Part shown: in pieces, positions 1 to 48,250 of the stretch | How the letters are laid out: each line of letters starts with the position of its first letter | How positions within the stretch are numbered: position 1 is the stretch's first letter | IMG/VR virus record: IMGVR_UViG_3300028840_001102 | Coordinates: 1-48,250 of that record | Strand: one strand, 5' to 3' | DNA length: 48,250 bases | DNA from: a virus | Program-made: the position numbers and the translations under genes | The notes under the pieces: generated by a model | What the model saw: only the letters and a program-made list of their open reading frames with translations | Database searches by the model: none | Told to the model about the DNA's origin: nothing

Positions 1-7215: not shown

Positions 7216-7351
7216 TAGCCCGGCATGTGCCGTAAGGCTAGATTGTCTGGCAACTGTATGGCATGTCTACTGAGAAGGGCATGCCCCGGAATTCAAAGAA
7301 ACCCTAGGGTTAAACAATGCATCTACGTATCACAACACTTAATGTCAGGAT

Positions 7352-7385
7352 CCGGGCTTTGTGCATTGTGCCCGGTTTTTCTTTT
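7352..7385 (+). terminator. Intrinsic terminator
   Basis: CCGGGC (7352-7357), a 12-base loop and GCCCGG (7370-7375) are followed directly by TTTTTCTTTT. This is the clearest rho-independent terminator in the window. It would end the structured RNA block before the gene at 7405. Confidence 0.85.
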
Positions 7386-7404
7386 CAACGTAGGAGTTGG
7401 TAGT

Positions 7405-7569
7405 ATGGCACAGACCAAGCGGCAGATGAAGGCTTATGCGGCACTGCGGAAGGCTGCGCTCGAGGTGATTGCGGCAGACAAGGCAGCACGAAAACCTAGG
7501 CAAGCGAAAGCAAAGGCAAAGGCAAAGGCAAAGGCACTAGTGACAACGGAACCTGAACCTGCTGTGTAG
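7405..7569 (+). CDS. Small Lys/Ala-rich basic protein
   Basis: A 54-aa protein starting at ATG 7405 with TAGGAG upstream. The longer upstream frame runs through the terminator and was rejected. It is strongly basic with a run of Lys-Ala repeats (RQAKAKAKAKAKAL) encoded by a GCAAAG hexamer repeated about four times (near 7511-7534), followed by an acidic tail (EPEPAV). Such histone-H1-like tails bind nucleic acids. The hexamer repeat can change length by slippage. It lies just upstream of the AAA+ ATPase and may belong to that operon. Confidence 0.65.
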   Translation: MAQTKRQMKAYAALRKAALEVIAADKAARKPRQAKAKAKAKAKALVTTEPEPAV

Positions 7570-7584
7570 ATAGGAGCGCATGGA

Positions 7585-9156
7585 ATGGACATGGAGACGA
7601 AAGATACTACAGAAGGGCACGGGCAAACGTTTGGACGGCGTTTGTCCGTGCTCATTAGAGCCAGGGCTGGGATGCCCTGGATTGTGACACCAGAAGAGCA
7701 CCGGGCGGAAGAACTGATGACTAAGGTGGCAGGTTGGAGTGCCTTGCCGTTTGCAGTATATGCATGGAGGGCGTCCACCGGGCTCTATACTATAGAGGAC
7801 AAAACGAAAGTATTGGAAGGCACGCAGCCATTGCAGAATGCATTACGGTATATCGGGGACTCGACCGTCAGGGCAATCTATATAATGGAAGACGCGTCGG
7901 CGTGGCTTAAGGCTGACCCTGTAAGTCAGCGGATATTGAAAGACGAGATTGAAGCACAGTCCAGGCTACCAGAGGTCAATTATCGTGTAGTAGTTTTCTT
8001 GGATCAACAGACTGCACCGGATATTCCCGGTGTCGTGCCTTTGGAAATGCCCCTGCCTAATAGAAAAGAGTTGAATGGCGTTGTCGGCTCTGTGATAAAC
8101 CAGGTGAACCGGCAAGCCAGCAACGGGGATTGCGTTAGGGTAAGGCAGGCTGAAAGGGAACAGATCGTTGACGCATTGACAGGCCTACAGATGGAACAGG
8201 CTTTAGTAGCGTGTAGTACAAGCCTGGCCGAATGCAAGCGATTAGATCCGGCAAGGCTTGTCCAGACGAAAAAGCACTTGATTGGACAGGCCGGTGCAGT
8301 CCAGTGGATTGAACCTGACGAGCGCGGCCTTGATGGGATTGGCGGGCTGCGCAACCTGAAGGCGTGGCTTACCAAACGGAGGGCAGCGTTTACTAGGCAG
8401 GCGAGAGAGTGGGGTTTGCCTAGACCTAGGGCATTACTGGCAACAGGTGTGCCCGGGACCGGTAAGTCCCTGACTGCCAAGTGTATTGCAACGGCTTGGC
8501 AAATGCCGTTGCTAAGGTTTGATGTCGGGGCGGCGTTTGCCAAATGGGTTGGCGAAAGCGAGCGCGGTGTTAGGTCTGCCCTACAGACCGCAAGCGCAAT
8601 AGCACCTTGTGTCCTATGGGTAGATGAAATCGAGAAAGCCTTTGCAGGTGCCTCGTCCGGTGAGTCGGATGCAGGCACGGCGGCAAGGGTCTTTGGGCAA
8701 TTCCTAACGTGGCTTCAGGAGAACGAGGATCCGGTCTTTCTGATTGCAACCGCAAACGATGTTACACTATTGCCGCCTGAGTTCTTGCGGGCTGGCAGGT
8801 TTGACGCTACCTTCTGGGCTGATGTGCCCAATGAAAGCGCCAGGTGTGAAATCAGTGCGGTTCTAGTCAACAAATACGAGGTCTGCAAAGGTATAGACCT
8901 GGACCGGTTTGCCGAGGCAGCAGACGGGTACACAGGTGCCGAAATGGAACAAGCCCTAATATCCGCCATGTATGCGGCGTTTGATGAAGGCGAGCAGGAG
9001 GTTTCTACTGACGAGGCTATCCGGGGCTTACGTGGTGTCAATAGAGTAATTGACGGTTGGGGGTCTAAACTGAAAGCACTGCGCGGTTGGGCACAAAAGG
9101 CGGCACTGCCGGCGGACATTGCGGAAGTCCAAGAACAAAGGCAAAGGAGGTTCTGA
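7585..9156 (+). CDS. AAA+ ATPase of the Ycf46 type
   Basis: A 523-aa protein. The N-terminal ~240 residues (LIRARAGMPWIVTPEEHRAE; VYAWRASTGL) match the pattern of Ycf46-type ATPases, a degenerate NTPase-like domain. The C-terminal AAA+ module has Walker A GVPGTGKS (288-295), Walker B CVLWVDEIE (D347, E348), sensor 1 ATAND (N391) and an arginine-finger region LRAGRFD (~401-407), so all catalytic elements are present. The family is known from cyanobacteria and plastids and its biochemistry is poorly known. Three genes follow in tight overlap (9156 and the DUF1257-DUF2997 fusion at 9353), an association also seen in bacteria. The start has AGGAG eight bases upstream. Confident as AAA+, fairly confident as Ycf46-like. 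Confidence 0.85.
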   Translation: MDMETKDTTEGHGQTFGRRLSVLIRARAGMPWIVTPEEHRAEELMTKVAGWSALPFAVYAWRASTGLYTIEDKTKVLEGTQPLQNALRYIGDSTVRAIYIMEDASAWLKADPVSQRILKDEIEAQSRLPEVNYRVVVFLDQQTAPDIPGVVPLEMPLPNRKELNGVVGSVINQVNRQASNGDCVRVRQAEREQIVDALTGLQMEQALVACSTSLAECKRLDPARLVQTKKHLIGQAGAVQWIEPDERGLDGIGGLRNLKAWLTKRRAAFTRQAREWGLPRPRALLATGVPGTGKSLTAKCIATAWQMPLLRFDVGAAFAKWVGESERGVRSALQTASAIAPCVLWVDEIEKAFAGASSGESDAGTAARVFGQFLTWLQENEDPVFLIATANDVTLLPPEFLRAGRFDATFWADVPNESARCEISAVLVNKYEVCKGIDLDRFAEAADGYTGAEMEQALISAMYAAFDEGEQEVSTDEAIRGLRGVNRVIDGWGSKLKALRGWAQKAALPADIAEVQEQRQRRF

Positions 9157-9356
9157 TGGACAACATTGAAGTGGTATTGATATCAAAGGCCGGCGGCACT
9201 CTATGGGAGGTGTCACTTGAACGACAGGATACTAAAGAGCGGTGGTTTGTATGGATGGCACCAGACCACGCAAGCGCTGCAAACTATGCCAATAATCTTG
9301 GGACGTTTTTGGGCGTACCCGTAAGCTGTACATATGATAAAGGACGGAAGACATGA
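9156..9356 (+). CDS. Small protein in the AAA+/DUF1257 operon
   Basis: A 66-aa protein whose ATG overlaps the ATPase stop (TGATG) with a strong AAGGAGG just upstream. It reads MDNIEVVLISKAGGTLWEVS then FVWMAPDHASAANYANNLGT, suggesting a small alpha/beta fold. Its end overlaps the next gene by four bases (ATGA), so the three products are translationally coupled and probably work together. No known domain. Confidence 0.7.
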   Translation: MDNIEVVLISKAGGTLWEVSLERQDTKERWFVWMAPDHASAANYANNLGTFLGVPVSCTYDKGRKT

Positions 9357-9934
9357 GCCATGTGACAACGATTGATTTGGTGATCAACGATCTTGATGCA
9401 TTAGAACGCGCAGCTAAGGTGTGTGGCATGGAACTAAAGCGGGGGCAAACAACGTTCAGATGGTATTACGGGAATGATCCCTGCAAGCATGCCATAGTGC
9501 TGCCGGGCAATACGGAGGCATACGAGATCGGAATCGTCCAGGAAGGTGCTACGTACAAACTGCTATTTGATGATTATCGGGGGGGCCACGGATTGCTGAC
9601 AGCCATTGGCGAGCGTGGCGAGACGTTGCTGCGTGCATACGCCATGGAACGGGTCAAATCGCTTGCACAGCGCAACGGGATGATGCTAACTACCCTTAGC
9701 CCTACCATGGTTCGCCTGACGCCTGTGGGCGTCCCTGCGGGTATGGCCGGCGGGCCTTGCAGCGTGGACGTTAACCTTGACGATATCGAGCGCATTGAAG
9801 TCGAGGGACTGGGTTTTACCGGTGCAGCTTGTGACCAGGCTATGGGACCGGTTGAGCAGGCCCTCGGTATTCAGACCGGCCGAACCAACAAACCTGATTA
9901 TGGCGTGGCTGATTTCTCGCAGTTAGGGAGATGA
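9353..9934 (+). CDS. DUF1257 (Ycf35)-DUF2997 fusion protein
   Basis: A 193-aa protein. Residues 1-~105 follow the DUF1257/Ycf35 pattern: MSHVTTIDLVINDLDALERA at the start, then the Gly-rich YDIG-like EAYEIGIVQEGATYKLLFDD and a C-terminal helix AYAMERVKSLAQRNGM. Residues ~135-185 read like DUF2997: EVEGLGFTGAACDQAMGPVE followed by QALGIQTGRTNKPDY. The two domains are normally separate small neighbouring proteins; here they are fused. The gene overlaps its upstream neighbour and follows a Ycf46-type ATPase, repeating on a phage the cyanobacterial ycf35/ycf46 pairing. Molecular function is unknown. Identification rests on recalled family patterns, not a search. Confidence 0.75.
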   Translation: MSHVTTIDLVINDLDALERAAKVCGMELKRGQTTFRWYYGNDPCKHAIVLPGNTEAYEIGIVQEGATYKLLFDDYRGGHGLLTAIGERGETLLRAYAMERVKSLAQRNGMMLTTLSPTMVRLTPVGVPAGMAGGPCSVDVNLDDIERIEVEGLGFTGAACDQAMGPVEQALGIQTGRTNKPDYGVADFSQLGR

Positions 9935-10074
9935 TGATGCATCGTCCTGATTATCATGTCACACCGGACAAAGAGGGGTCTGGTATGATTGCGGGGTGTT
10001 GTTTTGCGCTGTTTATAATGATATACATAGGCGTGGTAACCTGGGATGTTATTAGTCGCCTATTGTCTAAGTAA
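9934..10074 (+). CDS. Short single-span membrane peptide
   Basis: A 46-aa frame overlapping the stop of the previous gene; ATGs at 9931, 9934 and 9937 share the ribosome site TTAGGGAG. I favour 9934. A polar N-terminus (HRPDYHVTPDKEGSG) is followed by one hydrophobic span (MIAGCCFALFIMIYIGVVTW) and a short tail ending LSK. It might anchor the preceding ATPase-DUF1257 module at the membrane or be a small lysis protein such as a holin or antiholin. Neither is proven. Confidence 0.6.
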   Translation: MMHRPDYHVTPDKEGSGMIAGCCFALFIMIYIGVVTWDVISRLLSK

Positions 10075-10090
10075 GTACTGAAACCGTCCA

Positions 10091-10129
10091 GGGCGGCGGG
10101 GTTCTCTATTCGTCTCCGCCCCGTCGCCC
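10091..10129 (+). terminator. Strong GC-rich hairpin upstream of tRNA-Asp
   Basis: GGGCGGCGGGG (10091-10101) pairs with CCCCGTCGCCC (10119-10129) with one G-U. It is followed only by GCTTT, so termination may be partial. It lies five bases before the tRNA-Asp 5' end and could also guide tRNA processing. Confidence 0.5.
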
Positions 10130-10134
10130 GCTTT

Positions 10135-10208
10135 GGGGTAGTGGTCTAGTTTGGGAAGACGTCGGCTTGTCAAGCCGGAGAACGCGGGTTCAAGTCCCGT
10201 CTACCCCG
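10135..10208 (+). tRNA. tRNA-Asp (GTC)
   Basis: A canonical cloverleaf. Acceptor is GGGGTAG/CTACCCC, D arm GTCT/AGAC, anticodon stem TCGGC/GCCGG with loop TTGTCAA (anticodon GTC), variable loop AGAAC, and T arm GCGGG-TTCAAGT-CCCGT. The discriminator is G73, as in tRNA-Asp. CCA is not encoded. Confidence 0.95.
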
Positions 10209-10254
10209 TTTCAACGTGTTGATAGTGTTGTCTTTAATCAAAGGGAGTTGAGTC

Positions 10255-11016
10255 ATGCGACTTAGTAATTGTACAATCCTGATCGTTAAGGCGGGTATCA
10301 GGGGCGGGGTTGAATACACCAGGGTGGAGCCTAGGGTTGAAGTCCAGGGGGTGCTTGAAAAATCAGAATGGGAAGTCAAGAAAACCGTGTTTGATGTTGA
10401 TGAACGCAAACAGGCTATTAACCTAGTGGAGCGCTTGAAGCGTTCAATGCGCAACCTAGGTCTTGTGACCGATTTGGGCATTGTAATGCCGTTTGCCAAG
10501 ATGCCAGAATGGCAAGCGTTGCACAAGGCCAACCGTGCGCTTGCAACAGAATGGAACAGCGCTGCACGGTATACAACCGTGCAATACTATTGCATTGCGC
10601 ACGTCATTGCCTCTGATGCGGAAGCCGGTAGATATGTGCGGGATGTTGTGAAGCAAAGCCTTGCAGCTATTAGGGAGGCAATCGTGGCGGGGGATGTAGA
10701 ACGTACTAAAATGGCTTTTAAAGAGTTGCGCGGTCTAGACCTGGTGGTTAGGGAGGAGAATCGAGAGCAGGTCCAGCAGAGCTTGGAATTGGCCAGAAAG
10801 TGTGTTCGTGATATGCGCAAGGCACTTAAGAAATTGAAGGAGAGTGACCCCGATGCTACATTGGGGGAAGACGAAACACGGGGTGGTATTGTGGCCCGTA
10901 TTGAAGGGGCGTTGTTTGGTGAGACCAAATCTGGCGAAAACGAACAGCCGGACCAGGACGTTGACCTGACCAGGTTTGACACCGCATTGTATGCCGAGGA
11001 GTCTAGCAATGTCTAA
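10255..11016 (+). CDS. Helical protein of the recombination region, unknown
   Basis: A 253-aa protein starting at ATG 10255 with AAGGGAG upstream. A short N-terminal beta-like part (MRLSNCTILIVKAGIRGGVE) is followed by a long, charged helical region (~40-205) and an acidic C-terminal tail (~205-253). I do not recognise the family. It heads a coupled set (8-base overlap with the next gene, which overlaps the annealing-type protein), so it may be an accessory factor in recombination or replication. Confidence 0.65.
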   Translation: MRLSNCTILIVKAGIRGGVEYTRVEPRVEVQGVLEKSEWEVKKTVFDVDERKQAINLVERLKRSMRNLGLVTDLGIVMPFAKMPEWQALHKANRALATEWNSAARYTTVQYYCIAHVIASDAEAGRYVRDVVKQSLAAIREAIVAGDVERTKMAFKELRGLDLVVREENREQVQQSLELARKCVRDMRKALKKLKESDPDATLGEDETRGGIVARIEGALFGETKSGENEQPDQDVDLTRFDTALYAEESSNV

Positions 11017-11206
11017 TGACGAAATGCGGATCAGCCGCATGTTGCGAGAGGAGCGGGATATCGTGCGATCGCAAATCAGAGACGATTTGATATCGTGGCT
11101 TAGGGAACGGCATTATCCTAGGCATATGGTAAATTCCGTTATGGCGAAAGTCCGAAGTGTTACTAATCCAGAGTCGCCTATAATCGAGGAGACGGAGAAT
11201 GTCTGA
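11009..11206 (+). CDS. Small charged helical protein
   Basis: A 65-aa protein starting at ATG 11009 inside the end of the previous gene, with GAGGAG upstream. It is Arg/Glu-rich (RMLREERDIVRSQIRDDLIS) and helical. The next gene starts inside its end, so the three are translationally coupled. Function unknown. Confidence 0.6.
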   Translation: MSNDEMRISRMLREERDIVRSQIRDDLISWLRERHYPRHMVNSVMAKVRSVTNPESPIIEETENV

Positions 11207-12230
11207 AGGTAAGAAAGCAGAAATCACTAAGGTAGAAGTTGCCCCTGTTGTCCAGGCGCAGCCCTTTGATGTTGGCCAGGAGTTGGCCCGGGTGGATGAA
11301 CGGTTGACTTACCTAGACAAGGTGGCCGATAAGGCCCTAGCCCGAACAACCGCCAAAGACTGGCAAGACTTTGGGGGGAATGCGTGGCTTCAGTATTCAG
11401 GCGGCTCGAAGCTAACGGCGTTGTTTGCCGTAGAGTTTCGGGATATCGTGGTTAGTTTGGTCCTGAGAGGTGGCGTCCCCTTGGAGGCACCGAAAGGGAA
11501 CGATTGGAAATCCCTAAGCGAGTTTGTCAGGTTCGCCCAACAGCATGAGAAAGAGATTGTGGGCTTTGAAGTCATGGGGCTTGTCCGGTCCTGCAACGTG
11601 TTTAGGGTGATCAACGGTAGAGACCCAGAGCTTGACGAGGGGTGGACCCAAGTCATTGGCGGGCGGTCTGCTCTTGATGAATGGTTCACGAAGCAACAGC
11701 AGACGGACGTGCTTGATATCCGCAAGGCAGCCGTTACGAACTGGAAAGGTAGGGCCGTACAGGAGATCCTAGGCCTGGCCGGCTATAGTATGGCAGACCT
11801 TAGGTCCAGGGGTTTGGGTAAGCAGGCTGAAGGTGCAGGCAAGGTTGCATTTAGGAACGGCGCACAAGGTGGTCGGGCTGCCAGGCCAGAAGGGCCTAAA
11901 GACGAGGCACACCGGAAGGAGATTAGGGAACTGTTGTATGGCATCTATCCTGGCCCTGAAGAGTGCCAGGACAAGTTAGAAGAATTGACAGCCTTTACCG
12001 GTAAAGATGGGACGGAAGTCCCTGGTGTCAGGGAAACCACTAGGTTGTCAGGGAAGCGACTTGATGTAACGCTATCAAAGGTACGTGCCTGGCATAAGGC
12101 CCAGACCGCCCAGATGGCAAACGGAACGGAACCGCAAACCGAAGATCCGGGAGACGATTCGGAACGTGTACAGGCAGAGCGTGAGGCCGCGGCCGATGTT
12201 GCCAATGTCAATAGTACGGAGGGATTCTAA
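11199..12230 (+). CDS. Putative single-strand annealing / recombination-associated protein
   Basis: A 343-aa protein. Residues ~45-205 contain DWQDFGGNAWLQYSGGSKLT and later DIRKAAVTNWKGRAVQEILG followed by LAGY. The pattern 'pdv-rkaA-tN--gRa---llGl' recurs in phage annealing or Rad52/RecT-like recombination proteins and relatives. The rest is a Gly/Arg linker, a helical segment and an acidic tail ending STEGF, which resembles the acidic tips of ssDNA-binding proteins. A Cas4/RecB-like nuclease lies ~440 bp downstream, giving the usual annealase-exonuclease pair. The leader GGAGACGGAGA resembles that of the early genes. Assignment is moderate. Confidence 0.55.
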   Translation: MSEGKKAEITKVEVAPVVQAQPFDVGQELARVDERLTYLDKVADKALARTTAKDWQDFGGNAWLQYSGGSKLTALFAVEFRDIVVSLVLRGGVPLEAPKGNDWKSLSEFVRFAQQHEKEIVGFEVMGLVRSCNVFRVINGRDPELDEGWTQVIGGRSALDEWFTKQQQTDVLDIRKAAVTNWKGRAVQEILGLAGYSMADLRSRGLGKQAEGAGKVAFRNGAQGGRAARPEGPKDEAHRKEIRELLYGIYPGPEECQDKLEELTAFTGKDGTEVPGVRETTRLSGKRLDVTLSKVRAWHKAQTAQMANGTEPQTEDPGDDSERVQAEREAAADVANVNSTEGF

Positions 12231-12291
12231 TGTGTACGGTTGTCATCGATGACTAGGTTAACTGTATTAGAAACAACATAGGAGCTGGACG

Positions 12292-12603
12292 ATGGGCACT
12301 CCGCTTAAAAACGATGATAGGTTTGAGTGGTTAAAGGGGTTGACGAAAGCTCAGCTGCAAGACCGGGTTATAATACTGGACAATAACCTTGCGGATATAA
12401 CAACCAAACTATCCCGAAAGCGGGAGGGATATGAACCACATATTGTCAATTATGATGAACGGATGCGCTACATCAACACCCGCATTGAGGTCTTACATAG
12501 GGAGGTTGAACGATTGCGGATGGGCTGTACCTGGTACCGAAAGGCTTTGAGCTCTGTTATGTTGGCAACAGATGATCTGCCCATGGCAGCATGCCCCGAT
12601 TGA
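12292..12603 (+). CDS. Coiled-coil protein, unknown
   Basis: A 103-aa protein starting at ATG 12292 with TAGGAG upstream. The body is a long amphipathic helix pair (LQDRVIILDNNLADITTKLS; RYINTRIEVLHREVERLRMG) typical of a coiled coil, with a short C-terminus. It lies between the annealing-type protein and the nuclease, so it may be an accessory of that pair. No domain recognised. Confidence 0.65.
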   Translation: MGTPLKNDDRFEWLKGLTKAQLQDRVIILDNNLADITTKLSRKREGYEPHIVNYDERMRYINTRIEVLHREVERLRMGCTWYRKALSSVMLATDDLPMAACPD

Positions 12604-12667
12604 AATTCAGGGGTGACGGGAGTTGATTATTGCTGCAGAAATGGACCAATAGAGCAGGAGCGCTAGT

Positions 12668-13747
12668 ATGAACAGAATCATTGCGGCTGTTAGGGATTCT
12701 TGGGATGCGGATATCCCGGAAGAGGCTGCCACTGGGCAGGTGGTATTGCCGAGTGGCGAAAGCCCTGCAAAGAAGGTGTCGTCTAGGTTAGATAGGTTCT
12801 TTCAGGACAAGGCACTTGCCACCGGTGGCAGTTACTCTAGTGATTGGAATAGGGCAAGTCAGATGGGGGATGCTTGCGACAGGCGGCTTGTCTATATGCG
12901 GACCTGTAATGAGGCCCAGGAGGCCTTTGCCCCTTGGGTAATGCAAATCCTAGAAGACGGTTCGGCACAAGAACGGCTCTGGAAAGGCCGTTTGATGGAA
13001 GCAGGGTTTGACATTGAGCACGCACAACAAAAGTTAGTATGGCCTGAATACAAGATTCGGGGTCATATTGATGGAGTCCTAGTTCACCCCGACGGCGACC
13101 GGGTTTGTTTTGAATTGAAACGGCTTAACGCTAACGCGGCGTCCCGTATCCGGCGATGGCAGGACTTTGTCAGTACAAGTTTCTATAGGCATTATCCGGC
13201 GCAGCTTGCCTTGTATCTATTGATGCGTGGGGAGACAGACGGAGTTTTCATTATCACGTATGAAGGCCATTTCAAGGTACTGGATTTCAGTCTGGATGAC
13301 CCCGAATGTTTGGACTATGCCGAGAAGGCGTTACAGCAGGCGGAGCGGGTCAATGCGCACGTTGAAGCCGGCACCATGCCTGAGAGAATTGCGGATCTTG
13401 GGGTTTGCGCAACGTGCCGATATTCCGCAACGTGTTTGCCTGATTTGCCGGCTGCCGTAGAGACCGAATGCCAGGAGATTGATGACCCTACAATCAAGGG
13501 CATTCTGGACAGGCGTGGGGACCTCGAGCCCGACGCTAAGGAGTTTGGCAAGCTTGACAAGCAAGTCAAAGCCCTTATGCGTGGGAGGCCACATGTCAGG
13601 TGTGGTGATTGGGAAATCAAAGGTAAGACCATTACAACTCGGCGATTAGATACCAAGGCACTGCCTGAAGCTATCAAAGCCCAGTTTCTAATGGAAAGTG
13701 AGTACTGGCGTTGTCAGATTAGAAGGAGCGATACCGATGTCACTTGA
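12668..13747 (+). CDS. PD-(D/E)XK nuclease, Cas4/RecB-like, with probable Fe-S cluster
   Basis: A 359-aa protein. Motifs in order: Cys70 (GDACDRRLV), D135 in GHIDGVLV, E149-x-K151 in CFELKRL, and Q179 in YPAQLALYLL. A C-terminal cysteine triplet follows: C247, C250, C256 (CATCRYSATC). One upstream Cys plus three downstream Cys around a PD-(D/E)XK core is the Cas4/AddB-type layout that holds a [4Fe-4S] cluster. Expected activity is 5'-3' ssDNA exonuclease or end resection for recombination with the annealing-type protein upstream. No CRISPR array is present, so a CRISPR role is not indicated. Residues after ~290 are unassigned. Start ATG has CAGGAG upstream. Confidence 0.85.
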   Translation: MNRIIAAVRDSWDADIPEEAATGQVVLPSGESPAKKVSSRLDRFFQDKALATGGSYSSDWNRASQMGDACDRRLVYMRTCNEAQEAFAPWVMQILEDGSAQERLWKGRLMEAGFDIEHAQQKLVWPEYKIRGHIDGVLVHPDGDRVCFELKRLNANAASRIRRWQDFVSTSFYRHYPAQLALYLLMRGETDGVFIITYEGHFKVLDFSLDDPECLDYAEKALQQAERVNAHVEAGTMPERIADLGVCATCRYSATCLPDLPAAVETECQEIDDPTIKGILDRRGDLEPDAKEFGKLDKQVKALMRGRPHVRCGDWEIKGKTITTRRLDTKALPEAIKAQFLMESEYWRCQIRRSDTDVT

Positions 13748-13979
13748 CAACAGGGCCGCGTTGTGTGAAAGTCAGGCAGCTTTGAGAGACCTTAAGGTTG
13801 CGGCAACGAGGCTTTATAATAGTTTTGATGCATTGCTGGATGAACCGTTGCGCATGTCAAGGGAGGATATCGCCTGCATCGTGCGCGGCATTGTACAGAA
13901 TTACATCAACGCAGGACTTTTTCCGCCTGCCTATAGGACAAAGATTGCCGCAGAAATATCTAAGGCCTTAACATCATAA
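13737..13979 (+). CDS. Small protein, unknown
   Basis: An 80-aa helical protein starting at ATG 13737, overlapping the end of the nuclease gene, with AAGGAG upstream (MSLDNRAALCESQAALRDLK). The overlap suggests coupling to the nuclease. No domain is recognised. Confidence 0.6.
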   Translation: MSLDNRAALCESQAALRDLKVAATRLYNSFDALLDEPLRMSREDIACIVRGIVQNYINAGLFPPAYRTKIAAEISKALTS

Positions 13980-13996
13980 GGCACAAGGAGCGCGTC

Positions 13997-14449
13997 GTGA
14001 GTAGGAAATCAAGACGGCGGCCGTTTGTTGTTACGAGACCAAACCCTAAGGAAAGCGGGGTTTGTACCTGGTGTGGTGAAGCCATGGAACCTAGGCGGGG
14101 GACACAGGATGGTAGGTCTTATGATAGGCATGTTTGCCCAATGTGTGAAAGGTTACGCAGGGGTTGGTTAAGCAAGTGTATTGCACACGGACCGCAGTTA
14201 GCACTCCATGTAATGCGGAAAGAGGCCAAAGCCACGGCTGATATTAAGCCAAAGGTCAAGGCAGAACCTAAGCCTAAGGTTGATTTGGCAACTCATGTCA
14301 ACGTCAACGGGGTTCTTGAGTTGCCGTTTAGTACGGTGCCGGAGTCTAACGGAAACCGGAGCGAACTGGACGAGATAGAGTCTGTACGGCAAAAGGTTAG
14401 AGAGTTAGCCTATGGCGTGGCTATGGTCATGGACATGCTTGACATGTAA
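13997..14449 (+). CDS. Zn-finger protein with basic linker
   Basis: A 150-aa protein starting at GTG 13997, fixed by CAAGGAG upstream. A treble-clef or ribbon-like zinc site is formed by CTWC (~23-26) and CPMC (~48-51), with RHV just before the second pair. A Lys/Pro-rich linker (KPKVKAEPKPKVDLA) and a helical C-terminus follow. The layout suggests nucleic-acid binding. HNH residues are not complete, so it is not called a nuclease. Confidence 0.6.
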   Translation: MSRKSRRRPFVVTRPNPKESGVCTWCGEAMEPRRGTQDGRSYDRHVCPMCERLRRGWLSKCIAHGPQLALHVMRKEAKATADIKPKVKAEPKPKVDLATHVNVNGVLELPFSTVPESNGNRSELDEIESVRQKVRELAYGVAMVMDMLDM

Positions 14450-14472
14450 TATGATGTATAAAGGAGCCTATT

Positions 14473-14694
14473 ATGCCACATGACAAACCACATCAAATCT
14501 TTTGCCTTATGGAATTAGAGGATGTTGCAAAGGCCAAGGGTGCCGTATATGCGCCTGATAGCCGGGCTTGGCGGAAACCCAAACCGGCAGCCGTTGTATT
14601 GAGGCTTCAGGGCGACATCATCTTGGGCCTGTTACGGAAAGGCCTGTTTGTATATAACAAGGACTCTGGCCAAGATGCCCAACAGAAAAGATAG
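14473..14694 (+). CDS. Small protein, unknown
   Basis: A 73-aa protein starting at ATG 14473 with AAAGGAG upstream. It reads MPHDKPHQIFCLMELEDVAK and then a short hydrophobic segment IILGLLRKGLFVY, too short to be a sure membrane span. The C-terminus overlaps the next gene by 20 bases. Function unknown. Confidence 0.55.
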   Translation: MPHDKPHQIFCLMELEDVAKAKGAVYAPDSRAWRKPKPAAVVLRLQGDIILGLLRKGLFVYNKDSGQDAQQKR

Positions 14695-15082
14695 ATGTGT
14701 TAGGGCGTGGCTAATATCAGGTGCCGGCAAGGGGCCTCGAGAGAGGACGCTTGAAGCTAGACGGATGTTGGAACATGCTGGGGTTACGCATGACAATTGG
14801 CCACGTAATCCGTTTGGTACGCAGTACGTAGCAGACCTGATTTCGGCTGTTGACAGGGGCGAGTTCGAGGAGGAACGCACACGTGCATATACTAAGCCGA
14901 AACAAACCTTTTGGGTACAGATAGAGATTACAGTAACGTGTGAAAGCTGCCACGGCGACATTACGTACTGGCATAGTAGCAAGTACAAAAAACCGCGGAA
15001 GCGTATTTGTAGGGAATGTCGGTTGAGGCGTGATAGGGAATGGCAGAAGGAATACCAGAAGAAACGTCAGGAGCAACGTTAA
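14675..15082 (+). CDS. Cys-pair Zn-binding protein with basic C-terminus
   Basis: A 135-aa protein. ATG 14675 is taken over a TTG at 14648. It overlaps the previous gene and lacks a clear ribosome site, so it probably depends on coupling. The C-terminal half has CESCHG and CRECRLRR, a four-Cys zinc site, followed by a Lys/Arg/Gln-rich tail (REWQKEYQKKRQEQR). This is typical of small phage DNA- or RNA-binding proteins and of HNH-like folds, though the HNH catalytic residues are not evident. Confidence 0.55.
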   Translation: MPNRKDRCVRAWLISGAGKGPRERTLEARRMLEHAGVTHDNWPRNPFGTQYVADLISAVDRGEFEEERTRAYTKPKQTFWVQIEITVTCESCHGDITYWHSSKYKKPRKRICRECRLRRDREWQKEYQKKRQEQR

Positions 15083-15291
15083 TGTTTGTGATTATCAGGA
15101 AGGACGAGACGCCTGTATTGAAGGACATACTTGATAGGGAGGACTTGCTGGATGCCGCTAAAGGGACGGTTATTCTCATGTGCGAGTCGCCTGTATTCAG
15201 ACTCCGGGATGACGGTGATTGGATCCCATTAGAAGAAAGGCCATACAATGGAAATGACGGCGTCCGAATACAAGAGCCTGGGAAAGCGTAA
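15082..15291 (+). CDS. Small acidic protein, unknown
   Basis: A 69-aa protein whose ATG overlaps the preceding stop (TAATG), with CAGGAG upstream (MFVIIRKDETPVLKDILDRE). An alpha/beta pattern is likely. It also overlaps the next gene by 44 bases. No domain recognised. Confidence 0.55.
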   Translation: MFVIIRKDETPVLKDILDREDLLDAAKGTVILMCESPVFRLRDDGDWIPLEERPYNGNDGVRIQEPGKA

Positions 15292-15730
15292 ACGTCCGAA
15301 TAAGTACGGGGCAAGGAAAACACAAGTAGGGGGGTTTACGTTTGATAGCAAGTTAGAGTCCGAGTTCTACCTGCAACTCATGCTGTGGCAACAGACAGAG
15401 CCCAAATGTATACAATGGGTAGACGTGCATCCGTTTGTTTGTATAGGGCAGGGCAAGGCCCAGAGAATATGTTTAGACTTTTGTATTTGGGGGCCGCCGT
15501 GGGTTGACTTCGATCTGCCGGAGGTTAGGTGTGTCTTTATAGATGTCAAATCAGAAGTCACAAGGCGGAAAACGGATTTTAAACGGGTCGAGGCCGCCTT
15601 TAACGAAAGGCATCCAGCAAGGCCGTTATGGGTAGTGACTAAGTCTAACGGTATCTGGTACTATAATGATGTCGTGCTGCATCTTGGCAGTATTCTAACT
15701 AGGTTGTGTCCCGTAACGAAGAAGGGGTAA
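15248..15730 (+). CDS. DUF1064 family nuclease-like protein (Holliday-junction resolvase type)
   Basis: A 160-aa protein. NKYGARKTQVGGFTFDSKLE near the N-terminus is a hallmark of DUF1064. The PD-(D/E)XK-like residues appear as E in SKLESEF, D in CLDFCIW and D-x-K in FIDVKSE. The family is common in phages near recombination genes and is thought to act on branched DNA. Length is typical. It overlaps the preceding gene; AAAGG lies upstream of ATG 15248. Confidence 0.85.
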   Translation: MEMTASEYKSLGKRKRPNKYGARKTQVGGFTFDSKLESEFYLQLMLWQQTEPKCIQWVDVHPFVCIGQGKAQRICLDFCIWGPPWVDFDLPEVRCVFIDVKSEVTRRKTDFKRVEAAFNERHPARPLWVVTKSNGIWYYNDVVLHLGSILTRLCPVTKKG

Positions 15731-15749
15731 ACATTGAAGGATATGAACA

Positions 15750-16550
15750 ATGAGCAAACGACACCCAATTAGCTGGGTCAACGTGCCGGGATATACAGGT
15801 GAAACATGGAACCCTATTGTGGGTTGTTCGCCCTTGTCAAAAGGTTGTGAGCATTGTTACGCAGCGCGGTTGGCTTCAACTAGGCTTAAGCATGTTTCCA
15901 AATATAGAGACCTTGCTAAGGAGGGCAAATGGACAGGGGAGGTCAGATTGTGGCCTAACGCAATTACGGAACCATTACATTGGCAAAAGCCTAGGGCGAT
16001 CTTTGTATGCGACATGGGGGATTTGTTTCACCCTAATGTTCGGATTCAAGATATTGAGTGTGTATATAGTGTTATGAGGCGTTGTCCGCAACACCTCTTT
16101 ATGGTGTTGACAAAACGACCTGATCGTATGTATGTCTGGAGTGAAACTCCAGTATTGCCAAATGTCTGGATTGGCACTACTGTTGAATCTCAGGAGTATG
16201 TTGACCGCATTGCCACGTTGCTTAGAATTCCGGCAGCTAAACATTTCGTAAGCGTAGAACCGATGCTGGGGGAAATAGACCTTGATGATTACTTGGCCGG
16301 GTATGGTTCTGGTGATCATCTTGATTGGGTGATATGCGGTGGTGAATCAGGCCCTAAAGCGCGGCCAATAGATCCTGATTGGGTTAGGTCTCTAAGGGAT
16401 CAATGTATTGAGGCCAAAGTGCCTTTCCACTTCAAGCAATGGGGTTCGTTTGGCAATGGCCCTACAATGGTAACATGGATCAACAATGAAACCTGGTATG
16501 AGTTCCCATGCATAGACGATGAAGTCTGGCACGAGTTTCCTAAGGAGTGA
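15750..16550 (+). CDS. DUF5131 (phage Gp37/Gp68-like) three-cysteine protein
   Basis: A 266-aa protein of the DUF5131 family, once called phage Gp37/Gp68. The signature TWNPIVGCSPLSKGCEHCYA places C26, C33 and C36 near the N-terminus. A second block, FVCDMGDLFHP, lies near residue 87, then VLTKRPDRM, WIGTTVES, and WVICGGESGPKARP near the C-terminus. The fold is TIM-barrel-like with a radical-SAM-style cysteine cluster. The spacing CX6CX2C is not the classical CX3CX2C. The substrate is unknown. Members occur in mobile elements and phages, some beside three-Cys-motif partner proteins; I see no such partner here. Start ATG is at 15750. Confidence 0.9.
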   Translation: MSKRHPISWVNVPGYTGETWNPIVGCSPLSKGCEHCYAARLASTRLKHVSKYRDLAKEGKWTGEVRLWPNAITEPLHWQKPRAIFVCDMGDLFHPNVRIQDIECVYSVMRRCPQHLFMVLTKRPDRMYVWSETPVLPNVWIGTTVESQEYVDRIATLLRIPAAKHFVSVEPMLGEIDLDDYLAGYGSGDHLDWVICGGESGPKARPIDPDWVRSLRDQCIEAKVPFHFKQWGSFGNGPTMVTWINNETWYEFPCIDDEVWHEFPKE

Positions 16551-16554
16551 CGTT

Positions 16555-16809
16555 ATGCTAACACGGATTGTTGTCAATATTAGAGGTGCAGTATTTGAAT
16601 CAACGAAGCAGCCAAGACCTGTAGTAGAATGGAGCAAAGAACTCCAGGACGCATTGTATAAGGCCGAACCGTATAGCGTTTTGAAGATAGCACTAGACAG
16701 ACCGTGCGAGACCGTTCTATTGCTTCCCGCTGCAATGCTCAAAGAGGCGTTTTTCATTGTTGAAGAATGTCCTAACATGCCTGATAACAGTATGGAGGAC
16801 GAAACATGA
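16555..16809 (+). CDS. Small protein, unknown
   Basis: An 84-aa protein starting at ATG 16555 with AAGGAG upstream (MLTRIVVNIRGAVFESTKQP). It looks alpha/beta with an acidic C-terminus (NMPDNSMEDET). It overlaps the next gene by four bases (ATGA). Function unknown. Confidence 0.6.
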   Translation: MLTRIVVNIRGAVFESTKQPRPVVEWSKELQDALYKAEPYSVLKIALDRPCETVLLLPAAMLKEAFFIVEECPNMPDNSMEDET

Positions 16810-17132
16810 GTAGTAAAGAGTCCGCGCTAGGTCTTGAAATAGAGGAAGTTGCGTGGCATCGCAATGGTATTAGTGGCGTTGGCTTTTATGCAATCAGATT
16901 CCTATGGCAGCCAGACGATGCCCGTACAAAAGAGCGATTTCTAGGCATCGTGTTTGATGAACCAGGCCATTGTTCCGTTATTGGTATTGATCGCCTATCA
17001 ACGCAAGGTGTAGCGTTTGCGGGTGGTAATTCATGGCGAGGCGACCGCTTTGAGGAGGATCTTCGCCGAGCAATTGAGAATTCGCCGACTTCCGGTGGTG
17101 TGAGAATTGGGCCTTTCTGTGTGCCGGTCTAA
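16806..17132 (+). CDS. Hypothetical phage protein
   Basis: A 108-aa protein coupled to the previous gene by ATGA, with TGGAGG upstream. It is alpha/beta-looking: GFYAIRFLWQPDDARTKERF, FLGIVFDEPGHCSVIGIDRL, GGNSWRGDRFEEDL. No recognised domain, no membrane segment. Confidence 0.6.
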   Translation: MSSKESALGLEIEEVAWHRNGISGVGFYAIRFLWQPDDARTKERFLGIVFDEPGHCSVIGIDRLSTQGVAFAGGNSWRGDRFEEDLRRAIENSPTSGGVRIGPFCVPV

Positions 17133-17155
17133 GATAGTCATAGGGAGATCAAGTT

Positions 17156-17512
17156 ATGAGTTTCCATGTCCCGGAAATCTATAGGGTAAGAAGTGGCCCG
17201 ATGGGAAGTGACTCAAGCTATGGAAACAATGGGGCATTTCTTGTTCCTCGCATAACTAGAAACCTAGAGGCCTACTGCATTGCAAGCGATGGTTTGGGTT
17301 GGGAACATGTAAGCTGTCATATTGTAGGCCAAGCACGTACCCCGACATGGGAAGAGATGTGTGCTGTTAAAGACCTGTTTTGGGCAGATGACGACGTGGT
17401 GATCCAAATACACCCTAAGAAATCTCAGTATGTAAACAACCACCCCGATGTATTGCATCTTTGGAGACAGATAGGTGCAGTACAACCGACGCCACCTATT
17501 GAGTGTGTATAG
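17156..17512 (+). CDS. Conserved-type phage protein of unknown function
   Basis: A 118-aa protein starting at ATG 17156 with GGGAG upstream. The pattern GWEHVSCHIVG, TPTWEEMCAVKDLFW, QIHPKKSQYVNNHPDVLHLW recurs, in my recollection, in a small family of phage hypotheticals that accompany replication genes. Trp/His-rich conservation suggests a defined fold, but the function is unknown. Confidence 0.65.
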   Translation: MSFHVPEIYRVRSGPMGSDSSYGNNGAFLVPRITRNLEAYCIASDGLGWEHVSCHIVGQARTPTWEEMCAVKDLFWADDDVVIQIHPKKSQYVNNHPDVLHLWRQIGAVQPTPPIECV

Positions 17513-17531
17513 TATATAGGGAGAGTGTCCA

Positions 17532-17780
17532 ATGATAGATTGGCCGACTGACCCACCGCAGCAAACACAAAATGCTCACAATGTCCAGGTAGCATGCAAG
17601 GTTATTGACGCCCTAACAAAAGATAACAATAAACAACGGGAGACATTAGAGGCCATTAGAAACATTAGTGGCGAAGCATATAACACCCTTGCTACCAATC
17701 AAGCGCTTGCCCGCATTCGGAGATTATGCTCGGCAATATTGGACACCGATACTGCCGAAAGTGCCCATCATAAGGAGTAG
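17532..17780 (+). CDS. Small helical protein, unknown
   Basis: An 82-aa helical protein (VACKVIDALTKDNNKQRETL) starting at ATG 17532 after GGGAGAGTG. It ends 7 bp before the replication initiator-like gene, so the two are probably co-expressed. No domain recognised. Confidence 0.55.
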   Translation: MIDWPTDPPQQTQNAHNVQVACKVIDALTKDNNKQRETLEAIRNISGEAYNTLATNQALARIRRLCSAILDTDTAESAHHKE

Positions 17781-17787
17781 GTCTCCA

Positions 17788-18897
17788 ATGCCTACGAGTA
17801 GCATCCGCTACATTCAGCTTAGTACAAGCTTCTGGCGTGAGCCTGATATCCGCAAATGGTCTAGCGATGCCAAGGTTTTATACCTATATCTAATCGGCAA
17901 CAATGACGTGCACGGGGCAACTGGTATAGGCCACATAGACCTAAGCGCAATGTGTTTTGATCTCAATATGGAACCCAAAAACCTGGCGAAAGCAAAGGCG
18001 GAAATTGGAGACAAAGTCCAGTGGTTTTCAGGTGATTACTACTGGGTCAAGGCCAGGAGCGCTCACGCCTGTTACAAGATTAACGGGGACCATTCGGACA
18101 AACTTGCACGTGCCGCGGCTAATTATGTTAGCGGTTTACGGTCAGATATTCTGGACGCATATGTCAAGAGATACCCCGATATCCTGGCATATGCCGAGCG
18201 TCAGAAGGCGGCCACGGACGCACAACAGATACCCCATACAAAGGGTATAGATACCCCATCGATAGGGCATGCAAGGGGTATCGATACACCATCGATAGAC
18301 CATCGATACCCTATCGATACCCTATCGACTACATCTTGTATGCCGGACACCAAACCGAAGGAGGCCACGCAAGATAAGCGAGATACCCCATCGATACCCC
18401 ATCGATACCCTATGCATACCCCATCTCTTCGTGAGAGCGATTCCGACTCCGAGTCCGAATCCGAGTCCGAGTCCGACAATGGGGAGAAGAACCCCCCTTC
18501 CCCCCACGGCACCGAGGCACCACCCAGCAGACCAATCAAGACCGAATTGCAGCAAGCCTTCCCGGACCCAATCATGGCTCAAGCAGTACAAGAATTGTTG
18601 GCCAAATATGCCTCTACTATCAGAGCCGACGATAGCCTAGACAAGGCACTCTGGCCAATCAAACACATATTGCGTTCAGGCACCACCAACATAACAGACC
18701 TCCACACCGCAGTAGAAAGGGCAGCCCAAACATACCACGGACAAGACGAAACCTTTAATCCAACCGCGCACAATTTCTTCAGGGACAACCGCTGGCGTTT
18801 CTACCTGAGTAAAGGTTGGAAACCACCCATACCAAAGGAAGACAAACGCATAGCCAAGATAAGAGAAGCCGCAGAAAAAGCAAGGGAGAGCTTCTGA
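17788..18897 (+). CDS. Replication initiator-like protein carrying the origin iterons in its gene
   Basis: A 369-aa protein. ATG 17788, with AAGGAG upstream, is chosen over an earlier in-frame start inside the previous gene. The N-terminal ~115 aa (SIRYIQLSTSFWREPDIRKW; AKVLYLYLIGNND) look like the winged-helix N-domain of phage replisome-organiser or O-type proteins. The central part (~145-215) is an 11-residue repeat (GIDTPSI...) created by the 11-bp DNA iterons. It is followed by a Ser-Glu/Asp run (SDSDSESESESESD), a Pro linker, and a C-terminal helical domain (~255-369; ALWPIKHILRSGTTNITDLH, NFFRDNRWRFYLSKGW) like those that contact helicase or loader. The layout parallels lambda O, whose gene also contains the origin. 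Confidence in an initiator role is good; family not certain. Confidence 0.75.
   Translation: MPTSSIRYIQLSTSFWREPDIRKWSSDAKVLYLYLIGNNDVHGATGIGHIDLSAMCFDLNMEPKNLAKAKAEIGDKVQWFSGDYYWVKARSAHACYKINGDHSDKLARAAANYVSGLRSDILDAYVKRYPDILAYAERQKAATDAQQIPHTKGIDTPSIGHARGIDTPSIDHRYPIDTLSTTSCMPDTKPKEATQDKRDTPSIPHRYPMHTPSLRESDSDSESESESESDNGEKNPPSPHGTEAPPSRPIKTELQQAFPDPIMAQAVQELLAKYASTIRADDSLDKALWPIKHILRSGTTNITDLHTAVERAAQTYHGQDETFNPTAHNFFRDNRWRFYLSKGWKPPIPKEDKRIAKIREAAEKARESF
18228..18326 (+). repeat. Origin iteron array 1: 11-bp units, consensus GATACCCYATC
   Basis: Units begin every 11 bp. Good copies start at 18250, 18283, 18294, 18305 and 18316, plus a copy at 18228. Units at 18261 (GATAGGGCATG) and 18272 (CAAGGGGTATC) carry the motif partly inverted or altered; 18239 is degenerate. 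Junctions create ATCGAT. Eleven bp is about one helical turn, so sites face one side of the helix. The array lies inside the initiator-like gene. Confidence 0.85.
18382..18425 (+). repeat. Origin iteron array 2: four 11-bp units
   Basis: Units start at 18382, 18393, 18404 and 18415: GATACCCCATC twice, GATACCCTATG and CATACCCCATC. The distance from the first copy of array 1 is 154 bp, exactly 14 units, so the helical phase is kept across the 55-bp gap between the arrays. Confidence 0.85.
18439..18477 (+). repeat. Hexamer repeat encoding a Ser-Glu/Asp run
   Basis: GA(C/G/A)TCC-type hexamers are repeated about six times and encode DSDSESESESESD right after the second iteron array. A C-rich stretch (near 18491-18510) follows. 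It may be a simple slippage repeat, a strand-asymmetric unwinding or spacer element, or just an acidic linker. Confidence 0.75.
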
Positions 18898-18898
18898 C

Positions 18899-19834
18899 AT
18901 GAACCATACTGAAATCGCAGACATCTTTGATTATATGGAGGCACTCGGTTGGAAAGTGTGGGATAACGCCAAGCCACCTTGGGTTAGAGTCCTGCAAGGC
19001 ATCCAATCCTATCAAGCGGCCAAAGATATCCTATACCAAATGTCACTCGAAGAACGGTGGCAAACAAAAACACCAGGCCTAGGCGTATTCCAAAAAACCG
19101 CATTCCGCTATATCTCGGCAAACAGGGAATATATACCAAAGCCACCGGGATGTTCTATTTGTAGCAATACCGATAATGGAGCAGTTAATACCTCGCTTGG
19201 TTTAGTCTTTGTCCCCTGCGTTAGAAACCCAGAACCACCGCCATGGAGAGTCGTCGGCACCGAAGGCGATGACATACGAATCTTTACCGTGCCTTGCACG
19301 TGCGAAGCCGGAGAATACTATGCCCAAATGACCAAAGGAAATCAAACACATACACAACGATTTAGAACCGACGCGCACGAATGGCTCGAACAACACGAAG
19401 CGGAGGCGTATGAATATTGGGCAAACAAAATCAACCGGTTGAAGGCAAATCGATGTCTAACGGAGGCAGATATCAACCGCATTAAATGCGCAGAACCCAC
19501 CCTCGCAGCCGTGCTGAGGGACTTCGCTTCAAGCCTCACAGCACCGCCGGCCGAAACCCGAAAAAGCGATTCTGACGCACACGAGCCCCGAGGGGTAGGC
19601 AAACCATACCGTAGCCTATCCGTGTGCCTTGACGGTGCCTCCCAGGCCGTAGAATCGTATCGCATGACGCCACGCTCCGCGGCAGACGCGTCGCAAACGC
19701 AGACGCCACAGACCAGACGCGAACGATCCGCAGACGAACAGGCACGCCGAGAAATCACAGACGCTTCCGACTTTGAACTCTGGAAGGCCGAACAAATCAA
19801 ACGATTGGAGGAATCACACCATGGTGAGTTCTGA
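18899..19834 (+). CDS. Replication-module protein with Cys cluster (possible helicase-loader role)
   Basis: A 311-aa protein starting one base after the initiator's stop region. Residues ~80-130 hold GCSICSNTDNG, then FVPCVRN and later FTVPCTCEAGEYYAQ, a zinc-binding cluster. The N-terminal ~75 aa (MEALGWKVWDNAKPPWVRVL; YQAAKDILYQMSLEERWQTK) look helical, like small loader or primase-associated domains. The C-terminal third is a polar linker and an acidic helix. In lambda-type modules the gene after the initiator encodes the helicase loader. No Walker motif is present, so any loader would be of the P type. Role is inferred from position. Confidence 0.55.
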   Translation: MNHTEIADIFDYMEALGWKVWDNAKPPWVRVLQGIQSYQAAKDILYQMSLEERWQTKTPGLGVFQKTAFRYISANREYIPKPPGCSICSNTDNGAVNTSLGLVFVPCVRNPEPPPWRVVGTEGDDIRIFTVPCTCEAGEYYAQMTKGNQTHTQRFRTDAHEWLEQHEAEAYEYWANKINRLKANRCLTEADINRIKCAEPTLAAVLRDFASSLTAPPAETRKSDSDAHEPRGVGKPYRSLSVCLDGASQAVESYRMTPRSAADASQTQTPQTRRERSADEQARREITDASDFELWKAEQIKRLEESHHGEF

Positions 19835-20198
19835 GATATTGTGCCGGCTTATTGATGCAGTAGATAGACTCACTGCAAGTTTAAATCGTGCCGTAGATAC
19901 CTATGGAACGTCTGGCAAGGAACACAAAGGGCCGCATCAAAGATATCAAAAAGAAACGTACCAAATGCCGACACCGCAGAAACGGGATTTGACAAATCTG
20001 CTACAACGCATTCTCGATATTCACACGTGCGATACCGAGCTTTTGTTAGGCAAATGCGTTTGGTGTGGAGCAGACAAACACGACTTTGACGATCAACCCA
20101 ATGCTATGCATAATCACGCCTTGGATTGCCCGGTCGTTATCGCAAAACGATTGATGGGCAAATATCAATGCCTTGAGGATAACGCAGAAAACACTTGA
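19821..20198 (+). CDS. Small Cys/His Zn-binding protein
   Basis: A 125-aa protein. ATG 19821 is preferred because GGAGG lies ten bases upstream; an earlier in-frame ATG lies within the previous gene without a ribosome site. The C-terminal half has CVWCGADKH and then HNHALDCPVV, a plausible C2-HC zinc finger. The N-terminus is helical (ILCRLIDAVDRLTASLNRAV). Overlaps both neighbours slightly, as in a coupled replication operon. Confidence 0.6.
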   Translation: MVSSEILCRLIDAVDRLTASLNRAVDTYGTSGKEHKGPHQRYQKETYQMPTPQKRDLTNLLQRILDIHTCDTELLLGKCVWCGADKHDFDDQPNAMHNHALDCPVVIAKRLMGKYQCLEDNAENT

Positions 20199-20223
20199 CA
20201 CCGAGTATCATTTTGGGTAACCT
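20195..20223 (+). promoter_or_regulatory. Weak candidate sigma70-type promoter
   Basis: TTGACA (20195-20200), a 17-bp spacer and TAACCT (20218-20223) lie just before the ParB-like gene. The first ten bases TTGACACCGA are identical to those of the better promoter at 26758. The -10 is poor. Confidence 0.3.
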
Positions 20224-20257
20224 AACCTGGCTCAAAGGAAACAAAAAGGATATCTGT

Positions 20258-20821
20258 ATGGTTGTCCCAAACACTGTAGCAGATTTACACCCATGGCAGG
20301 GAAACCCGCGGGAAATCGATGAATCCGAACTCAGCTCACTACATCGGAGTATGGGAGAGATGGGGGACCTCTCCGGGATCGTGTTTAACCTCCGGACACG
20401 GAGATTGGTTACCGGACACCAGAGACGAAAGAAGCTTCCGGATGAACTTCCGGTACAGGGTTACACCGAGGTCCATGATGATACCGGGACCGTAGGAACG
20501 GCTTGGGTAGAGGATCCGAATACCGGGGCAAGGTGGGCGATACGGTATGTTGATTGGGGCGAGCAGATGGAATTGCTTGCAAATCTAACGGCAAACAATC
20601 CAGGTATTCAGGGGCACTTTACGCCGGCTGTTGGGCCTATGCTTGAGACATTGAAGACTGATCTCCCTGAGTTGTCTGATAGTTTGCGATTGGCCGCTAT
20701 TGATATTCCAGTTGATCCGGCCTCGTTTGTTCCCCAAGATGGCAGTACGCAACCTTCCTTGGACCACAAAAATCCTGTCAAATGCCCTGAGTGCGGACAT
20801 GAGTTCTCGCCGTCAACTTAA
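20258..20821 (+). CDS. ParB-like N-terminal domain protein with C-terminal zinc ribbon
   Basis: A 187-aa protein from ATG 20258 (a TTG at 20195 would add 21 aa). Residues ~10-75 follow the ParB/sulfiredoxin-like pattern: LHPWQGNPREIDESELSSLH, then GIVFNLRTRRLVTGHQRRKK, with the GHQR nucleotide-binding motif. The C-terminal end carries CPECGHEF, one half of a zinc ribbon. ParB-fold proteins use CTP or act as nucleases or kinases in different families; which applies is not visible. The gene overlaps the following Mom-family gene by 23 bases, so the two are co-translated. In phage Mu the zinc protein Com also overlaps and activates mom, a suggestive parallel. Confidence 0.8.
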   Translation: MVVPNTVADLHPWQGNPREIDESELSSLHRSMGEMGDLSGIVFNLRTRRLVTGHQRRKKLPDELPVQGYTEVHDDTGTVGTAWVEDPNTGARWAIRYVDWGEQMELLANLTANNPGIQGHFTPAVGPMLETLKTDLPELSDSLRLAAIDIPVDPASFVPQDGSTQPSLDHKNPVKCPECGHEFSPST

Positions 20822-21428
20822 ACTCGGTTGGTGTACTTACACCGCGGCCAAATACGCTGTTGAGCATTGGCATTATTCCCGGACAATGCCAGCGTTCAAA
20901 GTTGCCAAGATTGGTGTTTGGGAAGATGAAACCTTTATTGGTGCTGTATTGTTTGGTATGGGTGCTACTAAACATTTGGGTTCGCCATATGGGTTAAATT
21001 GCTTCCAAGTATGCGAACTTGTACGAGTTGCCCTTACAACCCATAATGCGCCAGTGACTCGTATAATCCGAATAGCGATTAGTATGGTCAAAAAACGATA
21101 CCGTGGCTTAAGGCTAATTGTGTCCTTTGCTGACCCAGAGCAAGGGCATATCGGCACGATATATCAAGCAGGTAATTGGATTTATAGTGGCAGCGTTGCA
21201 TCCGGAGATTGGGTAAAAGTGCATAACAAGACATATCATCCTAGGGGCATTGTGCAGAAATATGGTCATAGGGGGATAGCCTGGCTTCGTGCAAATGTTG
21301 ACCCTAATGCAAAGGTTGTCATGAGGATCCCTAAGTATCGGTACTTGATGCCGCTTGACAAGGGCATGGCTCGAGTTATAGCATCATTGCGTCAGCCATA
21401 CCCCAAACAATCTGCGGCCGTGGTGTAA
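20799..21428 (+). CDS. mom: Mom-family DNA modification enzyme
   Basis: A 209-aa protein that resembles the Mom family (GNAT-like fold), which in phage Mu converts adenine in DNA to a carbamoylmethyl-type derivative and protects against restriction. Recognisable blocks are AVEHWHYSRTMP, GVWEDETFIGAVLFG, CELVRVALTTHNAPVTRIIR, RLIVSFADPEQGH and TIYQAGNWIYSG. Length is close to Mu Mom. The ATG at 20799 lies inside the end of the ParB-like gene; a longer upstream frame is a shadow of that gene. Its 3' end overlaps a tRNA-like gene. Together with two methyltransferase loci nearby it forms a DNA-protection region. Confidence 0.85.
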   Translation: MSSRRQLKLGWCTYTAAKYAVEHWHYSRTMPAFKVAKIGVWEDETFIGAVLFGMGATKHLGSPYGLNCFQVCELVRVALTTHNAPVTRIIRIAISMVKKRYRGLRLIVSFADPEQGHIGTIYQAGNWIYSGSVASGDWVKVHNKTYHPRGIVQKYGHRGIAWLRANVDPNAKVVMRIPKYRYLMPLDKGMARVIASLRQPYPKQSAAVV

Positions 21429-21485
21429 TGGCAACACACCTGGTACCCAACCGGGATATGGCGGTTCAACTCCGACCCGGCCGCT
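21414..21485 (+). tRNA. tRNA-Gly-like gene (CCC) with non-canonical loop and bulged T stem
   Basis: Acceptor GCGGCCG/CGGCCGC is perfect, D arm GTGT/ACAC with GG and A21, anticodon stem CCTGG/CCGGG, loop TACCCAA, and discriminator T as in bacterial tRNA-Gly. Two oddities: position 33 is A instead of the near-universal U, and the T stem GGCGG/CCGaCC pairs fully only if an A is bulged. The first 15 bases overlap the 3' end of mom. It may be a degenerate or specialised tRNA. Confidence 0.7.
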
Positions 21486-21531
21486 CTCCCCTGGATATGA
21501 CGGAGTGTTACATCAATAGAGGTGATAGGAA

Positions 21532-22077
21532 ATGAAAAGAAAACTTACATTAGGGCAAGAGCTTAGAAAAGTCCGTTGCAGGAAGCTAAGGCTTAGAAAA
21601 ATGGAGACCATTGCTAGGTTGCGAGTGCAAGGTTATAGTTGGGCACAGACAGCGGAAATGATGGGGTACACAAATCCCCAATCACTCAATGCTGCCTGCA
21701 ATGGACCTTGGAGAGACGATTGGAGGGAAATATACGACAGGGCTGTTGAGATGCATTGGAACGGTTTGGAGGCTGAAGCCGGATTGAAGCAACAGTCCTT
21801 ATTGAGATCGGAGGACGAAAACATTGCACAAAGGGCCGCCCATAGCCTTCTAGCTCACTCGGCCAAGCTTCGTAAACAATTTCACGGCATTACTAAAAGG
21901 GTAGAACATGGCGGTCAAATAGATGTTGGGATATCTGCCACTAACAGCAAGGGTGTTTCGTTATCTGAGTATGCGCAATGGATTAGGGAACACCGCATGA
22001 ATGGACAGGCTACCAATACCAATGCTAGACCTCAACATGACCGAATCACAGACGACACCGCCAATACCCCAAAGTGA
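21532..22077 (+). CDS. terS: Terminase small subunit
   Basis: A 181-aa protein starting at ATG 21532 directly before the large terminase gene. Its N-terminal third is an HTH: METIARLRVQGYSWAQTAEM, then MMGYTNPQSLNAAC, as in DNA-recognition domains of small terminases. A central helical part (NGLEAEAGLKQQSLLRSEDE; RAAHSLLAHSAKLRKQFHGI) fits the oligomerisation core. The disordered tail ends in Asn/Thr/Asp-rich sequence that overlaps TerL. Role: binds phage DNA and starts packaging. Position makes this call fairly safe. Confidence 0.8.
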   Translation: MKRKLTLGQELRKVRCRKLRLRKMETIARLRVQGYSWAQTAEMMGYTNPQSLNAACNGPWRDDWREIYDRAVEMHWNGLEAEAGLKQQSLLRSEDENIAQRAAHSLLAHSAKLRKQFHGITKRVEHGGQIDVGISATNSKGVSLSEYAQWIREHRMNGQATNTNARPQHDRITDDTANTPK

Positions 22078-23425
22078 TTGGGTTGCTATACGTGCCGATG
22101 GACAGGCCTTCCCGGCATGCTGGATTGAGACAGTACTTGGGATCCGGCTTACAGACGATCAAAGGCTTTGCGCAGACGATGTGCCCGTATATCAATACAA
22201 TCATTGGCGAGCGGCCCATGCCACGGGGAAAACGTTTCTCTTAGCTTGTATGGCGTTGCAATGGGGTACCTGTTATGACGACGCCCAAATTATTACTACT
22301 GCGGCAGTAGGCAGGCAAGTCCGGCGTCAGCTTTGGGGTTTGTTGCCCAATCTATATACTAGAGCAAGGGGGCGTGGTTACCCAATCCCTGGCGAGATGC
22401 AAACCACGACATGGGCGATATCGGACATTGCGAGTGCTGCCGGCTTTAGCACTAACAACGTTGACGCTTTCACCGGTGATCATGGCCCACACGTATTGTA
22501 TTTGCTTGATGAAGGCCAGGGCATTGAACAGGAGATCGTCGGTGGTGTGATGACTTCAATGCAGAGCCCTGAGTCCAGGTGTATATTTGCGGGGAATCCG
22601 GTTAGGGCAGAAGGGGCGTTTTATGATGCGTGGAAATCTGACCTTTGGCATTGTAGAAAGTTGCCGGCCGAGACTCACCCTAATGTCTTGTTCAATCAAG
22701 AAATCATCCCCGGTGCTATTACAAGGCCATGGATTGCGGACATGGCCAAACAGTATGGAGAAACTAGCCCTTGGTTTATAGGGCGTGTCAATGGGGAGTT
22801 TCCTGAAAACGCAAGCTTTGGGTTGTTCAACGGAGGCCACCTGGCAAGCGCGGTCAATCGGTATGATATCAATGCTCCTAGGCGTGGTGATAGGATTATG
22901 GGTATTGATGTTGCAGGACAAGGGGATGACCTAACAGTTTGGGGCATTAGAGATGACGTGCAGCTACGGCATATGGAATCCGAACAGATAATGGACCCTT
23001 TGTCCGTAGCTGTTAGGGGCAGAACGATTGCCAAAGACTGGGGTGTTGAACCGCATAACATTAGAGTTGATATGACTGGTGAAGGGCACGGGACAGTTGC
23101 CAAGTTTAGGGAAATGGGATTAGATGTCATTGGTGTGCACTTTGGCGAAAGCGCAGAAGATTCTAATCAGTATGCAAACCGTAGAGCCGAAATGTATAAG
23201 GGCGCGGCTGCTGCCATTGACCCCGCCAAAGGCGGTTCGTTTGCATTGCCGGACCACACTATGTTGATTGAAGACTGCCGGTCCATTAGTTACAAGTTTG
23301 ACAAGCATGGCCGTTACCAAATTGAATCTAAGGAGGCAATTAAAAAGCGCACAGGCAGGAGTCCTGACTTTTCCGACATGCTGGCATTGTTGTTTTATCC
23401 CAAACGCGAGGTTTGGGTGTACTAG
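22001..23425 (+). CDS. terL: Terminase large subunit (ATPase/nuclease)
   Basis: A 474-aa protein. The ATPase has AAHATGKT (71-78), a deviant Walker A, and Walker B VLYLLDEGQ (D170, E171). The C-terminal RNase-H-like nuclease shows GIDVAGQGDD (D303), RVDMTGEGHG (D357) and PDFSDMLAL (D456, D459). Length is typical. ATG 22001 is given, but ATGs at 22022 (other frame) and 22037 (same frame) lie nearby, so the true start could be 22037; either overlaps terS. Together with portal it drives headful or site-specific packaging. Confidence 0.95.
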   Translation: MDRLPIPMLDLNMTESQTTPPIPQSDWVAIRADGQAFPACWIETVLGIRLTDDQRLCADDVPVYQYNHWRAAHATGKTFLLACMALQWGTCYDDAQIITTAAVGRQVRRQLWGLLPNLYTRARGRGYPIPGEMQTTTWAISDIASAAGFSTNNVDAFTGDHGPHVLYLLDEGQGIEQEIVGGVMTSMQSPESRCIFAGNPVRAEGAFYDAWKSDLWHCRKLPAETHPNVLFNQEIIPGAITRPWIADMAKQYGETSPWFIGRVNGEFPENASFGLFNGGHLASAVNRYDINAPRRGDRIMGIDVAGQGDDLTVWGIRDDVQLRHMESEQIMDPLSVAVRGRTIAKDWGVEPHNIRVDMTGEGHGTVAKFREMGLDVIGVHFGESAEDSNQYANRRAEMYKGAAAAIDPAKGGSFALPDHTMLIEDCRSISYKFDKHGRYQIESKEAIKKRTGRSPDFSDMLALLFYPKREVWVY

Positions 23426-23431
23426 GAGCGC

Positions 23432-24220
23432 GTGTTGAAACCTATATACAAGACAGACATTGCGGAATTGTGGCAGGGACACGTTATAGAGGTTGCCCGG
23501 TATTTGCCCGAGAAGTCTATACATTGCCTCATTACTAGCCCGCCTTATTGGGGCCTGCGCAGCTACGGGACTGAACCGCAGATTTGGGGCGGTCGGCCTG
23601 ACTGTGAGCATGTTTGGGGGAAGACCTTACCTAGGTCTCACGAAATCCACCATGGTAGTGGTGCTAAGGATCACGACGACTCAGTACGGACCAGCGGCAA
23701 TTCAGGGCATTTCTGCCAGTATCAAGATTGTCGGGCTTGGCGTGGCGAGCTTGGTCTAGAGCCGACACCTAACTTGTATATTGAGCATTTGGTTTCGTGC
23801 TTTGATGCATTGCGGCCGGCATTGCGTGACGATGCAACGTGTTGGGTTAACATAGGTGATTCACACTGTAGCAATAAAGGCGGCAACCGAAACGGCTTGA
23901 CATCAAGCACATTGCCGGGGGCAAACGCAGAAGCAAAACGTAGTGAATCTATAGGCACTAAATCTTTGCGGCCGGCATCAAGTACTTACGGGCTTGCCCC
24001 TGGGAACGTATGTTTGATCCCGCATAGGTTCGCCATTGCAATGCAAGAACGGGGTTGGATTCTCAGGTCTGCTAATATATGGGCTAAAGGTGTGAGTTTC
24101 TGCTCTACTTATTCGGGTTCTGTTATGCCTGATAGTGTAGCAGGGTGGAGGTGGGAGAGGCATCGCATTAGGCCATTCAAGCCATATACAGGAAGGCAGA
24201 CCGGAATTGAATGCCCTTAG
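23432..24220 (+). pseudogene. DNA methyltransferase, N-terminal part (motif IV); frame broken near 24180-24210
   Basis: A 262-aa frame starting at GTG 23432 with TAGGAG upstream. Motif IV is LITSPPYWG (34-41), the catalytic loop of beta-class DNA amino-methyltransferases; the SPPY form is frequent in N4-cytosine enzymes but does not decide the base. It then has CWVNIGDSHCS and GNVCLIPHRFAIAMQERGWI, the usual middle blocks, and stops after VAGWRWERHR. The missing AdoMet-binding motif I is in the next frame (24207-25136), so this is one methyltransferase split by a +1 frame change. It could be a mutation, a sequencing error, programmed frameshifting or a two-chain enzyme. Confidence 0.8.
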
Positions 24221-25136
24221 GGAAACCAACAATGATGCGGACCGGCGGGCTGTTATGTCATGTGCTAATCCGTTGAAATCAAATCTAATAGAATGCCCCG
24301 GTTGTGACAAGTGCAATCCCAATGATGGGTATATTCTGCGCAAGGGCTCATGGCGTCCGACATCTGCTTACGAGATGTTGTTTCAGTTCGCAAATACAGG
24401 GACTTACTATGGGGACGGGGAAGGGGTGAGGGAAGATACGGGCGAGTCAATTCGGAGGGGCACCGGAAAGCCATTAGGCAGTACACTAGGGGAGGGCAGA
24501 AATGACCGGGACAGATTCTGTTCAGATATTGCCACATCAGGCCGCAACCTCCGCAACGTCTGGACGATCAACCCGAAGCCCTATCCGAAGGCCCATTTTG
24601 CCACCTTCCCGCCTGCACTAGTAGAGCCGTGCATCAAATCAAGTACTAGTGATAAGGGTGTTTGCTCAAAGTGCGGGGCACCGTGGGCGAGGGTTCTCAA
24701 ACGCCGCAGGACCTATGATCATACGACGACTAAAGCCGGCAAGAGCAAGGACGGACCCTATAGCTCTCAGACAGGTAATGGTGTTGGAACGCACGATGTC
24801 AGGCATGGTGTATATACCAACAATCAAACCCACGGCTGGCGTCCTACCTGCCCCTGTCAGTACGAAGCAAACGCAGCCGCTGCATTTATGGCATCAGGCA
24901 TTACAATTGACAAACGAGTTAAACCTGTCGTATTGGATCCTGTGCCTGCTACGGTGCTTGATCCCTTCTGCGGTTCGGGTACAACAGGCAAGGTTGCTAT
25001 TCAGTTAGAGCGTCACTTTGTTGGTATTGATTTGCAAGGTGACTATTGCATAGAGCATGCTGTCCCTAGGTTGCACAAAGCAGATACCGGTATTGATGAA
25101 GCTGAAGCAATAGAAGGGCAGTTGTCTTTATTCTAG
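24207..25136 (+). pseudogene. DNA methyltransferase, C-terminal part (motif I)
   Basis: A 309-aa frame that overlaps the previous stop by 14 bases; possible starts are TTG 24207 and ATG 24255, neither with a clear ribosome site. It contains GYILRKGSWRPTSAYEMLFQ, NVWTINPKPYPKAHFATFPP (118-136) and motif I VLDPFCGSGTTG (~250-261), followed by the FVGIDLQGDYC segment. These are exactly the blocks missing from the frame at 23432. Two Cys pairs (CPGC..C; CSKC) are additional. A functional enzyme would need joining of both frames or association of two chains. Confidence 0.8.
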
Positions 25137-25145
25137 GAGTGCGAG

Positions 25146-25367
25146 ATGTGCGATTGCGCAAAAGATGCGGACAACAACCCATTGGTAGCGTGCCATAGAT
25201 GTGAGCGGTATTTCATTCATGGTGAGGAAGTAACCAAGGAACATTTCATGAAAGCATATGAAGACTATCGCAGATACCACATAGCCCAAATCCCGGCGAG
25301 GTCAAACCGTCTGCCTGTATCTTGGCGGTGGTGTGTTGCTACGCAACAGAGGTTGTCTTCGCTATGA
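25146..25367 (+). CDS. Small Cys-rich Zn-binding protein
   Basis: A 73-aa protein starting at ATG 25146 with CTAGGAG upstream. MCDCAKDADNN and ACHRCERYF give two Cys pairs. It ends in the start codon of the next methyltransferase (ATGA overlap), suggesting coupling. A zinc-finger accessory to the methyltransferase or a regulator are both possible. Confidence 0.6.
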   Translation: MCDCAKDADNNPLVACHRCERYFIHGEEVTKEHFMKAYEDYRRYHIAQIPARSNRLPVSWRWCVATQQRLSSL

Positions 25368-26761
25368 CAGCACTATCACCTGATTGGGTTTCAGACGATG
25401 GCTTGATTCAACTGTACTGCGGAGACAGTGCGGATATCTTGCCGCAGTTGCCGACGCATAGTGTAGCGTCTGTCATTACGGATCCGCCGGCCGGGATATC
25501 ATTTATGGGGAAAGAGTGGGACGGTTCTAAGGGCGGCCGGGACAAGTGGATTGATTGGCTTGCTGGGATTCTCAAAGAGTCATTGCGGATATGCAAGCCA
25601 GGCGGCACGCTTGCATGTTGGTCTTTGCCCCGTACTAGTCACTGGACTGGCATATCTGTAGAGTCGGCAGGTTGGGATATCTTTGATGTCTTTCAGTACG
25701 TATTTGGGACGGGGTTTCCCAAGTCATTAGACATCAGCAAGGCGATTGACAAGGCCGCGGGCGCGGAGCGGGAGGTCGTGGGATCCAATCCACATGCAAG
25801 GCCGAACAGCGACGATCGGGGCGAGGGCGTGTACGGTGGTGGCAACGGAAGCGATCACTCGACAGACATCACCGCCCCTGCCACCGCCCCCGCCAAACTT
25901 TGGGACGGTTACGGTACAGCCCTAAAGCCGGCTGCTGAGTTCTGGTGGCTTGCCTATGCGCCTAGGGAAGGGTCGTATGCCGAGAATGCGCAGAAGCACG
26001 GCGTGGCGGGGCTGAATGTGGACGGGTGTAGGGTGCCGATATCGTCATGCGATGTCGAGACTATTGCCAATATGGGTGGTTATGGAAAAGCCGGATGGCA
26101 GCGTGAGCCGACTGGTATATATAATGCGAACGTCGCTGAACATTTGATGCCTACCAGAGACGCTAAGCCACACACTTCCGGCCGCTGGCCTGCCAATCTG
26201 AGTCACGACGGCAGCGAGGAGGTCGTGGGGATGTTTCCGGATAGTAAGTGTGTAGGAACGTATAAGAACGAGCAAGGACCAGGTGCCAAGTTTTTTGGGG
26301 GTCAATCCGACAAACGACGACTTCAGCAATGGAATAGGCACGACAACGGCTCTGCTGCCCGCTTCTTTCAGGAATGCCCACGGTTTATGTACGGGTCAAA
26401 ACCCAGCAGAAGTGAACGGAACGAAAACCTAGAAGATAAGCCGGATTGCGAAAAACCGGGCAGACTGCAAATGCGTCAGGACGGAGGACTTGATGGGCAT
26501 ATTACAGCTCCGGCACCCAATAATCATCCCACGGTTAAGTCGCTATCTCTAATGCGGTATCTATGCAAGCTTACCAAGCCACCGGAAGGCGGTATCGTAT
26601 TGGACCCATTTATGGGGTCAGGCACGACGGTGATTGCTGCGTGGTTTGAGCATAGGGCTGCAATCGGTATCGAGGCTGATGACGAGTATTTCCGGCTGGC
26701 GCAAGCCAGGGTCGAGGGCGCCATCCGGCGGGAAGCGAAAGATATGCCACTTTTTAGTTGA
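25364..26761 (+). CDS. Site-specific DNA methyltransferase (beta class)
   Basis: A 465-aa protein starting at ATG 25364. Motif IV VITDPPAGISF (~37-47) has the DPP core but Ala in place of the usual aromatic, a variant seen in phage methyltransferases of this kind (DPPAGISFMGKEWD). The central ~200 aa form a long insertion with NVDGCRVP and GRWPANLSHDG, likely target recognition. Motif I VLDPFMGSGTT (~412-422) is near the C-terminus, so the order is beta class. It is intact, unlike the split enzyme upstream. Probable role: methylate phage DNA against host restriction. The recognition site cannot be read from sequence. Confidence 0.9.
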   Translation: MTALSPDWVSDDGLIQLYCGDSADILPQLPTHSVASVITDPPAGISFMGKEWDGSKGGRDKWIDWLAGILKESLRICKPGGTLACWSLPRTSHWTGISVESAGWDIFDVFQYVFGTGFPKSLDISKAIDKAAGAEREVVGSNPHARPNSDDRGEGVYGGGNGSDHSTDITAPATAPAKLWDGYGTALKPAAEFWWLAYAPREGSYAENAQKHGVAGLNVDGCRVPISSCDVETIANMGGYGKAGWQREPTGIYNANVAEHLMPTRDAKPHTSGRWPANLSHDGSEEVVGMFPDSKCVGTYKNEQGPGAKFFGGQSDKRRLQQWNRHDNGSAARFFQECPRFMYGSKPSRSERNENLEDKPDCEKPGRLQMRQDGGLDGHITAPAPNNHPTVKSLSLMRYLCKLTKPPEGGIVLDPFMGSGTTVIAAWFEHRAAIGIEADDEYFRLAQARVEGAIRREAKDMPLFS

Positions 26762-26786
26762 CACCGAAGGCTTTGTCTGGTATTTT
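26758..26786 (+). promoter_or_regulatory. Candidate sigma70-type promoter before the head genes
   Basis: TTGACA (26758-26763), a 17-bp spacer and TATTTT (26781-26786) lie 34 bp upstream of the portal start. It shares TTGACACCGA with 20195. A second TTGACA overlaps the -10 at 26785 and has TACAAT a short way downstream. This could be the start of late transcription. Confidence 0.5.
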
Positions 26787-26819
26787 GACAAGCAAAGTAC
26801 AATCTAACAGGCCATGCAT

Positions 26820-29165
26820 ATGAATATTTTGTCAAGAGCAAAGCTGATTGCAAGTCAAATGTTGGCGAATGCCAGCACTAGACTCAGGGGGAAGGGTTTA
26901 GTAACTCAATCATGGGACGAGCTATTACCGTTGCTGGAGGCTGCCGGGTATGATGGCAGAGGTTTCCCGATTCTAGACGAAACACCCTCTACTCTAAGCA
27001 GAAAGCAAGCACTGCGGCAATTGCTTGGATATCAATACGGGGCAATGAAAGTCTTTTCTGGTAAGATTGTTGGGACCCCGTTTCACGTGCAGACCAAAAG
27101 GCCTAATGACAAGACGGGCAAGCCGCAATGGCAGGACGATGAAGATCACGAGCTCAATGCTTTACTAGATGAAGTTAACCCGTTTCTAACGTGGCCAGAG
27201 CTTATACAGCTTACGGCTGAGTTTGCCTTTGCTGTAGGGTCTGCGTTTTGGTGGCTTGAGAAATCCGGTGGCAGGGTTGTTGGTATCTGGCCTCTTGATG
27301 CTACGAAACTGAAACCTAGGGTTAACACTACCACGCGGGATATTCCTAGTCGTTTTCTAAGCGGCTGGACGTATTCTATGATTGTCAACAAAGCCCCTGT
27401 CAAGGTTGACCTAGAGATTGATGAAATTGTGCATTTCCCTGACCCTTGCCCATCTGATATGCGCGTCGGTTTGGGGCGTGTACAGGCTGCCGGTTCTGGT
27501 GTCAATCTTCTTGCGCAGATTGCGTCAGCTCAACAGCATACGTTGAACAATATGCTAGTCCCTAGTATGCTAATCAAGATGAAGTCCCTAGGGACAAGGG
27601 CGAAAACTAAAGAGGCCTTGGATGCACTAGAGCAGAAACTAAAAGGTGCCAAGGAGGCAGGGAGGTTGCTTGCCCTAGTGCTAGACAACATGGACGATGC
27701 AGAATGCCAAATGTTGGAAAAGGGCAAGGTGGCTGAAATGGGGTTTAAGGATTCTGGCGATATCGCCAGGGATGCCACGTTGGCACCCACAGGAGTTGGC
27801 CAGGCCTTGCTAGGTGTTACAAGGGAAACGGCACGGGCAAACGTAGAGGGTGCAGAGTATATCTTTGCTTCATATCATGTGCAACCATGGCTTGTCAAGT
27901 TTGATGCTAGGATCAAACAGGATTTGTGCAAACGGCACTTTGATGATAACGTGCGGATTGTGCACGATTCTGCAGTACCGGCAGAAAGAGAACTAGACTT
28001 AAAGGAAATCGAAACCCGTTTGAAACATGGGGACACTTGGAACTCCATAGCGGCCGAGCGCGGTTGGCCTGAGCATGACTGGGGGAATGTCTGGTATAAA
28101 CCTGTCGGGCTTGAACCCGTTACCCAAGTCCCTATTGATGACGCTGGCAATGAAGACAAGCAGCAATTGTCACAGCTCATTGGCATGCTAAAGACTTTGC
28201 AACTTGGCCCGCGGCAAAGGGAAATAGCATCAAGCTTAGCTGCTAGTATCTCAATAGGGAATCATAGCTTTCGGAGCACTAGTGCTGCAAAGGGCAGTAA
28301 TGGCAAGTCTGTTATGACTGTAGCAATTCCTGTCACACAAGCCCCTAGAGGCTTCAATAGGGAACAACGCCGCAGAATAGAATCCAAGGTAATCAAAGTG
28401 CGCAAGCCGTTTGAGGCTGCGTTTGCTCGTTCAATGGCAATTTGGTTTCGTAAGTTGGGCCGGGAGTTTCTGAAAGCTTGGGATGCTGAGTTTGCCAATC
28501 AGGATCAGGATAAAGTGCTTCAGGGTATTGTGAAGCAGGAAACAAACGCTGATATTGACCGCATTATCGATTCGGCATTGAATCCGGAACGGACTGCCGT
28601 TGAATTGTCTAAACGCACGAAGCCGTTTCTAAACCGGGGCATGGTACTTGGAGGCGAGTTCACTAGGCAACTCTATGATGCCAGCTTGCCGGAGTTTAGT
28701 CTTGAAATGCCGGCTGCCCAAAAGTATGCTCAACAATGGAATCTTGAATGGGCGGAAGGCATTACCAGGACCAATCAACGGGAAATCAAAGAGTTAGTCT
28801 ATAAAGATATTACCGCCAAAAAGACATTGCGGGAAATCAGGGAACACCTTGATGACCGGCTAGAGTCTTGGGCGACTGGTCTTTCCGGTAGGAGCATGTT
28901 GATTGCACGGACTGAAAGCACTAAGATGTTCGCCGCCGGTGCTCAGTCTGCAATGGAAGCATACGAGGTTCTGTATAAACAATGGGTAACAAGTTTTGTG
29001 AATAGCAGGGACCCGCATATGTCGGCGGATGGACAGGTTAGGAAGATTCAGGAACGCTTTAGTGTTGGTGGCGAGGAGATGCTGTACCCTGGCAGAGGAT
29101 CCAACCCTGGTAACAACTGCAATTGCCATTGCATTCATGTGGCTGTACCTAGTGCACGAGGTTAG
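26820..29165 (+). CDS. Portal protein fused to a MuF/SPP1 gp7-type head protein
   Basis: A 781-aa protein (ATG 26814 is also possible). Residues 1-~430 are an HK97/SPP1-type portal: QALRQLLGYQYGAMKVFSGK, the ELIQLTAEFAFAVGSAFWWL core, DEIVHFPDPCP, and the LARETARANVEGAE-like block ATLAPTGVGQALLGVTRETA. After a linker (~430-500), residues ~500-780 are a MuF-type domain with TRTNQREIKELVYKDITAKK, LIARTESTKMFAAGAQSAME, and the C-terminal Cys-His block NCNCHCIHV. These two proteins are usually separate genes; fusions are known. The portal is the DNA channel at the capsid vertex; the MuF part is injected or stabilises the head. Confidence 0.9.
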   Translation: MNILSRAKLIASQMLANASTRLRGKGLVTQSWDELLPLLEAAGYDGRGFPILDETPSTLSRKQALRQLLGYQYGAMKVFSGKIVGTPFHVQTKRPNDKTGKPQWQDDEDHELNALLDEVNPFLTWPELIQLTAEFAFAVGSAFWWLEKSGGRVVGIWPLDATKLKPRVNTTTRDIPSRFLSGWTYSMIVNKAPVKVDLEIDEIVHFPDPCPSDMRVGLGRVQAAGSGVNLLAQIASAQQHTLNNMLVPSMLIKMKSLGTRAKTKEALDALEQKLKGAKEAGRLLALVLDNMDDAECQMLEKGKVAEMGFKDSGDIARDATLAPTGVGQALLGVTRETARANVEGAEYIFASYHVQPWLVKFDARIKQDLCKRHFDDNVRIVHDSAVPAERELDLKEIETRLKHGDTWNSIAAERGWPEHDWGNVWYKPVGLEPVTQVPIDDAGNEDKQQLSQLIGMLKTLQLGPRQREIASSLAASISIGNHSFRSTSAAKGSNGKSVMTVAIPVTQAPRGFNREQRRRIESKVIKVRKPFEAAFARSMAIWFRKLGREFLKAWDAEFANQDQDKVLQGIVKQETNADIDRIIDSALNPERTAVELSKRTKPFLNRGMVLGGEFTRQLYDASLPEFSLEMPAAQKYAQQWNLEWAEGITRTNQREIKELVYKDITAKKTLREIREHLDDRLESWATGLSGRSMLIARTESTKMFAAGAQSAMEAYEVLYKQWVTSFVNSRDPHMSADGQVRKIQERFSVGGEEMLYPGRGSNPGNNCNCHCIHVAVPSARG

Positions 29166-29174
29166 GAGTAAGCT

Positions 29175-30698
29175 ATGCCTTCTGATACATCCAAACTCAA
29201 GCAGGCAGAGGGCCATGTTGACGGGACCGCGCTCCCCCGGCTTCAGGCCTCTCTGCCTGCTACTATTGAACGCCTAGACGTTCACAAAGTAGAAGACCCT
29301 GCAATTGAGGGACTGGACGGTGCTATTGAGATTGACGCCGTAGCTGTCACAAGGCAGGCCAAAGCACCTAATGACAACGGGTACCTTATTGAACCAGAAG
29401 GCTTTGATGTTTCTAGGTTTCTAAAGAACGCACGGCTGTATGCTGACCACGACCGTAGTATTAGGATGACGATTGGCCACGTTACGCAGCTTAATATCAG
29501 TCGGCAGCGTATTACGTTCAAGGCGGTGATTCCGCATTTCAAAGATGAACTCAGGGAAGCTATCAGGCTTGATATTGAGCGGGGTTTGGTAAAGGGTATT
29601 TCAATTGGGTTTTTTGTTCAGGAATCTGAGCCTGTATATGAAACGAGGGAAGTCACGGATGACAACGGAGAAAAAACAAAGCGGGATGTACTTATTGGGC
29701 TTCGTGTGACGAAAGGCAGGTTGTTAGAAATCTCTGTTGTAGGGCAAGGCGCAGATGAAGACGCCCTGATCCGGAAAGTAAAAAGCTTTACTGTAGACGG
29801 TGCTGTTGCAGATATTCCCGCGGATCAATGGGTTAGAAAGTCTGATGACACAGGCCATAGTCACGTGCTGAAATATGCCGATGCTGTACTGTTAAGCCTG
29901 GCCACGACGGAGCCGGTTGTGTTTGCACCGGTTGGATTGCAAACGGCAAACCCTGATGACTGGAAGGCTATACCTTATTCTAAGCACGGGGATAGTCCAA
30001 AGGCCTCTATTGATACCGCCTGGAATGGACCAAAGGTCAAAGCAGCTGCCAGTGTGGAACAATTGGCTAAGATCAGCGTATTTGAAGATAAGGACAGCCT
30101 TGATACCAAAAGCGGCTACAAAGGCCCACATCATGAGCCAGGCGGCAAAGTAGTTTGGAACGGTGTACGGGCTGCTATGGGTGTTTTGTTGGGTGCCAGG
30201 GGCGGATATAAGGGCGTTGACGATGTGGAATTGCGGAAAGGCTACGCACACCTTGCAAAGCATTACAAACAGTTTGACAAGCCTGCACCTGAATACCAGG
30301 CGTATGACAATGATGACTTGCTAACAATGGCATCCGAAGGCATTATCATTTTGCCGGGGCATGCCATTGTCAATAGGGTTGTATGCACTGACAACGCAGA
30401 CGATGACGACTCCGCAGATATAGAAGTCGCGGAGTCTAGTCTCGGTATGATTGCTGACATTGCTGATGTAACTGACGTAAATGAACTCCATGCTATTGCC
30501 GATGAGTCTAGAAAGGCTGCCGCTGAGAAAGCACAGTATCAACGGGACATTGCCCTGCTAGAGTCCGCCCTTGCAGAAACCCGCAAGCGCCGGCTTGAAA
30601 GGACAGCGCAATTTCTTGGTTTGGTTGCTATGGTTTCGTCCGCCGTGGAAGACTTGCAGGCAACAGCAATTGGATGTGCTCGTAACACAGAAAGGTAG
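29175..30698 (+). CDS. Prohead maturation protease with C-terminal accessory domain
   Basis: A 507-aa protein starting at ATG 29175 with TTAGGAG upstream. Residues ~40-210 are the HK97-type protease: FDVSRFLKNARLYADHDRSI with the catalytic His, GLVKGISIGFFVQ with the Ser region, and LLEISVVGQGADEDA. Residues ~270-400 form an extra domain: WNGPKVKAAASVEQL, YKGPHHEPGGKVVWNGVRAA, GYAHLAKHYKQFDKPAPEYQ. I recall the same block in other phage proteases. The C-terminal ~100 aa include a coiled coil that could act as scaffold (no separate scaffold gene is seen). It cleaves the capsid N-terminus during maturation. Confidence 0.9.
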   Translation: MPSDTSKLKQAEGHVDGTALPRLQASLPATIERLDVHKVEDPAIEGLDGAIEIDAVAVTRQAKAPNDNGYLIEPEGFDVSRFLKNARLYADHDRSIRMTIGHVTQLNISRQRITFKAVIPHFKDELREAIRLDIERGLVKGISIGFFVQESEPVYETREVTDDNGEKTKRDVLIGLRVTKGRLLEISVVGQGADEDALIRKVKSFTVDGAVADIPADQWVRKSDDTGHSHVLKYADAVLLSLATTEPVVFAPVGLQTANPDDWKAIPYSKHGDSPKASIDTAWNGPKVKAAASVEQLAKISVFEDKDSLDTKSGYKGPHHEPGGKVVWNGVRAAMGVLLGARGGYKGVDDVELRKGYAHLAKHYKQFDKPAPEYQAYDNDDLLTMASEGIIILPGHAIVNRVVCTDNADDDDSADIEVAESSLGMIADIADVTDVNELHAIADESRKAAAEKAQYQRDIALLESALAETRKRRLERTAQFLGLVAMVSSAVEDLQATAIGCARNTER

Positions 30699-30707
30699 TA
30701 TTGTATT

Positions 30708-32093
30708 ATGCCAAAGCCTACAGATAAGTTGATCCGGGTTCGCAAGCCTGGAGAAGACGTGATTGTTGAAGTCGTGGACAATGCCAAGGTGCAGGAACTC
30801 ATTGCCCTTGGGCAGTATGAAGTCTATACCCCTGACGATGCAGAAGACATTGTTCAGGAAGAAAAGGCTGATGCCAACCGCAAGACTAGAGTTGAAAGGC
30901 TAGTCGAGCAGTACGGCAATGAGCACGAAGCCGAAAAGGCCGCATGGACTCAAATGCTTGTGCCCCTTGGTAAGCAGCTTGCAGAGATCCCCCAAACCAT
31001 GCAGAAGGTTATGGAGGAAGTCCTGACAAAAGGCGTCGTTAAGGGCGGTTTGCCTCAGGCACAAGCGATTGCAGAAGGCAATACCTCCGCACTTGCCAAG
31101 CTTGGGATCTTCCCTAAGGATGTCCCAATGGGTGCAGGGCGGTGGAACCGTGGCCAATTGGACCTTTACTACAAGGCCCTCGGTGCTAGGTACCACCAGA
31201 AGCCGCTGCCGGCAGGTGCCGAAGAAGATGAACTTGTTAAGGGTTGGCTTACCGGAGAACTGACCCAGAGCCTTATTGAAGGTACGGATGCCTCCGGCGG
31301 TTATCTTGTGCCTGACGATCATCAAATCGAAATCATTAAGGCCGCAGCACACCTGACTCAGGTATGGCCTAGATGTCGGTTGCGTCCTACGAGTAGGCAG
31401 GTTGTTAAGCGTCCGGTCCGGTCTACCGTTGGGGATGTCAACGTTGGCACAAGCGCTGCTGATGAACTGAGTAACGTCACGGAAGTGACGATTACTTGGG
31501 CTGAGAAAACCTGGACCATGCGGCCGTTTGATGCCTATTTCCCGTGTTCGGTTGAACTCCTGAATGATGCGGATGCAAATATCTCGCAAGAGATTACAGA
31601 CGCCGCGGCAGAGCAGTTTAGCGAACAACGGGAAAAGCTTCCGCTTCAGGGCCGCGGCTCTAGTTATGAACAGCCTACAGGCATCTTCCATGCCAGCATT
31701 ACTAGTGATTCTGTAAGTGCTGCCCTAGACGGAACCAAGTTTCTGACTAGTGTATACAACGTTAGTCTACGATATCGGCGTGGTGCTAATGCCAACCTGC
31801 TTGCCCTACTCAGGTCTAAAGAGTACAAGGCATTGGTCGTTGATTTGAGCCAGAACTATCGTAACCTAGACATTCTGGGTTTGCCAGAAGTCTTGGAGAA
31901 CGAGTTTGTGACTCAGGGTCGCGGTTGCATTGGTGCGTTTGATCAGTACTGGATTTACTTCAATCCCATGATGCAGCTCTTGACGCAGTTGGATGCCCTT
32001 AGCAAGGGTATGCGGTTTGTGTTCTGGGAGCGTTGGGACGGACAGCCTGTCCAGACTACTGCATTCCGGTTGATGGACACTATTACGTACTAG
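30708..32093 (+). CDS. Major capsid protein (HK97 fold)
   Basis: A 461-aa protein directly after the protease. Residues 1-~130 are charged and helical (VQEEKADANRKTRVERLVEQ; LGKQLAEIPQTMQKVMEEVL), a delta/scaffold region expected to be cleaved by the protease. The rest contains the HK97 capsid pattern: LIEGTDASGGYLVPDDHQIE (N-arm to E-loop start), TWAEKTWTMRPFDAYFPCSV, REKLPLQGRGSSYEQPTGIF and a C-terminal VFWERWDGQPVQTTAFRLMD. AAAGG lies upstream of the ATG. A strong hairpin follows the gene. Confidence 0.95.
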   Translation: MPKPTDKLIRVRKPGEDVIVEVVDNAKVQELIALGQYEVYTPDDAEDIVQEEKADANRKTRVERLVEQYGNEHEAEKAAWTQMLVPLGKQLAEIPQTMQKVMEEVLTKGVVKGGLPQAQAIAEGNTSALAKLGIFPKDVPMGAGRWNRGQLDLYYKALGARYHQKPLPAGAEEDELVKGWLTGELTQSLIEGTDASGGYLVPDDHQIEIIKAAAHLTQVWPRCRLRPTSRQVVKRPVRSTVGDVNVGTSAADELSNVTEVTITWAEKTWTMRPFDAYFPCSVELLNDADANISQEITDAAAEQFSEQREKLPLQGRGSSYEQPTGIFHASITSDSVSAALDGTKFLTSVYNVSLRYRRGANANLLALLRSKEYKALVVDLSQNYRNLDILGLPEVLENEFVTQGRGCIGAFDQYWIYFNPMMQLLTQLDALSKGMRFVFWERWDGQPVQTTAFRLMDTITY

Positions 32094-32114
32094 GAGAGTT
32101 TTTGACCCGGAGCT

Positions 32115-32155
32115 GGCAGGGGGGAGGTTTGAGGTGTCGTGGCCTTCCCCCTGCC
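32115..32155 (+). terminator. Stable hairpin after the capsid gene
   Basis: GGCAGGGGG (32115-32123) pairs with CCCCCTGCC (32147-32155) over 9 bp with a 23-base loop. There is no T-run, so it probably protects the capsid message or reduces read-through rather than ending transcription. Confidence 0.55.
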
Positions 32156-32174
32156 GCATTGTACAGGATAACCA

Positions 32175-32390
32175 ATGAAGATCCGTATGATTAGAGATGA
32201 TGGCGTTAGCGGGCAAAATCTAACGCTTAGGAGTGGCCAAGTTTACGATCTCGAGGAGCGTATTGCGACCAGACTTGTAAGGGTCGGTTCTGCAATCCCG
32301 GCGTCAGGTACGGACATGGATGACAAGGTATCTGTGAACGTACCTGATACGGAGCGCGTGGTGTTACTCAAATGGAGAGTTGGGATATAA
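32175..32390 (+). CDS. Small head-associated protein, unknown
   Basis: A 71-aa protein starting at ATG 32175 after AGGATAACC. It reads MKIRMIRDDGVSGQNLTLRS then GQVYDLEERIATRLVRVGSA, a pattern I associate with small proteins found right after phage capsid genes. It has a beta-rich N-terminus and acidic centre. It could be a decoration or connector accessory. Confidence 0.6.
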   Translation: MKIRMIRDDGVSGQNLTLRSGQVYDLEERIATRLVRVGSAIPASGTDMDDKVSVNVPDTERVVLLKWRVGI

Positions 32391-32394
32391 CACT

Positions 32395-35220
32395 ATGGCC
32401 GGTATCAGATTGTTTCCCGTTATTGCTACCAGGTGTAGACCTGCTCAATTGCACGAGCAGGTAAAGCGATTGCTTGCGCAGACGCACGGTAAAGAGCGCA
32501 TTATCGTTGTCGTGGACGGAGACCCAAGTACAACTGTATCAAAGAATGCTAGGGTTTCATGTGTTTATTTGGCGGAACGTGTTGGTGTCAATATTGCTAG
32601 GCGGATAGGGAACGCACTAGTACCGGACGACGGGGTGATATGCGAGATTGACGATCACGATTTGATTAGAGACGGGGTATTTCCGCAAATCAGGGATGCA
32701 TTCGCCCAGAACGCTACACATATGGTGTATGGGGATTGTGTCTGGACTGATCCCAAGGGCGCCGTTCGGGATGATAGGCGAGGCAATAGGGGCGACTATG
32801 AAGCGTGGGTATTCCAGCGGAGATGCGAGGCAGCCGGGTTTCTAGCTTATCGGAAGTGGCTTTACCTCGCTGCCGGTGAATGGCCAGTAAACATAAGCCC
32901 TGGCGGGGACGCTGTATTGTATATGCGGATGGAAGCTGTACTGAATGCCAGAGGCATTCGGCATTTGCCAATTGTAATCAACGACGTCATTGTTGATCAT
33001 AATGGCATTTCAGGCAATGGACGCAAGCAACAGGTACAGAATATCATAGATAGTGCACAAGCAATCTCGGACGGCGGATGGCGAGCACCGGCCGAAGTTC
33101 TTATTATGAGTAGTGGGCGTTCTGTTGCAAAGCCTATCATATCAAGTACTAGCACACCGGCAAAGTCTCATGTGCAAGACAATAGACCACGGCCGTTAGT
33201 ATTGATTTGCCATAGCAAATGGGGCAGGGTTAGGGAAAGCGGTGGTGGAGAAATCAGCAGTTCGTATTGGGTGCCAGCATTGCAAAAGGCGGGCTTTGAC
33301 GTTCAAGTTCTGGCAACAAATGCGGTTATAGGGGATGCCAAGAAGTATGCGCAAAGGGTTGACCTAGAGCATATTGGCGAGCGCATTAGGCAGATGAAGC
33401 CTGATTTAGTAATATGCAGGGATGGCTTTCAGGGGACGGACGCTCTTTGGAAATGGAACCCAAAGAAGCAAGATACTTACGAGGGTATAGTTGACACTTG
33501 CAGGGAGTTGCATATCCCGGTTATTGTGCGGTGTCAATTCTGGCGTGGCATTATTGATTGCTGGCAACATGGTGTTTGGGATAGTTTGCATGACTTGCAG
33601 GGTCTTGATGAGTTCAGGGACAACAAAGGAACTTCAGGGCTTTGGAAAGCTAACGGGATTATTGCTAATAGTGACTTTGTACGTGATAGGATCAACTGGC
33701 TTCTAAGGGATGACCGGGCCATTACAGAATGGCCTGTTGTAAAGAGTTCTGAGGTTGTGCCCAAAGAACGAGACCCAAAGTATATACTGCTTCCGTCAGG
33801 CCAGAATGGCAAAGGTCTTGATGCATTTCTATCACTTGCTGCCAAATTTCCAGAAGAAGCGTTTAGGGTATTGGCTTGCCACGATAAAGAGAAGGAGAAA
33901 TGTATTGAAGCCGATTTGCCTAACGTGGAAATTGGACCTAGTACAACGGACATGCGTACTGAGTATGGAAAAACCAAGGTTGTTATCATTGGCACCAAAA
34001 CAGCGGAAACGTTCTGCCGTGCCGCAGCAGAAGCGAGGGCCTGCGGTATACCGTTGCTCGTTACCAATGCCGGCAATCTACCGTCGTTTGTTACAAAGGA
34101 ACAAGACGGTAGGGTGATAGATAGGGATGCAGACCATACTACATGGGAAACAGCTTTACGGGAATGCCTAACATTGACTCCAAAGCCGGATGTATCGTTT
34201 TGCAATCACGAGGTTGATATATTGCCGGCTATGGCAAAAGACCTAACAGTTGGGCACGATATCGCGGTAGTCTATCCGGCAGGAGCAATTGGTGTAACTA
34301 CTGGAGTCAGGCATTTGGCTGGCATTACAGGGGTCAAGTTGTTTTCGTATGACAATGCTACGGAAGAAGACTTCCGGACATTTAGGGCTGTCATATTGTG
34401 CGGTGGGTTTCTAAACAAATACAGAGAATTGGCAGCACAACTCAAATGTCCAGTGGCGTTCAATTGGAGGAGCCATAGTACACAGATGGCTTTGACGCCG
34501 CATGAGATGCATCAATTTCTTGAGTTTGTACAAACATGCAAAGGCAATGCAAACATAAGCCTAATGGCGAGTCATAAGCCTACGGCGGAATTGTGGGATG
34601 CGACGCTTCCAATCAAGGTCCGTTGGCTACCAGATTGCGTTGACGTTGGATTGATGCCAGATCCTTGGGCGTCAACGCCAAAGCGTTCTACGTTTACAAT
34701 TGCCGTATTGGGACCCGTCTGCGGCAGGAAAAACCCGTACGTATTGCTCGAGGCCGCTAAGTTAGCTGGGGTAACTGTGGCAGCAAGTGACTACATGCTA
34801 AAAGACCCGTTCTTTCGGGATTATGCAAAAGTGTTGGGCCTCAATGTACAATATGCGCAACTTGGCACCGAGCACGATGTTGTCAAACTGCTCCAACAAT
34901 GTCACGCACACGTCAGTACAAATCTGGGGGAAACCTTTGGCTATGTTTCGTTTTATGCAGGGATGTCAGGTTTGCCCGTTATTGCGAGCCCACTGGTACC
35001 GATATGTGACTATCTAGATGATGACCTCCGGACACAGTTGCATATCAACCCGTGTGACCCAAAGGACATAGCGGAGAGATTGACCTCGCTTGAGTTGAAT
35101 GCCCAAAGACGGCAATCCTTAGGGATGCGGGTAAGGTCTGATATGGCAGCAAAGGTTGCTCGGTTTAATGAGCAGGCACGAAAGACGTTGTTAGACTTTG
35201 TTAGTCAGGAGCGCAAGTAA
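32395..35220 (+). CDS. Multidomain glycosyltransferase (GT-A + two GT-B modules)
   Basis: A 941-aa protein; ATG 32395 is chosen over TTG 32380. Residues 1-~225 are a GT2-like GT-A domain: LFPVIATRCRPAQLHEQVKR, LLAQTHGKERIIVVVDGDPS, and EIDDHDLI, a DXD-type metal site. Residues ~260-560 are a first GT-B (GT4-like) with GEISSSYWVPALQKAGFDVQ, YILLPSGQNGKGLD and ETFCRAAAEARACGIPLLVT. Residues ~610-935 are a second GT-B: IAVVYPAGAIGVTTGVRHLA, VRWLPDCVDVGLMPDP, FTIAVLGPVCGRKNPYVLLE, NLGETFGYVSFYAGMSGLPV. Three transferase units in one chain suggest stepwise building of a glycan. Substrate unknown. It lies between capsid and connector genes, an unusual place. Confidence 0.85.
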   Translation: MAGIRLFPVIATRCRPAQLHEQVKRLLAQTHGKERIIVVVDGDPSTTVSKNARVSCVYLAERVGVNIARRIGNALVPDDGVICEIDDHDLIRDGVFPQIRDAFAQNATHMVYGDCVWTDPKGAVRDDRRGNRGDYEAWVFQRRCEAAGFLAYRKWLYLAAGEWPVNISPGGDAVLYMRMEAVLNARGIRHLPIVINDVIVDHNGISGNGRKQQVQNIIDSAQAISDGGWRAPAEVLIMSSGRSVAKPIISSTSTPAKSHVQDNRPRPLVLICHSKWGRVRESGGGEISSSYWVPALQKAGFDVQVLATNAVIGDAKKYAQRVDLEHIGERIRQMKPDLVICRDGFQGTDALWKWNPKKQDTYEGIVDTCRELHIPVIVRCQFWRGIIDCWQHGVWDSLHDLQGLDEFRDNKGTSGLWKANGIIANSDFVRDRINWLLRDDRAITEWPVVKSSEVVPKERDPKYILLPSGQNGKGLDAFLSLAAKFPEEAFRVLACHDKEKEKCIEADLPNVEIGPSTTDMRTEYGKTKVVIIGTKTAETFCRAAAEARACGIPLLVTNAGNLPSFVTKEQDGRVIDRDADHTTWETALRECLTLTPKPDVSFCNHEVDILPAMAKDLTVGHDIAVVYPAGAIGVTTGVRHLAGITGVKLFSYDNATEEDFRTFRAVILCGGFLNKYRELAAQLKCPVAFNWRSHSTQMALTPHEMHQFLEFVQTCKGNANISLMASHKPTAELWDATLPIKVRWLPDCVDVGLMPDPWASTPKRSTFTIAVLGPVCGRKNPYVLLEAAKLAGVTVAASDYMLKDPFFRDYAKVLGLNVQYAQLGTEHDVVKLLQQCHAHVSTNLGETFGYVSFYAGMSGLPVIASPLVPICDYLDDDLRTQLHINPCDPKDIAERLTSLELNAQRRQSLGMRVRSDMAAKVARFNEQARKTLLDFVSQERK

Positions 35221-36218
35221 TGAAAGTAGCTATGTTGGCTCGGGCTAGAGGCTCTCGTGTGATTACCGCAGAGCGCTCATTAGGTGGTTATCCTGGTTTG
35301 TGCACTCTATTTGGTGAGGCGTTTCAAGTTTCTTGGCATGATCTGGCAGAAGGCCTAGTTGCCCCTGATATACTCAAGGGGCATGACTTGATTTGGTGGG
35401 AGTGGGACCGGAACGGACACGCTCCTCAGGCTGCCATTGTGGCCAGGGAACAAAATCCCAAGGCCAAGATCATATGCTTTACGGGCGTTCTTGATATGTT
35501 TTGGGACAAGATAGAGCCCAAATATTACAAGGCGCATTGGCAAGCCATTGCTGCTACGGACGCTATTGCTGTTTACAATATGGACGAGGTTTCGTTCTAC
35601 GAGGTTATGTTTCCTGACACCAAGGCGTTTCATTGCCCTTGTGCAATTGACCTTGAGCATGTCCGCAGTTATAGGGCCAAACCAAATCCGGATAAAATGC
35701 TGTTGAGTTTTCATGCTAACATCTGGTCTGATGACAACCGTAAGACAGCCGTTAACGTTGGTCTATTCCAGTCATTGTTAGAGCATTACCCTAACCTTAA
35801 GGCAACCCTATATTGCAGGCATGATGAACCGGCGGCAATTGAGGAACACTTCAGGGGTCTTGGATGGACCGGGTGCAAATGGGAAAGGCCCGTTGATTGG
35901 CCATTCTTTCTAGAGGATGCCGCTGATGCCTATTTGAGTTGCCATATCTTCAGTCGGCGGATGCATAGTCAATGGTCTGTTGTAGCGGCAGCCATAGGGG
36001 TGCCTGTTGTCGGGCCAAGTCATTGCCAAACACATAGAAGTCTTTGGCCTGAGTTACACGCCCCTTGGTATCATTTAAGTACGTTAAGGGACAGGTGTCT
36101 ATGGTTGCTTAGTGATCTTAGCGTTAGGGAAGCCGTCTGTGACCATGCCTGGTCACAGGTGCAATGCTATAGTTTGGATCGTGCCAGGTCTCGTATTAGA
36201 AGGGCGGTGGGCCTATGA
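35220..36218 (+). CDS. GT-B glycosyltransferase-like protein
   Basis: A 332-aa protein whose ATG overlaps the stop of the triple glycosyltransferase (TAATG). It lacks signal peptide or membrane spans. Features fitting a GT-B fold: DLIWWEWDRNGHAPQAAIVA, IICFTGVLDMFWDKIEPKYY, CPCAIDLEHVRSY (the linker 'P-gvd'-like motif), LLSFHANIWSDDNRKTAVNV and SQWSVVAAAIGVPVVGP near the C-terminus, where acceptor/donor-binding E/G-rich loops usually lie. It is more diverged than its neighbours. Translation coupling indicates joint action. Confidence 0.7.
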   Translation: MKVAMLARARGSRVITAERSLGGYPGLCTLFGEAFQVSWHDLAEGLVAPDILKGHDLIWWEWDRNGHAPQAAIVAREQNPKAKIICFTGVLDMFWDKIEPKYYKAHWQAIAATDAIAVYNMDEVSFYEVMFPDTKAFHCPCAIDLEHVRSYRAKPNPDKMLLSFHANIWSDDNRKTAVNVGLFQSLLEHYPNLKATLYCRHDEPAAIEEHFRGLGWTGCKWERPVDWPFFLEDAADAYLSCHIFSRRMHSQWSVVAAAIGVPVVGPSHCQTHRSLWPELHAPWYHLSTLRDRCLWLLSDLSVREAVCDHAWSQVQCYSLDRARSRIRRAVGL

Positions 36219-37618
36219 TTGATAAGCACGAGGTTCAAACCCTTTGCAATCGGGCTTGGCAATGGGGGCGTGATATGAGTGGGGAAGAACAACGGCATGA
36301 TCGTTGGATGATACAACGGGAAGACTTTGTTAAAGTTGCTAGTGCTTTTGCTGAATTGGATCCTTGCCATGGCATGGAGATAGGCTGGGGTTTAGGTGGA
36401 ACGCATTATGTTCTATCACGTGTTGCCTCAAGGTTGTTCCTAACGCTTGAATTGCGCAGGTATTTGATATGTGCGCCAGAAGTCTCTACTGACTGGCACG
36501 GCCGCCGGTGTTGGACAATGCCTGGCGTACTTAACAAAACCAGTGCCATTCTTTTCGGTCAATACAGTCCAAGCCATACGGCTGTTAGGGAGACGGCAAA
36601 GCTCCTCAATGGGCGATCACTTGACTTCCTGTATATTGATGGGTGCCACGAGGCCTCTGCTGTATATAGCGACATGGAACGGTTTCGGCAATTTGTACGT
36701 GTCGGCGGCCTCATTGGCCTCCATGATACCTATAGGATTGCCGGGCCTAAGACCGTAGCCGGTTTGATAAGAGAAGGCCATTGGCCTGAAGTTAAGCACC
36801 TGTGGACAGTAGACAACAATACATTAACTCAAAAGGTTGGCGTGTCAAAGCGGACGCGTCAAGATAGAATGTATAGGGCGGATCCAACACTTGTATGCCG
36901 TATGATTGAGATGCTTCGTAACGGGAAACCCTTTAGTTACGCCCGTTACAATGACGGAGAGTGGTCTGCCATTCTAGGGTATCATAGTAATATCAATGCT
37001 GATGGGCATGCATACTTTCCGGAGATGTGTAAAGAGCTAACCCAAACGGTTTTAAACCCAAGGCCTAGGCCTTACTATTACGGGACGCTCCATGGTCATA
37101 TTGGGGTTCTTGCAAAAGTATGGTGCCAGGAAAAGGGCGTTGATATACCATGGGTTGAGAGCAATGCTCTAGTATCGTTGAATCACGAAGGCAAGATGTT
37201 CCCGTTAGTTGAAGCGTTGCGGAAACGACGGGTATTGATAGTTGGGCCTCGGCATTTGCGAATAGAGCGTTTCCCGCATTATGCCTTTACCCCGACCGCG
37301 TTTGTAGAGGTCCCGGAGCGCAATTGCTATAAAAGCCTAGATGAAATCCAGGCAACCGTTTTGCGCATGGTCAAAACACACAAGATAGAAGTGGTGAGTT
37401 TCTCGGCCGGCATGCCAACAAATATCCTAATGTATAACCTGTTTCCCATCATTGGGCAGTCTGTTACAATGCTGGACATGGGGGCGGTTTGGGATATCTA
37501 TGTTGGTGTAAAGAGTCGAGGATTGTTTCGCAATGGCAAGTATGATTGGCCTAAGCTAATCAGGCGGAATTGTGGTATTCATTATCTAAACGAGAGGAGC
37601 GTGAAGAATGGCAAGTGA
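36215..37618 (+). CDS. Methyltransferase - GT-D glycosyltransferase fusion
   Basis: A 467-aa protein overlapping the previous gene by ATGA. Residues ~45-215 are a class I AdoMet methyltransferase: MEIGWGLGGTHYVLSRVAS, then SLDFLYIDGCHEASAVYSDM and VGGLIGLHDTYRIAG (Methyltransf_24-like). Residues ~225-467 resemble the GT-D/DUF1792 family: IEMLRNGKPFSYARYNDGEW carries the RY-x-DGE signature, followed by RRVLIVGPRHLRIER and VVSFSAGMPTNILMYNL. GT-D enzymes transfer sugars in surface or adhesin glycan synthesis. Joining to a methyltransferase suggests sugar addition and O-methylation or capping of one product. Confidence 0.8.
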   Translation: MIDKHEVQTLCNRAWQWGRDMSGEEQRHDRWMIQREDFVKVASAFAELDPCHGMEIGWGLGGTHYVLSRVASRLFLTLELRRYLICAPEVSTDWHGRRCWTMPGVLNKTSAILFGQYSPSHTAVRETAKLLNGRSLDFLYIDGCHEASAVYSDMERFRQFVRVGGLIGLHDTYRIAGPKTVAGLIREGHWPEVKHLWTVDNNTLTQKVGVSKRTRQDRMYRADPTLVCRMIEMLRNGKPFSYARYNDGEWSAILGYHSNINADGHAYFPEMCKELTQTVLNPRPRPYYYGTLHGHIGVLAKVWCQEKGVDIPWVESNALVSLNHEGKMFPLVEALRKRRVLIVGPRHLRIERFPHYAFTPTAFVEVPERNCYKSLDEIQATVLRMVKTHKIEVVSFSAGMPTNILMYNLFPIIGQSVTMLDMGAVWDIYVGVKSRGLFRNGKYDWPKLIRRNCGIHYLNERSVKNGK

Positions 37619-37907
37619 ACCGAAGGTTAGCAAGGTTGACGGTGCGGGTGATACCCCTCAAAAGATCCAGGTCCTTATGGACAAGATCAAGGCACACCTG
37701 CTAGAATGCAACCGGTATCCTGACGGCCCTCCGCAGACTAGCGTTGACTTGCACAATTGCGTACCAGGCGCCCCGGTTACTGATGTTAGGCAGGCGATCC
37801 AGAACCTAATCGAAACAGGCGCAATCTTTACTGACAAGCCTGTTGCGGTTAGAGACAAGTTGTATGTTACTTACTACGCCCCTCCGGAACCTGTAAAGTC
37901 TGCATAG
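37608..37907 (+). CDS. Small winged-helix-like protein
   Basis: A 99-aa protein starting at ATG 37608 with GAGAGGAG upstream, overlapping the preceding gene by 11 bases. KIQVLMDKIKAHLLECNRYP then DVRQAIQNLIETGAIFTDKP followed by VAVRDKLYVTYYAPP read like a small winged helix (helix-helix-beta wing). DNA binding is possible but unproven. It sits between two methyltransferase genes. Confidence 0.6.
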   Translation: MASEPKVSKVDGAGDTPQKIQVLMDKIKAHLLECNRYPDGPPQTSVDLHNCVPGAPVTDVRQAIQNLIETGAIFTDKPVAVRDKLYVTYYAPPEPVKSA

Positions 37908-37910
37908 AAG

Positions 37911-38537
37911 ATGCATAACACGACATACAATCGAATGGGTGAGTTCGTCTGTGCATACTTACGGGGCAAGCAATCCCTGCACATACTGGACATTGGCAGC
38001 TATGATGTCAACGGCACATATAGGGCATTGTTTACGGGCGAACCTGAACCGGCCGACGCTGTACATAGGGACCCCAAGAATCCGGAGCCTGGTATCTATA
38101 GTGCTTTGTGTGTAGCGCTTGCAGACATTGACCGGGCATCGTGGATCTATACCGGTTGTGATATCAGGGAAGGCCCTAATGTAGATGTCGTGCTGCCACT
38201 GGATTATCAATGGCCTTTTTCAGACGGTGCCTTTGATGTCGTGGTTAGTGGCCAGACACTAGAGCACGTACAAAGGCCTGAGTTGTGGGTTAAAGAACTT
38301 GGCCGCATATTGAAGATTGGCGGACTGGCCTGTGTGATTGCGCCATGGACAGGCGACATACATTGCGGTCCGCATTACTGGCTTATCATGCCTGATGGGA
38401 TGAACTATCTTCTAAACGAGGTAGCAGGTTTAGATATGCTTCGTTGTTTTGTACAGAAGAAGGATTGTATTGGTATTGCTAAGAAATCGGGAGAGACGTG
38501 GAAGCCACGCCAAAACTCCGACTGTGAGGCAGTATAA
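37911..38537 (+). CDS. Class I AdoMet-dependent methyltransferase
   Basis: A 208-aa protein. HILDIGSYDVNGTYR is motif I, YTGCDIREGPNVD is motif II (acidic residue for the ribose), and DGAFDVVVSGQTLEHVQRPE then LGRILKIGGLACVIAP are motifs of Methyltransf_11. Small-molecule, sugar or protein methylation is likelier than DNA methylation because no (D/N/S)PP(Y/F/W) is present. It ends the glycosylation cassette and lies four bases after its neighbour, so it probably acts with it. Confidence 0.8.
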   Translation: MHNTTYNRMGEFVCAYLRGKQSLHILDIGSYDVNGTYRALFTGEPEPADAVHRDPKNPEPGIYSALCVALADIDRASWIYTGCDIREGPNVDVVLPLDYQWPFSDGAFDVVVSGQTLEHVQRPELWVKELGRILKIGGLACVIAPWTGDIHCGPHYWLIMPDGMNYLLNEVAGLDMLRCFVQKKDCIGIAKKSGETWKPRQNSDCEAV

Positions 38538-38548
38538 GGAGTAATGAT

Positions 38549-38752
38549 GTGGCGCAGCAACCCAATCACAACGTGGCCCATTCCGATTATCCCAATTGTA
38601 TAAAGGATCGGGCGGAGATGAGACAAATGATCCTAGATCACCTAAACGGACATAAGGCGGCGTTGACCGTTATGCTAATTGCGGTCCCAATCGTTACGGC
38701 AGTTTGTACATTTGGTGCTACCGTGTTGGCATTGTATGTGTTTAATAAGTAG
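38549..38752 (+). CDS. Single-span membrane protein (holin-like candidate)
   Basis: A 67-aa protein. GTG 38549 is the start best placed after AAGGAG. A soluble charged N-terminus (~1-36) is followed by one long hydrophobic span (AALTVMLIAVPIVTAVCTFG and ATVLALYVF) and a short Asn-Lys end. The size and topology are compatible with a class III holin or a small membrane-anchored virion protein, but no endolysin is adjacent. Confidence 0.55.
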   Translation: MAQQPNHNVAHSDYPNCIKDRAEMRQMILDHLNGHKAALTVMLIAVPIVTAVCTFGATVLALYVFNK

Positions 38753-38764
38753 AAAGGCCTCATT

Positions 38765-39067
38765 ATGGCAACATACCTCGAGTTGAGAACGATTGTTGAT
38801 AACAATGAGTTGCGCAATCGTATACAGGTTGCTGTTATGGTCGCGGTTGATACAATCAGGCAGGAAAACCCAGCAACAGAGAATCACGCCAACCGTATGA
38901 TATGGGCGGCAAGTGCTATCGCTAGCCCAAAATCGGCCGCGGATGCTTGCCTAAGGATTGCGATTGCACAGAATAAAGACTATACGGTTGCTCAGATTAT
39001 TGGCGCAGATGATGTTACATTACAGGCGGCCGTTGATAGTGCAATCAATCTCCTCGCCGGAGAGTAA
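38765..39067 (+). CDS. Small phage structural-region protein
   Basis: A 100-aa helical protein starting at ATG 38765 (MATYLELRTIVDNNELRNRI). The pattern VAVMVAVDTIRQENPATENH ANRMIWA, with NHANR, recurs in my recollection among small proteins of the capsid-connector region. It lies between the membrane protein and a virion-like protein. Function unknown. Confidence 0.65.
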   Translation: MATYLELRTIVDNNELRNRIQVAVMVAVDTIRQENPATENHANRMIWAASAIASPKSAADACLRIAIAQNKDYTVAQIIGADDVTLQAAVDSAINLLAGE

Positions 39068-39070
39068 GCC

Positions 39071-39532
39071 ATGGCAAACAAAGTACTTAATCAACCCGAA
39101 AGTTCTGCTACCCTACTTAGTACAGAACTAAACAATCTGGCAAATGGTTCGTTTGCCGTTGACGGGGCTGATTACGACAATGCAACCAATATGTATCGTT
39201 GGGCTGATTTTGAGCTATTCCTTGATGACTTTGATGCTGCCCCGGACGCTAACGGCACATTTGAGTTGCATTTCTTCTATAAACTAGATGGGACAAACTA
39301 CGCAGACGGTTATGATGGGGATGCCGACTCAGACAGCAAGCCGGGATCTAATACGTTGCAAGGGCTCTTTGTTGTAACAGCAAATGACGCAGACCAGAGG
39401 ATTCAATTGCTCAAGGTACCGTTGCAACCCTATGCATTCAGGGCTTGCATTAAGAATAACTGCGGCCAGGACCTTACAGCGGTAGACACTCACCACCTTA
39501 AGATATTCCCCTATAATGAGGAGATTCAATAG
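39071..39532 (+). CDS. Probable virion (head decoration-type) protein
   Basis: A 153-aa protein starting at ATG 39071. Asp/Asn-rich beta-like sequence: MYRWADFELFLDDFDAAPDA, GTFELHFFYKLDGTNY, LKVPLQPYAFRACIKNNCGQ. This looks like one jelly-roll domain typical of capsid or decoration proteins. The next gene starts at its last base (GTG 39532), so the two are coupled. Confidence 0.65.
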   Translation: MANKVLNQPESSATLLSTELNNLANGSFAVDGADYDNATNMYRWADFELFLDDFDAAPDANGTFELHFFYKLDGTNYADGYDGDADSDSKPGSNTLQGLFVVTANDADQRIQLLKVPLQPYAFRACIKNNCGQDLTAVDTHHLKIFPYNEEIQ

Positions 39533-40752
39533 TGATTGGGGCGATACCCAATCCTACGTTTGTTGAGGCTCTAGCGTGCATGCATTCGGGCGGCCGTGTG
39601 AGCGAAGCCCCAGAGCTTTGGCGGGGGTTACGTGGGCTCTGGGCACCTGTCGTCGGTGTACAAGGGGATGTCCTGCACGATCTAAGCGGGTACAGCCGTG
39701 ACGGTGCGCTGACAGGAATGGACATTGCTACAGATTGGGTTGTATGTTCACAGGGCCATACGCTTGATTTTGATGGGACAGACGATTATATAGCAATACC
39801 GGGATTGCACCTCGGATCAGCAATGAGCGTTATCACGACTATACGCTTTGATGATTTGAGCAAATCGCGAGCGATTGTTGGGGAATTTGCCGCGCCGGGT
39901 AATACGTGGCTTATTTATTACTGGATCGGGGGTGGCGGAGATCGCATCTCGCTCTGGGACGGGTCTGACACGTACTGTGTCGGCCCGGCTGTTAGTACTT
40001 GGTTAGAGTTGGCGGTTGTCAATGATAGCCACGGGTGCCAAATATACTTTGATGGCGAACCGCAATCCATGAATGGGGGGGCTCAGTCGTGGTCTCAGGG
40101 CACGGACGAATTGCGTATCGGATGCTGGACCGGGTACTACCTAGATGGAGCAATAGCGCGGTTAGCTGTATACGACCGTGCGCTCTCAACAGCCGAGGTT
40201 GCGGCTCACTATTCGGATCCTTTGGGTATGTTGCGGCCTAGTAGTGGGTTAATCGTTTCCGTGCCGTCCGGCACGTCTTATGATGTTACAATAGCAGAGG
40301 CCGCCGGTGTTGCGGATACAGTATCCGGAGCATTGTCTGCTGTTGGCTCTGTTGCGGAATCTGCTAGTATTCAAGATGCCGTAAGTGGCTTAGTTGATTG
40401 GACCGTAACGCTATCCTTCACGCCTTCTATCGGGGACGCTGTAACGGCTTCTGCCCAGTTTGTTGGTACCGTAGCAGAGGCCGCAGCCCTTGCTGATACT
40501 GTGGCAGGTGTTGGGGATATGACGCTATCAGTTGACGAGGCGCTCGGGGTTACGGATGCTGTGGCGTCCCTAGTTGAGATAGACCTGGCCGTGCTTGAAA
40601 CTGTCACGGTAACTTGTACTATAAGTGGCGTTGTAGCGGACCAAGTCATTACGTACGAGGTTATTCAACTTAGCGGCGCAGACATTCTACATACGTTAGA
40701 TGCTGCCCAGATCAGCCTAATACTGTCAGACGAGACATTTACGTTGGAGTAG
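39532..40752 (+). CDS. LamG-domain virion protein with C-terminal repeats
   Basis: A 406-aa protein starting at GTG 39532 with TGAGGAG upstream. Residues ~40-235 are a LamG/concanavalin-like jelly roll: HTLDFDGTDDYIAIPG, then GYYLDGAIARLAVYDRALST with EVAAHYSDP. Such domains bind glycans. Residues ~250-380 carry degenerate repeats with the core E-a-a-g-x-x-D-t-V-s (EAAGVADTVSG, ESASIQDAVSG, EAAALADTVAG, EALGVTDAVAS), as in surface-exposed stalks. It could decorate the head or tail and bind host or environmental polysaccharide. Its position right after the glycosylation cassette suggests a link, but that is inference. Confidence 0.8.
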   Translation: MIGAIPNPTFVEALACMHSGGRVSEAPELWRGLRGLWAPVVGVQGDVLHDLSGYSRDGALTGMDIATDWVVCSQGHTLDFDGTDDYIAIPGLHLGSAMSVITTIRFDDLSKSRAIVGEFAAPGNTWLIYYWIGGGGDRISLWDGSDTYCVGPAVSTWLELAVVNDSHGCQIYFDGEPQSMNGGAQSWSQGTDELRIGCWTGYYLDGAIARLAVYDRALSTAEVAAHYSDPLGMLRPSSGLIVSVPSGTSYDVTIAEAAGVADTVSGALSAVGSVAESASIQDAVSGLVDWTVTLSFTPSIGDAVTASAQFVGTVAEAAALADTVAGVGDMTLSVDEALGVTDAVASLVEIDLAVLETVTVTCTISGVVADQVITYEVIQLSGADILHTLDAAQISLILSDETFTLE

Positions 40753-40753
40753 T

Positions 40754-41350
40754 ATGATGCTGGAAAACATCAAGGCCAAGGGTACATATCACATTGAATG
40801 CATCCGGCATTACTGCCCGTGTTGTGACGAGGTTGTCAATCCAGTAAGAGTTGAAGGGTTGGAATTCCCGCTAGGGTGGAAATGTGTTTGCGGATGGGAA
40901 GGCCCGAATCCGGTATCCCGCAAAATCTGGGATGATACTATCCAGAATACTGTAATGACTGCCGGCATGAATCATATGCTGGATACAGAGTTTCATGCGT
41001 CGGCTCAATCTGCTACCTGGTACGTTGGTTTGATTAGGGATGATAACTATAGTTCGATTAGTGCCAATGACACGTTGGCTTCTCATGCCGGATGGGAAGA
41101 AGGGGACGAGTATTCAGGCAATAGAAAAGAGTTTGTTGAAGCCGCGGCTTCTGGTGGTGCAATCACTAACTCTGCAAACAAGGCGGCGTTTTCCATTAAC
41201 GCTACAGAGACCATGAAGGGCGGCATGCTTTGTAATGCCGAGTCAGGCACTAGTGGAACGCTCTTTAGTGCCGGCCTCTTTTCGGAAGGCGATAGGGCAG
41301 TTGTCAATGGTGATACGATCAACGTCGCTATTACTATTACATTGAGCTAG
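40754..41350 (+). CDS. Virion protein with N-terminal zinc ribbon
   Basis: A 198-aa protein; ATG 40754 or 40757, both after TTGGAG. The N-terminal ~45 aa hold CPCC and CVCGW, a zinc ribbon. The rest matches a pattern I know from phage structural proteins: NTVMTAGMNHMLDTEFHASA, WYVGLIRDD, SHAGWEEGDEYSGNRKEF and GTLFSAGLFSEGDRAVVNGD. Normally this body occurs without a zinc ribbon, so the ribbon looks like an added domain. Confidence 0.7.
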   Translation: MMLENIKAKGTYHIECIRHYCPCCDEVVNPVRVEGLEFPLGWKCVCGWEGPNPVSRKIWDDTIQNTVMTAGMNHMLDTEFHASAQSATWYVGLIRDDNYSSISANDTLASHAGWEEGDEYSGNRKEFVEAAASGGAITNSANKAAFSINATETMKGGMLCNAESGTSGTLFSAGLFSEGDRAVVNGDTINVAITITLS

Positions 41351-41354
41351 TACT

Positions 41355-41675
41355 ATGGCAGATCGTATAGTAATCAAAAACCCGCTGACCGCAAATGAAA
41401 AGCGGGCTTGGCAGCTTAATATCACAAAACGCAATAGCGGGGGTGCTACGCCTGCGGAGGTAAGTTCTAAGGTCTTTACTTCGGACGGCACTGATGTTAC
41501 AAGTACGTGTTTGGCCGGGAGTTTCAGTGCTACTACGAGCGTTATAACAACGCCATACGTTCAGGCGTTGACGGCAAATACTGAGTACGAATTGCAGTTG
41601 GTCTATACGATTGGGACTAATCAGTACGAAACGTCAATCATGTTCCGTTGTGAAGAAGCCGGGTATGCATCATGA
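41355..41675 (+). CDS. Small beta-rich virion protein (Ig-like)
   Basis: A 106-aa protein starting at ATG 41355. The sequence reads as a small Ig/Fn3-like beta sandwich: KRAWQLNITKRNSGGATPAE, SVITTPYVQALTANTEYELQ then LVYTIGTNQYETSIMFRCEE. Such small proteins are common decoration or connector accessories. Its stop overlaps the next gene (ATGA). Confidence 0.65.
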   Translation: MADRIVIKNPLTANEKRAWQLNITKRNSGGATPAEVSSKVFTSDGTDVTSTCLAGSFSATTSVITTPYVQALTANTEYELQLVYTIGTNQYETSIMFRCEEAGYAS

Positions 41676-42265
41676 GTATAGTTACAGACAGACAGGTTGT
41701 CCATTATATTGGGGCTGAAGACGAGGACGAAATGGTAGCTCTGATTAGGGCTGCCGTTGAAGAACGCGTGGTAGCTTATGCAGAAAGACCATTTGAAGCA
41801 ACGGCACGCACTTGGTATCTTGACGGGTCTAACCTGGACAAGATATGGCTTCCCGAGCCTCTAGCTTCAACGCCTTCTGAAGTCAATGTTGATACCGGCC
41901 GGACATGGGCATCGGCAACAGCAAAAACGCACGGGACTGATTATGTCTGGCGTAGCGAGGAACCTAGTACATTGCTCGCATTGGCTACGGTATGGACGCA
42001 TTATCCCTATTGTATCAAAGTGACTGGTACAGTAGGATATACGGCAGACAGCATGCCGAGTGATATTAAGCTTGTATGCCTAAAGGAATGCGCTCTGGCC
42101 TATAGCCAGATGAAGCGATCCCAAAAGGGGGATGACGTTGTCAGGTCCCAAAACGTCGAGCATTGGGACGTGACATATTTGGAAGATATGGAATTGAGCA
42201 CTGCTGCAAAGCAAGTGCTTAAAAGATATGCCGCCAATCCTGACTCTGTATATATCTATCATTAA
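41672..42265 (+). CDS. Head-tail connector (adaptor) protein
   Basis: A 197-aa protein. DEDEMVALIRAAVEERVVAY then AERPFEATARTWYLDGSNLD is the typical pattern of gp6/gp15-like connectors: a helical N-terminus, a beta insertion (LDKIWLPEPLASTPSEV), IKVTGTVGYTADSMPSDIKL and C-terminal helices. It forms a ring under the portal. Order after capsid and before the stopper supports this. Confidence 0.8.
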   Translation: MSIVTDRQVVHYIGAEDEDEMVALIRAAVEERVVAYAERPFEATARTWYLDGSNLDKIWLPEPLASTPSEVNVDTGRTWASATAKTHGTDYVWRSEEPSTLLALATVWTHYPYCIKVTGTVGYTADSMPSDIKLVCLKECALAYSQMKRSQKGDDVVRSQNVEHWDVTYLEDMELSTAAKQVLKRYAANPDSVYIYH

Positions 42266-42271
42266 GACGTC

Positions 42272-42619
42272 ATGGACACGCGCAGATTTACTGACTCCGT
42301 AACTGTAAGGCGCAGCACTAATACGACCCTTGATGGGGGTTTCGTAGAGGAGTCCTTTGCGGACCAACATACGTGCAAGGGGAAGTTGATACTAAAGACC
42401 CCATCTAGTATGGTAGACCACGCCGGCCAGATAGTGGAATATAACGGGGTGTTGTTTGTCAAGCCGGACGAGGATATCCGGCCACGCATTGGGACACAGC
42501 AACGGGACATGGTCAAAGTCGGTGATATAGAATACCTGGTGCACGTGGTGCAACAGGACAACATTGATGGCAATAGGTTTCGTGTTTGCTACCTTCAGGC
42601 CTTAGGGGCTCCTCACTAA
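42272..42619 (+). CDS. Head-tail joining / stopper protein
   Basis: A 115-aa protein starting at ATG 42272. Beta-rich with FTDSVTVRRSTNTTLDGGFV, QIVEYNGVLFVKPDEDI, then MVKVGDIEYLVHVVQQDN, resembling SPP1 gp16/HK97 head-closure proteins (Gp5/FII-like beta-barrel). It is located directly after the adaptor, the conserved position of the stopper. Confidence 0.75.
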   Translation: MDTRRFTDSVTVRRSTNTTLDGGFVEESFADQHTCKGKLILKTPSSMVDHAGQIVEYNGVLFVKPDEDIRPRIGTQQRDMVKVGDIEYLVHVVQQDNIDGNRFRVCYLQALGAPH

Positions 42620-42843
42620 TGCCGGAACATGCGCATACTTGGGCTCTCCCATGGTTTGATTGCACAGAAGATAAGTGTACGCATCGGGGGGTCTGCGTAT
42701 ACGCTAAGCGGGCGGTTATTTGTGGACCTAGCAAGAACGCAAAAGAGTTTGTCCCTTACCTTGCAATAGAGATAGTAGAGTCAGACATTCTAGGCCGGTA
42801 TCAACAAGCTGTATGTAGAGATTGGAAATCCAGTGGCTCTTAG
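42619..42843 (+). CDS. Small Cys-rich protein in the connector region
   Basis: A 74-aa protein starting at ATG 42619, overlapping the previous stop (TAATG). It has Cys at DCTEDKCTHRGVCVYAKR and ICGPS, likely a zinc site, with a His nearby. A small Cys-rich protein here is not a standard member of the connector set. It overlaps the next gene by 11 bases. Role unknown. Confidence 0.55.
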   Translation: MPEHAHTWALPWFDCTEDKCTHRGVCVYAKRAVICGPSKNAKEFVPYLAIEIVESDILGRYQQAVCRDWKSSGS

Positions 42844-43408
42844 CCCTAGTGCTGTTGCAAAGATTCTGCAAGTCAGGGTGATTGATGTTGACCGGTTGCA
42901 GGCCAATCTACGCTTTTGTGCCAGATACTTTCCGCAAGAAACTCAGAAGGCTATGGGCCGTGTTACCATGCAATGGGCTGGAAGGGCTGCTAAGTATGCT
43001 CCAATTAGGGCGACGCGCCGTAAAGGCGAGCCTGGCGTCCGGAGATGGGGTGAAACCCTGTACCCGCCGTTCTACAATAAGGGGCCTCGTGGTGGAACAG
43101 GTACAGGACGAGGGCAACTTAGAGCCGGTACCAAGGGCAAGGTTATTGCCAAACGAGGCGTTATTGTTGGTATGGTCTATAACTATGTACCGTATGCTTC
43201 CTATATTGAGTTTGGAACTCAAGACATTGCGGGCGGTAAGGTTTTGCGGTGGACACCCGGCAGCCCTGCAATCAAAAAGTGGAAGTGGCGCATTCCAGGG
43301 AAAACAAATCCTCGCGGACAAATGCCGTTTATTAGAAGTCAGCTACCTATGGCAAGGGATCAACTAGTAAAGGTCTATGATAGGCTGCTAAGAAAGGTAA
43401 CATCATAA
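42833..43408 (+). CDS. Tail completion / HK97 gp10-like connector protein
   Basis: A 191-aa protein starting at GTG 42833, overlapping the previous gene. A helical N-terminus (DVDRLQANLRFCARYFPQET) is followed by a beta/basic segment (RAAKYAPIRATRRKGEPGV) and VPYASYIEFGTQDIAGGKVL, the 'veFGT' motif of HK97 gp10-type tail-completion proteins. Order (stopper, gp10-like, terminator, tube) is standard. Confidence 0.8.
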   Translation: MALSPSAVAKILQVRVIDVDRLQANLRFCARYFPQETQKAMGRVTMQWAGRAAKYAPIRATRRKGEPGVRRWGETLYPPFYNKGPRGGTGTGRGQLRAGTKGKVIAKRGVIVGMVYNYVPYASYIEFGTQDIAGGKVLRWTPGSPAIKKWKWRIPGKTNPRGQMPFIRSQLPMARDQLVKVYDRLLRKVTS

Positions 43409-43409
43409 C

Positions 43410-43862
43410 ATGGCGGATTTCAGAACGGCATTCAGGACGAACTTTCTAGCAGTGATTACGGGTGATAGCACCTTGACGGATCTGCTTGGTAACGGTGCGT
43501 CAAGTGTCTTCTATGCATTGCCGGCAGAAACCGCGCAGTATCCTTGTATGGCCTATATGGTAACAGGCATGACACCTGAAGGGCCATTAACTCCACGGAC
43601 TCCCTATATTCTGGCAATAGACTTGGAGATACATGCGCGGAATCCTAATGACGGGGATGATATTCAGGGTGCACTTGAGACATTGATTGAAGGCGATTCA
43701 TTTGCAGAACAAACGTTGAGTGACTCTGACGTTACGGTCCTATCTCTTGACATGGTAGGCGATTGGGATTTCAGTCTCGATCCCAGACACCTTGCCAGAT
43801 CTCAGGTCGTGGAAATCCGGACGCTATCTATAGCGGCCAAAATCTGTCCGACGCCCGCTTAA
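43410..43862 (+). CDS. Tail terminator / completion protein
   Basis: A 150-aa protein starting at ATG 43410. Early helix FRTAFRTNFLAVITGDSTLT, then SVFYALPAETAQYPCMAYMV, and a beta sheet with LAIDLEIHARNPNDGDDIQG. This matches the tail terminator/DUF3168-like fold that caps the tail tube next to the connector. Position directly before the tube protein supports it. Confidence 0.75.
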   Translation: MADFRTAFRTNFLAVITGDSTLTDLLGNGASSVFYALPAETAQYPCMAYMVTGMTPEGPLTPRTPYILAIDLEIHARNPNDGDDIQGALETLIEGDSFAEQTLSDSDVTVLSLDMVGDWDFSLDPRHLARSQVVEIRTLSIAAKICPTPA

Positions 43863-43879
43863 TTGAGAGGAGTAGTGTT

Positions 43880-44395
43880 ATGGCTCTGGACGCAAGTCTA
43901 GCTGCTGCTGTTGCTCGGATGAAGGATAACCCTGTTGAGGTTACCCTTGGATCTCTAGAGATTCCGTGCGAGAGTGCCGACATCACATTCAGTACTGAAG
44001 TGATTAAGGTTGCCCACCCCGTCGTTGGTGCTTACGAGGCTTATGTAAGTAGTGGTGAAATTCGTGTTGCACTTACGGTGCCTGAGGAGTCGGTTGATCT
44101 CTTTACGTTGCTTAACCCAGATGGTTATGACCATACCGCTACCGCCATTGGGTTTGGTAACATTGCAGGGACTTCGCTCAGGTCTAGTGCGCAACAGCTT
44201 ACAATCCGTCCTTATAATCTTCGTGCTGTTGAGACTACCAAGCTTGTGATTTGGAAGGCATACGTTGACGGTGATATTCAAAAGATTATGGGCAAAGAAG
44301 GTTCTGCGTTTGTTATCACATTCGCCAGTCTGGCCGATGCAGACAAGGCCGATGGCGATTTGCACGGTAGATTGACCCTTCCCGCTCGTTCGTAA
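43880..44395 (+). CDS. Major tail tube protein
   Basis: A 171-aa protein; ATG 43880 is fixed by GAGAGGAG just upstream. Beta-rich, Ala/Val-rich with VEVTLGSLEIPCESADITFS, AYEAYVSSGEIRVALTVPEE and GKEGSAFVITFASLADADKA. Tail-tube proteins are ~150-250 aa and lie between the terminator and the frameshifting chaperones, as here. It assembles into the tube around the tape measure. Confidence 0.8.
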   Translation: MALDASLAAAVARMKDNPVEVTLGSLEIPCESADITFSTEVIKVAHPVVGAYEAYVSSGEIRVALTVPEESVDLFTLLNPDGYDHTATAIGFGNIAGTSLRSSAQQLTIRPYNLRAVETTKLVIWKAYVDGDIQKIMGKEGSAFVITFASLADADKADGDLHGRLTLPARS

Positions 44396-44421
44396 TCTGT
44401 ACTTTAGAGGAGCGTATTATC

Positions 44422-44910
44422 ATGCTGGAGTTGGAAGGTATAGGAACATTCAATGTCCGGCGGCCTAACTGCTATGGCGTCCGTCTTGTACTGATGGCTA
44501 TTGACTTCGGCCATATAGTAGACAAACTAGAAGGTTGGGAAGTTGTAGCAGAGGCGCAAGGGGACGAGGCCGCCGGCAAGGCTGCTCTTGCTTGGTTAGG
44601 TCAACGGCTGTCAGTTTTTGGCCCTATTATGGCAGACCTTGGGCCTGCCCTAGTCTGCGCTCTTTGTGTGCCGTTAGAAGATATCAACGAGTGTAATTCA
44701 AAGAAAGGCGAACACCGCGTCGGCTTTGATGACGAGACACAGTGTCTTGACTTGGCCGATGTCAGATCCAAGATACCTTGGGACTTTGCCCTCGAAGTAT
44801 TGCAAGAGGCACAATCTACCGGCGTGCTAGGGAAGTTTGTTGAGAACATAAAAAACGTCTTGGGCCTGACTCTGAAAGCGAAAGCGAATCAGGTGTCAGG
44901 CACAGAGTAG
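44422..44910 (+). CDS. Tail assembly chaperone, short form (G-like)
   Basis: A 162-aa protein starting at ATG 44422 with AGAGGAG upstream. It lies between tube and tape measure, the invariant place of the G/GT chaperones. The body is alpha/beta (RRPNCYGVRLVLMAIDFGHI; GKAALAWLGQRLSVFGPIMA). Near its end it contains the heptamer A AAA AAC in frame (44850-44856), a canonical -1 slippery site, so a fraction of ribosomes will enter the other frame and make a longer product. The short form is made when no shift occurs. Confidence 0.85.
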   Translation: MLELEGIGTFNVRRPNCYGVRLVLMAIDFGHIVDKLEGWEVVAEAQGDEAAGKAALAWLGQRLSVFGPIMADLGPALVCALCVPLEDINECNSKKGEHRVGFDDETQCLDLADVRSKIPWDFALEVLQEAQSTGVLGKFVENIKNVLGLTLKAKANQVSGTE

Positions 44911-45263
44911 ACTACCTATCAATACTAGATGAATGGGTATACAACGGTGCTGTGATATTGAGTCAAATACCTGCGGTTGTCTGGCGTATGCCCTTAGATG
45001 ACCTGCTAGGGGTAATCAAAGCCGGTAGGCAGCAGGCCTGTCTATTGGCGGTTCGGATTGCGGCCGCAGCACTGGGCGGCCAGGAAGGGCTCAACGCTGT
45101 GCTGTCAGGGACATTGTGGCAGGTTAGGCCTCGTAGCCTGGAAGAACGCTACGGTAGGCGCTTGGCCGAGCATATGCGTGCACAGATAGCACGTAGCAGA
45201 GCCCGTATTGCGGCGTGGTCAGAGAACCGCCGAAAACGAAAGGCGTTGCAAGGTGAGTTATAA
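44422..45263 (+). CDS. Tail assembly chaperone, -1 frameshift fusion (GT-like)
   Basis: The long form is read in the first frame to AAC (44854-44856) and, after a -1 slip, in the second frame from 44856 to the stop at 45261-45263, giving about 280 aa. The second frame is open from 44844, so it covers the slippery site. It has no ribosome site or good start of its own; the first usable codon, GTG 44952, is inside the conserved-looking part. The T part contains EWVYNGAVILSQIPAVVWRM, LAVRIAAAALGGQEGLNAVL and a basic end (RIAAWSENRRKRKALQ). This repeats the lambda G/GT design, where the fusion guides tube assembly on the tape measure. Confidence 0.85.
44850..44856 (+). promoter_or_regulatory. -1 ribosomal frameshift site A AAA AAC
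   Basis: The heptamer X XXY YYZ is in frame with the short chaperone (ATA AAA AAC GTC). A slip of one base continues in the overlapping frame. The sequence downstream is not obviously a strong stem, so a pseudoknot or stem has not been shown. Confidence 0.85.
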
Positions 45264-45654
45264 CGTAACGCAGACTCTAGTTAAGGGTGCCACGACGTTA
45301 ACTATTCCATTCCCGGAAGCACCTGGGTATACTTGCACCCCGAGGCGTGGCCAGTCTGTACAAACAACATGGGGCGGTGCGTTACGTGTTGCAGATCGTA
45401 ACACGGAGTGGTTTGAAACTGCGTTTGCCGTTGTTATGGAGCGTGACAATGCTGGCAATACCGATATCGTTGCACTCGAGGCGTTTATGCAGGATACTAT
45501 TAAGCATAGCCTATATAGTTTCACTTGGACTGATATACGTGGTACTGCGCATAGCTCGGCACGTTTGATTGAGTCCCCCACTATAGAACCGATAAGTGGC
45601 AATCTGGCCAGGGTATCGTTGAAGATCCGGACTTCTGAAATGGTGTTCAACTAA
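45253..45654 (+). CDS. Minor tail protein, unknown
   Basis: A 133-aa protein; GTG 45253 is the best start, with AAAGG upstream and an 11-base overlap with the chaperone fusion stop. Beta-rich: QTLVKGATTLTIPFPEAPGY, NTEWFETAFAVVMERDNAGN, SLYSFTWTDIRGTAHSSARL. It lies between chaperones and tape measure, where minor tail or distal-tail proteins occur. A Dit-like role is possible but not certain. Confidence 0.6.
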   Translation: MSYNVTQTLVKGATTLTIPFPEAPGYTCTPRRGQSVQTTWGGALRVADRNTEWFETAFAVVMERDNAGNTDIVALEAFMQDTIKHSLYSFTWTDIRGTAHSSARLIESPTIEPISGNLARVSLKIRTSEMVFN

Positions 45655-47672
45655 TGCCTAGAGACAAACGAGTAGAAGTTGAATTAGTCGCCAAGATTGG
45701 GCGATTTGTCGGGGGTCTCAAGAAGGGTGCCGGAGCATTAGCTAAGTTTGGAAAACAAGGCGCGGCCAGATTAGGGGTTATCGCTAATGGACTTGGTAGT
45801 ATGGTCAAGTCTGCTGCCAAGTGGGGTGCCGGTATTGTTGCTGCCGGAGCTGCTGCCGCATATGGATTGGTTAAGGTTGCTCGTGTTGGCGAAGATACCC
45901 AGAAGGCTTTGGGCGAGTTGGCTTCACTCGGTATCAAGGATCTTGGGGCACTCGAAGATGCTGCAAAGGATTTCACTAATACCTTTGGAGGTACAAAGGC
46001 TGATTTTATATCGGCAAGTTATGATATCAAAAGCGCATTGTCTAACCTGAGTGATGCTGCCGTTGGTGGGTTCACTAAGGTTGCAGCATTGACAGCAAAG
46101 GCAACAAAGGCCGCCGTTGGGGAGATGACAAATCTTTTTGCGGTGGCTTATGGAATCTATAAAGACCAGTTTAAAAGCATGTCTGATATGGACTTTGCGG
46201 ACATGCTTTCAGGCGGGATATCTCAGGCCGTCAAGATGTTTCGGACAACTGGTCCCGAAATGCAGCAGGCTATCAGTACATTAGGGGCAACTGCTACTCA
46301 GGCCGGGATGGAGATGGCAGAGCAGTTTGCCGTACTGGGGATGCTACAAAAGACCATGTCCGGTTCTGAAGCCGGCACGGCACTCAAGTCATTTGTTATT
46401 GGGGCAGGCAAGGCCGTTAAACAAACGGCAAAGATGATAGATAAGCTTGGCAAAGAAGAAGAGAAGCTAACTAAGGAACGCAAGAAGGCCTCTAAGGGTA
46501 GGCAGAAGGAAATCGATGCTGAGATAAAGGCATTGCGTGATCAGGCAGCAGGGCTTACCAAGTTCGGCGAGTCTTTACTGACTCAGGACGGAAGGTTGCG
46601 AAGCATTACAGAGTTGCTTACTGTAATGCGAAACAGGTACGGCAAGAATGTTACGGGTCTTGGGGATGCTATGAGCAAAGGATCCGCCGTAACAAATGAG
46701 ATGGCTTGGGCACAAATGACGGCAACGGATCGTATAGGGGCTCTGAGTGCGTCCTTTAGAAACGTGATGGAAGAAATTGCCAAAGGCCTTAGACCTACAT
46801 TACTAGACCTAACGGATATACTGCGCAACAGGTTTGTTGCTTGGCAAGACGATGCAAAGGGTTGGGCTGATAGTATCAAGGCCTGGTATGCTACGCATAG
46901 GGACGCAATCAAGGGTTACATTACAGGAGCGCTTGATGCATTTGATAAGTTCAGGACAGAAGGTATTCAGAAGCTCATTGATGCATGGCCCAAGATTGCG
47001 GCCGCTACAACGGCAGCCTGGGACAACCTGAAGTTATTTGTAGCTGATGCTATAGTCAAGATTAAAGCCATATGGGTACATGTGCAACCCATTGCCAAGA
47101 TGATTGGAGAATGGATCAAGGCCAATCCGGCTACGTTTGGGCTCATCTTAGTACTTATCAAAATGGCAACATTGCTTGGGCCAAAGGGGACTATCATAGC
47201 AGGTGTGGTAGCAATAGGGTATCAATTTGGTAAGTGGATTGCCGACATTACAGGACTGAATACACAGCTAGAAAAGCTGTTGGGTTGGCTTACCAAGATT
47301 GCTGTTGAAAAGGCAAAAGCTATTGAACCTGAAAACCTGTTAGGTGTAGCGCAGCCGGCGGGGGAAGGCGGCGAGAATGTAATCACAAGGGGGTTAAAGA
47401 ACATTCTACAACTCTTTACTGCGCCATGGATACATGCCGCAGCAGAACGACTCATGGATTTGAAACCTGAAGAATACGAGGCCTTTGTAAAGGCACAACG
47501 CAGAAAGGAAGGACCTGGACTTGCTCCTGGTACAGTCCAGGTTACTGTGCAAATGGAAGGCGGCGTTATAGGGACAGCCGAGCAAGTAGCCGGTGCTTTG
47601 GCCGCAGGGATCAACTCCCAAATCAAAGACGGCAATATCAAACCGGAGTTAGCTCCTAGTGGTGTAGAGTAA
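45654..47672 (+). CDS. Tape measure protein
   Basis: A 672-aa Ala/Lys/Gly-rich helical protein. It starts at ATG 45654, which overlaps the previous stop. The N-terminal ~80 aa (VELVAKIGRFVGGLKKGAGA) are followed by a hydrophobic stretch (WGAGIVAAGAAAAYGLVKVA), then the PhageMin_Tail-like domain with GLMEAFAVAYG-like MTNLFAVAYGIYKDQFKSMS, QAISTLGATATQAGMEMAEQ and SAVTNEMAWAQMTATDRIGA. A coiled coil (KLGKEEEKLTKERKKASKGR) sits near 265-290, and two further hydrophobic segments (FGLILVLIKMATLLG; TIIAGVVAIGYQFG) near 500-525 may form membrane pores at DNA ejection. By the usual length rule it suggests a tail of about 100 nm. Confidence 0.9.
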   Translation: MPRDKRVEVELVAKIGRFVGGLKKGAGALAKFGKQGAARLGVIANGLGSMVKSAAKWGAGIVAAGAAAAYGLVKVARVGEDTQKALGELASLGIKDLGALEDAAKDFTNTFGGTKADFISASYDIKSALSNLSDAAVGGFTKVAALTAKATKAAVGEMTNLFAVAYGIYKDQFKSMSDMDFADMLSGGISQAVKMFRTTGPEMQQAISTLGATATQAGMEMAEQFAVLGMLQKTMSGSEAGTALKSFVIGAGKAVKQTAKMIDKLGKEEEKLTKERKKASKGRQKEIDAEIKALRDQAAGLTKFGESLLTQDGRLRSITELLTVMRNRYGKNVTGLGDAMSKGSAVTNEMAWAQMTATDRIGALSASFRNVMEEIAKGLRPTLLDLTDILRNRFVAWQDDAKGWADSIKAWYATHRDAIKGYITGALDAFDKFRTEGIQKLIDAWPKIAAATTAAWDNLKLFVADAIVKIKAIWVHVQPIAKMIGEWIKANPATFGLILVLIKMATLLGPKGTIIAGVVAIGYQFGKWIADITGLNTQLEKLLGWLTKIAVEKAKAIEPENLLGVAQPAGEGGENVITRGLKNILQLFTAPWIHAAAERLMDLKPEEYEAFVKAQRRKEGPGLAPGTVQVTVQMEGGVIGTAEQVAGALAAGINSQIKDGNIKPELAPSGVE

Positions 47673-48250
47673 TGGCCAGAACATGGGCAGGAGATCAGGC
47701 GACTTGGGTTGCACAAACGGACTATATAGCTTGGCCTGTTGTAGAGGTGCAATGGGGCGGAGGCACAGGGACTAAGTACTATTCTTTTCTGGGCGGTAGC
47801 TATGGGGGTGAAACGCTCGAGGCCCGTTTGCTGTCTATAGCAAACCCTAAAGCGGATTTGCAGAAGGGTCCAAGCCATGTCCCATCAAGCAGTCAGATAG
47901 TACTTAGTAACCAGATTGAGGATCCTGATAGTGATACGGAGATCTTTGATGTAGTTGATTCCGAAGACGCCGGCGGGCATAGGGTTATCATTTGGTACGT
48001 ATATGAAGACGCGGCGGCTAAAGCAGATTGGATTGAACTCTGGCGGGGAGTGTCCCTGGCCAGGTGTACAAGGGACTTTCATACCGGGACGTTGGCTCTA
48101 CAATGTCACGATTGGGGCAGTGCAAACAAGGGGCCTGTCGGTGAACTAGTCTCTAAGGATGACTTTGCCTATTGTAGCGACGCTGCTTCCGGGTCTATCA
48201 TCCCGACGTGCTATGGCTACGTGCAGAAAGTCCCTGCTGTATTTGTCAAG
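47672..48250 (+). CDS. Tail hub / tail-tip protein (5' part; continues at base 1)
   Basis: The ATG at 47672 overlaps the tape-measure stop (TAATG). The frame is open to the end of the window and, through the terminal overlap, continues in the frame of the gene at 1-2061. The N-terminus reads MARTWAGDQATWVAQTDYIA then WPVVEVQWGGGTGTKYYSFL. The full protein would be 831 aa. It is the third gene of the tape-measure/tip block. Confidence 0.8.
   Translation, partial: MARTWAGDQATWVAQTDYIAWPVVEVQWGGGTGTKYYSFLGGSYGGETLEARLLSIANPKADLQKGPSHVPSSSQIVLSNQIEDPDSDTEIFDVVDSEDAGGHRVIIWYVYEDAAAKADWIELWRGVSLARCTRDFHTGTLALQCHDWGSANKGPVGELVSKDDFAYCSDAASGSIIPTCYGYVQKVPAVFVK
48107..48250. repeat. Terminal direct repeat, right copy (identical to 1-144)
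   Basis: Identical to bases 1-144. The unique genome length is therefore 48,106 bp if the ends are joined. Confidence 0.95.

What the first reader, a model, noticed from the sequence alone, without database searches (positions are those of the whole stretch)
18228..18425. Origin of replication built from phased 11-bp iterons inside the initiator's own coding sequence
Consensus GATACCCYATC repeats every 11 bp in two arrays (18228-18326 and 18382-18425). They are exactly in phase with each other (154 bp = 14 x 11), one per helical turn, with ATCGAT at each junction. Eleven is not a multiple of three, so the same DNA is read in three frames in turn and forces an 11-residue protein repeat (GIDTPSI...). 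The gene must satisfy both DNA and protein constraints. Lambda O has iterons in its gene too, but this unit, number and phasing are not ones I recognise.
Basis: partly seen in the sequence, partly recalled or inferred. Interest (0 to 1): 0.85.

Follow-up and report, generated by a model that had tools for sequence, protein, structure and literature searches.

The report
Phage replication origin inside initiator gene
A bacterial virus keeps the likely starting point of its DNA replication, thirteen 11-letter binding sites, inside the gene for the protein that probably recognises them; the arrangement is known in other viruses and plasmids, but this site family proved to be widespread and, in the papers we could search, undescribed.

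Summary
The array is real. Thirteen units lie on one exact 11-bp grid (18228-18326 and 18382-18425, gap 5 x 11 bp), inside the open frame 17788-18897. Two corrections: three units are inverted, and ATCGAT occurs at 7 of 11 junctions. Keeping the protein fixed, random codons never gave as many units (0/5000).

The gene is a divergent phage replisome organizer: winged-helix N-domain, disordered linker encoded by the array, helical C-terminus. The unit, generalised to GATA-N3-TATC, hit 93 viral stretches; in 79 of 100 pattern-selected loci (redundant) the array lies inside a homologous gene, in all three frames, sometimes inverted, occasionally non-coding. Selection is therefore on DNA, and the array is most likely the origin bound by the gene's own product.

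This kind is known: Tuc2009, TP901-1 and SPP1 organizers, lambda O, and RepA_N plasmid pSK41. New here are the GATA-N3-TATC site class, the longest array seen (median of relatives 3 units), and a second element: a 5/6-bp repeat tract next to the array (here 18437-18476) in 41 of 70 non-redundant relatives versus 2 tracts in 540 kb of control DNA. No binding, replication or origin mapping was tested, and the window lacks an A+T-rich unwinding element beside the array.

The parts
17788..18897 (+). Replisome organizer (replication initiator) gene, 369 aa, ATG start, AAGGAG at 17772-17777
   Evidence: translation; PHROG DnaD-like helicase loader / replisome organizer at 4e-4 and 3e-3; profile of iteron-bearing organizers, built without it, finds it at 7.8e-9; hhalign 97%
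17788..18225 (+). Part coding for the N-terminal winged-helix domain (aa 1-146), presumed iteron-binding domain
   Evidence: AlphaFold pLDDT mostly above 80; nearest solved folds RepA_N initiator N-domains 5kbj/4pt7/4pta/4pql, probability 0.87-1.00, E 0.016 or worse
18228..18326 (.). Iteron array 1: nine 11-bp units, six forward and three inverted (18239, 18261, 18272)
18327..18381 (.). 55-bp spacer, exactly five unit lengths, no recognisable unit
18382..18425 (+). Iteron array 2: four forward 11-bp units in register with array 1
18437..18476 (+). Six-bp repeat tract (GACTCC/GAGTCC, encodes SDSESESESE), 11 bp after the last iteron; candidate second origin element
   Evidence: TRF 6 bp x 6.5 copies; corresponding tracts in 41 of 70 relatives; exceeds synonymous null in the window at p 0.023
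18226..18537 (+). Part coding for the disordered linker (aa 147-250), which holds the iterons and the 6-bp tract
   Evidence: AlphaFold pLDDT mostly below 50 from residue 160 to 248
18538..18735 (+). Part coding for a C-terminal helical region (aa 251-316), presumed partner-binding part
   Evidence: four helices at moderate confidence; no family match

Best explanation
The array is the phage's replication origin, lying in the disordered-linker part of the gene for its own initiator. The initiator's N-terminal winged-helix domain binds the 11-bp GATA-N3-TATC units, probably as dimers because each unit is a near-palindrome of half-sites, and builds a nucleoprotein complex over up to 18 grid positions. 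Neighbouring DNA then opens, and the C-terminal part together with phage or host loaders brings in the replicative helicase. Shown here by computation: the array, its excess over the codon constraint, the homology of the gene, and conservation of the DNA unit across frames, strands and phages. Inferred: binding, opening, helicase loading. The 6-bp tract next to the array is a candidate second element (opening or single-strand loading).
For: Nine near-perfect units against 0.68 expected under a fixed protein, 0/5000. Homology to replisome organizers. Pattern GATACNNTATCGATACNNTATC gives 93 viral stretches; of 100 pattern loci 79 have the array inside a homologous ORF and 10 within 300 bp after it, frames 54/22/3. 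It also lies in annotated 'replisome organizer DnaA-like' of Geobacillus virus E2 and 'DnaD domain protein' of an Exiguobacterium phage. Some units are inverted relative to the gene and a few arrays are outside it. 14 of 20 non-redundant organizers not chosen by the exact pattern also carry a significant array. The array encodes a disordered linker between folded parts, as in pSK41 Rep, where the ori-encoded linker is dispensable (PMC5703833). Tuc2009 and TP901-1 organizers bind repeats within their own genes that serve as ori (PMC8965321).
Against: No experiment. Only one other contig of this phage exists and it is identical here, so no close-relative test. GC skew shows only a local dip at 18-20 kb and no lasting sign change. 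No A+T-rich element lies next to the array; the DNA just downstream is among the most stable in the window. The protein has no Pfam match and only weak PHROG scores. No helicase or loader was recognised next to the gene.
Confidence: 0.85

Rival explanations
1. The array is an operator: the wHTH protein binds inside its own gene to block transcription, and replication starts elsewhere.
For: wHTH proteins are often repressors; weak structural matches to MarR/GntR regulators follow the RepA_N matches.
Against: The array lies 440 bp into the gene, in the linker-coding part, in nearly all relatives; best-matched annotations and folds are initiators; in Tuc2009 and TP901-1 the equivalent region is ori. 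Autoregulation could coexist with an origin.
Confidence: 0.07
2. The repeat is kept for the protein: an 11-residue peptide repeat with a structural or binding role, and the DNA repeat is a by-product or a recent tandem duplication.
For: A peptide repeat does exist; arrays can grow by slippage.
Against: Synonymous resampling with the protein fixed never reproduces the DNA repeat; relatives carry the unit in all three frames, giving different peptides, on either strand and occasionally non-coding; the segment is predicted disordered.
Confidence: 0.04
3. The array is a recombination, packaging or partition site that happens to sit in the initiator gene.
For: A ParB-like protein is encoded nearby at 20195-20821, and iterons can serve partition.
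Against: In relatives the array follows the organizer gene and not ParB-like genes; Geobacillus virus E2 has it in the gene directly before a DnaB-like helicase gene.
Confidence: 0.04

Closest known systems
Lactococcal phage Tuc2009 Rep (ORF16) and TP901-1 ORF13 with their intragenic ori
   Same: Initiator binds repeats within its own gene that act as origin (PMC8965321). In Tuc2009 the repeats CGCAACCAAAT also recur every 11 bp and are followed by a 5-bp repeat tract GGATA/GGTTA.
   Different: Different unit sequence; no GATA-N3-TATC units in either; TP901-1 repeats are spaced 15 bp; fewer units.
RepA_N plasmid initiators (pSK41, pTZ2162)
   Same: wHTH N-domain, origin repeats centrally within rep, linker encoded by the ori, separate C-domain (PMC5703833); nearest solved folds to the window's N-domain.
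   Different: No Pfam RepA_N match; different unit and fewer boxes (four); plasmids, not a phage.
Bacillus phage SPP1 gp38 / oriL
   Same: Replisome organizer binding direct repeats inside its own gene 38 (PMC6316719).
   Different: SPP1 has a second origin (oriR) and an A+T-rich unwinding element; none seen here. SPP1's repeats were not compared (record not held under the accession tried).
Phage lambda O / ori
   Same: Iterons inside the initiator gene (established knowledge).
   Different: Four 18-bp iterons next to an A+T-rich region (established knowledge); unrelated unit; 13 units here.
Geobacillus virus E2 ORF39 and other GATA-N3-TATC organizers found here
   Same: Same DNA unit and grid in a homologous gene, plus a short-repeat tract.
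   Different: Typically 2-5 in-phase units (median 3) against 11-13 here; palindromic TATC rather than YATC, cores vary.

Membership tests
Phage replisome organizer with intragenic origin (Tuc2009/TP901-1/SPP1 kind) | Gene product homologous to phage replisome organizers | tested here: met
   HMM of 12 organizers excluding the window: E 7.8e-9; hhalign 97%; PHROG 1701/6251
Phage replisome organizer with intragenic origin (Tuc2009/TP901-1/SPP1 kind) | Iterons within the gene, between the DNA-binding domain and the C-terminal part | tested here: met
Phage replisome organizer with intragenic origin (Tuc2009/TP901-1/SPP1 kind) | Protein binds the iterons and the region acts as origin | not testable with these tools
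   needs gel shift, footprinting and a plasmid replication assay
Phage replisome organizer with intragenic origin (Tuc2009/TP901-1/SPP1 kind) | Adjacent A+T-rich unwinding element (documented for SPP1; not treated here as defining for the whole kind) | tested here: inconclusive
   No A+T-rich stretch directly beside the array; the segment from 18480 is at the 4th percentile for ease of melting; the segment from 18120, about 50-100 bp upstream, is at the 96th
RepA_N initiators | Pfam PF06970 N-domain | tested here: not met
   no match for the window protein or any of 58 relatives at E 0.01
RepA_N initiators | RepA_N-like fold of the N-domain | tested here: inconclusive
   top PDB matches are RepA_N N-domains, probability 0.87-1.00, but E 0.016 or worse and TM about 0.4-0.5
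Lambda O type | Four 18-bp iterons and homology to O | tested here: not met
   11-bp units, 13 of them; no O-like family match for the window protein
DnaA-trio / DnaD recognition element kind of single-strand element | A (or T on the other strand) every third base next to double-strand binding sites | tested here: not met
   relatives' tracts: mean longest run 12.1 triplets against about 5 elsewhere in the gene, but the window tract has a longest run of 3

The most novel reading that the evidence does not exclude
Phage initiators of this superfamily share a two-part intragenic origin: 11-bp iterons for the winged-helix domain, followed by a 5/6-bp repeat tract that works as DNA (strand opening or loading of the initiator's or helicase loader's C-terminal part on single strands), analogous to DnaA boxes plus DnaA-trios/DnaD recognition element at bacterial oriC. 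The window is a G+C-rich, 13-iteron version.
Probability: 0.3. Interest if true: 0.75.

Novelty: new variant of a known kind. Interest (0 to 1): 0.5.

Why it matters
It supplies a searchable DNA signature for replication origins in a large, mostly uncharacterised set of phages, where both initiator and origin can be read from one gene. It is a clean natural case of one stretch of DNA under both coding and binding-site selection, testable by synonymous recoding. If the short-repeat tract proves functional, it would suggest that phage initiators of the DnaD/RepA_N kind use a double-strand plus single-strand origin logic like that of bacterial oriC.

Tried and rejected
Close relatives of this phage: none apart from one identical contig, using the initiator, the next gene and the terminase as queries, so a within-lineage test of spacing versus codons was impossible. 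BLASTN of the region against phages: nothing. Literature search for the unit's letters: only chance matches. GC skew: local dip only. A+T-rich unwinding element at the tract: not there. TnnT/DnaA-trio pattern in the window's own tract: not met. Iteron units in TP901-1, Tuc2009 and A118: not GATA-N3-TATC. The 'long lag' column is invalid (masking letters matched each other at lag 10) and is not used; the z value for A is inflated by zero variances and only the counts and run lengths are used. Profile search of A3 against PDB sequences found nothing. SPP1 could not be compared under the accession tried, and the r1t paper is not held.

Full report
What is there. The gene at 17788-18897 (ATG, AAGGAG upstream) encodes 369 aa. 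Thirteen 11-bp units matching GATACCCYATC lie on a single 11-bp grid from 18228 to 18425, nine and then four, separated by 55 bp. Three units of the first group are inverted. The unit is a near-palindrome, GATA-N3-TATC; in the window the asymmetric CCC core and the Y give it direction. Only two further units with at most one mismatch exist in the other 48 kb. With the protein held fixed and codons drawn from the phage's own usage, 5000 trials gave a mean of 0.68 and a maximum of 4 units against 9 observed, so the peptide does not force the DNA repeat. Rare codons (CGA, TCG, CCC) are used where the unit needs them. As single strands the array folds far better than shuffles (z -5.1), as expected from inverted units.

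What the gene is. PHROG matches are weak (DnaD-like helicase loader 4e-4, replisome organizer 3e-3) and Pfam gives none. A profile built from twelve iteron-bearing organizers of other phages, without the window, finds it at 7.8e-9, and profile comparison gives 97% over residues 7-126. AlphaFold predicts a confident N-domain (residues about 10-146, winged helix plus helices), a disordered stretch from about 160 to 248, and a moderately confident helical C-terminal region 251-316. The iterons and the 6-bp tract encode this disordered stretch. The closest solved folds of the N-domain are RepA_N plasmid initiators, including a Rep-DNA complex (5kbj, 4pt7, 4pta, 4pql; probability 0.87-1.00, E values 0.016 to 0.23); this is suggestive only.

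Relatives. The exact 22-mer GATACCCYATCGATACCCYATC gave 22 viral stretches and four in bacterial or archaeal genomes (Sediminibacillus, Cohnella, a Gallionellaceae MAG, a Mollicutes MAG). The generalised GATACNNTATCGATACNNTATC gave 93 viral stretches. Of the 100 loci selected by these patterns (redundant; some are the same phage in two collections), 79 carry the array inside an ORF matched by the organizer profile, 10 within 300 bp after it, 10 have no organizer ORF in the stretch held, and one is far away. Frames are 54, 22 and 3, and several arrays are inverted relative to the gene. The array usually starts at codon 110-160 of the ORF. Among 20 non-redundant organizers not chosen by the exact pattern, 14 have a significant array in a codon-shuffle test; four or five of those 20 had been found by array-DNA similarity and one is the window itself, so this is only partly independent. 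Annotated members include 'replisome organizer DnaA-like' in Geobacillus virus E2, directly before a DnaB-like helicase gene, and a 'DnaD domain protein' in an Exiguobacterium phage. The window has the most in-phase units of 70 organizers (11 with at most two half-site mismatches; median 3).

A second element. In relatives the array is followed, usually within about 25 bp of the last unit, by a tract of 5/6-bp repeats: GAAAAA, GTTACT, AATACT, AACCAG, GATAAG and others. Strong tracts (24 of 30 matches) occur in 41 of 70 organizers against 2 in 540 kb of surrounding DNA. Named phages with other iterons have it too (Stenotrophomonas phages, Oenococcus phage Krappator27, Streptococcus phage Javan271, short-lag columns). 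In the window it is 18437-18476. Part of this is protein level (acidic or charged linkers), but 41 of 65 exceed a synonymous-codon null at p 0.05. In Tuc2009 the period is 5 bp inside coding sequence, and arrays not in the organizer frame (L004, L019, L056, L057) also have tracts. In relatives the tract has A at every third base in long runs (12.1 against about 5), reminiscent of the DnaA-trio/TnnT elements of B. subtilis oriC (PMC10201434), but the window's own G+C-rich tract does not. I therefore treat this as an open lead.

Mechanism. Best supported: the initiator's winged-helix domain binds the units; the array is ori; the C-terminal part recruits helicase-loading factors. This copies the organisation shown for Tuc2009 and TP901-1 (PMC8965321), SPP1 (PMC6316719) and pSK41, whose ori-encoded linker can be deleted from the protein (PMC5703833). 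Binding, opening and loading are inferred. Weak points: no experiment, no A+T-rich element beside the array, only a local GC-skew dip, and no close relatives.

Novelty. The kind is known. The GATA-N3-TATC class, its spread and the 13-unit mixed-orientation array were not found in the literature searched, which excludes most subscription papers, including (from memory) the 2006 review of phage replication modules by Weigel and Seitz, and the r1t paper. I rate it a new variant of a known kind.

Noticed in passing
18001-20000: The only two 1-kb blocks of the window with negative GC skew (-0.10, -0.07) cover the initiator gene and the next gene; elsewhere the skew is +0.04 to +0.24.
   Followed up: partly
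18899-19834: Gene directly after the initiator (311 aa) has no family match, although some relatives have a DnaB-like helicase or a loader at this place; an unrecognised replication partner is possible.
   Followed up: no
7585-9156: AAA ATPase with AAA_lid_3 (523 aa), PHROG 8638 of unknown function; not identified as a replicative helicase.
   Followed up: no
20195-26761: Cluster with a ParB-like protein, a Mom-like DNA modification protein and DNA methyltransferases; the phage may modify its DNA.
   Followed up: no
4133-4263: 63-bp tandem repeat, 2.1 copies, 98% match (21-residue repeat if coding).
   Followed up: no
7127-7215, 10134-10209, 21414-21486: tRNA-like genes: one with an unusual four-base anticodon call, tRNA-Asp, tRNA-Gly.
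   Followed up: no
L046, L053, L080, L082, L088, L095: In this group the organizer frame stops about 12 bp before the array, and the linker-like repeat continues in another frame; possible split gene or frameshift.
   Followed up: no
L201:886-1785 (Oenococcus phage Krappator27): An 11-bp repeat of different sequence (GAATCGTGGAC) with a GACAAT 6-bp tract on its upstream side: the two-part layout with another unit.
   Followed up: no
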